This document shows positions 1-64,000 of a DNA stretch of 64,000 nucleotides, one piece after another. The stretch's first letter is position 1; every line of letters begins with the position of its first letter. The position numbers and the translations under genes are program-made. The notes under the pieces are model-generated. The model did not search any database. It was not told the origin of the DNA and saw nothing but the letters and a program-made list of their open reading frames with translations. The stretch is from an uncultured Myxococcales bacterium (GTDB lineage Bacteria > Myxococcota_A > UBA9042): the NCBI GenBank assembly GCA_903842345.1, contig CAIMLR010000030.1:62001-126000 (forward strand). The letters are read 5' to 3'.

Positions 1-1172
1 GTGTCCTTGTAGCCTTCGTCGGTCTTGCCGTCGCAGTTGTCGTCGGCGCCGTTGCATTTCTCGCTGTTGCCCGGGAAGACCTGCGGGTCCATCGGCGCGC
101 AATCCGCGGCGTTGAGCGCGCCGTCGCCGTCCATGTCGGGATCGTCGCAGTCCGGGATGCCGTCCTTGTCCAGATCGGGCATGCCTTCGTCCGTCTTGCC
201 GTTGCAGTCGTCGTCAATGCCATTGCAGATTTCAGGCGACGGGATCAACGCGTCGCACAACTCCAGGCCGCCAGCGCCGCAAACGCGCGCGCCTTTGCAC
301 AGGCCGTCGGAGTTGGTGTTGTAGCAGGTCGTCTTGGCGGAAATCGCGATCGCCGCGCCGTTGCACTCGCACGCCCCGGGCGTGGTGCAGACGAGGTTCT
401 GGCCCGAGACGCCGTAGCTGTAGGAGCACTTGTAGTCAGTCGGGCAGTCCGCCGTCTTGGCGCACGGCGTGGCGCAGAAAAAGCCCGCGGCGCCATGCTT
501 GATGCACAAGCTGCCGGGCGTCAGCGCGTCGCACGCCTCGTCGGTGATGCAGGGCGCGCATTCCGCGGTCCATTTCGGCATGCAGGTCGGCGTGATTGCA
601 GTCTTGTCGCAGGCCCAGCCTCCCGGACAGCAACTGCCGGCGCACGCGGGGGCGCAGCGCTTGCCCTCGGGCGCGACCGCGCACACGCCGGAGGTGCAGT
701 CGCCGTCGCTCTGGCAAGTCGCGCCCGCCGCGCCCGCGGTCGGATTGGCGGCAAACTCACACGCAGTCGTTGGCACATCGGGCGCAACGTCGATGGCATC
801 CGTCGCGCTGTCCGGCGCCGCGTCGGTCGCGCCATCCGCGCTGTCGACTTCGTCCGCGATTGCATCCGTGAGCGCGTCCTGATCCGTCGCATCCGGCGGC
901 GACACCGCGTCGGTCAGGGCATCCTCAAGAATTTCACTGTCCGCGGCGTCTGTTGCCGCCGTGTCGGAGGCCGCGCCATCGGAAGCGTCATCGGTCTTGG
1001 CAATGTCGCCAGTCGTCTGTGGGGTGTCGGTTGCGACGGCGGCATCCTCACCGGTGGCGCCTGCCTGCTGCCCACACGCCGCGAGGGCAACCAGCGCGAG
1101 AACGCCGATCTGATTGCGCAATCCGTTGATACGCCGACAGATCTGCCCCAGACACCAGCTTTGTTCGCGCAT
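1..1172 (-). CDS. MopE-type Cys-rich lipoprotein, C-terminus beyond the window
   Basis: Reading leftwards from the ATG at 1172 gives at least 390 residues and no stop before the window edge, so the C-terminus is missing. The start is preceded by GGGGAGAG. Residues 1-33 form a lipoprotein signal (VALAAC, lipid Cys33). About 80 residues rich in Asp, Ala and Thr follow, then a Cys-rich part with pairs such as CAPACAGSCCPGGWAC. The last visible part has two copies of the MopE metal-binding motif (EICNGIDDDCNGKTDE and KCNGADDNCDGKTDE) separated by Asp-rich, calcium-loop-like sequence. The family is common in Myxococcota and is named after the copper-binding MopE of Methylococcus. The layout matches the larger gene at 19684-23535, so the two are paralogues. 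It is probably anchored in the outer membrane and exposed. The ligand is unknown. Confidence 0.85.
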   Translation of the reverse strand, partial: MREQSWCLGQICRRINGLRNQIGVLALVALAACGQQAGATGEDAAVATDTPQTTGDIAKTDDASDGAASDTAATDAADSEILEDALTDAVSPPDATDQDALTDAIADEVDSADGATDAAPDSATDAIDVAPDVPTTACEFAANPTAGAAGATCQSDGDCTSGVCAVAPEGKRCAPACAGSCCPGGWACDKTAITPTCMPKWTAECAPCITDEACDALTPGSLCIKHGAAGFFCATPCAKTADCPTDYKCSYSYGVSGQNLVCTTPGACECNGAAIAISAKTTCYNTNSDGLCKGARVCGAGGLELCDALIPSPEICNGIDDDCNGKTDEGMPDLDKDGIPDCDDPDMDGDGALNAADCAPMDPQVFPGNSEKCNGADDNCDGKTDEGYKD

Positions 1173-1443
1173 GACGCAGCTCTCCCCGTTCCAGACGCAA
1201 GATGGACTTCCACATCATCTCTGTAGCATTCGCCGCATCGACTCCGCAATCGCGAATGACAATGCCCCGCGGTCCGCCGACCGTCGCTGGCAACTATCCT
1301 ACTCTTTTCAAGCAATTGCCAGTGTGTAGACCTGTGAGCGCCGCCGCGGTCTTTCGCAGGTTGTCACAAGGGGCTTTGCGCCAGCGCATTCCGGCGGCAT
1401 GCTAGGCGACCGCGGCCCAACTTGCCGCCCTTGGAGTCCGGTC
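1173..1443. other. Divergent intergenic region with an inverted repeat
   Basis: This gap separates two divergent genes and should hold both promoters. I see no convincing -35/-10 pair. A perfect 7-bp inverted repeat, CTGGCAA at 1287-1293 and TTGCCAG at 1316-1322, lies near the middle with a 22-base spacer. It could be an operator or a weak hairpin. Confidence 0.4.
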
Positions 1444-3114
1444 TTGACTGCGCCCGCGCAACGCACCGTGCCACCTCTGGACATCCTGGACGGCCTGCCG
1501 CGTCTGGGCTGGGCGGCGGAGCCAACGCCGATCCAGGCGATGCCGGAGTTGGCCGCGGAGCTTGGAATTGGCTGGCTGGGGTGCAAGCGCGACGATCTGA
1601 CCAAGCCCGGTTCCGGTGGCACCAAGACCCGCAAGCTGGACTTCCTACTCGCTTCGCCGCCGTGGCGCGATGCGCCCAAGTGGATCTCCGTAGGCGCCAT
1701 CGGCTCCGGCCATCTGGTGGCGTGCACGGCGGCCGCGACCCGGCTCGGCCGGCAACTGGAAGCGCACCTGTTCTGGGAGCCGATGTCAGCCGGCGTACTG
1801 GACAACCTGGCCTACACCGCGAGCGGGCCGACGACGCTCATCTACCACAGCTCGCGCATCGCACTGGCGCTCCGCCGCCCCGGCGTGCTGACGGCGCTGC
1901 ACATGGCGGGCGTGCCGGTCATTCCGCCGGGCGGGACGACGCCGGTCGCGATGCTCGGGCTTGTGCGCGCGGGGCTGGAACTCGCGGGTCAGGTCCACCG
2001 CGGCGAGCTGCCCGAGCCCCAGCGGGTCTACGTTTCCCTGGGCTCAGGCGGCACAGCGGTCGGGCTCGCGGTCGGCCTTGCGCTGGGCGGCCTGCGCACG
2101 GTCGTTCATGCCGTCGCTGCGGTTGAACGGGCGCTGGCGACCCGCACCCGGCTGCGGCGGCAGATGCATGGGCTGCTCGAGTACCTGCGGGAAATCGGCT
2201 TGCCGGAGCTCGCGGACGTCGAACCCAACGCCGTCGTCATCAACTATTCCCAGGTCGGACCGGGCTATGGCCGCGCGTCGGGCTCGTCGCTCGACGCCGT
2301 GGGCGTGCTGAAACGGCAAGGCATTGGCCTGGAGCCGATCTACACGGGCAAAGCCATGGCGGCGCTGCTCGTGGACGCGGAGATCGCGCGCCGCGAAAAT
2401 CGCCCGATGGACGCGTGGTTGTTCTGGAACACCGTGCGGCGTCCAGAGCCGATGCAAGTGGTGGATGGCTGGCGGACCCGGCTCCCGCCCGCGCTTATCG
2501 CCCGCCTGCAGCAGGTGGAAGGCGTGAGCGGGTCCGTTCGGGCGCTGCACCGGAGCCGGCGCTGGTTCCTGCTCGGCTCGCTGGCAACGGTCGCGGGCGC
2601 CACGGCGCTGGTGCGGATGTCCGGCTACCCGACCCTGCCGCACTGGCATGGCAAGGAATTCACCGCGGCAGAAGCCCACATTCTCGCCGCGGCGGCCTCT
2701 GCGCTGCTGGCAGGGGCACCGTTGCCGGAGAATCGCACGGCGATCGCCGAACCGCTGGATCGCTACGTCGCTGCCCTGCCGCCCAAGCTGCGGACGGAAA
2801 TTCACGCGCTGATTTGGCTTGTCGAGCAGGCGTCAACCCCGCTGGGGGCGGAACTGCATCGCATGAGCGAGCTCCCGCTGGCGACCCGCTCGGCCTATCT
2901 GAGCGGTATGCTGCAGCGGCGGGGCATCGCGGGCGATGCGGCGCGCGGCCTGCGCGATCTCGTTGTGCTTGGCTACTACGCCCTGCCGATGGCGTGGAGT
3001 TCGATTGGCTTTTCCGGGCCTCTCGTGCCGGACACGCCGCGGCCGCGCCGGGCGATCTACGCGCAGCTCGTTGCACCGGCGGGGCGTCTGCCGGTCGGGA
3101 TGCGGACGGAATGA
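1444..3114 (+). CDS. D-cysteine desulfhydrase/ACC deaminase-like PLP enzyme fused to a Tat-signal gluconate dehydrogenase subunit 3 module
   Basis: I chose the TTG at 1444 because TTGGAG precedes it at the right distance and because the family homology begins about ten residues later. An ATG at 1399 is in frame but has no ribosome binding site. The first ~350 residues are a fold-type II PLP enzyme: the lysine motif GSGGTKTRKL (Lys61), glycine-rich SLGSGGTAVG, and the family-typical IYTGKAMAAL near the end. Without a stop, the frame continues through HRSRRWFLLGSLATVAGATA, a textbook Tat signal, into a domain resembling gluconate 2-dehydrogenase subunit 3 (late motif YYALPMAWSSIGFSGP). A GTG at 2524 with AGGTGGAAGG upstream could start the second part alone (196 residues). 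The GMC dehydrogenase gene begins 34 bp after the stop, and such small subunits carry their FAD partner out through Tat. A true fusion would put an export signal in the middle of a cytosolic enzyme, so two products are more likely. Confidence 0.75.
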   Translation: MTAPAQRTVPPLDILDGLPRLGWAAEPTPIQAMPELAAELGIGWLGCKRDDLTKPGSGGTKTRKLDFLLASPPWRDAPKWISVGAIGSGHLVACTAAATRLGRQLEAHLFWEPMSAGVLDNLAYTASGPTTLIYHSSRIALALRRPGVLTALHMAGVPVIPPGGTTPVAMLGLVRAGLELAGQVHRGELPEPQRVYVSLGSGGTAVGLAVGLALGGLRTVVHAVAAVERALATRTRLRRQMHGLLEYLREIGLPELADVEPNAVVINYSQVGPGYGRASGSSLDAVGVLKRQGIGLEPIYTGKAMAALLVDAEIARRENRPMDAWLFWNTVRRPEPMQVVDGWRTRLPPALIARLQQVEGVSGSVRALHRSRRWFLLGSLATVAGATALVRMSGYPTLPHWHGKEFTAAEAHILAAAASALLAGAPLPENRTAIAEPLDRYVAALPPKLRTEIHALIWLVEQASTPLGAELHRMSELPLATRSAYLSGMLQRRGIAGDAARGLRDLVVLGYYALPMAWSSIGFSGPLVPDTPRPRRAIYAQLVAPAGRLPVGMRTE

Positions 3115-3148
3115 CCGCAACGCCCGCCACCTCTGTCCAGGAGTCCGC

Positions 3149-4678
3149 GTGATCTTTGACGCTTCCACCCTGCCCGAAGGCGAATTGACCGTCGACCTCT
3201 GCGTCGTGGGCAGCGGCGCGGGCGGCGCGATGGTCGCCATGGTCGCGGCGGAAGCCGGCATGCGCGTTGTGGTGCTGGAAGCCGGCGAGTTCATCACGCC
3301 CGACGACATGACCCAGCGCGAAGAGCAGATGCTGCCCAAGCTGTACTGGGATGGCGGCGGGCGCACGACGGCGGATCGGCAGATTCACATCCACCAGGGC
3401 AAAGGCGTCGGCGGGTCAACGCTGCACAATCTGAACCTGTGCAAGCGCATCGATCCCGGGCTGCTGGCGTCCTGGCGGCGCGATCGCGGGCTCGCGCACC
3501 TGCCGCTGGAGACCTGGGACAAGCTGTACCGGGAGGTGGAATCGCTGCTGTCGGTTTCAGAAGTGCCGCCGGACCTGCGCAATGCGTCGAACCGGCTGCT
3601 GCAGACCGCGTGCGAGCGGCTCGGCTGGCGCTGGGCGGCGCTGGCGCACAACCGTACCGGCTGCGTGGGCTCGGGCTTCTGCGCGCTTGGCTGCGCCTTT
3701 GACGCAAAGAACAACGCCGCCAAGGTCGCGCTGCCCCGGGCGATCCACGCGGGCGCGCAGGTGCTCACGCGCTGCCAGGCCGTGACGGTCGAACACGATG
3801 GCGAGCGCGTCACCGGCGTGCTGGCGCGGGCGCTGGATCCGGTGACCGGCCGCGCGTTCGGCCGCGTGCGCATCAAGGCGTCAACGGTGTGCTTGTCCGC
3901 CTCGGCGACCGGCACGGCCGCGCTGCTGATGCGGTCGCGCGTGCCGGATCCGGGCGGTGAGACGGGGCAGTCGCTGCGCATCCATCCGGCGGTCGTCGCG
4001 GCGGGCGAATTCGATGAACCCGTCAACGCGTGGCACGGCATTCCGCAGACGGTCGAATGCACGGAATTGCTGGACATCTCCGGCCAGTCGCACGGCAAGC
4101 GCGCCACCCGGCTGTGGATCGTTCCCGCGTTTGGCCATCCGGCCGCGACGGCGACGATGCTGCCCGGCCAAGGCGGCGATCACCGGCGGTGGATGGGCCG
4201 CTACGGTCACCTGAGCGTGCTGACCGCGATGCTGCACGACCACACGCGCGGCCAAGTGCGGCCGGACGGCGAGACCGGTCTGCGCATCGACTACCAGCCG
4301 ATTCCGGATGACCAGAAGGAGCTGCTCGTCGGCCTGCGCGCGTGTGCGGAGCTGCTTTTTGCGTCTGGCGCGCGGCGTGTGTGCATCCCGACGGAGACGC
4401 CGATTGTGCTGGAGTCGCCCAACGAAATCCGCAAGCTCGACGCGCTGCAATGGCGGCCCGGGCTGCTGCAATTGACCGCCGTGCACCCGATGGGCACGGT
4501 GCCGATGGGCGACGACGCGACGATCGCGGCAGTGGACAGTCAGGGGCGGCATCACCACATGCGCGGACTGTGGGTCGCGGACGGTTCGCTGTTTCCGACG
4601 TCGATTGGCGGCCCGCCGCAGCTCAGCATCTACGCGCTGGGCCTGCACGTCGGGCGGGCTCTCGTCGCGAGTCGCTGA
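3149..4678 (+). CDS. GMC-family FAD oxidoreductase (gluconate/choline dehydrogenase-like large subunit)
   Basis: The GTG at 3149 has CAGGAG five bases upstream. In-frame starts further upstream would overlap the previous gene heavily. The 509-residue protein begins with the FAD-binding strand-turn-helix (LCVVGSGAGGAM) and has the GMC motif GKGVGGSTLHNLNL. It ends with the C-terminal GMC signature HPMGTVPMG and WVADGSLFPTSIGGPPQLS. A short Cys-rich stretch (CVGSGFCALGC) lies near residue 180. It has no signal peptide, which fits export together with the Tat-bearing subunit-3 module encoded just upstream. The substrate is probably a sugar acid or alcohol and cannot be told from sequence. The cytochrome c subunit usual for gluconate dehydrogenase is not encoded next to it. 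Confidence 0.85.
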   Translation: MIFDASTLPEGELTVDLCVVGSGAGGAMVAMVAAEAGMRVVVLEAGEFITPDDMTQREEQMLPKLYWDGGGRTTADRQIHIHQGKGVGGSTLHNLNLCKRIDPGLLASWRRDRGLAHLPLETWDKLYREVESLLSVSEVPPDLRNASNRLLQTACERLGWRWAALAHNRTGCVGSGFCALGCAFDAKNNAAKVALPRAIHAGAQVLTRCQAVTVEHDGERVTGVLARALDPVTGRAFGRVRIKASTVCLSASATGTAALLMRSRVPDPGGETGQSLRIHPAVVAAGEFDEPVNAWHGIPQTVECTELLDISGQSHGKRATRLWIVPAFGHPAATATMLPGQGGDHRRWMGRYGHLSVLTAMLHDHTRGQVRPDGETGLRIDYQPIPDDQKELLVGLRACAELLFASGARRVCIPTETPIVLESPNEIRKLDALQWRPGLLQLTAVHPMGTVPMGDDATIAAVDSQGRHHHMRGLWVADGSLFPTSIGGPPQLSIYALGLHVGRALVASR

Positions 4679-4726
4679 TTGACGCGCGCGGCGGCGATCC
4701 GCCACGCTGTGCACCGGAGGTCGTCC

Positions 4727-5416
4727 GTGTTGGTTCGCCGTCTTGCCGCGCTGATTGTGTCGACTGCGTTGGGCGTCCTCGCCCTGCCCGCGGCCGCCGC
4801 GCCCATTACGGTGCCCGTCGACATCGCGGTCGGTCCCGCAGGCCTCTGGTTTTCCGATGACATCGGCCGCGAGCAAGTGGGCCATTTGGGCCTGAAGATT
4901 CGCCTGGAAGCGATCATTTCCCGCGAACTCATCAAAGCGCACATCAATCAGGTCCCGGCGAATTACCGGCAGATGGCCCTGCAGATGAGCGAAGTCCGCT
5001 TCCGGCCATCGCTGTTCATCCCTGAAGAGTTGATTATTTCTCCAAAATTCGCCCATACCGGCATGTACGGGTCGACCTGGCGGCCGCTGCAGTTGGGGCT
5101 CGACCTCGTGAGCGGTCCGTCGCCCGTTTCCCTGTCCGCTGGCCTGGATTTGACTGCGGCGTTCATCCATTCGGACTCGCTCGGTTTCTCGTGGATGTTC
5201 CTGCTGCGCCCAGGCATCGACTTGCAGCTGGAATGGGAAATCGCCGTCGCGAAGGAATTCCACGTCAGCGTGGGTTGGCAATCGGTCCTGTACATTCCGC
5301 AGCCGCTGGGCGGCGGCGTGTTCGACCTCGGCGGATTCAACGATCGGTCCATTTGGCATGTTGGCCAAGTATTCCTCCTATTTCATGGCTTTACCAACTA
5401 TCAGGCGAACCTTTAG
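4727..5416 (+). CDS. Exported beta-rich protein of unknown function
   Basis: The GTG at 4727 follows CCGGAGG by six bases. A TTG at 4679 is in frame but lacks this support. The 229-residue product starts with a Sec signal (LAALIVSTALGVLALPAAAA), cleaved after an AxA motif. The rest alternates hydrophobic and polar residues in short strands rich in Gly, Leu and aromatics and ends in a hydrophobic/aromatic run (VFLLFHGFTNYQANL). This pattern suggests a small outer-membrane barrel or a periplasmic beta protein. I do not recognise the family. It sits between the GMC oxidoreductase and a methyltransferase, three bases before the latter, so these genes are probably co-transcribed. Confidence 0.7.
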   Translation: MLVRRLAALIVSTALGVLALPAAAAPITVPVDIAVGPAGLWFSDDIGREQVGHLGLKIRLEAIISRELIKAHINQVPANYRQMALQMSEVRFRPSLFIPEELIISPKFAHTGMYGSTWRPLQLGLDLVSGPSPVSLSAGLDLTAAFIHSDSLGFSWMFLLRPGIDLQLEWEIAVAKEFHVSVGWQSVLYIPQPLGGGVFDLGGFNDRSIWHVGQVFLLFHGFTNYQANL

Positions 5417-5419
5417 ATC

Positions 5420-6172
5420 ATGGACCTACGCGAACATCGATCCACAGCGCAGCGGCATCCGTGGGAAGTCGCGCGCTTCCAGTTCCTCGCGCAGGTGCTG
5501 CGCCGTCGCGGCTTGCTGTCGCGGGTCCATACCGTGCTGGACGCCGGATCGGGCGACGCATGGTTTGCCAATTCGCTCTTGGGCTTGCTGGACCAAACGT
5601 CACGTATTGACTGCTGGGACACCGAATATAATTCTGAATCCATAGGCGAATTGTCTGCAGGACTCCCGCACAACATCACGCTCACCGCGACGCGGCCGGC
5701 GATGCAGCACGACCTTGTGCTGCTGTTGGACGTCCTGGAGCACGTGGAGGACGATCACACCTTCCTCGCGTCGCTTGTTGCGGAGTCGGTCAAGCCCGGA
5801 GGCTGGGTCCTTTTCACGGTGCCGGCCTGGCAGCCGCTGTTCTCCCGCCACGATGCATGGCTGCAACATTTCCGCCGCTATGCGCCGGCGCAGGCCAACG
5901 CGGTGCTCAAGGGCGCCGGTCTGAACGTGGTCCAATCCGGCGGGCTGTTCCACTCGCTCCTCGCGCCGCGGCTCCTGACGGTGGGCCTGGAGCGCCTCCG
6001 CCCGACGACGCAGCCGCACAAGCCAACGATCGCCTGGACGCACGGGCCACTGGTGACGCGCGCGGTGCAGGCGGCGCTCGACGTGGACAACGCGGTTTCC
6101 CACGCGGCCGCGCGCGCAGGGCTGCCGTTGCCGGGTCTGAGTTTCTGGGCGCTCTGCCAGCGGCCTGCTTGA
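5420..6172 (+). CDS. Class I SAM-dependent methyltransferase
   Basis: The 250-residue protein has the SAM-binding motif I TVLDAGSGDAWF near residue 40, and the post-II segment LVLLLDVLEHVEDDHTFL followed by KPGGWVLFTVPAW. This is the usual methyltransf_11/23 arrangement. The sequence VPAWQPLFSRHDAW and FRRYAP resemble methyltransferases that act on lipid- or polysaccharide-linked substrates, often found near glycosyltransferases, but the substrate is not determined. The ATG lies three bases after the preceding stop and has only a weak AGGCGAA upstream, suggesting translational coupling. Confidence 0.85.
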   Translation: MDLREHRSTAQRHPWEVARFQFLAQVLRRRGLLSRVHTVLDAGSGDAWFANSLLGLLDQTSRIDCWDTEYNSESIGELSAGLPHNITLTATRPAMQHDLVLLLDVLEHVEDDHTFLASLVAESVKPGGWVLFTVPAWQPLFSRHDAWLQHFRRYAPAQANAVLKGAGLNVVQSGGLFHSLLAPRLLTVGLERLRPTTQPHKPTIAWTHGPLVTRAVQAALDVDNAVSHAAARAGLPLPGLSFWALCQRPA

Positions 6173-6262
6173 GTGACGCAGCAAATGCTGATTCAATCGG
6201 CGCGATGCAAAGCTGAAGCGCGCCGGAACTGGCGCGTCGGCGCGTTGATGGACGAGGACACA

Positions 6263-7972
6263 ATGGCGAAACGAACAGCATTTTTTCTGGGCGAAGTGAA
6301 AGCGCACGCGCGTGGCCTGGGCGCGCTGCTCGCGGCGGCAGGCGTGCTCCTGGCGCTGCCCGTCCATGCCGATAACGCCGTTCATGCCGCGGCGCCGACG
6401 GTCGCGGCCCCGGTGGTCAAGACGCCAGCGGTCGTTGCGCCCGGCATCGCTGCCCCGGCCAAGCCGGCCTACATCGCGCCGATCGTGCCGCAGCCCGCGG
6501 AAATCGCCGTTGCGCCGCAATTTGACGTCGGGATTTTTGGCGGCGCGGCGCTGTTCAGCACCAAGTCGCGCCTCGGTCTCGCCCACGATCCGCTGGATGT
6601 CCCGGGCAATGCAGGCGAAGTGGGCCTGCGCGCTGGCTGGGTCGGTCTGGATCGGCACCTGGGCGTGGAAGTGGAAGCGCGCGACGCGTTCTACACGCTG
6701 CGTTCGGGCAACGCCCACGGGCAGGTGCTCGGCTTCCGCCTGCAAGGTCTGTGGAATTTCATGCCGGAAGCGCGCGTCCAGCCGTTTGCCCTGCTGGGTG
6801 TGGGCGAAGAATTGCTGCTGAACAGCAAGCCGCAGTGCCCGCTGGGCGCCGCGCCGACGGCGAATTGCCTGCCGATGAAGGCGACGCACAACATCCTGAC
6901 CGGCGTGCTGGGCGCGGGCGTGCGGATTCCGCTGACGTATCGACTTGCCGCGCGGATTGACGTGCACTGGCTGCTGCAGCAGGGCCGCGCCAAGGATGAT
7001 CAGGCGACGCCGCCGATTCCCGCAACCGCGGTCTCCAGCAACTGGGACATGCTCGCCGGCCTCTCCTGGACCTTTGGCGGCGCGCCCGAGGACAGCGACA
7101 AGGACGGCATTCCCGACGAAATGGACAAGTGCCCGAACGAACCCGAGGACAAGGACGGCTTTGAGGACGCGGACGGCTGCCCGGACGTGGACAACGACGG
7201 CGACGGCATTCCGGACGACAAGGACAAGTGCCCGAACCAGGCCGAGGACAAGGACGGCTTCCAGGACGACGACGGCTGCCCGGATCCGGACAACGACAGG
7301 GACGGCATTCCGGACGCGCAGGACAAGTGCCCGAACCAGCCCGAGACGCGCAACGGCTACAAGGACGACGACGGTTGCCCGGACGTGGCGGACTCGGACG
7401 ATGACGGCATTCCCGAGGACAAGGACAAGTGCCCGAAGCTGAAAGAAGACAAGGACGGCTTTGAGGACGATGACGGCTGCCCGGACCCGGACAACGACCA
7501 GGACGGCATTCTGGACGTCAACGACAAGTGCCCGAATCAGCCGGAGACCAAGAATGGCTTGAATGACGACGACGGTTGCCCGGATTCCCTGCCGCCAGCG
7601 GCGCAGCGCTTGCTCGACCAGCCGATTGAAATGCGGTTCCGCGGCGCGGAGCTGATGAAGGGCGCGGACGACGTGTTTGACCCGCTGCTGGAACTGCTGC
7701 TGGAGCACGAAGGCGTGAAGATGGCCATCGCGGTCGCGGCGGAAACCGATGATGCCGCGGGCAAGGCGATGGCCGAGTCGCGTGCGCAGGCGGTGCGGGC
7801 GGCGTTTGGCGGCAAGGGCATTGAAGCCGACCGCATCACGTGCGCGGCGGGCCCGGTCGTGGCGATTCCGGCTGCGGCACCCGAAGCGACGGCGAAGAAG
7901 CCGAAGAAAGCGGCGCGCAAGGTTCCTGCGGCGCCGGTTGTCTCGCGGCCGGTCTCCCTGCGCATCCTGTAG
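6263..7972 (+). CDS. OmpA-like outer-membrane protein with five thrombospondin type-3 repeats (paralogue 1)
   Basis: The ATG at 6263 follows GACGAGGACACA. An upstream in-frame GTG at 6173 would add a 30-residue tail before the signal peptide. The 569-residue protein has a signal ending in LPVHADNA, an Ala/Pro-rich linker, and an eight-strand OmpA-like barrel (about residues 90-275). Five exact 33-residue Asp-rich calcium-binding repeats follow (core DKCPNQPEDKDGF/DDDGCPD). The C-terminal OmpA/MotB-like domain is degenerate: the peptidoglycan Arg is kept in AESRAQAVR, but the loop before it is shortened. A Lys-rich insert (KKPKKAARK) comes just before the last strand. It should link outer membrane to cell wall, stiffened by calcium. 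Confidence 0.9.
   Translation: MAKRTAFFLGEVKAHARGLGALLAAAGVLLALPVHADNAVHAAAPTVAAPVVKTPAVVAPGIAAPAKPAYIAPIVPQPAEIAVAPQFDVGIFGGAALFSTKSRLGLAHDPLDVPGNAGEVGLRAGWVGLDRHLGVEVEARDAFYTLRSGNAHGQVLGFRLQGLWNFMPEARVQPFALLGVGEELLLNSKPQCPLGAAPTANCLPMKATHNILTGVLGAGVRIPLTYRLAARIDVHWLLQQGRAKDDQATPPIPATAVSSNWDMLAGLSWTFGGAPEDSDKDGIPDEMDKCPNEPEDKDGFEDADGCPDVDNDGDGIPDDKDKCPNQAEDKDGFQDDDGCPDPDNDRDGIPDAQDKCPNQPETRNGYKDDDGCPDVADSDDDGIPEDKDKCPKLKEDKDGFEDDDGCPDPDNDQDGILDVNDKCPNQPETKNGLNDDDGCPDSLPPAAQRLLDQPIEMRFRGAELMKGADDVFDPLLELLLEHEGVKMAIAVAAETDDAAGKAMAESRAQAVRAAFGGKGIEADRITCAAGPVVAIPAAAPEATAKKPKKAARKVPAAPVVSRPVSLRIL
7091..7585 (+). repeat. Five tandem 99-bp thrombospondin type-3 repeats
   Basis: The 495 bp encode exactly five 33-residue units. 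Each has a DxDxDG calcium loop, the DKCP motif and a closing DGCPD. The two cysteines per unit would form disulfides between or within neighbouring units. Confidence 0.9.
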
Positions 7973-8041
7973 CCCGCATCCGCGCTTCACAAACCGCCAC
8001 AGGATTGCCCGGATCCGCCCGCCTGCGCCGGACGCACCCGG

Positions 8042-8070
8042 TTGCCAGTTGTGGAAAACCTGCGTATCCT
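8042..8070 (+). promoter_or_regulatory. Candidate sigma-70 type promoter for the second ompA-like gene
   Basis: TTGCCA (8042-8047, 5 of 6 matches to the -35 box) and TATCCT (8065-8070, 4 of 6) are separated by exactly 17 bases. The predicted leader is about 155 bases and contains a 6-bp hairpin (CGTCGC 8096-8101 with GCGACG 8117-8122). Confidence 0.4.
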
Positions 8071-8232
8071 CACGCCACGTTCGCCTATTCAGCACCGTCG
8101 CGGTCGTCATGACTGTGCGACGATGCGACCCGGGCAGCGCAATCGCCGCGCGCCTTGCTCGCCAAGTCGTCGCCTTGAAGCGCTCTGTTAACGGTCCATT
8201 GCTTGGCTTCTGAATTGTTCTTGGGAGGACTC

Positions 8233-9978
<1,746 letters not shown>

Positions 9979-10020
9979 GTCGCCCTGCAGCAATAGCCCG
10001 TCGTGTAGGACGTTGGTAGC

Positions 10021-10063
10021 TGTGTCGCCAGATGCGCCCGCTGCGCATACGCCCGGCGACACA
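10021..10063 (+). terminator. Two-tier hairpin between ompA-like and mepA-like genes
   Basis: An outer perfect 9-bp stem (TGTGTCGCC 10021-10029 with GGCGACACA 10055-10063) encloses an inner perfect 6-bp stem (ATGCGC 10032-10037 with GCGCAT 10043-10048, loop CCGCT). It lies 42 bases past the stop of the ompA-like gene. No U-run follows, so it may act as a factor-assisted terminator or RNA-stabilising end. Confidence 0.5.
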
Positions 10064-10166
10064 CGTCTGGGACTTGATCGAGTTGTGCTTGCACGAGCCC
10101 CAAGACTCAGAGGCACGGCGGGGGATGACGCGACTGAATGACTGGCCACAACCTCTGGCAGCGTTC

Positions 10167-11294
10167 ATGATCCGCATCCCCCGCCGGCTTTCTCTCCTGC
10201 TGTTGACCGCGCTGCCGATGCTCGCAGCCTGCAACGCCTCGCAACCCAAGCGACTGTCAGAAGCCAACGGCGATTTCGCCCGCGCTGTGCTTGCCGACCC
10301 GACTGCCGCGATGCCGACGACAGGCGAGCTTCCACACCCGGGCAAGTCGCACTGGGTCGCACCGTCCGACGTGCCGGCGCGGCAGCCGGTCCTACCAGCG
10401 CCCAAGCGCGGCGAGCCGCCAGCGGCGATTCCAGAGACGACGCGCGGCGGAAGTTCACCGATTCGCAACGGCGTCCTGCCAAACGGGATGTGTCCCGTGC
10501 GGCGCCAGAAAGCGCTGTTTCGCGACACGGTCCAGAGCTACGCCGCGCGCAACCGCATTTCAGTCCCGACGTTCCTGAAGTTGAATGGCCTCACCCTGCC
10601 CGCAAACGCGCCGCTGACGCACAAGCACCGCTACGTCATGGCGTCCGGACCGCACGGGGAGCACCTGTCGGACGGCCGTTCGATGGGACCGACGACGTCG
10701 CAGTACATCGTCGTCAATCCGTCCCGCGCCTGGGGCCAGCCGTTCGCGGTCGACTTGGTCAAACGCGCCATCGCGCAGGTGTACCAGAAGCTGCCGGGCG
10801 GCAATCGGCCGGTCATCGAGGATATCTCGATCGAACACGGCGGCTGCCTGAAACCGCATCGGGAGCACCGCGGCGGGCTGGAGGCGGACATCGGCTTCTT
10901 CCACAAGCAGGCCAGCAAGCACCTGACGCACGCCAGCCGCGACAACTTTGACGCGCGCCGCGAGTGGCATTTCCTGCGGGTATTGCTGGAGTCGGGGCTG
11001 GTGACGCGCATCATCGTCGATCGCAAGGTCCAAGCGATGCTCTACCGCGAGGCGCAGCGGCAAGGCGCGACGGCGGAGCAGTTGGGGCGCTGGCTGCAGT
11101 ATCCGCGGGCGACCAAGTGGGCGGCAATCATCGTGCACGGCGGTGGCCACGACAACCACACGCACATCAAGTTCCGCTGCCCCAAGGATGGCTGCGCCGC
11201 GCCGGTGGACATGCCGGACGTGGACGTGCAGGCGGACTTGCCAGAAGACGACACGGAAACGGACGACGACGCGGATCCGTCAGACGCCCCATAG
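10167..11294 (+). CDS. mepA: Penicillin-insensitive murein endopeptidase (M74) lipoprotein
   Basis: MepA-type LAS metallopeptidases cut the D-Ala-mDAP crosslink of peptidoglycan in the periplasm. The metal motifs are visible: HREHRGGLEADIGF (E. coli counterpart HxxHQxGLDVDI) and, near the end, VHGGGHDNHTHIKFRCP. The 375-residue protein starts with a lipoprotein signal (LPMLAAC, lipid Cys22) when read from the ATG at 10167; an ATG at 10125 would add 14 residues before it. Between the signal and the catalytic domain is a Pro-rich linker and a LysM-like stretch (YAARNRISVPTFLKLNG), which would bind glycan strands. The C-terminus is a strongly acidic tail of about 25 residues. E. coli MepA is soluble, so lipid anchoring and the LysM-like part are departures. 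The 3' end overlaps the convergent amidohydrolase gene by 15 bp. Confidence 0.88.
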   Translation: MIRIPRRLSLLLLTALPMLAACNASQPKRLSEANGDFARAVLADPTAAMPTTGELPHPGKSHWVAPSDVPARQPVLPAPKRGEPPAAIPETTRGGSSPIRNGVLPNGMCPVRRQKALFRDTVQSYAARNRISVPTFLKLNGLTLPANAPLTHKHRYVMASGPHGEHLSDGRSMGPTTSQYIVVNPSRAWGQPFAVDLVKRAIAQVYQKLPGGNRPVIEDISIEHGGCLKPHREHRGGLEADIGFFHKQASKHLTHASRDNFDARREWHFLRVLLESGLVTRIIVDRKVQAMLYREAQRQGATAEQLGRWLQYPRATKWAAIIVHGGGHDNHTHIKFRCPKDGCAAPVDMPDVDVQADLPEDDTETDDDADPSDAP

Positions 11295-12263
11295 CCGCGC
11301 CGCGTTGCCGCCGGCAATCTGGGCAAAAGCGGTGTCGTTGACGATGCGCCGCGCCAGGACCGTCCGCTCGCGGCCCATTTCATACGGCACAATCGGAAAA
11401 TCGGTGCCGTACAGCACGCGGTCGGCATGGCGTTCCAGCTGCGCCCAATCCAGCGCGTCCGTGAAGTAGTCCGCGCACGCCATCGCGGTATCGAGGTACA
11501 GGTGCGGAAACTCGTCGCAGAGGTCCAGGTAGTCGCTGTACTCGTCCGCGCCGATGTGCGGCACCACGAGCTTGAGGTCCGGCAACTGCTGCAGCACGCG
11601 CCGCGTCCGGGACACATTGCAAATCGCGTGGCAATCGACGCCGTACGCGGCACTCGCCGGTTCCCGCCCCGCATGCACGACCGCGGGCACGCCCAGCTCC
11701 TGACACGCCGCGAGCACGTCCAACGTCGCCGGGTCGTCAATCGCCACGCGCTGAACGTGGCAGTGCAGCTTGATGCCGCGCAGCCCGTGCACGTCGATGG
11801 CCTCTTTGACAATCGCCCGCGCATCTGGCTCGCCCGGCAGCACCGTGCCCACGCCGATGATCGCCGACTCCGCCGCCGCCAGCTGCGCCAGGTACCGGTT
11901 GAGCGAGCGCGACGCGCCGGGTTTGTGGGCAAAAACCAGCGCCACCATCCGCGCGACGCCATTGTCCCGCAAATGCGCGACCGCCTCCTCGGACGTGCCG
12001 CGGAACGCGATGTGCCACGCGTTCGTGTCAAACCACCGGTGCAACGCGGCGAAGAGCGGCTGCGGAAAGAGGTGCACATGCGCGTCGATCATCCCGTCCA
12101 ACGCGCCATCGTCACGCCGACGCTGCTCGCGCGCGGCTTCCTCGGGCGTCGGCGGCGCCAACGGCCGCAGTGGCGGGAGGTGCATGTGTTCAGCGCAGCA
12201 GGGAACGAGTTCAGGCGAAGGCGTCAGCATGGCGTTGCATGGTAGCCCAGAAGCGCGTTGCAT
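11280..12263 (-). CDS. Amidohydrolase-2 family metal-dependent hydrolase
   Basis: This TIM-barrel hydrolase (about 327 residues) has the metal motif DAHVHLF, a histidine after the fourth strand (IKLHCHV), a later one in VVPHIGADEY, and the catalytic-Asp signature LYGTDFP. These place it with decarboxylase/lactonase-like amidohydrolases (PF04909). The substrate is unknown. The start is uncertain: the ATG at 12263 has GGAAGGA upstream, but that leaves only 32 bp to the divergent M13 gene. In-frame ATGs at 12230 or 12185 would leave more room for two promoters. The first ~55 residues are Pro/Glu-rich and not part of the barrel, so a shorter protein would still be functional. Confidence 0.85.
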   Translation of the reverse strand: MQRASGLPCNAMLTPSPELVPCCAEHMHLPPLRPLAPPTPEEAAREQRRRDDGALDGMIDAHVHLFPQPLFAALHRWFDTNAWHIAFRGTSEEAVAHLRDNGVARMVALVFAHKPGASRSLNRYLAQLAAAESAIIGVGTVLPGEPDARAIVKEAIDVHGLRGIKLHCHVQRVAIDDPATLDVLAACQELGVPAVVHAGREPASAAYGVDCHAICNVSRTRRVLQQLPDLKLVVPHIGADEYSDYLDLCDEFPHLYLDTAMACADYFTDALDWAQLERHADRVLYGTDFPIVPYEMGRERTVLARRIVNDTAFAQIAGGNAARLWGV

Positions 12264-12295
12264 GGCATCCTTCCGGCCTTACTTGCGAGGGTGCC

Positions 12296-14344
12296 ATGCG
12301 TCGTGTTGTTGCCAGTCTGTCTTTTGTTGCCGTTGCTGCCTGTGGCGGTGCCCCCGCGCAGGTTGCGCCCGCGCCCGTTGCGGTTCAGCCCGCGACGACC
12401 GTGAACGTCTCGCTTGCCGATGTGGGCTTGGACGCCAGCGCGCTCGACCGCACCATCGACCCGTGCACCGACTTCTACCAGTTCGCGTGCGGCGGCTGGA
12501 TCGCCAAGACGGAGATTCCGGGCGATGAAGCGTCCTGGTACCGCTCCTTCAATGAGATCGACCGGCGCAATGAAGCGGCGTTGCGCGAGATCCTCGACAA
12601 CGTAGCCAAGGATGAAGGCAGCAAGCTCGGCCGGTACTACGCGGCGTGCATGGACGTGGCGGCGGTTGAAGCCGCGGGCGTCGCGCCAATCGCGGAGCTG
12701 CTGAAGGAAGTGAAGGCGCTCAAGGACGTGAAGCAGGTGCCGGCTGAGGTTGGCAAGCTGCACCGCCGCGGCATCAAGCCGCTGTTCCGCCTGTCCGCGG
12801 AGCAGGACTTTGGCGACGCGACGCGCGTGATCGCCAGCCTGGATCAGGGCGGTCTGGGCATGCCGGACCGCGACGATTACCTGAAGGACGACGAGCGCGC
12901 CGTAAAGCTGCGCGCGGCCTATCGCAAGCACGTCCAGGCGATGCTGGAGCTGGCGGGCTGGAAGCCCAAGGACGCGGCGACGGCGACGGACGACGTAATG
13001 GCGCTGGAAACGGCGCTCGCCAAGATCTCCAAGACGCGGGTGGAGCGCCGCGATCCCAAAGGCCTGTACAACAAGATGACCCGCGCGGAGCTGGTCAAGG
13101 CCAACGCCAAGCTGGACTGGAACGCGTATTTTCTGCCGCTGGACGTTTCGCCGACGGACGTGAACCTGACGTCGCTGCCGTTCTTTGCTGGCCTGGACGG
13201 CATCCTCGCGCAGACCAAGCTGCCGGCGTGGAAGAACTACCTGAGCTGGCACGTCGTGCGGTCGATGGCGGACGTGCTGCCCAAGAAGTTCGTGGACGAG
13301 GCGTTCAACTTCAAGAAAGCGGTGACGGGCCAGGCCGAGCAGAAGCCGCGCTGGCGGCGCTGCGTGCAGGACACGGACGATTCGCTCGGCGAGATGCTGG
13401 GCCAGCATTTTGTCGCGCTGCACTTTGGCGGCGGCAGCAAGCAGGCTGCGACGGAGCTTGTCGGCGCGATTCGCGCGGCGTTCGCCGACAACCTGAAGAC
13501 GCTCGTGTGGATGGATCAGGTGACGCGCGACAAGGCCCTGAACAAGCAGCAGGAAATGGCGTTCCTCATCGGCTTTCCCAACAAGTGGCGGCAGTACACG
13601 TTTGAGACGGACGCGAAATCGTATGCGAAGAACGCGCTGGCGGCGTCGCTGTATCAGGTGGCGTACGACCTCGCGCGGATCGGCAAGCCGCTGGACCGCG
13701 AGCAGTGGCAGATGAGCCCGCCGACGGTGAACGCGTACTACGACCCGCAGCGCAACCACATGGTCTTCCCGGCGGGCATCCTGCAGCCGCCGTTCTTTGA
13801 CGCCAAATTCAGCCCGGCGGTGAACCTGGGGGGCATCGGCATGGTGATTGGCCACGAGCTGACGCACGGCTTTGACGACGAAGGCGCGCAGTTCGACGCC
13901 CAGGGCAACCTGCGCAATTGGTGGTCGCCGGAAGTCGAAAAGCAGTTCAAGGATCGCACGACGTGCGTGGCCAAGCAGTACAGCGGATTTGAGCTGCAGC
14001 CCAAGCTCTTCGTCAACGGCGAACTGACCAACGGCGAGAACATCGCCGACATGGGCGGGCTGAAGATGGCGCTTGCGGCGCTGCGCAAAGTGCGCGAAAA
14101 GCAGACGGAAGTGAAGATCGCCGACGGGTTCTCAGAGGAGCAGCAGCTGTTCATGGCCAACGCGCAAGCGTGGTGCGGCAAGATGCGGCCGGAGATGGAG
14201 CAGACGATGGTGAAGACCAATCCCCACTCGCCGGCGAAATTCCGCGTGAATGGGCCGATGGCCAACATGCCGGAGTTCGCGGCGGCGTTCCAGTGCAAGG
14301 CGGGCGCGGCGATGAATCCGGTCAGCCGATGCGGAGTCTGGTAA
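12296..14344 (+). CDS. M13 family (neprilysin/PepO-like) zinc metallopeptidase lipoprotein
   Basis: The 682-residue protein has the gluzincin motif HELTH (zinc ligands His520 and His524, catalytic Glu521) in GHELTHGFDDEG, and the third ligand Glu581 in GENIADMGG. It also has the M13 substrate-backbone motif NAYY and the C-terminal CGVW. Length is normal for the family. The lipoprotein signal is VAVAAC (Cys16), followed by a Pro/Ala/Val-rich linker. M13 enzymes cut oligopeptides on the N-side of hydrophobic residues. Anchored on the envelope it would degrade imported or secreted peptides, useful for a proteolytic predator or saprotroph. The ATG at 12296 follows GCGAGGGTGCC. The next gene starts 33 bases after its stop and is probably co-transcribed. 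Confidence 0.93.
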   Translation: MRRVVASLSFVAVAACGGAPAQVAPAPVAVQPATTVNVSLADVGLDASALDRTIDPCTDFYQFACGGWIAKTEIPGDEASWYRSFNEIDRRNEAALREILDNVAKDEGSKLGRYYAACMDVAAVEAAGVAPIAELLKEVKALKDVKQVPAEVGKLHRRGIKPLFRLSAEQDFGDATRVIASLDQGGLGMPDRDDYLKDDERAVKLRAAYRKHVQAMLELAGWKPKDAATATDDVMALETALAKISKTRVERRDPKGLYNKMTRAELVKANAKLDWNAYFLPLDVSPTDVNLTSLPFFAGLDGILAQTKLPAWKNYLSWHVVRSMADVLPKKFVDEAFNFKKAVTGQAEQKPRWRRCVQDTDDSLGEMLGQHFVALHFGGGSKQAATELVGAIRAAFADNLKTLVWMDQVTRDKALNKQQEMAFLIGFPNKWRQYTFETDAKSYAKNALAASLYQVAYDLARIGKPLDREQWQMSPPTVNAYYDPQRNHMVFPAGILQPPFFDAKFSPAVNLGGIGMVIGHELTHGFDDEGAQFDAQGNLRNWWSPEVEKQFKDRTTCVAKQYSGFELQPKLFVNGELTNGENIADMGGLKMALAALRKVREKQTEVKIADGFSEEQQLFMANAQAWCGKMRPEMEQTMVKTNPHSPAKFRVNGPMANMPEFAAAFQCKAGAAMNPVSRCGVW

Positions 14345-14377
14345 GGGCGCGGCGAAGTTGGGTAAGGGAGGCGGACG

Positions 14378-16387
14378 ATGCGGAAGTGGCAATCGTGGGC
14401 AGTCGTCGTCGCGTTGGGCCTGAGTGCCCTCGCGTGTGGCACCAAGGCGACGGCGGCGGCGGATGATGCGGCGCTCGCAGATGACGCGGCGGCCGACATC
14501 GCCGTGGATACCGCGGCTGATGTGTCGACCGTCGTGGAAACGTGCACTGAGCCAGGCGGTTCGCCGTACGCGGAAACGACCCAGCCGGACGTGACGCGCA
14601 AGAAATTCGCGCTGTCGCTCTTCCACTTCAACATCGAATACGTCATCGGCGGACTGGAGTACATCGACGCCAAGGGCATCTCCAGCGTCTTCACCGGCAA
14701 CCCGGAAAACGTCGGCTGGACCAACGACAAAGTCGAGGACTTCATCGTCCGCGAGAGCTTCCTGCCGATCCTGCAGCTGTACGAAAAGCATCCCGGCTGG
14801 GGCGTGAATCTGGAGCTGCAGGCGTACATGATCGACGTCATGGCGGCGCGCCACCCGGACGTGTTGATCCTGCTGCGCAAGCTGGCGCAACGCGGTCAGG
14901 TGGAGATCGTCAGCTTCCACTACAACGCCCAGTTCTTCCTCGGCTTTCCGCGCGAGGATCAGCACCGCTCGCTGGCCGCGGTCAAGGCGACGTTCACCAA
15001 GCAGTGCCTGCCGCTCTCCGGCGTCGTCTTCAATCAGGAAGGCCAAGCGGGCGAAGGCCGGCAGAAGATGCTTGTCGACGAGGGCTACAGCATCGGCGTG
15101 CACCCCAAGAACCTGTTCTACTACGTGCACCAGGCGACGCCGAATCCGTGGCCGTACTTTGCCTCGGAAGGCGGGGACCTGATTGTCGGCGGTGCGGGCG
15201 TGGATCCGGCTTCTGGCATCCACCTGACGTGGAATTTCCTGGACGACGGCGAACTGCGTGCGGCGCCCGAAGTTTCAGGACAAGCGTTGAATCCATATTT
15301 TGCGACGACGGCGGCACACGACCCGGCGCGCGTGGCGGAATTCGAGAAGGAGCTCGCGGACACGGAGGCGGGCGGCTATTACATGGCGCGCATCAGCGAC
15401 TACGTGCGCCACCTGAAGGCCGAAAAGGTCGAGCAAAAGCCGGCGCCGGCGCTCCTGGATGGCACCTGGCAGCCCAAGAGCACGGATTCTGTGCACCGCT
15501 GGCTGGGCGGGCGCGGGCTGTGGGGCGCGGACGAGAACGACTTTGAAGTCCGCAAAGGCAACTACGAGGCGCGGACGCAGGTGGCGGCCGTGCAGGTGCT
15601 GGCGGAAGTGGCGCAGAAAGCCGGCAAGCCCGCGGCAGGTCAGGACGCGCGGCTGGCCAAGCTGTGGAAAGACCTGTGGCGCGTGGAAGTCAGCGATTGC
15701 TCAGGCGTGAATCCGTGGCTGGCGGAGGTGCAATACGCGCTGGACCACAATCCGCTGATCCTGGCGGACGCCAAGCAGCTGGCGACGGACCTCAAGGCGA
15801 CGCTCGGCTGGAGCCACGCGCGGGTGAATCTGGCGGCGCGGACGGCTGAGGACAAACCGGGCGTAGCGGAGAGCTGGCCGACCGTGGACGCACCCGCGGA
15901 GGTGTCGACCGTGACGGTGACGGTCGATGGCCGCACAGCGACGACGACGTGGCTGCAGATCGCGCCCAAGCAGTGGCGGCTGCAGGTTGCATTCAGCGCG
16001 TCGACGCCGGAGAACGACCCGTTTGGCCGTGAGCTGAAGGTCAACTTTCCGCGCTTCGCCGACGTCGTGGAGTACAGCCCCGGCCTGATGGACGACGTCG
16101 TGCGCAGCTATCCGTTCAGCGCGTTTGAGTTCCAGGACGACCATGTGTGGCTGCCGGTGCCCAATGGCCTCATCGGCTTGGGCAATGGCTGGTATGTCAT
16201 CAAGCACGCGCGGCTGGAGAACGTCGCGGCGCGCGTCAACGTGACGACACCGACCATCGGCTTCTGGGACGAGACCGTGCGTCTGGATCTGGCGCCGACC
16301 TGGCAATTCGACGTCCTGCAAGGCACCTCCGCGGACGCGCTGGCGGTTGCCAACGCGCTCAATCTTGCGCCAACTGTGGATCTGTAA
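14378..16387 (+). CDS. GH57/GH38-like glycosidase or deacetylase-type (beta/alpha)-barrel lipoprotein
   Basis: A lipoprotein signal (LSALAC, Cys20) and an Asp/Ala-rich tether of about 30 residues precede a 600-residue domain. Its first half resembles the catalytic barrel of GH57/GH38-type enzymes and polysaccharide deacetylases: an early His/Asn pair (LFHFNIEYV), a helix-rich acid segment (GWGVNLELQAYMIDVMAARHP), then VEIVSFHYNAQF and VVFNQEGQAGEG. The second half has HRWLGGRGLWGADENDFEV, also of the kind seen after such barrels, and then Ig-like or beta-sandwich sequence to the end. I assign it by pattern, not by a clear family match. Substrate is unknown; surface glycan or peptidoglycan-linked sugar are candidates. 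GGGAGG precedes the ATG. Confidence 0.55.
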   Translation: MRKWQSWAVVVALGLSALACGTKATAAADDAALADDAAADIAVDTAADVSTVVETCTEPGGSPYAETTQPDVTRKKFALSLFHFNIEYVIGGLEYIDAKGISSVFTGNPENVGWTNDKVEDFIVRESFLPILQLYEKHPGWGVNLELQAYMIDVMAARHPDVLILLRKLAQRGQVEIVSFHYNAQFFLGFPREDQHRSLAAVKATFTKQCLPLSGVVFNQEGQAGEGRQKMLVDEGYSIGVHPKNLFYYVHQATPNPWPYFASEGGDLIVGGAGVDPASGIHLTWNFLDDGELRAAPEVSGQALNPYFATTAAHDPARVAEFEKELADTEAGGYYMARISDYVRHLKAEKVEQKPAPALLDGTWQPKSTDSVHRWLGGRGLWGADENDFEVRKGNYEARTQVAAVQVLAEVAQKAGKPAAGQDARLAKLWKDLWRVEVSDCSGVNPWLAEVQYALDHNPLILADAKQLATDLKATLGWSHARVNLAARTAEDKPGVAESWPTVDAPAEVSTVTVTVDGRTATTTWLQIAPKQWRLQVAFSASTPENDPFGRELKVNFPRFADVVEYSPGLMDDVVRSYPFSAFEFQDDHVWLPVPNGLIGLGNGWYVIKHARLENVAARVNVTTPTIGFWDETVRLDLAPTWQFDVLQGTSADALAVANALNLAPTVDL

Positions 16388-16399
16388 CCCGAGGCTCCC

Positions 16400-17281
16400 A
16401 TGCTGCGACTCCATCTTGCTGCGCTCATCCTGACGGTCCTGTCGCTGGCGGCGTGCGAACCAACGCCCTCGCCTTCCGGCTTTGACGCGCAGACGTTTGA
16501 CGTCCAGACCGCGGACATCGCGCTGGGCAACGACGCGACGGCGAGCGCAGTCGACCTGACCGGCACGTGGGTGCTTGTCACCGACTGGTCGACTTGCGTG
16601 GCGATCGGCGATGAAATCGAGCTGCGCAACTACGAGCTGTCGCGGATCCAGGTCATCCAGGATGGCGTGCAGCTCCGCGAGGTGCGGGAGGATTGCAGCA
16701 TCGCCAATACGCCGCTGCTCGGCTTGACGACGGTGGTGCCACAGCCAGCCATCGACTCGGCCAATCCGATGAACACGGCGGCGTTCTTCCCGGCGAGCGG
16801 CACCGGGGCGCCCTATGTGAGCGGCGTGGAAGTGCAGACTTGGGGTCTCAAGTTCGCCAACCCGGAGACGGACACGATGCCGGCCAGCGCGGATGACCCG
16901 CACGTCGTCGATTCAGACAAGGATGGCCATCCAGGCGTGACGCTCAAAGTCGGCGGCGTGTGCGACCTCTACGCCGCCCAGCGCGCCATCATGGTCCGCA
17001 CCGGCAGGCAGGAAGCCGACGGCAGCTTGAGCGGCGACGGCATCCGGCACGTGGTGCAAGTCGCGCTTGGCGCCAGTCAGGGCTTCTGCGCGCAGGCGTT
17101 TTCAACCGTGAGCAACCAAACGTTCAACCACTGGAAGATGCTGCGCGTCGACAAGAAGGGCATGAACCTTGATCAGGATGGCGACGGCATCGTTTCGTGC
17201 GCGGAAATCGTGCAAAACCAGCCCGTCTTCACCAACTGGATCGAGCCGGACGACACGCGTTGCGCGGCCTTCAAGAAGTAG
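16400..17281 (+). CDS. Lipoprotein of unknown function with an EF-hand-like loop
   Basis: The 293-residue protein starts 12 bases after the previous stop, with GAGG upstream. Its signal ends in LSLAAC (Cys19), followed by an Asp/Ala-rich tether. The body opens with DLTGTWVLVTDWSTC, a start typical of lipocalin-like or META-like beta-barrels, and contains five further cysteines. Near the C-terminus NLDQDGDGIVSCAEI matches the twelve-residue EF-hand/dockerin calcium loop. I do not recognise the family. It is in a likely operon with the GH57-like lipoprotein and may bind its products or hold it to the surface. Confidence 0.65.
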   Translation: MLRLHLAALILTVLSLAACEPTPSPSGFDAQTFDVQTADIALGNDATASAVDLTGTWVLVTDWSTCVAIGDEIELRNYELSRIQVIQDGVQLREVREDCSIANTPLLGLTTVVPQPAIDSANPMNTAAFFPASGTGAPYVSGVEVQTWGLKFANPETDTMPASADDPHVVDSDKDGHPGVTLKVGGVCDLYAAQRAIMVRTGRQEADGSLSGDGIRHVVQVALGASQGFCAQAFSTVSNQTFNHWKMLRVDKKGMNLDQDGDGIVSCAEIVQNQPVFTNWIEPDDTRCAAFKK

Positions 17282-17394
17282 ACGTCGCGCTGGCAAAACC
17301 GTGACACATGGGGGCCAGCCATCACTGGCAACGGAACGCGTTTTCTGTCAGATTACGCCCGCCGTCGCGCGCTTGACGGCATTCGGAGTCCCCC

Positions 17395-19218
17395 GTGTCG
17401 ACCGTCCTGCACTACAAGAGCAATCTTCGCGACATCTTCTTCAACCTTTTTGAATTCCATGACATCGCCAACACGTCGCTCGGCCGTGGGCCGTTCGTGT
17501 CGATGGACGAAGAGACCGCTCGCGACTCCCTGACCGAATACGAGAAGCTCTGCAGCGGCGAGATTGCCGCGAGTTGGGCGGAATCGGATCGCATCCCGCT
17601 GGAAGTGGACGCGATCGGCGACGTCACGCTGCCCAAGGCGCTGACCAAGGCGCTGAACAAGTGGTACGAAAAGGAGTGGTTCCGCCTGGAGCTGCCCGAG
17701 AACATCGGCGGCTACGGCGCGCCGCCGAGCGTGAACTGGTCGGCGTTTGAGCTCACCGCTGGCGCGAATGCGGCGCTGGCGTTCTACCTGTTCGGCACGT
17801 TCATGGCGAAGATCGTTGACCGCCTGGGCACCGAGCACCAGAAGAAGCTGTTCCTCAACGGCCTCGCGGAAGAACGCTGGGGCGGATCAATGGTGCTGAC
17901 GGAACCCGACGCGGGTTCAGACGTCGGCGCGGGTCGGGCGAAGGCGCGCCACGTGAGCGGCGACATTTGGGAGATCGAAGGCACCAAGCGCTTCATCACT
18001 AACGGCGACTACAACGGCCCCGCGAACATCATCCACATGGTCCTCGCGCGCCCGGAAGGCGCGGATCTGGGCACCAAGGGCCTGTCGCTGTTCATCGTCC
18101 CGAAATTCTGGGTCAACGACGACGGTACGATCGGCGAACGCAACGGCGTGCGCGTGTCCAAGGTCGAGAAGAAGATGGGCCTGAAGGCGTCCGCGACCTG
18201 CGAGATGGTCTTTGGCGACGGCGACGTCCCGGCGCGCGGCTACCTGATGGGCGGCGTGCATGACGGCATTCGGCAGATGTTCCACATCATCGAGAACGCC
18301 CGCATGGCCGTCGGCATGAAGTCGATGTCGACGCTCTCCACCGCGTACCTCAACGCGCTGCAGTATGCCAAGGACCGCGTCCAGGGCGCCGACTTGACGC
18401 AGGCGTCGGACAAGCGGGCACCCCGCGTGCGCATCATCCAGCACCCGGACGTGCGGCGCATGCTCATGGCGCAGAAGTCGCATGCGGAAGGCATGCGCGC
18501 GCTCGGGCTCTACATCGCTTGGCTGCAGGACCAGGTGGAAATTCTCGGCGGGCATACCAACAAGGACGCCGCCAAGATGGACGCGCGCAACGACCTGATG
18601 CTGCCGCTGCTGAAAGGCTACTGCTCCGAGAAGGCGACCGAGATGCTGGTGCTCTCGCTCCAGACCATCGGCGGCTCCGGCTACATCCAGGACTTCCCCT
18701 ACGAGCAGTACTGCCGCGACCAAAAGATCGACAGCCTGTACGAAGGCACGACGGCGATCCAGGCGCTTGATCTCTTCTTCCGCAAGATCGCCCGCGATGG
18801 CGGCCAGACCTTGCAGGGGCTCATGGAAGAAGCCATGGCAACCGCGCAGGGCACCGACGGCGGCGACGAGTTGGCCAGCGAGCGCAAAGCGCTACTGAAG
18901 GCGCTGGGCGACGTGCAGAGCATCCTCATGACAATGCTCGGCAAGCTCAACGACTCGGTCTACCACGTCGGGATTCACGGCAACAAGATCCTCTTCGCGC
19001 TCGCGGAGACAGTCATTGCGTGGCTCCTGGTGCGGCACGCCGCGATCGCCATCGCCAAGCTGCCGACGGCCAAGGGCGCGGACATCGGTTTCTACAAGGG
19101 CAAGATTGCCTCGGCGAAGTGGTTCTGCAGCCAAGTCCTCCCGGGCTTGACGTTGACGCGCAAGCTGGTGGAGACCTCGGAGCTGTCGATCATGGAATTG
19201 CCGGAAGAAGCATTCTAG
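17395..19218 (+). CDS. Acyl-CoA dehydrogenase, long DmdC/FadE-like type
   Basis: This FAD enzyme oxidises acyl-CoA at the alpha-beta carbons. At 607 residues it is longer than the classic 380-residue form and fits the subgroup that includes 3-methylmercaptopropionyl-CoA dehydrogenase (DmdC), with an N-terminal extension and an extra C-terminal helical domain. Visible motifs are LTEPDAGSDVGAGRAKA (FAD/acyl site), EGTKRFITNGDY, and the catalytic base Glu450 in LYEGTTAIQALDLFF. The GTG start has CGGAG seven bases upstream. A small hairpin (17361-17366 with 17375-17380) ends just before that site. Substrate cannot be told; no beta-oxidation partner genes are adjacent. Confidence 0.92.
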   Translation: MSTVLHYKSNLRDIFFNLFEFHDIANTSLGRGPFVSMDEETARDSLTEYEKLCSGEIAASWAESDRIPLEVDAIGDVTLPKALTKALNKWYEKEWFRLELPENIGGYGAPPSVNWSAFELTAGANAALAFYLFGTFMAKIVDRLGTEHQKKLFLNGLAEERWGGSMVLTEPDAGSDVGAGRAKARHVSGDIWEIEGTKRFITNGDYNGPANIIHMVLARPEGADLGTKGLSLFIVPKFWVNDDGTIGERNGVRVSKVEKKMGLKASATCEMVFGDGDVPARGYLMGGVHDGIRQMFHIIENARMAVGMKSMSTLSTAYLNALQYAKDRVQGADLTQASDKRAPRVRIIQHPDVRRMLMAQKSHAEGMRALGLYIAWLQDQVEILGGHTNKDAAKMDARNDLMLPLLKGYCSEKATEMLVLSLQTIGGSGYIQDFPYEQYCRDQKIDSLYEGTTAIQALDLFFRKIARDGGQTLQGLMEEAMATAQGTDGGDELASERKALLKALGDVQSILMTMLGKLNDSVYHVGIHGNKILFALAETVIAWLLVRHAAIAIAKLPTAKGADIGFYKGKIASAKWFCSQVLPGLTLTRKLVETSELSIMELPEEAF

Positions 19219-19249
19219 AGCAGTATCGGGCGGTTAGGGAGTTCGCACT

Positions 19250-19280
19250 CGACGCGAGGCATGTTTCTGGCCTCGCGTCG
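19250..19280 (+). terminator. Hairpin terminator after the acyl-CoA dehydrogenase gene
   Basis: A perfect 11-bp stem (CGACGCGAGGC 19250-19260 with GCCTCGCGTCG 19270-19280) encloses a 9-base loop, 31 bases after the stop. The tail is C-rich rather than U-rich, as is common in high-GC genomes. Confidence 0.6.
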
Positions 19281-19605
19281 GGCCCTCCCAGGCCTCGCCC
19301 CTCCCCCGCCGAAAACGTCCAGCCTAAACGGCGGACGCACCACCACCACCCGGGTCCACGGCTGTTCACCGTCCCGGCGCTCCTTCGGCGGCAGGCGGGG
19401 TTTGCCCCGTCGCCGCCCGGCTTGGTTGGCTCGCAAGCACAATGCCCGCTCGTACGCGCGGTTCCTGGGCTTGCGCCGCACGTCGACTCGCGCGGCACGG
19501 CGGGCTGGAGCAAGATCCATGCCAAGCCCGCAATCGTGCAATCCCAGCCACTTGGCCGGCCGTGGGCAACTTCTCTCTGAGACTTGTGCGACGCAAGGCG
19601 AGACC

Positions 19606-19653
19606 AAGTGAGACCAATACCGGATGCCGCAACGCCCGCGCCCGGTCTCACTT
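19606..19653 (-). terminator. Hairpin terminator after the MopE-type lipoprotein gene
   Basis: A perfect 10-bp inverted repeat (AAGTGAGACC 19606-19615 with GGTCTCACTT 19644-19653) spans a 28-base GC-rich centre, 30 bases past the stop of the minus-strand gene. The octamer GAGACCAA also occurs twice in tandem with a 10-base period at the left arm. Confidence 0.5.
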
Positions 19654-19683
19654 CAGCATTCGCCGCAGAGGTCGCGGGACTGC

Positions 19684-22600
19684 CTACTGGCCGTTCGTGA
19701 TGGTCAACGTGTAGTTCTGGCAGATCGTGCCGCTGCCCGGGTAGCGGCCAACGCGGACGTAGAAGTCGTCCGAGTTGTCCGAGCACCAGTTCATGCCCGG
19801 CAGGCCGGCGGGCGGCTGGTTCGGCAGGCTTTGCACGTTGATGCAGTTGCATTCACCACCGACTTCCGGGAGCGGCGACGGCTGCGTGAAGCCGCTGGAG
19901 GCGCCCTTGACGGTCTGCGGGCCGTACGGCGGCTTGCCGCTGAACGCGACGGTCCAGCCGGTGTCCGCCTCGTTGCTGCAAAGAAGGGACGTGCCGCCGC
20001 AGCTGTGTTTGTACAAGTCCACCGTGAACTGGCCGTCCGGGTTGCCCGAGAGCCAAACGTGGACGTTGAACGGGTCGCAGCTGCCGGACGCGTCGCTGGA
20101 GTCGATGGCCTTGAAGTGGAACCAGTCCCCCGGTTCGCCCGGCATGATGTTGCCCGTCTTGATGACCGTCGCGCCGCCGTCGTCGTAGATGTAGCCGAGG
20201 TCGACCGGCGAAACGCAGCTGTCGCCCAGGATGCCGTAGAAGTTGTCCGCTTTGCATTCGCAGCCGTTGCTCGCGATGCCGTCGGCGTCGAACCACGACG
20301 CGTAGCACTGCGGGATGCATTTGCCGCCGACGCACGAGGGCGTGCCGTTCACCGCGTCGCCGCACATCACGGACGGCAGCTGTTCGTCGGTCTTGCCGTT
20401 GCAGTCGTCGTCAATGCCGTTGCAGATTTCTGACGCGTTGGGATGCACTTCCTTCAGCGCGTCGTTGCAGTCGCCGGCTTGCGACGCCGAGAAGAATTGC
20501 CCGTTCACGGTGCTCGGCTTGCACAACGACTGGCCCGCGCCGGTGCCGTAGCCGTCGCCGTCCACGTCGACGTAGAACATCGTGTTCGTCGTCGGTTCAT
20601 CGGTCAGACCGTTGCAGTTGTTGTCGATGCCGTCGCCGCAGATTTCAAACGCGCCTGGGCTGACAAGCGGGTTCTTGTCATTGCAGTCCTTGGCGTTCTG
20701 CTGGGTCGACGTGTTCGGGTACAACGGTCCGCACTGACACGCCCAGTTGCTGGCGTACATGTCGCCGTAGCCGTCGTTGTCAAAATCCGGGTAGAAGTTG
20801 CTGCAGCCAATCGAGTTGGGCGGGTCGACCAGGCCATCGCAGTCGTTGTCGATGCCGTCGCACTTCTCCGCGACGCCGGGATGGATGCCATTGTTCTTGT
20901 CCTGGCAGTCGCCGCCTTGCAGGACCTTCCAGATGCCGTCGGCGCTGCAGAGGCACTTGGTTGAAGTGGCGACGTCGCCGTAGTTGTCGTTGTCTGAATC
21001 CGCGTAGTAGACGACGCAGCCGATGGCGTTGGGGTTGTCGACGATTCCGTCGCAGTCGTTGTCCTTGCCGTCGCATGTTTCCGCGTTGCCCGGCTTGATC
21101 GTCGGGTCGGAGTCGTTGCAGTCGCCTGGTTTGGTCGTCGAGTACGCGCCAGTCTTGGCGCACAGGCACTTGGCCTTCGCCGTGTTGCCGATGCCGTCAA
21201 AGTCGGAGTCCGAGTAGTACACGGTGCAGCCGTCCGCGTTTTCTTCGTCGATCTGCTTGTCGCAGTTGTCGTCGATGCCGTTGCACTTCTCCTTGGCGCC
21301 CGGGAAGACGAGCGACAGCTTGTCGTCGCAATCGTCGCCCTTGAAGGTGTTGTACGGCATCGCCAAGCCGCAGACGCATGCCTTGGTTGCTGGGTCGCCG
21401 TAGCCGTCCCCGTCTGCGTCCTTGAAAGCCATCACGCAGCCCTGCGCGCCGGGATCGTCGATGATGCCGTTGCAGTCGTTGTCCAACGCGTCGCACACTT
21501 CAACCGCGACCGGGCTCACGTTGGCCTTGGTGTCGTCGCAGTCGCCGCCAATCGTCGCCGTCCATTTGTCCGTCGCGTTGCACAGGCAGAGCGCCTTCTT
21601 GCTGTCGCCAAAGCCGTCCTTGTCGTAGTCGGCGTAGAACGTCGAGCAGCCAAGCGCGTTGTTGTTGTCCGTCAGGCCGTCGCAGTCGTCGTCAATGTTG
21701 TTACAGACTTCCGTCATCGCCGGATTCATCTTCGGGTCGTTGTCGTTGCAGTCGTTGCCCTTGGAAGTCGTGTACGTCGCGCTCGGTCCGCACAGGCACG
21801 CGGCCTTGCCGGCGCCGTAACCGTCTGAGTCCGCGTCCTTGTAGAAGCTCGTGCAGTTCAGCGCGCCTTCTTCGTCCTGCTTGCCGTTGCAGTTGTCGTC
21901 AATGCCGTTGCCGCAGACTTCCTTGTTGCCCGGAAAGACGTTCTTGTTGCTGTCGTTGCAGTCGCCGCTCACGGTCGCCGTGAAGATGCCCGCGGGTGCG
22001 CAGAGGCACTGCGAGTTGAACGTGCCAACGCCGTCCTTGTCGCCGTCCTCGTAGAAGAGGTTGCAGCCCACGGCGTCGGTCGCGCCGCTGTCGGTGTAGC
22101 CGTCGCAGTCGTCGTCGATGTTGTTGCCGCAGATCTCCGGCTGGCCCGGGTGGATCTTCGGGTTGCCGTCGTCGCAATCCGCGCCCACGTACTTGCACGC
22201 CTTGGTCTTGCCGACGATGACCGCGGTCGCATCGCAGTAGCCGTCCTTGTCCTCGTCGCACGTCTCGTCGGTCTTGCCGTTGCAGTCGTTGTCGATGCCG
22301 TCGCAGATCTCCGCGGCGGACGGCTTGACGAGGTTGTTCGTGTCGTCGCAGTCAGTGGGCGAAGTGGAGGAGAACAGGTCCAACGCCTTGCACAGGCATT
22401 GGTTTTCGCCGCCGGTCGCGGGCGAGTTGCCAAAGCCGTCCTTGTCGGAGTCCTTCCAGAACGTCGTGCAAAGCGATGCGCCGGCTTCATCCGTGGCGCC
22501 GTCGCAGTTGTCATCCAGGCCGTTGCAGACTTCCGCGGTCGGCGACTTGGCGTCGCAGCCGGTCAACCCGCTGGGCTGGCACTGGCGGCCGCCCGTGCAC

Positions 22601-23535
22601 GCGCCGTACTTGTTCTTGCTCGTGCAGTTGGTTGTGAGGCCCAGCGCTTTGGCCTGGTTGGAGCATTCGCACGCGCCGCTCTTCTTCATGCACTGGTTGC
22701 CGGAGCCGCCCGCGCCGGAGACGCCGTTCGCGGTGCCCTTGGCGTTCTTGAGGCAGTAGTAGCCAAGCGGGCATTCCGCGTCGAGCCCGGTCGCGCAGGT
22801 GCCGCCGCAGAAGTTGCCCGAGTCGCCGTACGACAGGCAGAGGCCGGTCGTGTCGCCAGGCGAATGGCACTGCGAGTCGTCCGTGCACGGGTCGCAGGTG
22901 TGCACGAGGTTGGGCACGCAGCCGTACACGGGGTCGCCCGCCTGCGCGACGTTCTTGCAGCCCCAGCCGCCGGGGCAGCAGGTGTTGGTGCACTGCCGCG
23001 TGCAAACCTTGCCGTCGGGCGTATCGACGCAGTAGCCAAAATCGCATTCGTCGTTGGTTGCGCAGGACGCGCCGGCGGTGCCCTTCAGCGGGGCCTGCGG
23101 GAATTCACACGCGCTGATTTCCTCGACCACATCGATGTCAATCGCGACGTCCGTGCCAATGAGGATGTCCGTGTCGCCGCCGTCGATCGCGTCGGTCAAT
23201 GCGTCGACGTCGCCCGCGTCGATGTCGTCGGTCGTGTCGATAAGCCCGTCGCCGTCGATCGCGTCCGTCGTGTCGAGATCCGTGCCGTCGGGCAACTCCA
23301 CATCGTCCGTCGTGTCGACCTCGGTCTCTGGGCCTTTCGTGTCCTTGGTGTCGTGGATCTTGACGTCGGTATCGCCCGTCCCATCGCCTTCGGCGACTGC
23401 CGAGCCGTCGTCAGTGGACGCCGGACTGCTGCAAGCGGAAGCAGCGGCGATCAACGCGAGCGCCGACAACGACGCCAAGCTGCGCGAGAAAATCGAACAA
23501 GATTGAGCGCATAGATGCATCAACGGACGTGACAT
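19684..23535 (-). CDS. 1283-residue MopE-type lipoprotein with eleven metal-binding repeats
   Basis: The signal ends in AAASAC (lipid Cys35). About 110 residues rich in Asp, Thr and Ile form a tether. A Cys-rich head follows (CTRQCTNTCCPGGWGC, CDPCTDDSQC, CECSNQAK), then eleven repeats of roughly 65 residues. Each repeat has the MopE motif (for example EICNGIDDDCNGKTDE), a calcium-type DxDxDGYG loop and a CxC pair. The last ~200 residues are a non-repeated beta-rich domain (DWFHFKAIDSSD, HVWLSGNPDGQFTVDLY) of the pre-peptidase C-terminal kind. Paralogous to the gene at the left window edge. In the family's name protein, MopE, the motif binds copper; here the metal and role are inferred. Likely long, stiff and surface exposed. 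AGGA lies eight bases before the ATG. Confidence 0.88.
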   Translation of the reverse strand: MSRPLMHLCAQSCSIFSRSLASLSALALIAAASACSSPASTDDGSAVAEGDGTGDTDVKIHDTKDTKGPETEVDTTDDVELPDGTDLDTTDAIDGDGLIDTTDDIDAGDVDALTDAIDGGDTDILIGTDVAIDIDVVEEISACEFPQAPLKGTAGASCATNDECDFGYCVDTPDGKVCTRQCTNTCCPGGWGCKNVAQAGDPVYGCVPNLVHTCDPCTDDSQCHSPGDTTGLCLSYGDSGNFCGGTCATGLDAECPLGYYCLKNAKGTANGVSGAGGSGNQCMKKSGACECSNQAKALGLTTNCTSKNKYGACTGGRQCQPSGLTGCDAKSPTAEVCNGLDDNCDGATDEAGASLCTTFWKDSDKDGFGNSPATGGENQCLCKALDLFSSTSPTDCDDTNNLVKPSAAEICDGIDNDCNGKTDETCDEDKDGYCDATAVIVGKTKACKYVGADCDDGNPKIHPGQPEICGNNIDDDCDGYTDSGATDAVGCNLFYEDGDKDGVGTFNSQCLCAPAGIFTATVSGDCNDSNKNVFPGNKEVCGNGIDDNCNGKQDEEGALNCTSFYKDADSDGYGAGKAACLCGPSATYTTSKGNDCNDNDPKMNPAMTEVCNNIDDDCDGLTDNNNALGCSTFYADYDKDGFGDSKKALCLCNATDKWTATIGGDCDDTKANVSPVAVEVCDALDNDCNGIIDDPGAQGCVMAFKDADGDGYGDPATKACVCGLAMPYNTFKGDDCDDKLSLVFPGAKEKCNGIDDNCDKQIDEENADGCTVYYSDSDFDGIGNTAKAKCLCAKTGAYSTTKPGDCNDSDPTIKPGNAETCDGKDNDCDGIVDNPNAIGCVVYYADSDNDNYGDVATSTKCLCSADGIWKVLQGGDCQDKNNGIHPGVAEKCDGIDNDCDGLVDPPNSIGCSNFYPDFDNDGYGDMYASNWACQCGPLYPNTSTQQNAKDCNDKNPLVSPGAFEICGDGIDNNCNGLTDEPTTNTMFYVDVDGDGYGTGAGQSLCKPSTVNGQFFSASQAGDCNDALKEVHPNASEICNGIDDDCNGKTDEQLPSVMCGDAVNGTPSCVGGKCIPQCYASWFDADGIASNGCECKADNFYGILGDSCVSPVDLGYIYDDGGATVIKTGNIMPGEPGDWFHFKAIDSSDASGSCDPFNVHVWLSGNPDGQFTVDLYKHSCGGTSLLCSNEADTGWTVAFSGKPPYGPQTVKGASSGFTQPSPLPEVGGECNCINVQSLPNQPPAGLPGMNWCSDNSDDFYVRVGRYPGSGTICQNYTLTITNGQ
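20383..22533 (-). repeat. Eleven MopE-type repeats
   Basis: The region encodes eleven copies of the core CNGIDDDCNGxxDE, spaced by 60-70 residues. The copies have diverged at nucleotide level, so this is an old array and not a recent expansion. Two copies extend the core by one residue (CGNGIDDNCNG and CGDGIDNNCNG). Confidence 0.85.
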
Positions 23536-23585
23536 CGGCGAGTCCTACCGTGGGGCAAAACGACGCGACATAGCGCCGTGTTGCC

Positions 23586-23614
23586 ATCGTATCAGACACA
23601 GGACCCCTGAACAA
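23586..23614 (-). promoter_or_regulatory. Candidate promoter of the large MopE-type gene
   Basis: Read on the minus strand, TTGTTC (23614-23609) and TACGAT (23591-23586, 4 of 6 matches to the -10 box) are separated by 17 bases. They lie about 50 bases before the start codon, a normal leader length. Confidence 0.35.
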
Positions 23615-23687
23615 ACAGCAATTCACGGAACTTTGTGACACAGGCGGACGAGTGGGGTATCGTCGCCCCGTGAAGTCGGGGGAGTGG

Positions 23688-24848
23688 ATGCGAAGGCGGT
23701 TCGGTGCGATTCAGTGCGGCGGTTTGGCGGTTCTCGTCGGTTGCCTCGTCCAGATGGTCGGGTGCAGCGCGGCGACGAGAGCGCCGTTGAACAGCGCCAA
23801 AGTGACGCGATCATCGGTGTTCACCGAATCGGAGAGCCATTGCCTGGCTGGCGACCTCGCCGACTGCACGCGCCTGGACGGCCGATTGGACGAAGCCAGC
23901 GGCCTTGGCCCGGACTTCGCCAAGGCCTCGCTCGTGCTCCTCGATGCCTGCCGCCAGGAACGACGGGAGAGCTGCGCGCGGGTCGGCCAGTCGTGGCGAT
24001 TCGGTATCGGCGCCTCACGCGACCCGGCCAAAGCCGCCGACGCGTTTTCAACGGCGTGCAAAGCGGGCAGCGCGCTCGCCTGCGCGTGGTGGGGCGAACT
24101 GTATGCCCGCGGCGCCGGCTCCAGCCGCGATCCCAGCCTCGCACTGAAACTCTTCACCATGGCATGCGAGAAGCAGGAGCCGCGCGGATGCACGGGCGCT
24201 GCGCTCGCACTCACGGATGGCGCAGGCGCGCCGGTCGACGTGGCACAGGGCGTCCAATGGCTCACGGCCGCGTGCGACGGCGGTTACGGCCCCGCGTGCG
24301 TCCACCTTGGCGCGATTTACGAAACCGGCCATGGCGTCGAGCGCGAACGCCAGCGGGCGCTCCGATACTTTGAGCGCGGTTGCGACCTGGGCGCCGGCGC
24401 CGGTTGCCTCGCCATGGGCGTCGCCTACCGCTTTGGCATCGGTCGTTCGCAAGACCCGGAATCCGCCATCGAGTCCTTCAGCAAAGCCTGCAACGACGGC
24501 CACGCCACCGCGTGCATGCAGCTCGCGGACTTTCAGGAAGTCGGTGACATGTGCGACGTCGAACCGCGCAAGGCCATCGCGTCGCGCGACAAGGCCTGCC
24601 AGTTGGGCGCCGGCGGAGCGTGCCTGACGCTCGGCGAATCGTGCAGCCGCGGTGAAATCAAGTACTGCACCGCGGAGTATGAATCGCTGTACTTCATCCG
24701 CGCGTGCGGCAACGGCGCACTCCACGCCTGCCGCATGGCCGGCGAAGCGTACGAAAAAGGCCGCGGCGTCAGCGCTGACCCGGTCAAAGCCAAGGAACTG
24801 TTCAAGAAAGGCTGCGCCAGCGGCGACACACAGGCTTGCGGAAGGTAG
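23688..24848 (+). CDS. Sel1-repeat, Cys-rich lipoprotein
   Basis: The ATG at 23688 has GGGGGAG upstream; an in-frame GTG at 23652 would add 12 residues before the signal. The lipid cysteine is Cys26 (QMVGC) or Cys19 (VLVGC). The remaining ~360 residues are Sel1-like/TPR-type repeats of about 36 residues. Most helix pairs carry paired cysteines (for example ACKAGSALACAWWGELYARG and GCDLGAGAGCLAMG), as in the disulfide-bonded Hcp proteins of Helicobacter. Such solenoids are protein-binding scaffolds. One unit near residue 300 (DKACQLGAGGACLTLGESCS) is shorter. Convergent with the MBL gene, only 14 bp between stops. Confidence 0.88.
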   Translation: MRRRFGAIQCGGLAVLVGCLVQMVGCSAATRAPLNSAKVTRSSVFTESESHCLAGDLADCTRLDGRLDEASGLGPDFAKASLVLLDACRQERRESCARVGQSWRFGIGASRDPAKAADAFSTACKAGSALACAWWGELYARGAGSSRDPSLALKLFTMACEKQEPRGCTGAALALTDGAGAPVDVAQGVQWLTAACDGGYGPACVHLGAIYETGHGVERERQRALRYFERGCDLGAGAGCLAMGVAYRFGIGRSQDPESAIESFSKACNDGHATACMQLADFQEVGDMCDVEPRKAIASRDKACQLGAGGACLTLGESCSRGEIKYCTAEYESLYFIRACGNGALHACRMAGEAYEKGRGVSADPVKAKELFKKGCASGDTQACGR

Positions 24849-24862
24849 CGCAGCAGCAGCGC

Positions 24863-25750
24863 CTAGTCGAGCTTGAGTTCCAGACCTTCCCGCGCCGCAA
24901 ACGTAAACAACTGGCTGCCAAACATCCGCGCACGCGCCCGGCATTGCTGGACAATCGCCTCAACGTCCGCGTCGCTGTGCATCGGGTCGTGGTGGAAGAG
25001 CGCCAACTGCTTCACGCCCGCCAACACCGCCAGATCCACCACGGTCGTCGCGCGCGGATGGCCCCAGCCCACGTGCTTGGGATACTCCAAATCGGTGTAC
25101 TGCGCGTCCGCGATCAGCAGGTCCGCGCCGCGCACAAACTCCACGAGCGACTCGGGCACTTCCCGCTGCTTTTCCAGCTCCGCCTGGATCTCGTCAAAAG
25201 TCCTGGCCAACGTGAGGTCGATCTCGTTGTCGGTCGCATACACGACCTTCACGCCGTTTTTCTCCAGTGAATACGCGTAGCTGGTGCCAGGATGGCGCTG
25301 TTCAAACCAGCGCACGCGCACGCCGTCGATCGGCCGCTTGCCGTTGTCGAGGTCCGTGGCCATGATGTGCGAACGCAATTCACTGAAATCGACCGGAAAG
25401 TAGTCACTGCGCATCTGCCCGCTCAGCAGGCTGTGAAAGCGGTGATCGCCCGCCGAAGTGCCGTAAATGTTGCACGTGTTGACCGGGATGTACGCCGGCG
25501 TGAAGAACGGGAAGCCCTGGATATGGTCCCAGTGCATGTGGCTGAACAGAAAGTGCGCCGTGATGTTGGGCATGCCGCGGCGCAGCAAATCGACGCCCAA
25601 TTCCCGCAGCCCCGTCCCGCCGTCGCAGACAAAAAGCGTGTCGTCGACGCGAATTTCCACGCAGCTCGTGTTGCCGCCGTACTTGTTGGTGGTCCGGCCA
25701 GGCGTTGGGATGGAGCCGCGTGTGCCCCAGAAGCGTACGAAGAACGCCAT
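24863..25750 (-). CDS. MBL-fold metallohydrolase (RNase Z/PhnP-like)
   Basis: Reading from the ATG at 25750 (GGAGCCAAT upstream) gives 295 residues. The metallo-beta-lactamase motif HMHWDH is at residues 71-76, preceded by VCDGGTGLRELG. Further ligands are in HPGTSYAY, YATDNE and FHHDPMHSD. The N-terminus VRFWGTRGSIPTPGRTTNKYGGNTS is characteristic of a bacterial subgroup annotated as ribonuclease Z/phosphodiesterase-like and often seen near signalling domains. The FHA-domain gene ends 61 bp upstream on the same strand, so the two are probably an operon. A role in cyclic-nucleotide or phosphodiester signalling is possible but unproven. Confidence 0.88.
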   Translation of the reverse strand: MAFFVRFWGTRGSIPTPGRTTNKYGGNTSCVEIRVDDTLFVCDGGTGLRELGVDLLRRGMPNITAHFLFSHMHWDHIQGFPFFTPAYIPVNTCNIYGTSAGDHRFHSLLSGQMRSDYFPVDFSELRSHIMATDLDNGKRPIDGVRVRWFEQRHPGTSYAYSLEKNGVKVVYATDNEIDLTLARTFDEIQAELEKQREVPESLVEFVRGADLLIADAQYTDLEYPKHVGWGHPRATTVVDLAVLAGVKQLALFHHDPMHSDADVEAIVQQCRARARMFGSQLFTFAAREGLELKLD

Positions 25751-25811
25751 ATTGGCTCCATTGCGGTAGAATCGCCGGCTGGCGCACGCTGCCCGTATCC
25801 GACTGCGGCGG

Positions 25812-26183
25812 CTACTTCCCTTCGTGGTAGATGAACACCGCGCTGCCCAACTGCAACGTGTCGCCGTCGCGTAGCACCGCGGAATGCACCCGAATTTCAT
25901 TCAGGTACACACCGTTTGAACTGTCCAGATCGATCACCCGATACGTCCCTTGATACCGCTCCAGCCGCACGTGGGTCCGGGAAAGCGACGGCGACGGAAT
26001 GTGGATGTCCGTCTCAGGACTGCGGCCCAGCACCAGTGAGTCGCCCGCCAGCTCCAGGATCGCCGGCGATCCGGGGCCGCGAATCTGCTGCAACACGTGC
26101 GGCCGCGAAAACGGCATGGCCTGAAGCAGCGGGATCTCCGCTTCTTCTGTGTGCCAGCCGCTATGCTCGTTTTCGTGGCTCAT
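25812..26183 (-). CDS. Small FHA-domain protein
   Basis: The 123-residue protein has a short N-terminal extension and one forkhead-associated domain. The phosphothreonine-binding residues are all present: GRSPETDI (Arg), LSRTHVRLE (Ser and His), and DLDSSNGVYLN (Asn-Gly). FHA domains read Ser/Thr kinase output, and two such kinases are encoded at 45005-49615, so it could be a partner, though nothing in the sequence links them. I chose the ATG at 26183, as upstream sequence looks non-coding. The ribosome binding site is weak (GACGAAG). Confidence 0.85.
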   Translation of the reverse strand: MSHENEHSGWHTEEAEIPLLQAMPFSRPHVLQQIRGPGSPAILELAGDSLVLGRSPETDIHIPSPSLSRTHVRLERYQGTYRVIDLDSSNGVYLNEIRVHSAVLRDGDTLQLGSAVFIYHEGK

Positions 26184-26399
26184 TGGCTTCGTCAGGTAGT
26201 GGACCCTACGCAGGAATCCAAACGAGCGTAACGCGGCCTGCGGCGTGTCGCAAGCGGCGAGTGGGAAGCGACAGGCCGACGCGGGCGATTTCCGCGAGGC
26301 CGGACGCCGCCTGGAAACGCAGCAGCAATTCGCTGTGGCGGCGGACTGGCGCAACACACGCCACCGGCGTAGCATCGCGAAACCTTGGGGGAGGATAAC

Positions 26400-27836
26400 A
26401 TGTTCGAACAGCCAATCGATCGTTCCACTGCGCGCTTTTGGCGCCGGATCCTGACGGGAAGCGCCCTGCTCTTCCCCAGCCTCGCGTACGCGGCGGGCAT
26501 GGAGTACCCGGACAACGGCACCATCGCCATCGGCCGAGGTGGCGCGCACGCCGCCAATCCGGAAGATGGTCTCGCGTTCCAGTACAACCCGGCGGGCCTC
26601 GCCCAAGCGGTGCAACGCGGCTGGCACCTGTACATCGACGGCCGACTCGCGGCGCAAGCGGTCAAGTTCACGTCAGCGACGCCCGGCACTGTGCCGTCTG
26701 AGAACTCCGCGCCGCCGTTCTTCGCGCCATCGGGCGCCGTCAGTTACGGCTTTGGCGCGGTCGGCCCGCTTTCTGACCTGACGCTCGCGATTGGCGCGAC
26801 CGGGCCGTCAGCCATCGGCAAGACGCAATTCCCGGCGGACGGCGCCCAGCGCTACGCCATCGACCGCACCGACTACTTCATCGGCTACTACTCCGCCGCC
26901 GTCGCCGGCGCCTGGACGCGCGGGGACTTCTCCGCCCGTTTCGGCTTCACCGGCCAACTCGTCAAAGGCAGCGCCACCTTCTCGCAGGCCGTCTGGAGCG
27001 GCTTTGGCGAATACGACAAGGGCGCCAACAAGCCCACCAACACGGTCAACGACTCGCAGGCGACGTTCTCCGGCACGTCCGGGCTCATTCCAACGTTCGT
27101 TGTCGGCGCGGGCATCTCGCCGATCCGCGACCTCGACTTCGGCGTTTCCTACCGCCCGCGCATCGACTTCGACGCGCCTGGCACGTTGGATGTCGCGCTC
27201 TCCAAGACTGCAACGGACATCAAGGCGCAGACCAACGGCAACAGCGCGAGCCTAAAACTCAGCCTCGCCGCGATGTTGCGCGCGGGCATCGCCTACCGCG
27301 TGACGCCGCGCGTGCGCGTGGAACTGGACGGCGTTTGGGAACAGTGGTCGGCGCTCAAGGAAGTCCGCATCGCCACGCACGACATCACCGTCACAAGCGG
27401 CGTCAGCCTCGGCGGCACACCGCTGCCGGACATCGTCTTTCCGCACAACTTTCAGGACACCTACAGCGTGCGGCTCGGCAGCGACGTGACAATCGTGGAA
27501 GACCGCTTCGCCATGCGCGCCGGCTACGCTTTTGAGACCACCGCGGCACCCACGGCGTACGTCAGCGTCGATTTCCCCAACTGGCAGCGGCACATCGCGT
27601 CGATCGGCGCGAGCATGCGGATGTGGGGCGCGTGGCTGGACGTCGCCTACGCCCACCATTTTGTGCAGACCCAACACGTCACGGACAGCCAGGTCATGAG
27701 CCAGGTCTCGCCAAAGCTGGGAACGATGCCCGCATCGGTGCCGTCCGTGGTCGGCAACGGCACGTACGAAGCCGCGCTGGACGTGTTTTCGCTGTCGATC
27801 CGGATTCCGTTCGGGGAACTGCACCCGGCGTTCTAG
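26400..27836 (+). CDS. FadL/OmpP1/TodX-family outer-membrane transporter
   Basis: GGGGGAGGA lies five bases before the ATG. The 478-residue protein has a signal peptide (LLFPSLAYAAG). The FadL hallmark follows at the mature N-terminus: IAIGRGGAHAANPEDGLAFQ and YNPAGLAQ, which form the hatch. The remainder is a long 14-strand-type beta-barrel ending in SIRIPFGELHPAF, with a terminal Phe as in outer-membrane porins. FadL channels take up long-chain fatty acids and other hydrophobic compounds. An acyl-CoA dehydrogenase is encoded at 17395, but nothing suggests shared regulation. The stop lies three bases from that of the convergent gnd gene. Confidence 0.9.
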   Translation: MFEQPIDRSTARFWRRILTGSALLFPSLAYAAGMEYPDNGTIAIGRGGAHAANPEDGLAFQYNPAGLAQAVQRGWHLYIDGRLAAQAVKFTSATPGTVPSENSAPPFFAPSGAVSYGFGAVGPLSDLTLAIGATGPSAIGKTQFPADGAQRYAIDRTDYFIGYYSAAVAGAWTRGDFSARFGFTGQLVKGSATFSQAVWSGFGEYDKGANKPTNTVNDSQATFSGTSGLIPTFVVGAGISPIRDLDFGVSYRPRIDFDAPGTLDVALSKTATDIKAQTNGNSASLKLSLAAMLRAGIAYRVTPRVRVELDGVWEQWSALKEVRIATHDITVTSGVSLGGTPLPDIVFPHNFQDTYSVRLGSDVTIVEDRFAMRAGYAFETTAAPTAYVSVDFPNWQRHIASIGASMRMWGAWLDVAYAHHFVQTQHVTDSQVMSQVSPKLGTMPASVPSVVGNGTYEAALDVFSLSIRIPFGELHPAF

Positions 27837-27839
27837 CGC

Positions 27840-29249
27840 TCAGACCTTTGGCAGCTCAAGCCAACGCGTGTGGACGGCGACGTCCGGCGCATCGGCGCGG
27901 CGATAGGTGTGCGCGCCAAACGCGTCACGCTGCGCCTGGATCAGCGCCGCCGGCCCATGGATCGACGTCAGCGCCTGAAAATACGTCAGGCTCGCCGCCA
28001 TCGCCGGCACAGCGATCCCCGCCTCGATCGCGCGCGCCACGACCTTGCGCCACGCCGGCAGCGCCGCTTGCAGCTCAGCCTGAAAACCCGGATCCAGCGG
28101 CAGCGCCGCGAGGTCGGGTTGATCGCGCAGCGCTTGCCACACGCGATCGAGCCACGCCGCGCGGATGATGCAGCCCGCCTTCCAAATGCGCGCGACGGAC
28201 GCCAGATCGGTCTCAAAACCGTGCGCCTTGCTCGCCGCCTGCAGCAGCATGAAGCCCTGCGTCCAGCCCATCAGCCGGCTCGCGAACAGCGCGTCGGCCA
28301 ATTCGTCGGTCGTCACATCGCGCAGTCGCGTATCCACCGGCGCGTACTGCGCGTGAACCAGCGCGCGCACGGGCTTCTGCGCCGACAGCGCGCGGGCTTC
28401 CACCGCGGCGGTAATCGTCGGAATCGGCACGCCGAGGTTCAGCGCCGCCTCCACCGTCCACTTGCCCGTGCCCTTGGAACCGGCCACGTCCAGCACGCTG
28501 CCCACCAGCGCGCCGTGGCCCTGCGGATCGGCGGCATGGACGACCTGGCTCGTCAGCTCCAGCAGGTAGGACGCCAGCGGCCCGCGATTCCACGTCGCGA
28601 ACACCTCCGCCTGCTGGGACGGCGTCAGGCCCAAGCCGTCGCGCAGCAGCAACCACGTCTCCGCGATGAGCTGCATGTCGCCGTACTCGATGCCATTGTG
28701 CACCGTCTTGACGAAGTGGCCCGCCCCGCCCTTTCCGCACCACGCGACACACGGTCCGCTGTCGGAGACCGCCGCGGCGGGTTCCAGCACGGGCTGCAAG
28801 CGCAACCACGCCTCGCGATCGCCGCCGGGCATCATCGCGGGGCCGAGCAGCGCGCCTTCTTCGCCGCCAGAGACGCCCATGCCGACGAAGTGGAAGCCCT
28901 GCGCGCGGCACCAGGCATCGCGGCGCTCGGTGTCGGTGTAGAGGCTGTTGCCGCCGTCAACGACGATGTCCGCCGGCTCCAGATGCGGCGCGAGCGCCTT
29001 GAGCACCGCGTCGACGGCCCCGCCCGCGGTGACCATGACGACGATCCGCCGCGGCGCCTGCAGGCTGGCGACAAATTCGCCGTAGTCGCTGGTGATGGCA
29101 AAGCGCGCGTCGCCCCATTGCTGTTGGAACGCCATCGCGCCTTCCGGCTCCCAGTTGTAGCCGGCGACGCGCAAGCCGCGGCTGTGGAAGTTGCGGGCCA
29201 AAGCGGCGCCCATGACGCCCAGGCCGATGACGCCAATGTCGCAGCTCAT
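27840..29249 (-). CDS. gnd: 6-phosphogluconate dehydrogenase (decarboxylating)
   Basis: Third step of the oxidative pentose phosphate pathway: 6-phosphogluconate plus NADP to ribulose 5-phosphate, CO2 and NADPH. The length of 469 residues is typical. Visible are the nucleotide-binding fold IGLGVMGAALARN, substrate-site GGNSLYTDT, GVSGGEEGALLGPAMMPGG, the catalytic segment KTVHNGIEYGDMQLIAE, and C-terminal GAHTYRRAD. It starts one base after the pgl stop, so the two are translationally coupled, and it is the last gene of the operon. No hairpin follows, because the FadL-type gene ends three bases away on the other strand. Confidence 0.96.
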   Translation of the reverse strand: MSCDIGVIGLGVMGAALARNFHSRGLRVAGYNWEPEGAMAFQQQWGDARFAITSDYGEFVASLQAPRRIVVMVTAGGAVDAVLKALAPHLEPADIVVDGGNSLYTDTERRDAWCRAQGFHFVGMGVSGGEEGALLGPAMMPGGDREAWLRLQPVLEPAAAVSDSGPCVAWCGKGGAGHFVKTVHNGIEYGDMQLIAETWLLLRDGLGLTPSQQAEVFATWNRGPLASYLLELTSQVVHAADPQGHGALVGSVLDVAGSKGTGKWTVEAALNLGVPIPTITAAVEARALSAQKPVRALVHAQYAPVDTRLRDVTTDELADALFASRLMGWTQGFMLLQAASKAHGFETDLASVARIWKAGCIIRAAWLDRVWQALRDQPDLAALPLDPGFQAELQAALPAWRKVVARAIEAGIAVPAMAASLTYFQALTSIHGPAALIQAQRDAFGAHTYRRADAPDVAVHTRWLELPKV

Positions 29250-29250
29250 G

Positions 29251-30033
29251 TCACTCTCCAGCTGTCAGCGAGGTCATCGCCGCGGCGACAAGGCCCGTCG
29301 CCGCCGGCCCGTCCAGCAGCACAAACGCCCGCGGATGGTCCAGCAGGCGCGCGAGCGGGAGCGCCTGATCGCCGCGCATCGCCCGCGCGAGCACGTCAGC
29401 CTTGCCCTTGCCGCGCGCCAGCACGATCAGCGTCTCCGCCTGCTTCAGGGTGCGCAACGTCAGGGAAATCCGCGCCGCGGGCGGCTTGGGGCTGTCGTGC
29501 ACCGCGAGGACGCTGTCCTCAACGTCCAGCGCCGGATGCCCCGGGAACAGCGACGCGACGTGGCCGTCCTCGCCCACGCCGATCAGCGCGATGTCCAGCC
29601 CGCCGTCAAACTGCTCGTGGAACGCACGGCCAAAGCGCAGCAACTCCACCTTGGCGTCGGCGGACAGGCTCATCGGCAGCACGTTCTCAACCGGCATCGC
29701 GACCTTGGACAGCCACTCCGCGTACGCCGTGCGCAAGTTGCTCTCCGGGTCAAACGGCTGCCAATCGCCGGGGTGCTGGCCCACTTTCTCGAGCACGCGT
29801 TCATCCGTCCACGTGATCAAGAGCTGGCCGTAGGCCGTCGCCGGCAGCAGCGCCGCCAGTTCGCTGTACACGCACGCCGGCGTCGTTCCGCCCGCCAGCC
29901 CCAGCCGGCAGCGGCCTTTTTGCGCGATCGTCCTCAGGATCGCGTCCGCGACCATCTGCGCCGCTTGTTTGGCAAAATCGCCCAGGACGTGGCTCTGCGG
30001 CTGGCGCGGACCGTTGGGGTGAAGCTGGATCAT
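29251..30033 (-). CDS. pgl: 6-phosphogluconolactonase
   Basis: Second step of the oxidative pentose phosphate pathway, hydrolysis of 6-phosphogluconolactone. The 260-residue protein has the family motifs LAGGTTPACVYSEL, ITWTDERVLE and GVGEDGHVASLFPGHP, which bind the sugar phosphate. I chose the ATG at 30033, since GAGGAGA precedes it; a longer frame from 30129 would run into zwf. It lies between zwf and gnd, 43 bp and 1 bp away. Confidence 0.95.
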   Translation of the reverse strand: MIQLHPNGPRQPQSHVLGDFAKQAAQMVADAILRTIAQKGRCRLGLAGGTTPACVYSELAALLPATAYGQLLITWTDERVLEKVGQHPGDWQPFDPESNLRTAYAEWLSKVAMPVENVLPMSLSADAKVELLRFGRAFHEQFDGGLDIALIGVGEDGHVASLFPGHPALDVEDSVLAVHDSPKPPAARISLTLRTLKQAETLIVLARGKGKADVLARAMRGDQALPLARLLDHPRAFVLLDGPAATGLVAAAMTSLTAGE

Positions 30034-30076
30034 GTTCTCCTCGTCGCTGCCGGCGGCAGCTTGTGGCTGAAGTTGG

Positions 30077-31582
30077 TTACTCACCGTGGCCCCAAACGCC
30101 TTCGCAGCCGTGGAACAACTCGTCGGCAAGCTCCGGGCCGCTGGAACCGCTTGGATAGGTCACGGGCGGCGGCGCGCCTTTCGCCGTCCAACCGGCGCGA
30201 ATGGAATCGGCAAAGCGCCAGGCGGCCTCGGCTTCATCGCCGCGGATGAAGAGCGTCGCTTGACCGGCGACCGCATCCAGCAGCAACCGCTGGTACGGAT
30301 CGGGCGAATCGCCGGGAAACAGGTCCTTGTAGTCAAAGCCGAGCGTCGCCTGCCGCATGATGTGGCCGAGACCTGGCTGCTTGACCATGAAGGAAAGGCG
30401 AATGCCTTCATCCGGCTGGATGCGAAACACCAACGAGTTCGGTCGCAGGCGACACACTTCGGCCGGCGTCGGCCCGGAAAAGAGGTCCGCGGGCGGCACG
30501 CGAAACCGCACGACGATCTCGCTGTAGCGCTTGTGCAGCCGCTTGCCGGTGCGCAGGAAGAACGGCACGCCGGCCCAGCGCCAATTGTGAATGCGCGCGC
30601 GGATGGCGACGTAGGATTCCGTCTCTGAATCGGCCGCAACGCCGTCCTCCGCCAGATAGCCCGTCTCGCCGCCCGCCGCGACGTACTGGCCACGCACAAC
30701 GTTGCGCCACACGTCCTGCGGATCCTCAAACGACTCCAGCGACTTCAAAACCTTCACTTTCTCCGTCCGCACGGACTCGGCGTCCAGCGACGTCGGCGGC
30801 TCCATCGCAACGAGGCACAGCAACTGCATCAGGTGGTTCTGCACCATGTCCCGCAGCGCGCCGGCGCTGTCGTAGTACTTGCCGCGACCGGACTCCATGC
30901 CCAGCGTCTCGCAGACGCTGATCTCGACCGACTCGACGTGCTGGCTCGACCAGATCGGCTCAAAAATCGCGTTTTCAAAGCGGAACGCCAGGATGTTCTG
31001 GACGGTCTCTTTGCCGAGGTAGTGGTCGATCCGGTAGATCTGCTCCTCGCGCAGGTGCCGCCGCAGCGTCAAGTTCAGCCACTGCGCGGTCGCCAGGTCC
31101 GTGCCAAACGGCTTCTCAATGACCACGCGCCGCCAGCTCTCGATGCGCAGCGGATCGTCCTTGAGCATCCCCGCATGGGCCAGCGATTCGATCGTCGCGG
31201 CAAAGAGCGAAGGCCGCAGCGCGAGATGGAAAAGTCGGCCCACGACGTGCTTCATCGGCCCGGCGAGCTCATCCAGATGCCGCCGCAGGTGGGCGAACGC
31301 CGTCGCTGAACCGTCGCCAATTGCGTGGTAGTGAACGTTCGGCGCGAGCTCCTGCCAGATGTGCGCCTGCGAGGCGGCGATCTTGGGCTGCAGCTCTTCG
31401 CGCCAGGCCTCGCTGGACATCGGCCGGAGATCCACGCCGATGACCTGGACCGGCGCATTGAATGCCCGACGGCACGCCGCATCCACGATCGCCGGAATCA
31501 GCTTGCGCCCCGTCAGGTCGCCAGAAGCGCCGAAAATCACAATCTGTGTAGGCACTTGCACGGAAGCCGGCGGAGACAGCAT
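30077..31582 (-). CDS. zwf: Glucose-6-phosphate 1-dehydrogenase
   Basis: First, NADPH-producing step of the oxidative pentose phosphate pathway. The 501-residue protein shows the nucleotide site IVIFGASGDLTGRKLIPA, the EKPFG motif, the active-site signature RIDHYLGKETVQN, and VPFFLRTGKRL. The ATG at 31582 has GGGAGGG four bases upstream. An ATG five codons earlier lacks one. Upstream, an unknown gene ends 24 bases away on the same strand, so the four genes appear to be one transcription unit. Confidence 0.96.
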   Translation of the reverse strand: MLSPPASVQVPTQIVIFGASGDLTGRKLIPAIVDAACRRAFNAPVQVIGVDLRPMSSEAWREELQPKIAASQAHIWQELAPNVHYHAIGDGSATAFAHLRRHLDELAGPMKHVVGRLFHLALRPSLFAATIESLAHAGMLKDDPLRIESWRRVVIEKPFGTDLATAQWLNLTLRRHLREEQIYRIDHYLGKETVQNILAFRFENAIFEPIWSSQHVESVEISVCETLGMESGRGKYYDSAGALRDMVQNHLMQLLCLVAMEPPTSLDAESVRTEKVKVLKSLESFEDPQDVWRNVVRGQYVAAGGETGYLAEDGVAADSETESYVAIRARIHNWRWAGVPFFLRTGKRLHKRYSEIVVRFRVPPADLFSGPTPAEVCRLRPNSLVFRIQPDEGIRLSFMVKQPGLGHIMRQATLGFDYKDLFPGDSPDPYQRLLLDAVAGQATLFIRGDEAEAAWRFADSIRAGWTAKGAPPPVTYPSGSSGPELADELFHGCEGVWGHGE

Positions 31583-31606
31583 GGACCCTCCCAGCACGCG
31601 AGGCTA

Positions 31607-32641
31607 CTACGGAATCGCCAGCGGGACGATGCGAAATCCCAAACCGTCCAGCGTTTGCGGCGGCAGCGGGTCGAGGGCCAGATCGAGCAGCGAATCGAGC
31701 AGCTCGTCGACGGCGTCGGCGTCGTCCAGCTCCAGCCGCAAGGACTGCCAACCCGCCGCCAGCAAGCCCGCGCCGAGCGGCACCGGCACCGGCAACGCCG
31801 ACAAAGGCGGCTCCAGATAGCCCGCCGCTGCCGATTGGGTCAGTGAAACGGCGTCGCCCGCCGTGTGCAGTCGTCCGGCAGCCAACTGCCAAATCAGCCC
31901 ACCGCCCGCCGGGACCAGCGCCTGGCACGTCGGCACGTTGCGCTGGCGTTTGCGCACGCATGTCAGCCCGTGGAACGCGTCCATCAGCGCAAACACATCG
32001 TCTTCTTCATGGGTTGTCCCAACCGCCTGCGGCGACGCGCCGTTGTGGATCGCGTGCGCCTCCGCCAGCACCGTCGCGTCGATGGCTTCCGACCACGGGA
32101 TCGCACCGCTCAGGACCCGCCACAACCGTTTCTGGGTCAGTTGCCGCGCCAGCCACCGCGCCGCGAGGGTCTGCCGCGCCAGCCAAGGTACCGTCAGACA
32201 ACCACTTTCGCCGTCCAGTTGCTCATCGGCCGCGGCGACGTCCAGCAGCGCGTTGTCAGCGTCCACCGCGATCATGGCCGCGAGCGCGTCGACCAACCAC
32301 ACCGGCGGCTGCCCAGCGAGCTGTGGCCGCGCCGCAGTCAACAGCAGATACGGCAAGAGAAAACGATCGATAACCGCGTTGGCAGAAAGCGCCGGATCGG
32401 CGATCTCCTGGAGCGCCGCGTCGATCAATTTGCCGTCCAGCCGCCCGGAATCGAGCAAATGCTGGAGCGACACGGCCTTTTTCAGCCAGTCAGCCGGCTT
32501 GGCCGCGGCCAAAAAGCGCTGTGGCGAAGCGCCTTGGCTCTTGAGCAGTTGCAAGAGCGCGTCGAGCGACTCAGCCAGAAGCGGCAGTCCATTGGCGGAA
32601 AACTCTTGCTGTAGACAGCTCTGTCGAAGCGTTGCGTCCAT
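31607..32641 (-). CDS. Unknown protein at the head of the zwf-pgl-gnd operon
   Basis: The ATG at 32641 follows AGAGGATC and gives 344 residues without signal peptide or membrane segment. The sequence is rich in Leu and Ala and looks largely alpha-helical in the first 200 residues (for example LLAESLDALLQLLKSQG), with a beta-rich C-terminal third. There is no motif I recognise. Its place as first gene of the pentose phosphate operon, 24 bases before zwf, suggests a function in that pathway. In Actinobacteria and cyanobacteria, zwf is accompanied by the activator OpcA. This protein does not look like OpcA, but a similar assembly or regulatory job is possible. That is inference from context only. 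Confidence 0.7.
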   Translation of the reverse strand: MDATLRQSCLQQEFSANGLPLLAESLDALLQLLKSQGASPQRFLAAAKPADWLKKAVSLQHLLDSGRLDGKLIDAALQEIADPALSANAVIDRFLLPYLLLTAARPQLAGQPPVWLVDALAAMIAVDADNALLDVAAADEQLDGESGCLTVPWLARQTLAARWLARQLTQKRLWRVLSGAIPWSEAIDATVLAEAHAIHNGASPQAVGTTHEEDDVFALMDAFHGLTCVRKRQRNVPTCQALVPAGGGLIWQLAAGRLHTAGDAVSLTQSAAAGYLEPPLSALPVPVPLGAGLLAAGWQSLRLELDDADAVDELLDSLLDLALDPLPPQTLDGLGFRIVPLAIP

Positions 32642-32661
32642 CGATCCTCTGCGCCGGCGGG

Positions 32662-32689
32662 TTGCCAACTTCGCGCCGCAGCATAGCCT
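32662..32689 (+). promoter_or_regulatory. Possible promoter for the acidic-protein gene
   Basis: TTGCCA (5 of 6 matches) and TAGCCT (3 of 6) are 16 bases apart, about 95 bases before the start codon, within a 144-bp divergent gap. The gap also has an unusual run of eight A. Support is modest. Confidence 0.25.
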
Positions 32690-32785
32690 GTAGCGGACAA
32701 TACTTGCCATGCGCCAAAAAAAACGGCATGCCGCGCCCCGGGAAGTTGAAGTGCTTGCCCAGCCATCTTGCCAGGAGACAGTACC

Positions 32786-33211
32786 ATGCAGTTCGAACTC
32801 GACGTCATTGCCAAACGCCTACAGCTGCCTACTCCCCGTGGCAACTCCCCCGCCGTTGAACCGCTCCGTGCGGGCTACGACGATGAATGGGAGGACGACG
32901 ATGAATTTGAAGAAGACGATGACTTTGACGACGACGCCGATGACGGCGACGACGACTTTGACGAAGACGAGGAAGAGGAAGAGGACGAAGAAGTGGAGCG
33001 CGAGCTGAACTTTGACGAAGACGACTACCCCGTCGCGGACGAAGAAGAGGAAGAAGAAGCCGAGGTCGATCCGGAAAAGGAGCTCGATGAGGGCGAAGCC
33101 GTGCCGCGCAAGACGCCCGCGGACCTCGAGGACGACGATTTGGACCTCGACGAGGTTGAGGGCGAAGTTGAGCCCGGCGAAGACACGGAAGAAGAGAAGT
33201 GGTGGGATTGA
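32786..33211 (+). CDS. Very acidic small protein of unknown function
   Basis: CCAGGAGA precedes the ATG at 32786 by seven bases. The 141-residue product has an ordinary first 30 residues (MQFELDVIAKRLQLPTPRG), after which about half or more of the residues are Asp or Glu, in runs such as DDEFEEDDDFDDDADDGDDD. It closes with EEEKWWD. There is no signal peptide or cysteine. Such proteins are usually disordered and act as DNA mimics, calcium or cation buffers, or chaperone-like binders of basic proteins. It stands alone between the pentose phosphate operon and the oxidase cluster. I cannot name a family. The strong ribosome binding site and the intact long frame make it a likely real gene. Confidence 0.75.
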   Translation: MQFELDVIAKRLQLPTPRGNSPAVEPLRAGYDDEWEDDDEFEEDDDFDDDADDGDDDFDEDEEEEEDEEVERELNFDEDDYPVADEEEEEEAEVDPEKELDEGEAVPRKTPADLEDDDLDLDEVEGEVEPGEDTEEEKWWD

Positions 33212-33514
33212 GTCGCGAAACGTCGCCGCTCACCGCTCGCGTTCGTCCCCGATCGTTCGTGTCAACTGGGCAAATTGACGCGGCGCGCGTGCTGGAACCC
33301 TAGACAAAACTGGGACCATCGGCTACAAGCCGCGCCGCCGCGGGGTGCCACCTTGCGGAACCGCTCGACAGGTTGTCCCTGCTCCGTTCGCCCGGTCGAA
33401 CAGTTCGCCTCGCGCGAACCCGACTGAGCCTGTTCACCGCCGCTTCCCGGCGCAACGGTGCGCACGCTCTTGAACCCGCGCCCGCCCTTCGTCCCCTTGG
33501 AGTCCTGACCGCCC
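33212..33514. other. 303-bp region upstream of the oxidase cluster
   Basis: No gene is apparent. It holds a TTGACG at 33275-33280 without a good -10 partner, and two small hairpins in tandem at 33386-33419. It should contain the promoter and control sites of the ctaB-surf1 cluster. Confidence 0.5.
33386..33419. promoter_or_regulatory. Tandem GTTCG/CGAAC dyads upstream of ctaB
   Basis: Two adjacent dyads share the same half-site: GTTCG (33386-33390) with CGAAC (33397-33401), and GTTCGC (33403-33408) with GCGAAC (33414-33419). Their centres are about 17-18 bases apart. This looks like a double operator or paired RNA hairpins, about 95 bases before the ctaB start. Confidence 0.35.
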
Positions 33515-34576
33515 ATGAAGCTTCGCCTGCCAGCCTTCGCGACCGCCACCCAGCCGAATCAGGCGGGGTCGATCGCGCTGCTGCGCACGGGTGCAGCACC
33601 GGCGCCAACGCACCATCAGGACGGCCAGACGGGCGACGCACGGCACGGCGATGGTCATCAGGCGCCACAGCGCACGTTCTGGCGGGTCGCCCGCGGCCTG
33701 CTCGCGACGACGCGGCCTTCCGTCGTTGGCCTCGTTTTCTTCACGGGTCTGCCGGCGCTGGCGATTGACGATGTGGCGTGGCCGAGCCTGGCGCGCGGTT
33801 CGGCGATTATCGCGGGCATTGCGCTGTGCGCTGCGGCGAGCTCCGTCTTCAACGCGTGGCTGGAACGCGAGTCCGACAAGAACATGGAGCGCACGCGCAC
33901 CCGACCGCTGCCGACTGGTCTGGTGCTTCCGGGCGAAGCGCTCGCCTTTGCCATCCTGCTGTCGCTCGGCGGCGTCGGGCTGCTGGGCTGGCAGGCCACC
34001 AACGGTGTTGAACAAGCCGCGCGCGTCGGCGGAATGCTCGCGGGCGCCGCTACCATCGCCTTCTACGTCGTCGTCTACACGATTTGGCTGAAGCCGCGCA
34101 CGCCGCTCAACATCGTCATCGGTGGCGCCGCCGGTGCCGCTCCGCCGATCATCGTCGACGCCGCGCTGCATGGCTCCGTTGGCCTGATGAGCGTCACGCT
34201 CTTCACGATCGTCTTCTTGTGGACGCCGCCGCACTTCTGGGCCATCTCCTTGTTCCGCAAGGCGGACTACCAGAATGCCGGCTTCCCGATGCTGCCCATC
34301 ACGCACGGCAATGAAGCCACGTACGCCCGCATGGTGCTGTACGCGCTGGCCATCGTGCCGTTTGCCACCCTGCCCGCGCTGACGCGTCACCTCTCGGTCG
34401 GCTACGGCCTGTTCGCGATGGTGACGAGCCTGTGGTTCCTGTGGAGCTGCGTCACGCTGCTTCGCGGCAAGACCGACAAGCTCGCCCGCAAGACATTTTT
34501 CGCCTCGCTCTTGTACCTCCATGCTGTTTTCACGGCGATGATTGTCGACCTGATGATTCATCGCCCCATCGCTTGA
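33515..34576 (+). CDS. ctaB: Protohaem IX farnesyltransferase (haem O synthase)
   Basis: This UbiA-family membrane enzyme attaches a farnesyl group to haem B, giving haem O for the oxidase. The 353-residue protein has about eight or nine membrane segments. The prenyl-diphosphate motif is NAWLERESDKNMERTRTRPLPTG in two parts (NAWLERESD, then MERTRTRPLP), and the second acidic motif includes LWTPPHFWAISLFRKADY. The first 52 residues extend beyond the family and contain a His-rich stretch (APTHHQDGQTGDARHGDGHQ). It is the first gene of the caa3 cluster. CtaA (haem A synthase) is not in this window. Confidence 0.94.
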   Translation: MKLRLPAFATATQPNQAGSIALLRTGAAPAPTHHQDGQTGDARHGDGHQAPQRTFWRVARGLLATTRPSVVGLVFFTGLPALAIDDVAWPSLARGSAIIAGIALCAAASSVFNAWLERESDKNMERTRTRPLPTGLVLPGEALAFAILLSLGGVGLLGWQATNGVEQAARVGGMLAGAATIAFYVVVYTIWLKPRTPLNIVIGGAAGAAPPIIVDAALHGSVGLMSVTLFTIVFLWTPPHFWAISLFRKADYQNAGFPMLPITHGNEATYARMVLYALAIVPFATLPALTRHLSVGYGLFAMVTSLWFLWSCVTLLRGKTDKLARKTFFASLLYLHAVFTAMIVDLMIHRPIA

Positions 34577-34600
34577 GTTGCCACAGAAGGAACGCCTCTG

Positions 34601-35671
34601 ATGTCCAACGCTCTACGCACGCTCTCCAAACGCCTGCCTTCGCTCGCTTCAACCGCTATGCTCCTGCTCCTCGCAGGACTGGCGACGGCTTGCGACGAAG
34701 CGCATCCGCGCGACGCCTACGCCCATCCCGCCGGTGACGCCAGCGAGATCAGCGCCTGGTTCTACAATATGTACTTGGTGTTGGACACGATCATCTTCGT
34801 CGGCGTGCTCGCGGCGTTCTTCATCGCGCTCATCAAGTTCCGCAAGAAGCCGGGCGACAACACGCTGCCGGAGCAGAGCTTTGGCGACCCGCGTCTGGAA
34901 ATCGCCTGGACCATCGTCCCGACGCTGGTGGTGCTTGGCATCACGATTCCGACGCTCGGCGGCTTGTTCGAGTTGGCGAAGCGCCCGGACCAGAACCAGA
35001 AGATCATCGACATCGAAGTCACCGGCAAGCAGTGGTGGTGGGAGCTGGACTACAAGAAGGAAGGCATCAACACCGGCAATGAAATGCACGTGGAAGTGGG
35101 TACGCAGGTCATGCTGCACCTGACTTCCGCGGACGTGATTCACGCCTGGTGGGTGCCGCGCCTTTCCGGCAAGCGCGACGCCACGCCAGGTCGCAGCTAT
35201 CCGCTGAACTTCCGCCCCAAGGAAGTGGGCAGCTTTGACGGCCAGTGCGCGGAGTTGTGCGGCGCGAGCCACGCGCTCATGGGCATTCGGATCATCGTCC
35301 ACCCCAAGGACGGTCCGGACAGCTACGAAAACTGGGTCAAGCACACCAAGGAAGTCGCCGCCAAGCCGACGACGCCCGCGGCGGAAGCCGGCCAGAAAGT
35401 CTTCATGGGCAAGGGCTGCGTGGCTTGCCACTCGATTTCAGGCGTCTCAGAACTGGCCGTGGGCGCGCGCTCGCGCACGTCTGGCCCGAACCTGACGCAC
35501 GTGGGCAGCCGCGACTACATCGCCGCGCACACGCTCAAGAACACGCCGGAGAACATCGCCACGTGGGTCAAGAACCCGCAGGCGGTCAAGCCCGGCGCGC
35601 TGATGACGAACTTGGGCCTGACGGACCAGGAAGCCAAGGACGTCGCGGCGTTCCTGACGAGTCTCAAGTAG
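34601..35671 (+). CDS. coxB: Cytochrome c oxidase subunit II with C-terminal cytochrome c domain (caa3 type)
   Basis: Subunit II takes electrons into the CuA centre. After a lipoprotein-like signal (LATAC, Cys31) come two membrane helices, then the cupredoxin domain. CuA ligands are visible in GQCAELCGASHALM and in the early His of DVIHAWWVP. The last ~90 residues are a class I cytochrome c with CVACH and the axial Met in PGALMTNLG. This tethered cytochrome defines caa3 oxidases. The 356-residue length is normal. AAGGAA lies eight bases before the ATG, 24 bases after ctaB. Confidence 0.96.
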   Translation: MSNALRTLSKRLPSLASTAMLLLLAGLATACDEAHPRDAYAHPAGDASEISAWFYNMYLVLDTIIFVGVLAAFFIALIKFRKKPGDNTLPEQSFGDPRLEIAWTIVPTLVVLGITIPTLGGLFELAKRPDQNQKIIDIEVTGKQWWWELDYKKEGINTGNEMHVEVGTQVMLHLTSADVIHAWWVPRLSGKRDATPGRSYPLNFRPKEVGSFDGQCAELCGASHALMGIRIIVHPKDGPDSYENWVKHTKEVAAKPTTPAAEAGQKVFMGKGCVACHSISGVSELAVGARSRTSGPNLTHVGSRDYIAAHTLKNTPENIATWVKNPQAVKPGALMTNLGLTDQEAKDVAAFLTSLK

Positions 35672-35746
35672 TTGCACGGCCAAAAGCCAAGCAACGCAAT
35701 ACGAATCTTTCGGACCCTTTAGCAAGAATCGCCCCGGAGCAATCAC

Positions 35747-37597
35747 ATGGCATCCATCGCGGATTTCGCAGCGGCGCAGAAGCCCATCTACCACCAGGAA
35801 CGGCCGAGCAAGACGGGCCTGATGGACTGGCTTACGACCGTCGATCACAAGAAGATCGGCATTCTGTACGGCGGCGCCGGCCTGTTCTGGCTGCTGATCG
35901 GCGGCCTGGAAGCGCTGTTGTTCCGCATCCAGCTCGCCCGGCCGGATCAGCACATCTTCATCGGCGACACCTACAACGGCCTCGTGACGATGCACGCCAC
36001 CACGATGGTGTTCCTCGCCGTCATGCCGATGATTGCCGGTTTCTCCAACTACTTTGTGCCGCTGATGATCGGCGCGCGCGACGTCGCGTTCCCGCGTATG
36101 AACGCGTTTTCCTGGTGGACGTTCTTTGCCGGCTCGCTGACCATCAACGCGTCCCTGCTCTTCTGCGGCGCGTTTCCCGCTGCGGGCTGGACCGGCTACG
36201 CGCCGCTCACCACCAAAGAATTCTCCGGCATGCCGATCGACTTCTGGTGGGCTGGCCTCACGCTCCTCGCCGTCTCGTCGATGGTCGCGGGCGTCAACTT
36301 CGTCGTCACGATCCTCAACCTGCGCGCGCCCGGCATGACGCTGATGCGCGTGCCGGTGCTGACGTGGATGATGCTCGTCATCCAGTTCCTGCTCGCGTTC
36401 TCGTTCCCGCCGGTCGCCGTGGGCCTCATCCTGCTGGCGTTTGACCGCACGTTTGGCACCGTCTTCTACAGCACCGGCATGGGCGGCGATCCGCACCTGT
36501 GGCAGCACCTGTTCTGGCTGTTTGGTCACCCGGAAGTGTACGTGCTGATCCTGCCGTCCATGGGCATCGTCTCGGAGATTCTCCCGGTCTTCACGCGCCG
36601 TCCGCTGTTTGGCCACCACGCGGTCATTTTCTCCGGCGTCTTCATCGGCTTCGTCGGCTTTGGCGTGTGGGGTCACCACATGTTCACCGCCGGCATGGGT
36701 CCCATCGCTGACGCTGCGTTTGCCTCGACGACCGCGATCGTCGCCATCCCGACCGGCGTCAAGATCTTCAATTGGATCGGGACGATGTACAACTCGAAGA
36801 TGACGTTCCCGACGGCCATGCTGTTCGCGATCTCCTTCATCCCGATGTTCACGCTCGGCGGTCTGTCCGGCATGATGCACGCGAGCCCGCCGCTGGATCT
36901 CCAGCAGCACGACACGTACTTCGTCGTCGCGCACTTCCACTACGTTCTGGTGGGCGGCGCGCTTCAGGGTCTGTTCGCTGGCTTCTACTTCTACATGCCG
37001 AAGATCAGCGGCAAGATGCTCAACGAGACGCTCGGCAAGATCCACTTCTGGGTCTTCCTCATCGGCTTCAACGTCACGTTCTTCCCGATGCACTTGCTGG
37101 GCAACCACGGCATGCCGCGCCGCATCTACACGTATCCGGCCGATGCGGGTTGGAACACGGAGAACCTGCTCGCCACCGGCGGCGTGTTCCTGATGGCGGG
37201 CGCCACCCTGCTCTTCGTCTACAACCTCATCACGAGCTTGAAGAATGGCAAGGACGCGGGCTCGGACCCGTGGGACGCCAACACGCTCGAGTGGATGACC
37301 TCGTCGCCGCCGCCCGTGCACAACTTCGATTTCACGCCGGTCGTGCTCAGCGAGCGCCCGTTGTGGGACCACAAGTACACGCCCGGCATGGAGATTCCGG
37401 TTCCCGAGCAAGCTGAAGAGATTCACATGCCGTCGCCGTCCTGGCGGCCGATGTGGGTGTCCGCCTCTGCGGGCCTCATCATCGTCGGCCTCCTGACTTT
37501 CAGCGGCATCGCGGGCATCCCCGGCTGGCCGCTCTGCATCGTCGGCGCGCTCGGCGTCATCTTCAGCGTCTACGCTTGGGTGACTGAACCCGTCTAA
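35747..37597 (+). CDS. coxA: Cytochrome c oxidase subunit I
   Basis: The catalytic subunit of the proton-pumping oxidase: haem a, haem a3 and CuB in twelve or more helices, 616 residues. Signature pieces are WLTTVDHKKIGILYG, the haem ligand in TMVFLAVMP with MHATT, HPEVYVLILPSMGI (CuB His-Tyr crosslink), the two CuB histidines in WGHHMFTAGM, and HDTYFVVAHFHYVL (haem a3 and haem a ligands). The Glu of the D-channel motif is not in the usual GHPE context alone, so I make no claim on proton-channel class. The C-terminal ~90 residues carry one or two additional helices, as in caa3-type enzymes. Confidence 0.97.
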   Translation: MASIADFAAAQKPIYHQERPSKTGLMDWLTTVDHKKIGILYGGAGLFWLLIGGLEALLFRIQLARPDQHIFIGDTYNGLVTMHATTMVFLAVMPMIAGFSNYFVPLMIGARDVAFPRMNAFSWWTFFAGSLTINASLLFCGAFPAAGWTGYAPLTTKEFSGMPIDFWWAGLTLLAVSSMVAGVNFVVTILNLRAPGMTLMRVPVLTWMMLVIQFLLAFSFPPVAVGLILLAFDRTFGTVFYSTGMGGDPHLWQHLFWLFGHPEVYVLILPSMGIVSEILPVFTRRPLFGHHAVIFSGVFIGFVGFGVWGHHMFTAGMGPIADAAFASTTAIVAIPTGVKIFNWIGTMYNSKMTFPTAMLFAISFIPMFTLGGLSGMMHASPPLDLQQHDTYFVVAHFHYVLVGGALQGLFAGFYFYMPKISGKMLNETLGKIHFWVFLIGFNVTFFPMHLLGNHGMPRRIYTYPADAGWNTENLLATGGVFLMAGATLLFVYNLITSLKNGKDAGSDPWDANTLEWMTSSPPPVHNFDFTPVVLSERPLWDHKYTPGMEIPVPEQAEEIHMPSPSWRPMWVSASAGLIIVGLLTFSGIAGIPGWPLCIVGALGVIFSVYAWVTEPV

Positions 37598-37635
37598 ATC
37601 TTTCGCGTCTTTACCTGATCGCACGAGAGGCACGC

Positions 37636-38289
37636 ATGTCCGCCCACGCAGATACTTTGACCCACGATTCGCACGCGGCCGACGGCCACGGCGCGCTGTC
37701 GGAGAACAACTTCCTCGGCCTGCCCAACATCAAACTGGCGATGTGGGCGTTTCTCGGCTCCGAGTGCATGTTCTTCGGCTCGCTGATCGGCACGTACTTC
37801 TTCTATCACGGCAACAGCCTGTCCGGCCCGCTGCCCAAGGACGTCTTCTCCATCGGCATCACGTCGATCTCGACGTTCCTGCTGCTGATGTCGTCCGTGA
37901 CCATGGCGCTGGGCGTGGACGCGATGCGCCAGCAGAAGCCGATGCGGGCGCGCACGTTCATCCTCCTCACCGCCGCGTTGGGCGCGTGCTTCGTCGGCTT
38001 CCAGGTCGTCGAATTCCACGAGTTCTACACGGAGAAGCACCTGATCTTCGCGGGTCCCAACGCGTCGCTCTTTGGCTCCACGTTCTACACGATGACCGGC
38101 TTCCACGGCACGCACGTCACCGTCGGCGTGATTTGGCTGCTGATCATGTCCGTGCTCATCACCAAGAAAAAGCTCGTGCCCGGCAAGGAAGCCGTCAACG
38201 TTGAGGTCATGGGCCTCTACTGGCACTTCGTCGACATCGTCTGGATCGTCATCTTCACGTTCGTTTACCTTCTGGAGTTCCTCAAATGA
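37636..38289 (+). CDS. coxC: Cytochrome c oxidase subunit III
   Basis: The 217-residue membrane protein has about five helices, as in the shorter bacterial subunit III. Family pieces include MWAFLGSECMFFGSLIGTYF, VVEFHEFYTEKHL, and FYTMTGFHGTHVTVGV, followed by YWHFVDIVWIVIFTFVYLLE. The cytoplasmic N-terminus is His-rich (MSAHADTLTHDSHAADGHGA), a feature shared with CtaB and the next gene. Its stop overlaps the next start in ATGA. Confidence 0.96.
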   Translation: MSAHADTLTHDSHAADGHGALSENNFLGLPNIKLAMWAFLGSECMFFGSLIGTYFFYHGNSLSGPLPKDVFSIGITSISTFLLLMSSVTMALGVDAMRQQKPMRARTFILLTAALGACFVGFQVVEFHEFYTEKHLIFAGPNASLFGSTFYTMTGFHGTHVTVGVIWLLIMSVLITKKKLVPGKEAVNVEVMGLYWHFVDIVWIVIFTFVYLLEFLK

Positions 38290-39035
38290 GCCACGGGCAC
38301 GATTCGCACGAGCTGCCACACTCGCATCAGAAGCAATACATCATTCTCGGCGTCGTCCTGTCGATCGTGACGTTCATCGAGCTCGGCATTCCGCTTATCA
38401 AAGGCGTGCCGGAGCTGTGGACGGCGGCCAAGGAAGTCTGGGCGCCGCTGCTCGTGGTCCTGTCGATCTTCAAGTTCGGCGCGGTCGTGGGCGACTTCAT
38501 GCACCTGCGGACGGACTTGACGCTGTACAAGATCCTGTTCGTGTCGCCGCTGTTCCTGGCGATGTTCAGCTTCTTCGCCATCGGCTCGCTGTCGGTTGTG
38601 CACTTCCATCCGTTCGGCAAGGGCTACGCGATTACGGCGCAGGACCTCGCGGACGGCTACGTGCCGCCGACCACGGGCGCAACGGCTGAACCGCCGCTCG
38701 CGGACGACAAGTTTGAAGCGGCGTTTGCGGATGCGCAGAAGACGAGCTTTGCCAAGGGCAAAGAGACCTTCACCGCGAGCTGCGCCAGCTGCCACCGCGC
38801 GGACGGCGGCGGCATGCCCGGCTTGGGCGTGAACCTCTCAGATGACTGCTACAAGCACGGCGGCAAGATCGCTGCGCTCTACACGACAATCGCCAAGGGT
38901 GTCAGCGGCACCGCGATGCCGGCTTGGCAGAACAGCATGGACTCTGAGAAGATGCGCCAGGTCGCCTACTACGTCCGCAGCCTGAAGGGCACGAACGTCG
39001 CCGGCGGCAAAGAATGCGAAGGCCCCAAGGAATAG
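38286..39035 (+). CDS. coxD: Cytochrome c oxidase subunit IV fused to a cytochrome c domain
   Basis: The first 110 residues are a subunit IV-like (CtaF/COX4_pro-type) membrane domain with three helices at about 18-39, 51-72 and 82-105. The remaining 140 residues are a monohaem cytochrome c with CASCH at 166-170 and an axial Met in GTAMPAW (Met211). Ordinary subunit IV is about 100 residues and has no haem. Three helices with a cytoplasmic start put the cytochrome on the outer, periplasmic side, where it is needed. The oxidase would thus have two tethered cytochromes, one on subunit II and one here. The N-terminus is His-rich (MSHGHDSHELPHSHQ). The ATGA overlap with coxC shows coupled translation. 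Confidence 0.9.
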   Translation: MSHGHDSHELPHSHQKQYIILGVVLSIVTFIELGIPLIKGVPELWTAAKEVWAPLLVVLSIFKFGAVVGDFMHLRTDLTLYKILFVSPLFLAMFSFFAIGSLSVVHFHPFGKGYAITAQDLADGYVPPTTGATAEPPLADDKFEAAFADAQKTSFAKGKETFTASCASCHRADGGGMPGLGVNLSDDCYKHGGKIAALYTTIAKGVSGTAMPAWQNSMDSEKMRQVAYYVRSLKGTNVAGGKECEGPKE

Positions 39036-39082
39036 CGCCTCGCATCCTGGTCCGCAGCGATTTGACCCAGCAGGAACTCGAC

Positions 39083-40081
39083 ATGGTTTGGCAAGCGCGC
39101 ACCCGGAACCTCCAGCCTTTGCTGGCGGCGCTGTGTGCGCTGTTTGTCCCGTCGCTGGCGTTTGGCCACCCTTCCGGGCTGCCCGCGCTGCGCGAACGCG
39201 CCGACTTCGTGTTGGACAACGCCCACAGTTGGGTCATCTGGGAAGTCCACGAGAGCCTCGTCATCGGCACGGTCCTCGTCGTGGCGCTCTACACCTGGGC
39301 CATCGGTCCGGGTCGCCGCAAATACGGCTGGAGCGACACGCCGGCGAGTCCCAAGCAGCGCGGCCTTTTCTACGGCACGATGCTGATGATGTACCTGACC
39401 CTGGACGGTCCGCTGCATCACCTCGCGGACGAGCTGCTCTTCTCCGCGCACATGGCGCAGCACATGATCCTGCAGCTCATCTGGGCGCCGCTGGTTGTCA
39501 TCTCCGTGCCGGTGTGGCTGTGGGAGGCGATGCTCCGCCCGCGGCCGATCCACGCTGCGGCGCGGTTCTTCTCGCGGCCGATGACGGCGTTCGTGACCTA
39601 CAACGGCATCGTGTTTGGCTGGCACGTCCCGCAGATGTACAACCTCGCGCTGACGCAGCACAACTTCCACATCGTCCAGCACCTGATGTTCATGTCGTCC
39701 GCGGTGCTGATGTGGTGGGTCATGATTGCGCCGGTCGCGGAATTCCGCGCGACGTACCAGAAGCGCATGGTCTTCATCCTGGCAAACATGCTGGCGATGA
39801 AGGTGCTGGGCCTCATCATCAGCTTGTCCGATGAAGTGCTGTACACGTTCTACCTGTCGCAGCCGCGGGCCTGGGGCCTGGACGCGCTGGGCGACCAGCA
39901 GCTCGGCGGCATGTTGATGTGGCTCCCGGGCGGCGGTCTGCTGTGGGCGGGCCTCGGTCGCGTGTGGTGGCAGTGGGTCCGCTCGGGCACGCCGGCAAAA
40001 GGCACGACGGGCATTGCGGCCATCGACAACGCGCGCGCCGCACGTCTCAAGCTGGCGGAGGCGACGCCGTCGGCCGAGTAA
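39083..40081 (+). CDS. ctaG: caa3-type oxidase assembly factor CtaG
   Basis: The ATG at 39083 follows AGGAACTCGAC. An in-frame start at 39014 would overlap the previous gene. The 332-residue protein has six or seven membrane helices with conserved histidines in the core (LDGPLHHLADELLFSAHMAQH, GWHVPQMYN, NFHIVQHLMF). It matches the DUF1404/caa3_CtaG family, needed for forming the CuB centre in Bacillus-type oxidases. This family replaces Cox11, which is not encoded here. The window supplies Sco separately for CuA. Confidence 0.92.
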   Translation: MVWQARTRNLQPLLAALCALFVPSLAFGHPSGLPALRERADFVLDNAHSWVIWEVHESLVIGTVLVVALYTWAIGPGRRKYGWSDTPASPKQRGLFYGTMLMMYLTLDGPLHHLADELLFSAHMAQHMILQLIWAPLVVISVPVWLWEAMLRPRPIHAAARFFSRPMTAFVTYNGIVFGWHVPQMYNLALTQHNFHIVQHLMFMSSAVLMWWVMIAPVAEFRATYQKRMVFILANMLAMKVLGLIISLSDEVLYTFYLSQPRAWGLDALGDQQLGGMLMWLPGGGLLWAGLGRVWWQWVRSGTPAKGTTGIAAIDNARAARLKLAEATPSAE

Positions 40082-40090
40082 GGAATGGGA

Positions 40091-40627
40091 ATGAAGCGGA
40101 TGTACCTGGCAATGTGGGCGATCGCGTCGGCGACCGCGTGCGGGAAAGACGCTGCGAAGGCGGAGCCCGCTGCTGCGGTTGCGCCGTCGAATGCCGCTCC
40201 GGTTGCGCCGGCCCTTGCGGCACCTTTGCCGGTCGCGGCCTCGCCCGCTGCCGCCTTGCCCGCCGCCGCGACGCCGAGTCAGGCCGTCGCGCTCACGGCG
40301 ACGGGCGAGCACTACGCGGTGAAATGGCAGTTCGCCCGGCCCAAGGTCGGAGAACTGTTCGCGGTTGACCTGACGCTGACCGACCTGGCCGGCAAGCCGA
40401 TCGCCAGCCCGACGCTCAAGATCGACGCGACAATGCCCGCGCATGGCCACGGGATGATGACCGATCCCGAGCTGAAACAGACCGGGCCGACGCGCTGGCA
40501 TGCGGAAGGCCTGAAGCTGCACATGCACGGCGCGTGGCAGTTCGAGGCGCGCGTGGAAAGCGCGGGCATCAAGGAACGGCTGACCGCGGCGTATGAGCAG
40601 GCGCCCGCCGCGGCGGATGGGCTGTGA
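40091..40627 (+). CDS. YtkA/FixH-like lipoprotein
   Basis: An AGGA is seven bases before the ATG at 40091; an ATG two codons earlier is too close to it. The 178-residue protein has a lipobox (SATAC, Cys17) and a 50-residue Ala/Pro linker. It ends with a YtkA-like beta-sandwich, recognised by DATMPAHGHGM and GLKLHMHGAWQFEARV. Domains of this type occur in copper-handling and oxidase-assembly settings (YtkA, FixH). The Met and His residues in AHGHGMM and HMHG could bind copper. Its place between CtaG and a di-heme peroxidase in the oxidase cluster fits a metal-delivery role, which is inferred. Confidence 0.8.
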   Translation: MKRMYLAMWAIASATACGKDAAKAEPAAAVAPSNAAPVAPALAAPLPVAASPAAALPAAATPSQAVALTATGEHYAVKWQFARPKVGELFAVDLTLTDLAGKPIASPTLKIDATMPAHGHGMMTDPELKQTGPTRWHAEGLKLHMHGAWQFEARVESAGIKERLTAAYEQAPAAADGL

Positions 40628-41991
40628 GAACGTCGCGAACCGCCGCTGCGCCCGCATCGCGGAGTGCGTGCGGCTTCGGCCGCCCTTGGGGCCGGCAATG
40701 GGCCATCGCCGCCGTGACCGGATGCTTCGCCGTCGGGTGTTCCAGCCCGCCGCAGCCTGACGCCAATCGCCCCTGGACCGCCGCCGAGCGCGCCCTCCTG
40801 GGCAGCCTCACGCCAATTCCATCCTTGCCGCCGAGTCCGGGCAACCGCGTCGCCGACGATCCGGTCGCGGTCAATCTGGGTCACGTGCTGTTTTTTGACA
40901 CCGGGCTGTCCGCCAACGGCAAAGTGGCCTGCGCGACCTGCCACGTGCCGGAGAAGTGGTTCACGGACCGCCTGCCGCTCGCGCAGGGCGTGGGCCAGGC
41001 GGGCCGCAATGCGCCGACGTTGATCGGCACGCAGTGGCTGCCGTACCTCTTCCACGATGGCCGCAAGGACAGCCTGTGGGCGCAGGCGCTGGGGCCGATG
41101 GAGGCCGAAGTCGAGCATGGGTTTGACCGCCTCGCGCTGGCCCACCGCATCGCCAAGCACTACCGCCAGCCCTACGAGCAGCTCTTTGGCCCGCTGCCGC
41201 CGCTGGACGACCTCACGCGCTTTCCGCCGCACGCGCGGCCGGTGCCGTTCCAGAGCAACCATCCCCATCACGTCGCTTGGCTGGCCATGGCGGACGCGGA
41301 TCGCATGGCGGTGAACGCGGTGCTGGCCAACTTCGGCAAAGCCATCGAGGCCTATGAGCGCAAGCTGGTGCCGCGCGAAGCGCCATTTGACCGGTATGCC
41401 CGCAAATTTCTCGCTGGCGATCCGACTGCCGCCCAGGAAATTTCCCCGGCGTCGCAGCGCGGATTGCGCGACTTCATCGGCCGCGCACAGTGCGTCAATT
41501 GCCACAACGGTCCGCTGTTCACCGATCGCGGCTTCCACAACCTCGGCTTGCCGCGCGTTCCTGGCCAGACCGGCGTGGACGTCGGCCGATCCCTCGGCGC
41601 GCAGAGCGTCAAGGCCGACGACTTCCGCTGCGGCTCTGTCTTCAGCGACACGCAGCGCTGCGAGGAGCTGCGCTTCCTGAATCCGCGCTTTGAGGATTTT
41701 CTGGGCGCGTTCAAGACCCCGACGCTGCGCAACGTCGCCCAGACCGCGCCGTACATGCACAACGGCCAATTCGCGACGCTGAATGACGTCCTGGCGTTCT
41801 ACCGCACGCTGCCCGAGGCGGCGCAGGTCGGGCATCGCGAGCTGGTGCTGACGCTGCTGGACCCGGCCGTGAGTCAGTCCGACCTCGTGGCGTTCCTGGA
41901 GACCTTGACCGGGCCGCTGCCGGACGGGCAATGGCTGCATCCGCCGCAGCCCATACCGCCGCCCGATGCGATGACGGGGACAACGCCATGA
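40624..41991 (+). CDS. Di-haem cytochrome c peroxidase/MauG-family lipoprotein
   Basis: Start GTG and the previous stop TGA share bases (GTGA), giving tight coupling. The 455-residue protein has a lipobox (FAVGC, Cys39) and two haem motifs, CATCH and CVNCH. The family order is kept: GHVLFFDTGLSANGKVACATCH, RNAPTLIGT, LGPMEAEVEH, then FKTPTLRNVAQTAPYMHNGQF. The CCP branch reduces hydrogen peroxide and the MauG branch oxidises protein residues; sequence alone does not separate them here. In the middle of an oxidase cluster it could remove peroxide or accept electrons from the same cytochromes. The next gene starts in the stop codon (ATGA). Confidence 0.9.
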   Translation: MRTSRTAAAPASRSACGFGRPWGRQWAIAAVTGCFAVGCSSPPQPDANRPWTAAERALLGSLTPIPSLPPSPGNRVADDPVAVNLGHVLFFDTGLSANGKVACATCHVPEKWFTDRLPLAQGVGQAGRNAPTLIGTQWLPYLFHDGRKDSLWAQALGPMEAEVEHGFDRLALAHRIAKHYRQPYEQLFGPLPPLDDLTRFPPHARPVPFQSNHPHHVAWLAMADADRMAVNAVLANFGKAIEAYERKLVPREAPFDRYARKFLAGDPTAAQEISPASQRGLRDFIGRAQCVNCHNGPLFTDRGFHNLGLPRVPGQTGVDVGRSLGAQSVKADDFRCGSVFSDTQRCEELRFLNPRFEDFLGAFKTPTLRNVAQTAPYMHNGQFATLNDVLAFYRTLPEAAQVGHRELVLTLLDPAVSQSDLVAFLETLTGPLPDGQWLHPPQPIPPPDAMTGTTP

Positions 41992-42596
41992 AGCGACTGC
42001 TGCTCCTGCTGCTCACACTCGCTGCCTGCCGCACGCCGCCGGAGCTGGACGACCTGGGGACGCTGCCGCCTTGGCAGATGACGGACCAGACCGGCAAGCC
42101 GATTGGCTCCGCGACCCTGCGCGGCAAACCTTGGGTCGCGAATTTCCTGTTCACGTCGTGCGCGAGTTCCTGTCCGCCGCTGGCGCGCGCGACCGAGCGC
42201 CTCCAGGAGCTCGTCCGCGCGTGGCAGCCCAAGGACGGCGCTCCGCTGGCGCGCATCGTGTCGATCAGCGTGGATCCGGAGAGCGACACGCCGGCGCGGC
42301 TGACCGAGTGGGGGCGCGAGTACAAGAACGACCCGCGGCTCTGGGCGCTGGCGACCGGGCCGTATGAGGCGATGGAGACGCTCGTAGTTGGCGGTTTCAT
42401 GCAGCCCATCATCCGGAAAGATCGCCAGCCGGGCCAGCCTGCCCCGGACGCGCCGACGCCGATTGACACCGCGCACAGCGTGCGGTTTGTGCTTGTCGAC
42501 GGCCACGGTCACTTGCGCGGCTTGTTTGAAAAAAATGCAGCGTCGCTGGCCAAGCTCAACGCGGCGCTGCAGTACCTGGCCGAGGAATCCCGATGA
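41988..42596 (+). CDS. SCO1/SenC-family copper chaperone lipoprotein
   Basis: The 202-residue protein is a thioredoxin-fold Sco protein delivering copper to CuA. The lipobox is LTLAAC (Cys14). The copper cysteines are in FLFTSCASSCPP (CxxxC), and the conserved histidine is in HSVRFVLVDGHG. It also has the SISVDPESDTPARL motif typical of Sco. The ATG overlaps the previous stop and the stop overlaps the next start (ATGA at both ends), so it is translated as part of a chain. Confidence 0.93.
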   Translation: MKRLLLLLLTLAACRTPPELDDLGTLPPWQMTDQTGKPIGSATLRGKPWVANFLFTSCASSCPPLARATERLQELVRAWQPKDGAPLARIVSISVDPESDTPARLTEWGREYKNDPRLWALATGPYEAMETLVVGGFMQPIIRKDRQPGQPAPDAPTPIDTAHSVRFVLVDGHGHLRGLFEKNAASLAKLNAALQYLAEESR

Positions 42597-43369
42597 CCGA
42601 GCCAACCGCGCCGCAGAAGAAAGTCTTTCGCCCCAAGCCGCTGCCGACCATCGTGGCCGCCATCATCGTCGCCGTGACGTGCACCGCGGGCACGTGGCAG
42701 ATGCGCCGCTACCACGAGCAGACGGCGCTGATGAACTGGTACCACCAGCAGTACGAAGTGCTGCCGCCGGTGACGTCCCTCAAAGAGACCGCGCAGGCCA
42801 AGGATCGCCTGGAACAACTGCATTTCCGGCAGGTGCGGCTGACCGGCAGGCTGGACATGGCGCACGCGCAGCTCCTGACCGCGCGCGTGGGGGCCGGGAA
42901 TCAGGTGGGCTACGACGTCATTGTGCCGCTGGAAGTGGAAGGCGGCGCGCATCCGAGCGTGCTGGTGAACCTCGGCTGGGTGCCGCCCGAGAAGCTGCCC
43001 GCGTGGTTGGCCAAGCAGCGCGCGGAGACGGGAACCGTGACGCTCAAGGGCCGGCTGCGCGTGTCCGACGTGCCAGTGGCCGATGCGCAATCGGTCGGCA
43101 CATTCGCTGGGCTGACGACCTGGATGCATCCTGTGCCGCGGACGCTGGCGACGCGGATCCCGGGCCTGGATCCGGATCTGCTTCTGGAGGCGGGCGAGCA
43201 GGCGACGGGCAACGTCCTGGATCTGAATGTGATTCCGCGGGCGATTTACAGCTATCCCATCCATCCAGAGCCGAGCCAGAATTTCTCGTATTCGCTCCAG
43301 TGGTTCGGGATGGCGTTGACGGCGATCGCGGTGTGGATCGCGCTTTCGCGGGAAGCCGTCAGCGCGTAG
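42593..43369 (+). CDS. SURF1-family oxidase assembly protein
   Basis: The 258-residue protein has one membrane helix at each end (LPTIVAAIIVAVTCTAGTWQ and the WFGMALTAIAVWIAL segment) with a periplasmic beta-rich domain between. The family motifs are near the first helix (TWQMRRYHEQ), FRQVRLTGRL, and VLVNLGWVP. SURF1 inserts haem a into subunit I. It closes the ten-gene oxidase cluster. Only six bases separate its stop from that of the convergent glycosyltransferase gene. Confidence 0.93.
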   Translation: MTEPTAPQKKVFRPKPLPTIVAAIIVAVTCTAGTWQMRRYHEQTALMNWYHQQYEVLPPVTSLKETAQAKDRLEQLHFRQVRLTGRLDMAHAQLLTARVGAGNQVGYDVIVPLEVEGGAHPSVLVNLGWVPPEKLPAWLAKQRAETGTVTLKGRLRVSDVPVADAQSVGTFAGLTTWMHPVPRTLATRIPGLDPDLLLEAGEQATGNVLDLNVIPRAIYSYPIHPEPSQNFSYSLQWFGMALTAIAVWIALSREAVSA

Positions 43370-43375
43370 CCAGCC

Positions 43376-44920
43376 TCACTGCCCGGCCACGAGCATCACC
43401 AGCGTTCCGTCCGGCGCCACCACGCGCTCCACGTGCGTACGCACCGCGGGATCAAGGCGCGCCTCGTCGCGCGGCGCGACGATGAACGTGCAACGCTGCT
43501 GTTCCGGTCGCGCGCTCGCTTTGCGGGTATTTTCCACCGAGAGCTGGCCCAGCGCCCAATCCGTCACGATCCAGGAACCTTGCCGCACCGTCTGCACCGG
43601 ATGCGCCTGATACGCCGCGGGCGGCAGGCGATAGTAGAAGAGCGCGAAGATGTGCGGCAAAAAGAGGTGGTCGCTCAGCACCAGACAGGGCGGATGGCGT
43701 TGCCGGGCGAGCTCCAGCGCTTGCCGGTAGCCGAACTGCCAGTGCGGCGAACTTTCAGCGCCGTAGTCGCCAAAGTAGCGCGCCAGCGGCACGCCCGCGG
43801 ACATCAGCAACGCCAGCGTCAGCGCGATGGCCGCCGCATTCGGCCGGGGCAACCGCAGCTGCGCCTGCTCCAGCACGTGCGTCGCCCCGCGCGCCGCCAG
43901 CAGGATCCAAGCCGGAAGCGCGCCAATGTCGCGCAGCGCATGAGCCGGCTCCGTCAGCGCCGCCGGGATCGCCGCGAGCAGGAGCCACGCCGGCAGCAGC
44001 CAATCCGCGCGCTGCCGCTTCCACAGCCCCACGGCGAGCCCCACGAGCGCAAGCAGCGCCACGACCGGGTCCAGCTGACCGCCTTGCGCGACGTGATGCC
44101 GCGGATTGGGATCGCCGTTCAGCAGCAGGAACTGCGGCGAAAAGTAGCTCCACAGGTTGGCCAGCCACGTGTCCCGCGGCGCCAACAGGAAGGCACTGCG
44201 CGCGCGGCCCTCGGGCGAGAGCCAGTGGCTCGAGAGAATCGCCAGCACGACGCCAAACAGCAACGCGCCGCCAAGGAGGTGGCGACGCGCGTGCGGCCAA
44301 AATTCCCCGGCAAAAAGGCCGAACAGCACGAGCGTCAACGTGGGCACGAGCATGCGCGCCGGGCTGTACGTCCACAGCCCGGCGGAGAGCGCGAGCGCCG
44401 CCAGCCACAGAAAACGGCCATCCCGCCGCGCGTGCAGCCACGACGCCACGCCGACAAGCAGGCAAAACGGCAGTAATATTCCGCGAAAGGCGATGCGGCT
44501 GAACTGGACGTGCCAAGGCGACAGCGTCAAAAGGAGCGCCGCCACGAGCCCCGCCGTACGCCCCCAAAGCTGCCGCGCAGTCAGCCACATCGCCGGAATT
44601 GTCAGCGCGCCGATGAGCGCCGCAGGCATGCGGGTCGCCAGTTCGTTCAGGCCCAGCAGCGCGACAAAAGGCATGGCGAGATAGCGGTAGCTGGCCTCGT
44701 CGTAGTCGCCAAAGGAGCGGGCAAAAAGCGGCCAAGGCGCGCCAAACTGGTCCTGGCCGGTCTGGAGGAGCGCGTAGGCGTCATAGCCCGCGGAGGCCTC
44801 ATCGCAAAAAAGGCCGTTGGGCAGCACATCCAGCCGCACAATGCGCAGAATCAAGCCAACCGCAAAGAGGCCCGCAATCGCCAGGAATTCGCGGCGGCGA
44901 TCGGGCGTCAACTCGGGCAT
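43376..44920 (-). CDS. ArnT/PMT-like (GT39) membrane glycosyltransferase
   Basis: The ATG at 44920 gives 514 residues with a helix soon after. A TTG at 44986 would add 22 residues. The protein has about eleven membrane helices. After the first comes the catalytic-loop acid motif CDEASAGYDAYALLQTG, then ATRMPAALIGALTIPAMWL and FSRIAFRGILLPF, both typical of PMT_2/GT83-like enzymes. These use polyprenyl-phosphate sugars to glycosylate lipids or proteins on the outer side of the inner membrane. The last ~140 residues are a soluble domain. Acceptor and donor are unknown. Confidence 0.88.
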   Translation of the reverse strand: MPELTPDRRREFLAIAGLFAVGLILRIVRLDVLPNGLFCDEASAGYDAYALLQTGQDQFGAPWPLFARSFGDYDEASYRYLAMPFVALLGLNELATRMPAALIGALTIPAMWLTARQLWGRTAGLVAALLLTLSPWHVQFSRIAFRGILLPFCLLVGVASWLHARRDGRFLWLAALALSAGLWTYSPARMLVPTLTLVLFGLFAGEFWPHARRHLLGGALLFGVVLAILSSHWLSPEGRARSAFLLAPRDTWLANLWSYFSPQFLLLNGDPNPRHHVAQGGQLDPVVALLALVGLAVGLWKRQRADWLLPAWLLLAAIPAALTEPAHALRDIGALPAWILLAARGATHVLEQAQLRLPRPNAAAIALTLALLMSAGVPLARYFGDYGAESSPHWQFGYRQALELARQRHPPCLVLSDHLFLPHIFALFYYRLPPAAYQAHPVQTVRQGSWIVTDWALGQLSVENTRKASARPEQQRCTFIVAPRDEARLDPAVRTHVERVVAPDGTLVMLVAGQ

Positions 44921-45004
44921 CAGCAGTTCCGTGCGCAACCCGAAAGTGGGCAGGTGGACTCTAGGAGTGCGCGCGGCGAAACGCAAACCGGGCGCGGAGC
45001 CGCT

Positions 45005-46525
45005 CTACCCCTCGGGCGTCAGCCCCAGATCCACAAGCACTTGCGGAATCGTGTGCAGCTCCCGGCCCTTGGTCACGAACCGCTCGTCGCCTTGCATCGC
45101 CACCTGACTGCGCACCGCGTCGGACTGCACCGACGTGCAGAACACAACCGGACCGGCGTAACCTTGCGCCCGCATCGCCCGCAGCGCGTGCATCCCGTCC
45201 ATGCCAGGCATGAGCATGTCCAGCACGACCGCCGCCGGCGGCTTGTGGTCGCGGAGCCACGCCAGCGCAGCGGTTCCCGACGACACCGTCGCGCAATTCC
45301 ATCCCGCATTCTGCAGAATCAGCCGGAGCAGGCTGCGAATCGATTCGTCGTCATCAATGACCAGCACGCGGCCCGACGCCGCCGTGTTCGGCCTCGCCAC
45401 CACGCTCGGAGGCGAACTCGGCGGCAGCGCGCGCTCCGCCGGCTTGAGCACCTTGGACCGCAGGGACGGCGGGTCGTCGGCCCACGTCACTTCTTCGTGA
45501 GGCGTCAACCGCAGCGTCAGCTCCGCCGACCGCATCGATCGGCTCATCCGCTGCGAGGCCACGTCCGTCAGGTGAACCGCCGCCCAGGCGTCGTGCACTT
45601 CCGCGCGCATCGCCTCCCACAGCTCGACAACTTCCGCCATGGACTGCGGGCGATCCTCACGTGACTTCGCCAACATCGACACCACGAACTGGTCCAGCAC
45701 CGGCGGAATCCAGCTCCCCTTGGCGTGTGAACTCGGCCGCCGCACGGCGTCCTGCACGTGCATCCGCATCATCTCCACCGACTTGTCGGCGATGAACGGC
45801 AGGTTGCCCGTCAGCATCTCGTACAGCACGACACCCAAGCCATAGACGTCGGCGCGGGCATCGACGTCCTGACGCAGCACCTGCTCTGGGCTCATGGAAA
45901 GCGCGGTGCCCACAACGCGGGAGGCATCGGGCTGCGCCGTCTCACCGGGCAGCGGACGGGCGCGCGCGACGCCAAAATCCAGGATGCATACGTGAAAGCC
46001 GGCCGGCGCTGACGGATCGCGCACGAGGTGAACGTTCTCCGACTTGATGTCGCAGTGCACGATGCCCAGCGCGTGCGCGGCCCCGAGCGCCGCCGCCGAC
46101 TGCGTCAAGACCGTGTCAAAATCGACGATCGGCAGGACCATTTCGCGCCCCAGGCGCTCCAACAGGCTGAACCCCTCAAGCAGCGGCATGACGATGAAGT
46201 GGCCAACCGCCGGATCGTGTCCATAATCAATCACTTCAACAACGTACGGATGGCGAACCACTGCGGCGGCGCGCACTTCCTGGCGGAAGCGCTCCACTTG
46301 GCGCGCATCGACGGCGCGGGCGGCGTGCAGGATCTTGACGGCGAAGTCGCGTGGCAACCGCTGATGCTCGGCGCGGTACACGGTGCCAAACCCGCCACGA
46401 CCGATGACCGCGGCAAGCTTGTAGCGGTCCTCGATCACGTGGCCGATCACGCGCTCAGCGTCCTGTTCGGGCGTCACCGCCGTCGTTTGCGCAGCACGCA
46501 TCAGCTCTTGCGGCAAATCCGTCAT
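45005..46525 (-). CDS. Ser/Thr protein kinase with C-terminal response-regulator receiver domain
   Basis: The 506-residue protein has a PknB-type kinase domain at about 33-300: glycine loop IGRGGFGTVYRAEH, Lys64 in FAVKIL, catalytic loop HCDIKSENV (Cys in place of the usual Arg), and ILDFGVARAR with SMSPEQ. A 90-residue linker follows, then a receiver domain at 384-506 with IDDDES, phospho-acceptor Asp436 in VVLDMLMPGMDG, TS, and Lys in FVTKGRE. All receiver residues are intact. This puts a His-Asp phosphorelay input on a Ser/Thr kinase. No histidine kinase lies in the window. The ATG at 46525 lacks a strong ribosome binding site. Confidence 0.92.
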   Translation of the reverse strand: MTDLPQELMRAAQTTAVTPEQDAERVIGHVIEDRYKLAAVIGRGGFGTVYRAEHQRLPRDFAVKILHAARAVDARQVERFRQEVRAAAVVRHPYVVEVIDYGHDPAVGHFIVMPLLEGFSLLERLGREMVLPIVDFDTVLTQSAAALGAAHALGIVHCDIKSENVHLVRDPSAPAGFHVCILDFGVARARPLPGETAQPDASRVVGTALSMSPEQVLRQDVDARADVYGLGVVLYEMLTGNLPFIADKSVEMMRMHVQDAVRRPSSHAKGSWIPPVLDQFVVSMLAKSREDRPQSMAEVVELWEAMRAEVHDAWAAVHLTDVASQRMSRSMRSAELTLRLTPHEEVTWADDPPSLRSKVLKPAERALPPSSPPSVVARPNTAASGRVLVIDDDESIRSLLRLILQNAGWNCATVSSGTAALAWLRDHKPPAAVVLDMLMPGMDGMHALRAMRAQGYAGPVVFCTSVQSDAVRSQVAMQGDERFVTKGRELHTIPQVLVDLGLTPEG

Positions 46526-46830
46526 GTTGCCGACGATACGCCCGATGCGCGCTTTTGCCAACGCCCCGCGCGGCTCGGGGCGCAGCGGCCCCACGGCCCG
46601 CGTCGTACGCTCGGTCGCAGGCCAGCGGCGGGATTGCCGAACAAACTTGATTTCGCGGCGCGCAACCGGCACCTTGTGGCAGAGGTTGTGAATTCCTCGA
46701 ATTCCCAATCTCTGAGCTTAATGTCTTGATCCGGCGGCCGAAACCGCGGCTTGGGCGAGCCTGTGAAGACAAGTTCTCACGGGCGCTCAGGTCCGCCGCA
46801 TCGGTGGTCAACCCTTTTTGGAGGCTTTCT
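46526..46830. other. Divergent 305-bp gap between kinase and Tat lipoprotein genes
   Basis: No gene is visible. Near 46562-46582 a 7-bp all-GC hairpin (CGCCCCG with CGGGGCG) lies 37 bases before the kinase start and would be in its leader. At 46690-46704 two GAATTC sites are separated by three bases, a compact dyad and a possible operator. Confidence 0.4.
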
Positions 46831-47499
46831 GTGCACAACTTTCGTTTGTTCCTCAGCCGCCGCGCGTTTGTTCGCGCCGCTTCTCTCGCGCTGCCGCTCG
46901 CGGCCGTGACGACCCTGCCCGCTTGCGACTTGTTCAATCAGGCCAAGGCGTCCGTCGAGAACGCCGCGCAGCTGCCCATTGACGTGACGCAGTCGACGAA
47001 GATCTCGATCGACGTCAGCCTGCTGACCGGAACGCTCGCTGGCCAGACGATCCCGCCGGGTCCGGACCTGACCCAGGACCTGACTACGCCGCCGGCGCCG
47101 CTTGACCTGGCCAAAGAGCAGCCGGATCTGGCCAAGTACGCGAGCGGGCACATCAAGACGGTCGAGATCAACAAGATCGGCGTGACCCCGACGACCAACA
47201 CGCTGACGGGCGACCTGCCGGCGATGGATCTGTACTTTGGCCCGACGACGGCCAAGGGCGCCGCGGACAGCATCAAGGTCGCGACGATCCCGGCGATCAA
47301 GGCCGGTTCCACCGCGGCGTTTGACGCGCAGATCGACTCCGCAGCGATGGCCAAGGCGGGCACGACGTACCTGAACACGCTGGCGTTCAGCCAGATGATG
47401 TCCGGCAAGCTGGTCGTCAAGGCCGGCGAGAAAGTGCCGAGCGGCAAGATTGACCTGAAGCTCGACCTCGGCGTCCACGCGGTTGTGACCGCGCTGTAG
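46831..47499 (+). CDS. Tat-exported lipoprotein of unknown function
   Basis: The GTG at 46831 has TTGGAGG upstream at good distance. Residues 1-32 combine a twin-arginine motif (LSRRAFVRAA) with a lipobox (TLPAC, Cys32), so it is exported folded and then lipidated. The remaining ~190 residues contain no further cysteine and form beta-strand-like sequence with regular Pro/Asp spacing (TLAGQTIPPGPDLTQDL, SGKLVVKAGEKVPSG). The end (KIDLKLDLGVHAVVTAL) suggests a LEA-like or beta-sandwich domain. I do not recognise the family. It stands between two kinase genes that read away from and towards it. Confidence 0.7.
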   Translation: MHNFRLFLSRRAFVRAASLALPLAAVTTLPACDLFNQAKASVENAAQLPIDVTQSTKISIDVSLLTGTLAGQTIPPGPDLTQDLTTPPAPLDLAKEQPDLAKYASGHIKTVEINKIGVTPTTNTLTGDLPAMDLYFGPTTAKGAADSIKVATIPAIKAGSTAAFDAQIDSAAMAKAGTTYLNTLAFSQMMSGKLVVKAGEKVPSGKIDLKLDLGVHAVVTAL

Positions 47500-47527
47500 T
47501 CGCAGCACGCGCAGGCGAACCAAGTCA

Positions 47528-47562
47528 CGCGGCCGGTCCGGAGTCATTTCTGGCCGGCCGCG
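47528..47562. terminator. Bidirectional hairpin between convergent genes
   Basis: A perfect 9-bp GC stem (CGCGGCCGG 47528-47536 with CCGGCCGCG 47554-47562) encloses 17 bases. It lies 29 bases after the Tat lipoprotein stop and 44 bases after the stop of the minus-strand kinase gene, so it can serve both. Confidence 0.55.
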
Positions 47563-47605
47563 CTGTTTGCGGCTCTTTCGATTTTGGCGCAGTCCGGACC
47601 TGCGG

Positions 47606-49615
47606 CTACTTCTCGTCGGGAACCGGCAGGTCGTACTCAAGGGTCCTGTCGCCCGCCTGGCCCGACGGCAGCTTGGCCTGCAGGACCGCCTTCTCAACGC
47701 ACGCCCCCGTCGAGCCCGCGCCGAATTTCTTGCGCAGCGCGGCGCGCTTGACGAGGCCCGCGTCATCCACCGTCACGTCGACCGCGATATGCGTAAAATC
47801 GCGGGCTTTCGTCGAATTCGCATAGCACTTCTGCACCGCACCCTGCGTCGCGGCGATCGCGCTCTCTTCCGTCGCGTGGGGCGCGGGCGCGTCGTCCACC
47901 TTGGCTTTGGCGGCTCGGCCCGACTTGCGCTTGCTCCCGGTCTCGTCGGCTTCCTGCGCTTCCGCGGGCTTGGCCGACTCCTGATCCGTCGAGCCAGTCA
48001 GCTCATCCAGCTTGGCCTTGCCCTTGTCCATCAGCGCGGTGACGCCCTTGAACTTCTCCATCGCGTCCGGATCGGTCTGCGCGCGGTTCCAATACCACCA
48101 GCCTGCGCCGCCGATGATGACCGTGATGACGACCAGAAAGATCCACGCGCCAGCGGTCTTGCTGGGTGGCGCAGGCGGCGGCCGACGCGATGGCGCCGCG
48201 GCTTGGGAGGGCAGAACGCCACTCGACGGCGCCCGGACATGTCCCGGCGTCGCGGAATTCTGGCCCGGCGCGCGGTTCTGCGCCGGGGTGCGATTGGTTC
48301 CAGCTGACGCGGCAGCAGCTTTCACGTTGGCGGAATCGTGGTCAGTCGGCTCCGCCGGCGGCACCCAACTGACCGGATTCTGCCCCTGCGGCTGGGTACC
48401 CATCGTCGACAGGAATTCACCAATGCCTGAACTGTAGCGTGGACGCGATTCCACGAGCGTCGGCGAGTCCAGCGCCACCGGGTTCGCAGCGGGCGTCGTC
48501 GCCCCCACGGTCGGCGGCGTCCAACTGGGCGCTTGGGGCGCGGGCAGCGGCGCCGGCGTGCCGTTGAAGCCGGGCGTCGCACCCGATCCCGTCGTCGTCG
48601 GCAGCGTGCGCGCGGTGTGCGGCCGGCCACGTCCGGTCAGCGACTCACCGGCCGTCTCCAGCACGTGTTCCAACGCCAGGCGCATCTCGTCCGCATCGGC
48701 GAAGCGCTCCTCCCGGCGCTTGGCCAACGCGCGCATCACAACTTCCGCCAGCCCGGCGGGCAGCGGCTGGCTGGCGGCTTGCTCCAGCGGCACCGGCCTC
48801 TCCTGCAAATGCTTGACGATCACGCCCATGGCGCTCGGCGCCTTGAACGGCACGTCGCCCGTCAGGCACTGGTACAGGATAATACCCAGCGAATACAGGT
48901 CGCTGCGACCGTCCAGCGGTTCCGCGCGCCCCTGCTCCGGGCTCATGTATTTCGGCGTTCCGACGGCAAATCCGGTCTTGGTGAGGTCCTGATCCGCCTG
49001 CTCAAAGGACTTGGCAATGCCAAAGTCGATGAGCTTCACAAAGTCGTCCTCGCCCCGCATCCGGCAAAGAAACACGTTCTCCGGCTTCAGGTCGCGGTGC
49101 ACCATCCCCGCGTCATGTGCTTCCGCCAGCGACTTCAACACCGCGATTGCGATGCGAATCGAGCGGATTGGCTCCATCGCCTTTTCGTCGCGCAGCACCT
49201 TCGCGAGCTCGTTGCCGTGCAGCAGTTCCATCGCCAGATAGAGCTGGCCCGCGTCGGTCTGGCCAAAATCGTAGACGCGCACGGTGTGCTGGTGGGTCAA
49301 CTGCGCGGCGGTGCGGCCTTCATTGAAGAAGCGCTGCACTTGGATCGGATCCTTCGCATACTCCGGCCGCAACACCTTGACGACCATCTCCTGACGCATC
49401 GTCTGGTTGATGGCGCGAAAGACCGCGCCAAAGCCGCCTTGGCCAATCAGGCTCTCGACTTTGTAGCGCCCGGCAATCACGGTGCCGATCAGCTGCTTGG
49501 TGAAGTCGTCCGTCTGCTGCACGAGCGTCGGGATGCCGTGCTGCGGACACACTTCTTCCGTGCGGGATTGACCGCATTCTGGGCAGAAGCGAAGCGGTGT
49601 CGCGGGGGTCGTCAT
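47606..49615 (-). CDS. Transmembrane Ser/Thr kinase with N-terminal zinc ribbon and AgmX/TonB-like C-terminus
   Basis: The ATG at 49615 follows TTGGACCGGTGGT and gives 669 residues. A short Cys motif begins the protein (FCPECGQSRTEEVCPQHG), like a zinc ribbon. The PknB-type kinase follows at about 42-310: IGQGGFGAVFRA, VVKVLR, VHRDLKPENVFL, LIDFGIAKS and GTPKYMSPEQGR, all catalytic residues present. A 200-residue Pro/Ala/Thr linker leads to a membrane helix (AWIFLVVITVIIGGAGWW). Outside the membrane is a ~120-residue domain ending in CVEKAVLQAKLPSGQAGDRT, the pattern of the AgmX/PglI C-terminal domain, TonB-like. This architecture is known in Myxococcota. The extracytoplasmic part may read envelope state. 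Confidence 0.92.
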   Translation of the reverse strand: MTTPATPLRFCPECGQSRTEEVCPQHGIPTLVQQTDDFTKQLIGTVIAGRYKVESLIGQGGFGAVFRAINQTMRQEMVVKVLRPEYAKDPIQVQRFFNEGRTAAQLTHQHTVRVYDFGQTDAGQLYLAMELLHGNELAKVLRDEKAMEPIRSIRIAIAVLKSLAEAHDAGMVHRDLKPENVFLCRMRGEDDFVKLIDFGIAKSFEQADQDLTKTGFAVGTPKYMSPEQGRAEPLDGRSDLYSLGIILYQCLTGDVPFKAPSAMGVIVKHLQERPVPLEQAASQPLPAGLAEVVMRALAKRREERFADADEMRLALEHVLETAGESLTGRGRPHTARTLPTTTGSGATPGFNGTPAPLPAPQAPSWTPPTVGATTPAANPVALDSPTLVESRPRYSSGIGEFLSTMGTQPQGQNPVSWVPPAEPTDHDSANVKAAAASAGTNRTPAQNRAPGQNSATPGHVRAPSSGVLPSQAAAPSRRPPPAPPSKTAGAWIFLVVITVIIGGAGWWYWNRAQTDPDAMEKFKGVTALMDKGKAKLDELTGSTDQESAKPAEAQEADETGSKRKSGRAAKAKVDDAPAPHATEESAIAATQGAVQKCYANSTKARDFTHIAVDVTVDDAGLVKRAALRKKFGAGSTGACVEKAVLQAKLPSGQAGDRTLEYDLPVPDEK

Positions 49616-49913
49616 ACCACCGGTCCAAATGGCGTCGAGATGACGCCTAAACGTGCACGCCGAGACTAGAAGAGGCGGACGACTTGCGCAATGGGCGCGC
49701 CGTGAAAGTTGGGCAAAGGGGCGTTGCTGTTGTCGTTTTGGCCCAGCAACGACCGGTCTGCCCTTCACAGTCCTGCACGTTTGGTTGACAATGCGGGGCT
49801 GCCACGGTGATCCTTGCAAGCCCGCGTTTGTGTGTGCGGGAAGCGGCGAGCGTTGTCGCCGCGGGTAACGGCTGCCCAGCGCCCGGCGCGTTGATCCTGG
49901 GAGGAGCGCGAAG
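49616..49913. other. Divergent 298-bp gap with a candidate -35 box and hairpin
   Basis: No gene is evident. A perfect TTGACA (49785-49790) faces the lipoprotein gene but has no good -10 partner at 16-18 bases. A 7-bp hairpin (GTTGCTG 49723-49729 with CAGCAAC 49744-49750) overlaps an alternative one (GTCGTT with AACGAC, 49732-49753), and the two exclude each other. Confidence 0.4.
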
Positions 49914-52340
49914 TTGCATCAGGTGCGTCTGCAAAATCCGCCAACTCCAATGGGTTGGGTCCAGTCGCGGCGCGGGCGTACGCGCCAGTGGCTGCTTGCG
50001 GGCGCGTGTGCGGGTCTCGCTGCGTGCAGTGGCGCGCCAGCGGTGGAAGAGCCCCCCAAGCCTCCCGCCGATGCGGCAGCTGAAGCGGCGGCTGAGGCCC
50101 GGATTCCGCTGCATCCGATCGTTCTGCTGCGCCACGCCAACGGTCAGGCGAGCGTCGTGACGTACGCGCGCGGCGACACCCGCGTCCGCGATGAACAGTA
50201 TGACGTCAACGGCGTGAAGATCGCCGACGTGAAGTACTCCGACCATGGCCGGCACGGGACGTGGAGCCAATACGGCGCAAACGGCGAAATCCAGGCGTCG
50301 TATCACGTCATCGCCGGCAAGAAGGAAGGCCAGGAGTGGCGCTACGACGTCGACGGGAAACGCATCGCCATCGTGCCGTACAAGAACGGCTTGCGCGACG
50401 GCGTGCAGTTCGAGTTCCTGCCCACCGGTGAAAAACGCACGGAACTTCGCTTCAAGGCCGGCGATCCCGATGGCCCGATGACGCTGTTCTACCCGACCGG
50501 CGAGCGCGAGGCGGTCGTCAACATCGTCAACGAGCGCAAGCATGGCGTGCAAGTTGAGTTCTACAAGACCGGCGTGCAGCGCGCGGAAGTGACATTCCAC
50601 GACGGCATGATGGACGGCCCAGCGACGTATTTTGACGAGAAAGGCGTCAAGGTCGCGACCGTGACCTACGTGCAGGGCAAACCGCGCGGGGAAGAGACGC
50701 GCTATTTCCCCGATGGCAAGGTCAAGATGACGGTGCCGCTCGTTGACGGCGAGCGTCACGGAACCGCGGTGCTCTACATGAGCGACGGTTTCAAGCAGTC
50801 TGAAATCCCGTTTGTGCACGGTCACGTCGAGGGTTTCGATCGCCGCTTCAACCGACTCGGCCGCATGACGACTGCGGTGCGGTACCACGACGACCTGCCG
50901 GCGGGCGTGGTGCTGACGTTCAAGGAGTCGAACTATCTGGACGCGGAGCGGCGCTACACCGATCTGGACAAGCTCAACGGCAAGGAGACGCGCTACTACG
51001 ACGCCGGTCCGCAGGACGTGACGCCAGTCGAGGCCAACCCGGAACAGCCGGCGCGGTCGGCCAAGCAGATGGAAGTGCCGGTTGTCGATGACATGAAGCA
51101 GGGCGAGGCGTTCATCTTTGACCGCGATGGCACCAAGCTCAGCAAGCTGATGTTTGACAAGGATCTGCGCCACGGCACGGAATCGCGCTACTACCCGCCC
51201 GAGAATGGCGTGCAGGTGAAGCAGGCTGAGTACAAATGGGCCAATGATTTGCCCACCGGCATGGCCCAGACCTGGTGGAAGAACGGCAATCGCCAGAGCG
51301 AATTCCCGATGGCGAACGGCAAGGGCTCGGGCGTGGAAACACGCTGGGATCCGAACGGCAAGCTGCATTTTCGCGTGCCGCTGGTGCAGGGCCTCAAAGA
51401 GGGGAAGGCGGAGCTGTTTGACGCCAAGACCGGTGCGCGCGTCGCGACGATGCAGTACGCCAACGATGTGCAGGACGGCGAGGAAGTGCGGTTTGGCGCC
51501 AAGGGTAAGCCGAGCCTCATTTACCTGTGGCGGAAGGGCTACCTCGTTGGCGCGCTGGACGCCAAGCGCCGGCCGCTCGACATCGCCAAGTATCTGACGC
51601 CCGAGGAGCTGGAGAACTTGAGCGCGGTCAAGGCGCTGCAGGATCCGCAGGTGGTGATCGCCAAGGCCAAGGCGTGGCGGGCCCAGAAGGCCGAAGATCA
51701 CCAGCGTGAGACGCTCGCGGCGGGCGCAATGGCGATTCGCGCCGGCACGATCGAGACGTACTTCAAGGGCCAGCCGGGACAGGTGCAGTCGAAATTCCCG
51801 GCCAGCGGCAATGGGCTGGAAGTGCAGTACCACAAGAACGGCGAGAAGAGCATGGTGGTGCCGCTGCTGGGCGGCCAGCGCAACGGCATGGCGCGGATCT
51901 ACGACGAGACTGGGACGCTGTGGGCGACTGTGCCGTTTGTGCACGGCAGCAAGCACGGCGTGGAAGTGCGGTATGCGCGTACCGGCGAGAAGATCGCGGA
52001 GTACCCGTACAAGGCGGATCAGCCGACCGGCGTGGCGCGCACGTGGTATCCGGACGGCACGAAAGAGAGCGAGTACAACTTTGAATCGGTGGGACGCGGC
52101 ACGGAGGTGCAGTACCACCGCAACGGTGAGGTGCGTTTGCACGTGCCGCTTGTCGACGGCAAACGTCAGGGCCTGGCCACGGTCTACACCGAGACGGGCG
52201 TGAAATGGGCGGAAGTGCCCTACCTGCTCGGCCAGCGCCACGGCACGGAGGTGCGGCTGGATGCTGAGGGCCACCGCATCCGGGAAATCAGCTGGCGCAA
52301 CGGCAAACAGATCAGCGACACGCCCGTCAGCGGCAAGTAG
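49914..52340 (+). CDS. MORN-like (YwqK-type) repeat lipoprotein
   Basis: I chose the TTG at 49914 because GGGAGGAG lies seven bases upstream; an ATG at 49950 is the alternative. The 808-residue protein has a lipobox (GLAAC, Cys38) and an Ala/Glu linker. More than twenty repeats of about 23 residues follow, each with a centre like GVQVEFYKTG or GTEVQYHRNGE and a turn with NG or DG. This is the MORN/YwqK ('antitoxin component') repeat, which builds a long beta-solenoid. A helical insert of about 70 residues (LTPEELENLSAVKALQD, KAKAWRAQKAEDHQRE) divides the array near residue 560-630. The array suggests a rigid extended scaffold on the surface or periplasm. Function unknown. Confidence 0.8.
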   Translation: MHQVRLQNPPTPMGWVQSRRGRTRQWLLAGACAGLAACSGAPAVEEPPKPPADAAAEAAAEARIPLHPIVLLRHANGQASVVTYARGDTRVRDEQYDVNGVKIADVKYSDHGRHGTWSQYGANGEIQASYHVIAGKKEGQEWRYDVDGKRIAIVPYKNGLRDGVQFEFLPTGEKRTELRFKAGDPDGPMTLFYPTGEREAVVNIVNERKHGVQVEFYKTGVQRAEVTFHDGMMDGPATYFDEKGVKVATVTYVQGKPRGEETRYFPDGKVKMTVPLVDGERHGTAVLYMSDGFKQSEIPFVHGHVEGFDRRFNRLGRMTTAVRYHDDLPAGVVLTFKESNYLDAERRYTDLDKLNGKETRYYDAGPQDVTPVEANPEQPARSAKQMEVPVVDDMKQGEAFIFDRDGTKLSKLMFDKDLRHGTESRYYPPENGVQVKQAEYKWANDLPTGMAQTWWKNGNRQSEFPMANGKGSGVETRWDPNGKLHFRVPLVQGLKEGKAELFDAKTGARVATMQYANDVQDGEEVRFGAKGKPSLIYLWRKGYLVGALDAKRRPLDIAKYLTPEELENLSAVKALQDPQVVIAKAKAWRAQKAEDHQRETLAAGAMAIRAGTIETYFKGQPGQVQSKFPASGNGLEVQYHKNGEKSMVVPLLGGQRNGMARIYDETGTLWATVPFVHGSKHGVEVRYARTGEKIAEYPYKADQPTGVARTWYPDGTKESEYNFESVGRGTEVQYHRNGEVRLHVPLVDGKRQGLATVYTETGVKWAEVPYLLGQRHGTEVRLDAEGHRIREISWRNGKQISDTPVSGK

Positions 52341-52505
52341 CGCAATCCTGACTCCGCTGGTAGAGTTCAGGCGCCTCGCTGGCGTCGGCGCGGCGTCTTG
52401 CGGTTTGTGACCGCGGCGCCATGCGACAAACGAGCGCCGTTCACCGCGTTGGTGCGCAACCAGCGCACGGACGACAACCCACCCACTCACGCATCTGGAG
52501 CAATC

Positions 52506-53351
52506 ATGGCAAGCAAGGCCCCGGCCCCGCAGCTCAGCAAGGACGAAGTCCGTTTCCTGGAACGTCAACTGGCAGAATTGCCGACGACGAAGTCAGAAGC
52601 CGGCCAGAACGACTCCGACGGTTTGCTGAAATTCAGCTACCACCAGAACCCGTACGTCCGCACGTTCACCAAGGTCCTGTGGAGCGGCTTCGCAATCAGC
52701 CGCGGTCAGTTGGTCGACGGCAGTCAGCGCTTCGCCCAGGCGCGGCGCGACGCGACGGTCAGCGCGATCGACGCGTCCACGACCAAGTCCCTGGACAACG
52801 CTGCGGCCGCGCTGGAAGCGGCGATGGCGCCGAACGGCTCGATTGGCACGTTCCTCCAGGAGCTGCGCGACAAGACCAACCAGCGCCTGTGGGCGCGCGT
52901 GTGCGAGACCGCGGGCCTGCCGCCGCCGAGCTTCGCGAGCATCATGCGCACCCAGCCGCGGCCGATGACGGCGGACGAGCTGGACGCGGACGAGGAGGCG
53001 GAAATCGCCGCGCTGCGCAAGGTGCCGCTGGTCGTGGAGACGCCGGTCGCGAGCGCAGCCCCGGCGGACGTGGACGACGAGGATGAGGAAGGCGACGACG
53101 ACGAGGACGCGGAAAACGACGCGCGGCCGAGCGGCGAAGGCGCGACGCAACTGCAGGTGACGATCCAGCGTTCGGGCAACCAGGACATGCTGGCTGAGAT
53201 GCTGCTGGCGGCGTGCGCGGATGCGCTGCGCGACGTCCGGACCAAAGGCGGCTCGGGCGCGCTGAAAGTGACGGTGAGTGTGGAGGGCCAGCGGCAGGAC
53301 GGCGGCCAAGGTGGCGGCGGTCAAGGCCGACGGCGGAAGCGCCGCCGCTAG
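52506..53351 (+). CDS. Unknown protein with acidic linker and basic Gly/Arg tail
   Basis: The ATG at 52506 has GGAG six bases upstream. The 281-residue protein has three parts. Residues 1-180 are mixed alpha-helical sequence with no motif I recognise (QNPYVRTFTKVLWSGFAISR). Residues 180-215 are an Asp/Glu stretch (DVDDEDEEGDDDEDAENDA). The last part has an alpha/beta-looking segment (LQVTIQRSGNQDMLAEMLLA) and ends in GGQGGGGQGRRRKRRR. An RGG-like basic tail is often nucleic-acid binding, and the acidic linker would shield it. No signal peptide, so it is cytosolic. It stands alone between two lipoprotein genes and may share the transcript of the next. Confidence 0.7.
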   Translation: MASKAPAPQLSKDEVRFLERQLAELPTTKSEAGQNDSDGLLKFSYHQNPYVRTFTKVLWSGFAISRGQLVDGSQRFAQARRDATVSAIDASTTKSLDNAAAALEAAMAPNGSIGTFLQELRDKTNQRLWARVCETAGLPPPSFASIMRTQPRPMTADELDADEEAEIAALRKVPLVVETPVASAAPADVDDEDEEGDDDEDAENDARPSGEGATQLQVTIQRSGNQDMLAEMLLAACADALRDVRTKGGSGALKVTVSVEGQRQDGGQGGGGQGRRRKRRR

Positions 53352-53379
53352 AGCGACGACGCGCAGAGGGGACTGCGAC

Positions 53380-54942
53380 ATGACAAAGCGTGGGTGGAGC
53401 GTTGCGGCACTGGCTGCAGCATGGGTGTGCGTTGCGTGCGGCCAGACGGCCACGACGGCGACGGAGGACGCGACAAACGGCGACGCCGCAGCCGACGTCA
53501 CCCAGCCGGACACGTTGTTTCCCAAGGGCTTCATCTGGGGCGCGGCCATCGCCGGCTTCCAGGTCGACATGGGTTGCCCCACCCTGCCCGCGGCCAAATG
53601 CGACGACACCAAGAGCGACTGGTACCAATGGGTCACCGATCCGGCGCTCATCGCCGACGGCATCACGTACCTGAGCGGCGATCCGCCCAGCGCTGGCCCC
53701 GGCTTCTGGGAGACCTGGCCCGCGTACCTGGACGCCGCCCGCGACAGCGCCCATCTGGGCGGCCTGCGCATGTCGATCGAGTGGAGCCGTATCTTCCCCG
53801 ACGCGGCCGCGGAAACAGCGACGACCGTTGAGGAATTGAAGGCGCACGCCAATCCGGAAGCCGTCGCGCAATACCACGCGATGTTCAAGGCGGCGCACGA
53901 CCACGGCCTGACGCTGCTTGTCACGCTCAACCACTACACGCTGCCGCTGTGGATCCACGACGGCAAGGATTGCCACGACAAGGGCCTGGATCCCGTGCCG
54001 GTGGGCTGCAAGAACCGCGGCTGGGTCGAGAAAGACCGGATGCTCAAGGCGATTGCGCTCTATTCCGGCTACTGCGGTGCAGAATTCGGCGGCGAAGTCG
54101 ATCTTTGGGGCACGCTCAATGAGCCGTTTGCCGTCGTGCTCGCGGGCTACATTCTGCCGAGCGCGGATCGCACCAATCCGCCGGGGCTCGTACTGCAGCT
54201 TGACGCGGCGATCGCCGTGATGTTCAACATGATGGAAGGCCACGCGCGCATGTACGACGCGATCCACGCCAACGACACGGTCGACGCGGACGGTGACGGC
54301 AAGGCGGCGCAGGTCGGCATCGTGGCGAATCTCGCCTACATCGTGCCTGCCGATCCGCAGAATCCGCTGCACGTCGCCGCCGTGAAACACGCGGACTGGG
54401 TCTACAATCAGGCGTTCCTGGAGGCGACAATCAACGGCAAGGTCGATCGCAACCTGGATGGCGTGCCGGAGGAGGATCGCCCGGACATGAAGGGCCGCAT
54501 GGACTTCATCGGCATCAACTACTACAACGAGCTGCCGGTGAACAACAACCCGATTCCGGGAGCGGACAAGTGGAAATTCCTCGACTTCCAGCCGGTGACG
54601 TCGGCTTTTGGCACCAATCCGGAAGGCATCTACAAGGAAGTGAAATTCGCGTCGCAATACAAGCTGCCGATCTACATCACGGAGAACGGGACGGCGGAGG
54701 CCAAGGCGACGGGCATTGAGAACTTTGTGAAGCCGCACCTGAAGTGGCTGCATCAGGCGATTGCGGAAGGCGTCGACGTGCGCGGCTATTTCTACTGGAC
54801 GCTGATGGACAACTACGAATGGAACCACGGCGTGGGGCCGTACAAGATGGGGCTGTTCAGCGTGGACCAGAAGACCAAGACGCCCGTGGTGACGCCGATG
54901 GCGACCGGATACGCGGCGATGGCGACGGCGAACGGGTTCTAG
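53380..54942 (+). CDS. Glycoside hydrolase family 1 (beta-glucosidase-like) lipoprotein
   Basis: GH1 enzymes remove beta-linked glucose or galactose from glycan ends. The 520-residue protein has a lipobox (VCVAC, Cys20) and a short Asp/Ala/Thr tether. The GH1 domain begins at FPKGFIWGAAIAGFQV. The acid/base is Glu248 in GTLNEPF and the nucleophile is Glu435 in IYITENG. Also seen are LRMSIEWSRIFP, TLNHYTLPLW and GYFYWTLMDNYEW. A lipidated, exported GH1 is uncommon, because most bacterial GH1 enzymes are cytosolic. A Cys-rich insert (GCPTLPAAKCDDTK, DCHDKGLDPVPVGC) also departs from the norm and may form disulfides. The substrate is not determined. Confidence 0.92.
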   Translation: MTKRGWSVAALAAAWVCVACGQTATTATEDATNGDAAADVTQPDTLFPKGFIWGAAIAGFQVDMGCPTLPAAKCDDTKSDWYQWVTDPALIADGITYLSGDPPSAGPGFWETWPAYLDAARDSAHLGGLRMSIEWSRIFPDAAAETATTVEELKAHANPEAVAQYHAMFKAAHDHGLTLLVTLNHYTLPLWIHDGKDCHDKGLDPVPVGCKNRGWVEKDRMLKAIALYSGYCGAEFGGEVDLWGTLNEPFAVVLAGYILPSADRTNPPGLVLQLDAAIAVMFNMMEGHARMYDAIHANDTVDADGDGKAAQVGIVANLAYIVPADPQNPLHVAAVKHADWVYNQAFLEATINGKVDRNLDGVPEEDRPDMKGRMDFIGINYYNELPVNNNPIPGADKWKFLDFQPVTSAFGTNPEGIYKEVKFASQYKLPIYITENGTAEAKATGIENFVKPHLKWLHQAIAEGVDVRGYFYWTLMDNYEWNHGVGPYKMGLFSVDQKTKTPVVTPMATGYAAMATANGF

Positions 54943-54944
54943 AC

Positions 54945-54964
54945 GCACGGACCGGGTCCGGTGC
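54945..54964 (+). terminator. Small hairpin after the GH1 gene
   Basis: Two four-base stem parts (GCAC with GTGC, GGAC with GTCC) pair with a single bulged G and a three-base loop, directly behind the stop. No U-run follows. Confidence 0.35.
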
Positions 54965-55080
54965 CAAAGTGGGTCGATCGGCGCGTACTGTCGGCCGCTT
55001 GACCGCCACAGCAGGCAGTTTCAGACTGGCGGCTTCCGGCCCACTTGCGGGCACGGACGGGAACGCCGCCGCCGCGCGCC

Positions 55081-56034
55081 ATGAACCAGGAATCGACAAA
55101 CGACCTGCGAGCCTTTGCGGCACACGCGCTGCTCGAACGCCTCGACGCGCTGCAGCGGGAATTGCCCGGCGTGCGGCAAGCCGATGATCCGGAATCGATT
55201 CACCGCGCCCGCGTCGCTTCCCGGCGGCTGCGGAGCGCGCTGAGCCTGTTCAGCGACGTCCTGCCGCACAAGAAGCTCGTGCGTTGGCAGAAACACGTGC
55301 GGCGCCTGACCCGCGCGCTGGGTGACGCGCGCGACACGGACGTGCAAATCGAGCTGCTGGACGCGACGCTCCTGGAGCTGGCCAAGGCGCCGCCGCCTGA
55401 ACGCCGCGTCCATGTGCCGGGGATCGCGCGGCTGCGGCTGCGCCGGCAACAGCGGCGCGAACGGTTGCAGCGCGCCGTCGAGCGTGCGCTGGCCGACTGG
55501 CACGAGAGTGAAGTGGCCTCGGCGATGGCGGAGACGCTCGCCTCCTGGCGCGAGGAAGGGACCGAAGTCCCGACGGATCTGCACGGGCAAGGCAAGGCCA
55601 AGCTGCTGGGACTGCTGGACGAGCTGCTGGTGCTGGAGCCGTGTGTCCACAACCCCGAGGACATCGCCGGGCTGCACGCCATGCGGATCGCCGGCAAGCG
55701 GCTGCGCTACGCGCTGGAGGTGTTTGAGCCGGCCTACGGCGAGGCCTTCAAGCCGGCGCTGCGCGCGCTGCGGGCGGTGCAGGACGCGCTGGGCGATATC
55801 CACGACTGCGACGTCTGGGCGCAGTTCCTGCCGCACTTCGCCGTCAAGGAGCGCGAGCGGACCCGCGCGTTTTGCGGTCACACCCGGCCGTTCGCCCACA
55901 TCGCGTCGGGGCTGACGTGGCTGCAGGAGGAGCGGGCGCAGCAGCGGATGCGGCGGTATCACGCCCTCGTCGCGCTGTGGCAAAAAGCCGCGCCGCCGGA
56001 AGTCTGGGCCGCTTTGCGCGCTGCGATCGATTAG
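55081..56034 (+). CDS. CHAD-domain protein
   Basis: The 317-residue protein is mainly helical, with the two CHAD histidine/arginine helices: IHRARVASRRLRSALSLF near residue 40 and LHAMRIAGKRLRYALEVFE near residue 200. CHAD domains bind polyphosphate through these basic helices and associate with polyphosphate granules or with CYTH triphosphatases. No CYTH gene is adjacent. The internal segment is Arg-rich (RLRLRRQQRRERLQ). The ATG at 55081 has no strong ribosome binding site. The 3' end overlaps the convergent dipeptidase gene by four bases. Confidence 0.88.
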   Translation: MNQESTNDLRAFAAHALLERLDALQRELPGVRQADDPESIHRARVASRRLRSALSLFSDVLPHKKLVRWQKHVRRLTRALGDARDTDVQIELLDATLLELAKAPPPERRVHVPGIARLRLRRQQRRERLQRAVERALADWHESEVASAMAETLASWREEGTEVPTDLHGQGKAKLLGLLDELLVLEPCVHNPEDIAGLHAMRIAGKRLRYALEVFEPAYGEAFKPALRALRAVQDALGDIHDCDVWAQFLPHFAVKERERTRAFCGHTRPFAHIASGLTWLQEERAQQRMRRYHALVALWQKAAPPEVWAALRAAID

Positions 56035-57077
56035 CGCAGACGCCGCCACGACGCCAGGAAGTTGCCGCCCATCACTTTGCGGACTGCTGCCTCGTCCCAG
56101 CCGCGGCGCAGGAGCGCGTCGACCAGCCGCACGTGGCCGCGACCGTCGCGCATGTCCGCGGGCGGCACGATCGCGCCGTCATAATCCGAGCCAATGGCCG
56201 GCACGTCCGCGCCCGCGACCTTGACGATGTGCTCGAGGTGCTCCGCGACCATCTCGCAGTTGCGTGGACCGCCTGGACGGCCCATGAAGTTGGCGGCGTA
56301 GATGACGCCGACGACGCCGCCGGTCTTGGCGATCGCGCCGATCTGCGCGTCGTCCAGGTTGCGCCAATGCGGCACCACGCCGCTCACGCCGGTATGCGTC
56401 GCGATCAGCGGCAGCGTCGGGTCGTGCGCCTCCACGGCGTCCCAGAACGACGGCGCGGCGATGTGCGCCAGATCGACAAAGACCCGCGCGCGGTCGAGCG
56501 CCTGCACGATTTCCTTGCCCCGCGCGCTCAGCCGCTGGATTTGCTTGAGCGACAGCGGGCTCGACGATTGGCCGTACACGGAATCGACGAGGTGCACCAA
56601 CGTCACGCGCGTCAGCCAGCGATCCGCCAACCACGCGTCCAAATCCGGCGCGCCCGACAGCGCATTGCCGCCCTGGATCGCCGGCAGCACCGCGTGCACG
56701 CCTTCCGCTCGCGCCTGCGCGTACGCGTCGGGCGTGCTGGCAATCACCATCTTGCCGTGGGACGCCGCGACCATCGCCTCGTAGCGCCCGCGGTTTTTCT
56801 GCAGCACCTTGAAACGATTGGCTTCCGGCCGGAAGGGATTGGTCGTGATGGACCACATCGCGCCCGTCACACCCTGCTCCTCCATGCGCGGCAGGTCGAG
56901 GTGGCCAAAGAAATAGCCCCGCAGCGGGCCAGCGCCGTGGTGGCGCATCACGTCGTAGCCCCAAATCCGCAGCGGAATGAACGTGTCGATATGGAGATCG
57001 ATGAGATCGGCGTCGAGGCAGAGGTCAAGCGCCCGCTGGGAGACGCCAAGTTTTTGCGCGGTAGTCGTGGTCTTCAT
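56031..57077 (-). CDS. M19 membrane-dipeptidase-family hydrolase with altered metal-bridging residue
   Basis: This is a TIM-barrel zinc enzyme of the renal dipeptidase family, 348 residues, with no signal peptide. Metal ligands of the family are seen at His29 and Asp31 (DLHIDTF), His205 (VDLAHIA) and His228 (IATHTG). The substrate-binding HWRNLDD is also present. The bridging glutamate, usually in an xEGG motif, is Gln135 here (LPAIQGGNAL). That residue coordinates both zincs and supports catalysis in dipeptidase-1, so activity may be changed, reduced or need another metal. The codon is CAG. The start ATG at 57077 is divergent from the lipoprotein gene at 57180. Confidence 0.88.
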   Translation of the reverse strand: MKTTTTAQKLGVSQRALDLCLDADLIDLHIDTFIPLRIWGYDVMRHHGAGPLRGYFFGHLDLPRMEEQGVTGAMWSITTNPFRPEANRFKVLQKNRGRYEAMVAASHGKMVIASTPDAYAQARAEGVHAVLPAIQGGNALSGAPDLDAWLADRWLTRVTLVHLVDSVYGQSSSPLSLKQIQRLSARGKEIVQALDRARVFVDLAHIAAPSFWDAVEAHDPTLPLIATHTGVSGVVPHWRNLDDAQIGAIAKTGGVVGVIYAANFMGRPGGPRNCEMVAEHLEHIVKVAGADVPAIGSDYDGAIVPPADMRDGRGHVRLVDALLRRGWDEAAVRKVMGGNFLASWRRLR

Positions 57078-57128
57078 GGCGCGACGTGGTAGCAAGAACC
57101 CGACGGGATGACAACTGCAATCGCGGGG

Positions 57129-57157
57129 TTGACGCCCACGGCGCGCGCGGGCAGAGT
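57129..57157 (+). promoter_or_regulatory. Possible promoter for the three-module lipoprotein gene
   Basis: TTGACG (5 of 6 matches) at 57129-57134 and CAGAGT (3 of 6) at 57152-57157 are 17 bases apart, about 23 bases before the start codon. The region is a 102-bp divergent gap. Confidence 0.3.
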
Positions 57158-57179
57158 GGCTTGCGAGGGGAAGGCGAAC

Positions 57180-58979
57180 GTGAATCGGCGGTTGGACAAG
57201 GCGCGTGGCGTCGTTGGGATCGGTGTGGCTGCAGCGCTGCTGGCGACAGCGTGCAGCAGTGCGCCCGCCACGGACGCCGACGTCGCCGCCATGGAGGACG
57301 CGTCGGCATGGGCGTTTTCGGACGTCGCGAAATCCGCCGCGGCCGAAGCGGACACGCACGATGCGACCGACGCGACGGCAGCCGACGCCCCGCCCGCGGA
57401 CGACGCCCCGGATGTGCCAGTTGCCGATGTGCCAGTCGCCGCGGGTGACACCACCTCCGATGCCGATGCCGCCGCGGATCCCGACGGCGGGTGCACGCCG
57501 GGAGGTTGCCCTGCCGCAAATTCAGCCTGTGCGGTCGCGGTTTGCCACGCCGATGGAACGTGCGGTTTCGCCGCCGCCAGCGATGGCCAAGCGTGCAGCG
57601 ACGCCAACGCGTGCACGGCCCAGGACAGCTGCCAAAGCGGCGCGTGCGTCGGCGGCGCCATCAACTGCGACGACGGCAACGGCTGCACCGTGGACAGCTG
57701 CAAACCCACGGTCGGCTGCATCCACGCGTTCGTCCTCGGACCGTGCGAGGACGGCGACGGCTGCACGCTGAACGACCAATGCCTGAGCGGTAGCTGCGTG
57801 CCCGGCGCCGCGGCGATCTGCACGCCCAGCGACCCGTGCCAGGAAGCCGGGACGTGCGAACCCGCGACCGGCGTCTGTCCGTTTGGCGCGGTGCCCAATG
57901 GAACCGCGTGTGGCAGCGGCCAAGTCTGCATGGTCGGCACATGCTCCGCCGCGGACGCCTTGCCCGTGGGCGCGCTCGCATGGTTCAACACCGGCAATTG
58001 CCCCGCCGGCTGGGCCGCTGAATCGACCGTCATCGGGCGCACGATCGTCCCGAGCGACCCCGCCGGCGCAGGCCAAACCGATGGCGTTCCGCTCGCACCC
58101 GGCGAGGACCGCGTGCACAGCCACGGCATCACGGGCAGCGCCACCACGGGCGCCGTCAGTTTTGCCGGCATCGTCGGCTGCTGCAACTCCGGGTTGAGCG
58201 CTGCCGGCACCTGGGACGTCACCGGCAGCGCGCTCCCGGCCAGCTCCGGCATCCCGTACGTGCAATTGCGCGCCTGCAAGAAAACCACGGCGATCACCTT
58301 TGGCAGCGCGCCCGCAAGCCTCATCGCGTTCATCGACGGCGCCACCTGCCCCGCCAGTTGGAGCAGCATCACCGACGCGATCCACCGTTTCATCGTCGGG
58401 ACGCCGGTCGGCGGCACCACGGGCGCGCCCTTTGGCGGCGTTTGGGGCAGCAGCCACGCCCACTCGGTCAGCGCCGACATCCCGCTCCCCGGCCACGGTG
58501 TCGGCCTCGCATCGGGCTGCTGTGGCGGCGGCTTCGCCAGCGCCGGCACCCTCGGCTTCAACGGGGCGAGCGACGCCAGCGCCAGCGCCTTCCCCAGTGT
58601 CCAGCGCGTCGCGTGCGCCGCGAGCGCGACGAGCGACAGCCCCGGGCCAATCCCCAGTGGCTTGGTCGCGTTCTTCACCAGCAACACCTGCCCGAGCGGC
58701 TGGAGCGCGGCCTCAGCCGTCGCGGGACGCCTGATCGTCGGCGCGGCGGATGACTGGAGCGTCGGCACCACCGTGGGCACGGCGCTCGCCGACAAGGAAG
58801 ACCGCGGCCACACGCACGGCATCCTGGTCAGCGTCCAACCGCCCGCCAAGTCGATCGCCGGGGCCAACGGCGGCAATGGCCAGGCCGCGGAGAGCACCAA
58901 GGCGGACGGAACCGGCACCAGCGGCAATTCGCCGTCCGGCATGCCGTTTCTCCAGTGGCGCGCGTGCCAAAAAGACTGA
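57180..58979 (+). CDS. Cys-rich lipoprotein with three CPxGW modules
   Basis: GAGGGGAAGG precedes the GTG at 57180. The 599-residue protein has a lipobox (LATAC, Cys25) and an 80-residue Asp/Ala-rich tether. A Cys-rich section follows (about 105-258) with the myxobacterial repeat CDDGNGCTVDSC and CEDGDGCTLNDQC. Then come three modules of about 105 residues (about 261-366, 378-479, 490-596). Each begins with hydrophobic ALAWFNTGNCPAGW, LIAFIDGATCPASW or LVAFFTSNTCPSGW, contains GR(T/L)IV or RFIVG and an HxHxI/V motif (HSHGI, HAHSV, HTHGI), and ends in a QLRAC-like strand. The CPxGW start and HxH element resemble phage tail-collar/receptor-binding folds, which is inferred. An exposed adhesin is likely. 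Confidence 0.75.
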   Translation: MNRRLDKARGVVGIGVAAALLATACSSAPATDADVAAMEDASAWAFSDVAKSAAAEADTHDATDATAADAPPADDAPDVPVADVPVAAGDTTSDADAAADPDGGCTPGGCPAANSACAVAVCHADGTCGFAAASDGQACSDANACTAQDSCQSGACVGGAINCDDGNGCTVDSCKPTVGCIHAFVLGPCEDGDGCTLNDQCLSGSCVPGAAAICTPSDPCQEAGTCEPATGVCPFGAVPNGTACGSGQVCMVGTCSAADALPVGALAWFNTGNCPAGWAAESTVIGRTIVPSDPAGAGQTDGVPLAPGEDRVHSHGITGSATTGAVSFAGIVGCCNSGLSAAGTWDVTGSALPASSGIPYVQLRACKKTTAITFGSAPASLIAFIDGATCPASWSSITDAIHRFIVGTPVGGTTGAPFGGVWGSSHAHSVSADIPLPGHGVGLASGCCGGGFASAGTLGFNGASDASASAFPSVQRVACAASATSDSPGPIPSGLVAFFTSNTCPSGWSAASAVAGRLIVGAADDWSVGTTVGTALADKEDRGHTHGILVSVQPPAKSIAGANGGNGQAAESTKADGTGTSGNSPSGMPFLQWRACQKD

Positions 58980-59048
58980 CGTTCCGCTTGCTGGCGACGC
59001 AGCCCTACGCCACACTGTGGGTCCAGCGCCTTCCAGCCCAGGGCCCCC

Positions 59049-59810
59049 ATGAACGCTTCCATGTTCCAGAGCAACGCCCCGCGCGCCAGCGAATCGCCGG
59101 TGCTCAGCGCGCCCCACGACGCGAGCACCTTCGCCAAAGCGCCGACCGGCAATCCCAGCCTCGGCGCGACGGTCCAACTCTTCGCGCGGCACTGGAGCCC
59201 GCGCCTCATCACGGCGTCGCTCCTGATTTGCGTTCCAGTGCGCCTCTGGCTGGGCAACTGGACCCAGTGGGACGCCGCGCTCGCGCTCGGTCTCATCGCG
59301 TTCCAGCCGGTGAATGAATGGCTGATCCACGTCTTTGTTCTGCACCTCCGCCCGCGCAAGATCGGGCCGTGGACGCTCGATTTTCGCCTCGCCAAGAAGC
59401 ACCGCGCGCATCACCTCAATCCGTGGGACGTCGACACGCTGTTTATCCCGGTGCGGACGCTGGTGATTTCGCTCCTCGTGGAGTCGGCGCTGTTCTTCAC
59501 GCTGCTGCCGACCTACGCGCTGGCGATGTCAGCGCTGACGACGACCGTGGCGATTGGCCTGTTCTACGAATGGTCGCACTTCCTGCCACACAGCGCGTAT
59601 CGGCCCAAGCTGAAATGGTGGCGGGACGTGGTCAAGTTCCATCGCCTGCATCACTTCAAGAACGAGAACTATTGGATGGGCGTCTCGTCCAGCTTTGGCG
59701 ACATGCTGCTGGGCACGTTCCCCAATGTGCGGGATGTGCCTAACTCGGACACGGTGCGGACGTTGCTTTCACGCGGCGATGAAACGGCTGAACGCGCCAA
59801 CGCGGGCTAG
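59049..59810 (+). CDS. Fatty acid hydroxylase/sterol desaturase-family membrane protein
   Basis: The 253-residue protein has about four membrane helices and the histidine clusters of the di-iron family: LIHVFVLHLRP, KKHRAHHLNPW, EWSHFLPHSAY and FHRLHHFKNENYWMGV. Di-iron enzymes of this kind hydroxylate fatty acids, sterols or carotenoids using O2. The N-terminal 45 residues are polar and not conserved. Substrate unknown; lipid A, sphingolipid or sterol modification are possible in Myxococcota. The ATG at 59049 has no strong ribosome binding site. The stop is six bases from that of the convergent multihaem gene. Confidence 0.87.
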   Translation: MNASMFQSNAPRASESPVLSAPHDASTFAKAPTGNPSLGATVQLFARHWSPRLITASLLICVPVRLWLGNWTQWDAALALGLIAFQPVNEWLIHVFVLHLRPRKIGPWTLDFRLAKKHRAHHLNPWDVDTLFIPVRTLVISLLVESALFFTLLPTYALAMSALTTTVAIGLFYEWSHFLPHSAYRPKLKWWRDVVKFHRLHHFKNENYWMGVSSSFGDMLLGTFPNVRDVPNSDTVRTLLSRGDETAERANAG

Positions 59811-59816
59811 TCCGCG

Positions 59817-62627
59817 CTACCAACATTCCGGGCTGTGCGCCTGGCCGTGACACGTGCCGTTGCACTGCACGCTGGTCGAGCAGCCGCCGGTCTTGGGGCG
59901 CGTCGCGCTGATGCTGCCGGTGTACGGCGCGCCGCTGATGTTCGCGGTGACGTCGCGCAGGCCGTTGACGTGGCTGGCTGATGTCGCGCCCGGATGGCAC
60001 GTCGTGCAGGCCACGTTGTTCTCGCTGCTCAAATGGTCCGCGTGGTGGCCGGTCGAGGGCATCGCGTCATGGCAGTTGCCGCAACTGCCGGCGTTCCACG
60101 TGCCGCCAGCCCAGCGCGGTGTGACGTTGGGCGCGCCGCCGCGTCCGTCGGAATGGCATGCGCCGTTGCACGTCCCGCGGGCGCTCGGGGGCGCGCCGGT
60201 GACGGCGTTCACGTCCCAGGTCATCGCGCCGGTGCTGTTGACGTCCGTGGGCGCAGGCGGGAACGTCACATCGCCATGATGCCCCGCCGTCGTCAGATCC
60301 GCGCTCGGCGTGTATTGCTGGGTGTGCCCCAGATCGCCCGCCGGCGGCACGATGTGGCATTGCGTACAGGCGAACGCGATGTGGGTGGCGCTGGCGCTCA
60401 AGTGCGCAAGGTGGCGGCCGACCGCGAGCGCCTGGCTCGTTGTCTCAGCGGCCACGCCCGCGGGCGGGTTGTTCTGCGCAGCGCTGCCGTGGCAGAAATT
60501 GCACGCGTGCCAGTCGCCGCCGGTGCCACCCGCCGGGTTGGCGCCATGGCAGTTGATGGTGCTGTTGTTGCAGGAAACGCCGACCGTACCGCCGGCAAAG
60601 TCCGCACCGTGGCATTCCGTGCAGTCCGTGCCCTTGTCGTCCTTGCCGTGGTTGGCGAGGAAGTAGCCAAATCCGTGGTGATTCGGATTGGCCTGGCCAG
60701 TGCCGGGCGTGACTTTCGGCGAGACCCAACCGCTCAAGCCATGGTAGCTGCTGGACTCAACGATGCCATCGACATGAAGCGCCGGATTGGCCCACGTCGC
60801 GACACCGCCCGTCATCTTGGCCACAACCGCGCCGTGGCAGAGCGCGCAGTTGGCGTTCTGCGGGTGGGCGCCCGCGGGCGGCGTCATGTGGCAGCTCGCG
60901 CCGCAAGCGTTGAACGTCCCGTCGACCTGGGTCCAGACCGGCTTGATCTTGGCCGTCGTGCCATTGGCGAGCGTACCGCCGTGGCAGTAGGCGCCGCTGC
61001 AGGTCGCGGATCCGGCGTCGAACTGGGGTGCCGCGCCCATCGCCGTCGCGACCGTGCTCCACGCAAAGTCAATCACGCCGTTGGAATGCGTTGCCGAGAC
61101 CGGCACGGCGTGGCAATCCGTGCAGGCGACCTGCCGGTGCCAGTTGCTGAGCGCAAGGTGCTGGGCGTGCGCGCCGACGGCCAAATCCGTCGTACTCGTC
61201 TCGCCTTTTGTCCCCTTGGGCGGCGCGGGATTGTTGCTCGCGGCATCCCCGTGGCACGCCGTACAGGTCAGGTTCTTCACGTCGACCTGACCGTTGATGT
61301 GCAGCGCGGCGTTCGCCCAAGTCGCCTTCTGGGTGGCGGGGTCAAAGCCCGCGATCACCGCGTCATGGCACAGCGCGCAGTTGTTGTTCTGCGGGTGCTT
61401 GCCCGCCGGCGGCGTCATGTGACACGCCGCGCCGCAGGAATTGAACGTGCCATCGACCTGCGTCCAGACCGGCTTGACCTTCGCGCCCGGCGAATCCGGC
61501 AGCGCACCGCCATGGCAATACGCATCACTGCAAGTCGCGGTCGTCGCCGAGAATTGCGGCACGCTCGCCATCGCCGTCGCGACCGCGCTCCAGGCAAAAT
61601 CAACAACGCCGTTCGCGTGCGTCGGGATCGTCGGCACGGCATGGCAGTCTGTGCACGCCACCTGACGGTGCCAAGTGCTCGTTGCCAGATGCTGGGCGTG
61701 CGCGCCGACCGCCAAATCGGTCGTCTTCGTCTCGCCCTTGGTGCCCAGCGGCGGCGCGGGATTGTTCGACGCGGCATCGCCATGGCAGCTCGTGCACGCC
61801 ATCGACTTCACTTCAATCTGGCCGTTCACGTGCAGCGCCGCGTCCTTCCACGTGGCCTTCTGCGTCGCGGCGTCAAAGCTCGCGATCACCGCGTCGTGGC
61901 ACTCGGCGCAGTTGCTGTTTTGTGGATGCGGGCCACCCGGCGGCGTCATGTGGCAGCTCGCACCACAGGAATTGAAGGTGCCGTCGACCTGCGTCCACAC
62001 CGGCTTGGTCTTCACCGTCGCCGCGTCAATCAGCTTGCCACCGTGACAGTACGCGCCGCTACACGTCGCCGACCCTTCGTCAAACGCCGGAGCGCTCGCC
62101 ATCGCCGTTGCCACGCCGCTCCAGGCAAAATCGATGACGCCGTTCTTGTGCTTGGGCTGGGTCGGCACCTTGTGGCAGTCCTCGCACTGCACGGTCCGAT
62201 GCCACGTGCTGTCCGCCAAGTGCTGCTGGTGCGCGCCGACCGCGAGCTGGGACGTCGCAATTTCGCCACCCGTGCCGATCGGCGGCGCCGGATTGCCGTT
62301 CTCAAGCGTGCCATGGCAGCTGTAGCAGCCGCCCATCGGCTCAAAACCGCCATCCACGTCTGCCCCGGCATCCGCGCTGTCGGCCGCCACGTCAGCGGTA
62401 TCGGGCGTGGCGTCGGCTGCATCCTGGACGTCCGCCGCCGCGTCGCCATCGGTCCCGTCCAGCGGCGGCAATTCCGCGTCCGCAACGGCATCGAGTTCGT
62501 TGCCCGGACCTGCGGTCGTCTTGTCGCTGCACGCCGCGCACGGCAGGAGCAGCGCCGATGCCGCGGCCATGCGGAGCAACAGCCAAGTCAGTGAAACCGA
62601 ACGATTGGAATGGAAAACGGTTGTCAC
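59817..62627 (-). CDS. Multihaem c-type cytochrome lipoprotein with up to 23 haem motifs
   Basis: I chose the GTG at 62627 because GAGGGTG precedes it; a GTG at 62693 or ATG at 62687 would add a tail before the signal. The 936-residue protein has a lipobox (LPCAAC, Cys34), an 80-residue Asp/Ala tether and a Cys/His-rich body. I count 14 CXXCH, 5 CX3CH, 3 CX4CH and 1 CX6CH motifs. The alternation CX4CH ... CXXCH is the Geobacter CxxxxCH/CXXCH pattern (PF09698/TIGR01904). Three tandem 177-residue units (60735-62327) carry five motifs each; eight more follow. Such proteins conduct electrons across or outside the outer membrane. No porin-cytochrome partner is adjacent. How many haems are attached is not known. 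Confidence 0.88.
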   Translation of the reverse strand: MTTVFHSNRSVSLTWLLLRMAAASALLLPCAACSDKTTAGPGNELDAVADAELPPLDGTDGDAAADVQDAADATPDTADVAADSADAGADVDGGFEPMGGCYSCHGTLENGNPAPPIGTGGEIATSQLAVGAHQQHLADSTWHRTVQCEDCHKVPTQPKHKNGVIDFAWSGVATAMASAPAFDEGSATCSGAYCHGGKLIDAATVKTKPVWTQVDGTFNSCGASCHMTPPGGPHPQNSNCAECHDAVIASFDAATQKATWKDAALHVNGQIEVKSMACTSCHGDAASNNPAPPLGTKGETKTTDLAVGAHAQHLATSTWHRQVACTDCHAVPTIPTHANGVVDFAWSAVATAMASVPQFSATTATCSDAYCHGGALPDSPGAKVKPVWTQVDGTFNSCGAACHMTPPAGKHPQNNNCALCHDAVIAGFDPATQKATWANAALHINGQVDVKNLTCTACHGDAASNNPAPPKGTKGETSTTDLAVGAHAQHLALSNWHRQVACTDCHAVPVSATHSNGVIDFAWSTVATAMGAAPQFDAGSATCSGAYCHGGTLANGTTAKIKPVWTQVDGTFNACGASCHMTPPAGAHPQNANCALCHGAVVAKMTGGVATWANPALHVDGIVESSSYHGLSGWVSPKVTPGTGQANPNHHGFGYFLANHGKDDKGTDCTECHGADFAGGTVGVSCNNSTINCHGANPAGGTGGDWHACNFCHGSAAQNNPPAGVAAETTSQALAVGRHLAHLSASATHIAFACTQCHIVPPAGDLGHTQQYTPSADLTTAGHHGDVTFPPAPTDVNSTGAMTWDVNAVTGAPPSARGTCNGACHSDGRGGAPNVTPRWAGGTWNAGSCGNCHDAMPSTGHHADHLSSENNVACTTCHPGATSASHVNGLRDVTANISGAPYTGSISATRPKTGGCSTSVQCNGTCHGQAHSPECW
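60735..62327 (-). repeat. Three 531-bp tandem repeats in the multihaem cytochrome gene
   Basis: The first cysteine codons of the three units lie at 62327, 61796 and 61265, exactly 531 bp apart (177 codons). Units 1-3 share long identical protein stretches such as KPVWTQVDGTFN and LAVGAHAQHLA. Unit 3 departs after about residue 150 of the unit. The exact spacing and high similarity point to recent or recombination-maintained duplication. Confidence 0.85.
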
Positions 62628-62781
62628 GACACCCTCACAGCACAAGGAAAGACCGGCAAAGTCGCACTCTGCCAACGGAAAAAACATAGCCACTTGACAT
62701 CCGCCATGCCATTCATCGCGCGCCTTGCCGCATCAACATTCACAGTTCTTCACAAATCCCGTGCGGACGTGATTTGACATC

Positions 62782-62821
62782 CTCCGCGCGATGGTCCGAG
62801 ATCCCGCCGTCCATCGCGGAG
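62782..62821 (+). promoter_or_regulatory. Hairpin covering the ribosome binding site of the last gene
   Basis: An 11-bp stem with a two-base bulge pairs 62782-62794 with 62811-62821. The right arm ends in CGGAG, the ribosome binding site of the gene starting at 62828. If the left arm is transcribed, translation start would be masked. A perfect TTGACA (62774-62779) just upstream has no good -10 box. Confidence 0.45.
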
Positions 62822-62827
62822 TCCAAC

Positions 62828-64000
62828 ATGCGTCGTTTCCTGCCCCTTTGCCTTTGCCTGAGCGCCGCATGCGGCACCAAGTCGACGACCGCCGACAGCG
62901 CTGACGTCGCGGGCGACGCGGATCACGCGATTTTGGCCGCTGATCCGGACTGCAACCCGATCATCGGCAACGACTGCTGGAGCGGCTGGCCGTCCAGTTT
63001 TTGGCTCAAAGACGACGCGACGACGGCGACGCACTTCCGCATCGACCTGCCGCCCGCCAAGATGCCCGCCAATTCCGATGGCAAGACCGTCGCGGCGCTG
63101 GAATGGAATCGGCGGGACGGCTTCTCGCCGAATTCGCCCATCGTGATTCTGCTGCCCACGCCGCCGGACCCCAAGCGGCTGCCCGATGAGACGCGGCCCG
63201 CGCTGGCGCTGACGCCGGACCTGCCCATCGTCCTGCTGGACGCCGCGACAGGCGCATTTCTTCCGTACATGGCGGAGCTCGATTCAAACGCCGACGGGCC
63301 CGCGCGCCAGGCGCTGCTCATCCGCCTGTGGACGCCCGTGCAGGAGAACACGCGCGTGATCGTCGCGCTGACGGACCGGCTGCTGGATGCCAAGGGCCAG
63401 CCGTACGCGCCGACGCCGACGTTCCAGCGCCTGCTGGCGGGCAAGGACACAGGCTATCCGCGGATTGACGGGCACCTCGCCGATTGGGCGGCGGACCTGA
63501 CGGCGCTGGAGAAAGCGGGGCTGGACCGCACGCACGTCTTTGCCGCGTGGCACTACGGGACGGCGTCGGAACAGTGGACCCACGGTCCGGCGCTGGCCAT
63601 GCGCGATGCACTGGTGGCGGCGGTGGGCGACAAAGGCCTGAGCTACCACATTGACATGGTCGAGGCGTCCACTGAGACCGCCGCGCTGCTGCCGAACCTG
63701 CCGTCGCCGACGGTGGACAACCGCATCGTCATCAAGCCGATGCATCCGGACGTGGCCCTGCGCGTGCGCGGCACTTTTGAGGCGCCGCTGTTCCTGACCG
63801 GCACGGGCGAGGATGCGACGCTGAACTGGAAGGACGGTGGGCCGGCGCTTGCCCAGAACGGGACCGTCCAGCGCCCGTTCGTGATGTTGGTGCCGCCCAA
63901 CGTGATCGCGAGCCAGAAGCCGGCGCGGCTGATGCTGTACGGCCACGGCTTTCTCCGCGGCGCGTGCGTGGAGGGCTGCATTGACCCAGGGGCGGCGGAA
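62828..64000 (+). CDS. Lipoprotein with alpha/beta-hydrolase-like sequence, C-terminus beyond the window
   Basis: The ATG at 62828 has CGGAG six bases upstream. The visible 391 residues have a lipobox (LSAAC, Cys15) and a short Asp/Ala tether. The body has long beta-strands in sequence (PIVILLPTPPDP, ALLIRLWTPVQENTRVIVAL). The last stretch ARLMLYGHGFLRGACVEGC resembles the first strand and oxyanion loop of esterases or lipases that follow a beta-rich N-terminal domain. The nucleophile and later catalytic residues are outside the window, so the assignment is tentative. It is divergent from the multihaem cytochrome gene. Confidence 0.7.
   Translation, partial: MRRFLPLCLCLSAACGTKSTTADSADVAGDADHAILAADPDCNPIIGNDCWSGWPSSFWLKDDATTATHFRIDLPPAKMPANSDGKTVAALEWNRRDGFSPNSPIVILLPTPPDPKRLPDETRPALALTPDLPIVLLDAATGAFLPYMAELDSNADGPARQALLIRLWTPVQENTRVIVALTDRLLDAKGQPYAPTPTFQRLLAGKDTGYPRIDGHLADWAADLTALEKAGLDRTHVFAAWHYGTASEQWTHGPALAMRDALVAAVGDKGLSYHIDMVEASTETAALLPNLPSPTVDNRIVIKPMHPDVALRVRGTFEAPLFLTGTGEDATLNWKDGGPALAQNGTVQRPFVMLVPPNVIASQKPARLMLYGHGFLRGACVEGCIDPGAAE

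Follow-up and report, generated by a model that had tools for sequence, protein, structure and literature searches.

A probable lipid-anchored multihaem cytochrome built from pentahaem units of gene-specific number in an uncultured Myxococcota bacterium

A multihaem cytochrome gene composed of three units and a cap

The window (i.e., the whole 64,000-nucleotide stretch of DNA analysed here) carries on its minus strand a gene for a multihaem cytochrome whose open reading frame allows two GTG starts, yielding proteins of 958 aa (GTG at 62693) or 936 aa (GTG at 62627). The start at 62627 is the better choice, and the 936-aa reading is preceded by GAGGG-N6-GTG, while residue numbers given below (C55; unit starts 123, 300 and 477) refer to the 958-aa reading. 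The gene and its parts are as follows.

59817-62627, minus strand: multihaem lipoprotein cytochrome gene, 936 aa, with three pentahaem units, an eight-haem C-terminal cap and 23 CXnCH motifs
62532-62627, minus strand: probable lipoprotein signal peptide, residues 23-54 (GAGGG-N6-GTG start, hydrophobic stretch, aligned lipoboxes of relatives)
62529-62531, minus strand: probable lipid-modified Cys55, followed by Ser (standard lipobox at the same position in relatives)
62328-62528, minus strand: acidic Asp/Ala-rich linker, 67 aa, pI ~4.05 (sequence composition)
61797-62327, minus strand: pentahaem unit 1, 177 aa (clusters with unit 1 of relatives)
62043-62063, minus strand: CX4CH of unit 1 (motif scan)
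61950-61967, minus strand: CX3CH of unit 1 (motif scan and class-mate alignment)
61266-61796, minus strand: pentahaem unit 2, 177 aa (clusters with unit 2 of relative L058)
61512-61532, minus strand: CX4CH of unit 2 (motif scan)
61419-61436, minus strand: CX3CH of unit 2 (motif scan and class-mate alignment)
60735-61265, minus strand: pentahaem unit 3, 177 aa (clusters with the last unit of relatives)
60981-61001, minus strand: CX4CH of unit 3 (motif scan)
60888-60905, minus strand: CX3CH of unit 3 (motif scan and class-mate alignment)
59820-60734, minus strand: C-terminal cap, eight motifs with spacing 2-6-2-2-3-2-2-3 (motif residues invariant in 16 caps)
60546-60572, minus strand: CX6CH of the cap (its counterpart in the L068 and L070 caps is CX4CH)
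60153-60170, minus strand: CX3CH of the cap (motif scan)
59847-59864, minus strand: CX3CH of the cap, its last motif (motif scan)

The protein contains 14 CX2CH, 5 CX3CH, 3 CX4CH and 1 CX6CH motifs, compared to a mean of 0.88 and a maximum of 5 motifs across 2000 composition-shuffled versions. This agrees with an earlier note on this DNA, which had counted 23 motifs (15 in the units plus eight others), nine of them widely spaced. The three units of five motifs each are likewise as that note described them; their motifs run in the order 2-2-4-3-2, and they start at residues 123, 300 and 477. The note's "exact 531-bp internal repeats", on the other hand, are exact in spacing (177 residues, or 531 bp) and not in sequence: ungapped identity between the three units is 71, 61, and 68% for DNA and 71, 59, and 67% for protein, with dS values of 0.9-1.5 and longest identical runs of 16-23 bp.

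Family membership and conservation of haem ligands

The cytochrome is a repeat-rich representative of the TIGR01904 family (CxxxxCH/CxxCH; GSu_C4xC__C2xCH), with a score of 93.1 bits (cut-off 27) over four stretches, one per unit and one in the cap, and its matches to PF09698 and PF14522 also exceed their cut-offs. Weaker Pfam matches (zinc ribbon, Pcf11, QueF) fell under the cut-off and were ascribed to Cys/His content. The TIGR01904/PF09698 CxxxxCH/CxxCH domain was named from Geobacter sulfurreducens; TIGR01904 is found in 119 of the 379 genomes sampled from the phylum. The window protein resembles this family in its score far above the cut-off, in carrying the domain once per unit and thus in several copies, and in the succession of a CX4CH and a second motif. 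It differs in that this second motif is CX3CH in the window units (CX2CH in class-mates), that the true repeat is a five-motif unit of 177-180 aa, that the cap is fixed at eight motifs, and that relatives have up to 73-83 motifs. The nearest named records are the uncultured Myxococcales assemblies MJ-time_bin-1663 and Ja1_bin-0143, names which presumably refer to a survey of stratified lakes.

To evaluate conservation, we aligned 146 units, all from the family of the window protein (mean pairwise identity 55%, median column 61% conserved). Units were excised based on the motif pattern and, since the frames tile completely with this pattern, no divergent unit was omitted, contig ends excepted. 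The fifteen motif residues are invariant (99-100%), and so are non-motif histidines at unit positions 33, 36, 60, 134, and 166 (99-100%), followed by His43 (95%). The sequence alignment thus indicates five bis-His haems per unit, and the combination of five haems with five additional invariant histidines fits bis-His electron transfer rather than an open catalytic site. The fourth-position CX3CH is supported as a true haem site because class-mates have an ordinary CX2CH there. Together, the many CXnCH motifs, the invariant Cys and His residues, the additional histidines, and the matches to three profiles support the multihaem cytochrome proposed in the earlier note, which would be of c type.

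In the predicted structure of the window protein, the three units repeat the same secondary structure, mostly at 70-88 pLDDT, while the cap is mostly below 50 pLDDT and the overall pTM is 0.41. Foldseek returned no PDB fold match for this model (pTM 0.41), and a PDB sequence search with the units returned none either.

Haem-motif number follows a 5N+8 rule

Complete close relatives all tile as (CX2CH, CX2CH, CX4CH, CX3CH, CX2CH) x N and end in the same eight-motif cap, so that their haem-motif number equals 5N+8, with N = 2, 3, 3, 5, 12, and 13. The shortest is G010:C72 (N=2, 18 motifs); the window gene and G001:C25 have N=3 (23 motifs), G002:C163 has N=5 (33 motifs), and G002:C14 has N=12 (68 motifs). 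Five giants have N=13 (73 motifs), including one on another contig of the window's own genome (G000:C39), where L048:6557-15412 is a frame of 2952 aa whose 73 CXnCH motifs form 13 pentahaem units and the cap; its spacing pattern and unit count are common to four relatives. G002 apparently encodes two different 13-unit, 73-motif giants (L063 on C25 and L064 on C133). Two more distant genes, G010:C66 and G020:C235, have 83 motifs and a slightly different cap, and G030:C44, which belongs to a different family of the class, carries 81 motifs, its units being mostly 2-2-4-2-2.

A further paralogue in the window's genome, a fragmented assembly of 50 contigs from an uncultured organism, is split over the ends of contigs C34 (L050:9702-10442) and C30 (L047:9864-12347), which are probably parts of a single gene broken by the assembler at its repeats; unit numbers in such an assembly may be affected by collapsed repeats. 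No plasmid-borne relatives were found by tblastn against PLSDB, and nothing specific on a Myxococcota cytochrome of this type was found in open-licence literature. The TIGR01904 domain family, large cytochromes, and wide motifs are already known: up to 86 motifs occur in one ANME protein (PMC9012536), and gene neighbourhoods with over a hundred motifs were described with MHCscan (PMC11475568). We found no precedent in the searched literature for motif numbers that strictly obey 5N+8, for a fixed pentahaem unit containing CX3CH, or for paralogues of different N within one genome.

Internal units were gained or lost between species

In a tree of units, units 1, 2, and 3 of the window protein pair with units 1, 2, and 3 of G001:C25, respectively. 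Units of the 13-unit giants also cluster mostly by position across species, with position 9 mixed with 12, and all five giants share spacing quirks (42 where 38 is usual, following units 6, 9, and 12). Because both the position-wise clustering and these quirks at fixed positions are shared, continuing homogenisation of units can be discounted. Units 7-8-9 of the giants resemble units 10-11-12, indicating that a block of three units accounts for part of the growth of the giant.

The length variation anticipated by the earlier note is observed between species and paralogues. It is seen at a locus of G002 that is syntenic with the window gene (neighbouring lipoprotein, dipeptidase, and beta-glucosidase 79%, 84%, and 84% identical to those of the window), at which the cytochrome has five units instead of three; units 2-4 of this gene form a species-specific group, with 77-82% DNA identity. 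A tract prone to recombination today, the other part of that expectation, is not supported, given the dS of 0.9-1.5, the same-position clustering, and the retention of N=13 and a nearly identical spacing pattern in five giants, and recent recombination among units was accordingly ruled out. The first and last units are kept, with inner units gained or lost.

A probable lipid anchor, genes of the general maturation machinery, and a separate conduit-like cluster

The lipobox of the window protein is atypical (LLLPCAAC-SDKTT), yet C55 aligns with the lipobox cysteine of relatives (GVAC-SDKTT in L058), and the lipobox is of standard form in 16 of the 19 relatives examined. The protein is thus probably lipid-anchored, in line with the earlier note. 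The 67-residue linker stands between this anchor and the first haem motif and may act as a flexible tether; the linkers of relatives are likewise acidic, with lengths of 33-239 aa.

The window gene is solitary, with a convergent fatty-acid hydroxylase gene on one side and a divergent lipoprotein gene on the other, and it adjoins no gene for a porin-like barrel or periplasmic cytochrome. Dedicated haem lyases have been described for CXXCK and CX15CH (PMC6976685), and the earlier note had considered that the wide motifs might need special lyases. No dedicated lyase gene was detected among the examined neighbours of the window gene, and genes for CcmF (911 aa), CcmE, and a ResB-like protein occur in the genome, so that the general systems I and II machinery is at least partly present. 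Given these genes and the alignment of CX3CH with the CX2CH of class-mates, special lyases are not needed to account for the observations, none of which calls for one at CX3CH or CX4CH. The caa3 oxidase mentioned in the same note is confirmed: window positions 34577-35668 encode COX2 fused to cytochrome c, with COX1 at G000:C30:97852, i.e., at about window 35.9 kb. At the same caa3-type oxidase locus, positions 38205-39032 encode a COX4-like domain fused with a cytochrome c domain.

A porin-cytochrome (Pcc)-like cluster is found on another contig of the genome (G000:C14:7443-13938, L051), where genes for a 36-motif lipoprotein matching TIGR01904 and MtrC-like domains, a signal-peptide protein of ~467 aa, and a 13-motif lipoprotein follow in tight order. 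This order recurs in G001, G002 (third protein with 12 motifs), G004, G007, and G010, and in the class-mates G049 and G050, in which the outer cytochrome is made of 2-2-4-2-2 units; 36, 28, or 26 motifs are found in the outer cytochrome of the conserved cluster. The middle protein is predicted to form a 22-strand barrel (pLDDT 65, pTM 0.56) and matches outer-membrane barrels of the PDB (best Foldseek E 1.8e-9, TM only 0.3-0.5); a sequence search among solved structures gave no match for this barrel, and the genome has no PF11854 match indicative of an MtrB/PioB-type porin. Published Pcc systems have 18-22 strands, 5-14 periplasmic haems, and 1-15 typical motifs in the outer cytochrome (PMC4245776). 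By strand and haem numbers, this cluster is therefore Pcc-like, with an unusually haem-rich outer partner.

The barrel occurs in 9 of the 10 family genomes with strong tandem-type proteins vs. 5 of the 12 without (p ~0.03, one-sided, calculated by hand and ignoring relatedness). Only strong tandem-type hits were counted here, since a count of all P0001 hits over all relatives is partly circular, the cluster's own outer cytochrome matching P0001. The link between window gene and conduit is one of co-occurrence, suggestive as it stands and weak once relatedness is allowed for. Extracellular electron transfer by the host of the window protein, as proposed in the earlier note, is hence plausible from gene content, with indirect support from a porin-cytochrome-like cluster located elsewhere in the genome.

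A candidate single-chain haem wire and alternative roles

Taken together, these observations make it reasonably likely that the window protein is a lipid-anchored, single-chain haem wire of TIGR01904 type with a reach set by its number of modules. Following an N-terminal lipid anchor and acidic linker, the chain would comprise three pentahaem modules and an octahaem cap, with five bis-histidine haems in each module and electrons hopping along 15 + 8 haems. Module number would fix both reach and haem count (5N+8), and internal modules would be duplicated or lost over species time, while the first and last modules and the cap are kept. The most likely site would be the outer membrane or cell surface, from which electrons received from the separate porin-cytochrome conduit could be passed to extracellular acceptors at low oxygen. 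The motifs, modular tiling, ligand conservation, differences in unit number, and conduit-like and maturation genes are observed directly; we infer haem loading, surface location, electron path, acceptor, and oxygen dependence. Scaled by OmcZ, which spans 58 angstrom per 8 haems (PMC9473688), a chain of 23 haems would reach ~17 nm and one of 73 haems ~53 nm if extended.

A lipoprotein attached to the outer (or inner) membrane from the periplasmic side, using its 23 haems as a capacitor or spanning from inner-membrane dehydrogenases to the conduit, is a possible though unlikely alternative. The lipid anchor and flexible linker would suit this role, as would a length of ~17 nm (OmcZ figure, PMC9473688), the storage offered by many haems, and a gene that does not adjoin a porin. 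However, the 13-unit paralogues (~295 kDa) would be ~50 nm long when extended, exceeding the usual periplasm, and a related outer cytochrome belongs to the porin cluster. It is improbable that the motifs with n>=3 bind no haem, leaving ~14 haems in the mature protein: a Pcc survey called haem binding by motifs wider than CX4 undetermined (PMC4245776), but no variation is seen among 146 units at the Cys, Cys, and His of the wide motifs, CX3CH aligns with the CX2CH of class-mates, and a motif with a 14-residue loop does bind haem in OmcZ (PMC9473688). We give very little credence to a catalytic enzyme, e.g., one that reduces nitrogen, sulfur, or metal compounds. While pentahaem and octahaem arrangements exist in NrfA and SirA/MccA (PMC6976685), a motif scan of the window protein found no CXXCK and no long-spaced CX12-15CH, at least five invariant additional histidines per five haems leave no evident open site, the units are many and repeated, and profile searches gave no family match to NrfA/SirA-type enzymes.

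For the haem wire that we favour, published systems offer partial parallels. OmcS, OmcE, and OmcZ would share with it a close-packed chain of bis-His haems and little secondary structure, and OmcZ also has a wide motif; these are, however, non-covalent polymers of 4-8-haem subunits, whereas the window repeats lie within one chain, and neither PDB sequence search nor Foldseek (window model pTM 0.41) indicated homology. The giant multihaem cytochromes of ANME are, similar to the window family, single chains with many motifs (20-86; PMC9012536), although they are archaeal, some carry S-layer domains, and the likeness noted here is one of chain type and motif number. Similar to OmbB-OmaB-OmcB, the porin-like barrel of the genome is flanked by outer multihaem and 13-haem lipoproteins, yet the window gene lies outside this cluster, whose outer cytochrome has 26-36 motifs compared to 1-15 typical motifs in the published survey (PMC4245776).

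A family that combines the strict 5N+8 rule with conserved unit geometry and an N specific to each gene would provide a natural length series for testing the effect of wire length on electron transfer, and uncultured, oxidase-bearing Myxococcota would become candidates for extracellular electron transfer. To our knowledge, extracellular haem wires either polymerise from small cytochromes or consist of one large chain that follows no simple repeat rule. We tentatively raise the broader possibility that, in Myxococcota, how far a monomeric, covalently continuous haem wire reaches is set by how many equal-length pentahaem modules it contains (5N+8), which would give a graded set of wires per cell, from ~18 to >80 haems across species, and represent an alternative to polymerised nanowires.

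Other features of the window

Two further sets of repeats were observed in the window. Positions 57108-58979 encode a Cys-rich putative lipoprotein with a match to Dicty_CTDC repeats, and repeats homologous to this protein lie near other cytochrome genes of the family (L068, L061, and L060). Tandem 99-bp repeats at positions 7090-7584 and 9026-9485 encode Asp-rich, DNDxDGxxD-like stretches that probably bind calcium.
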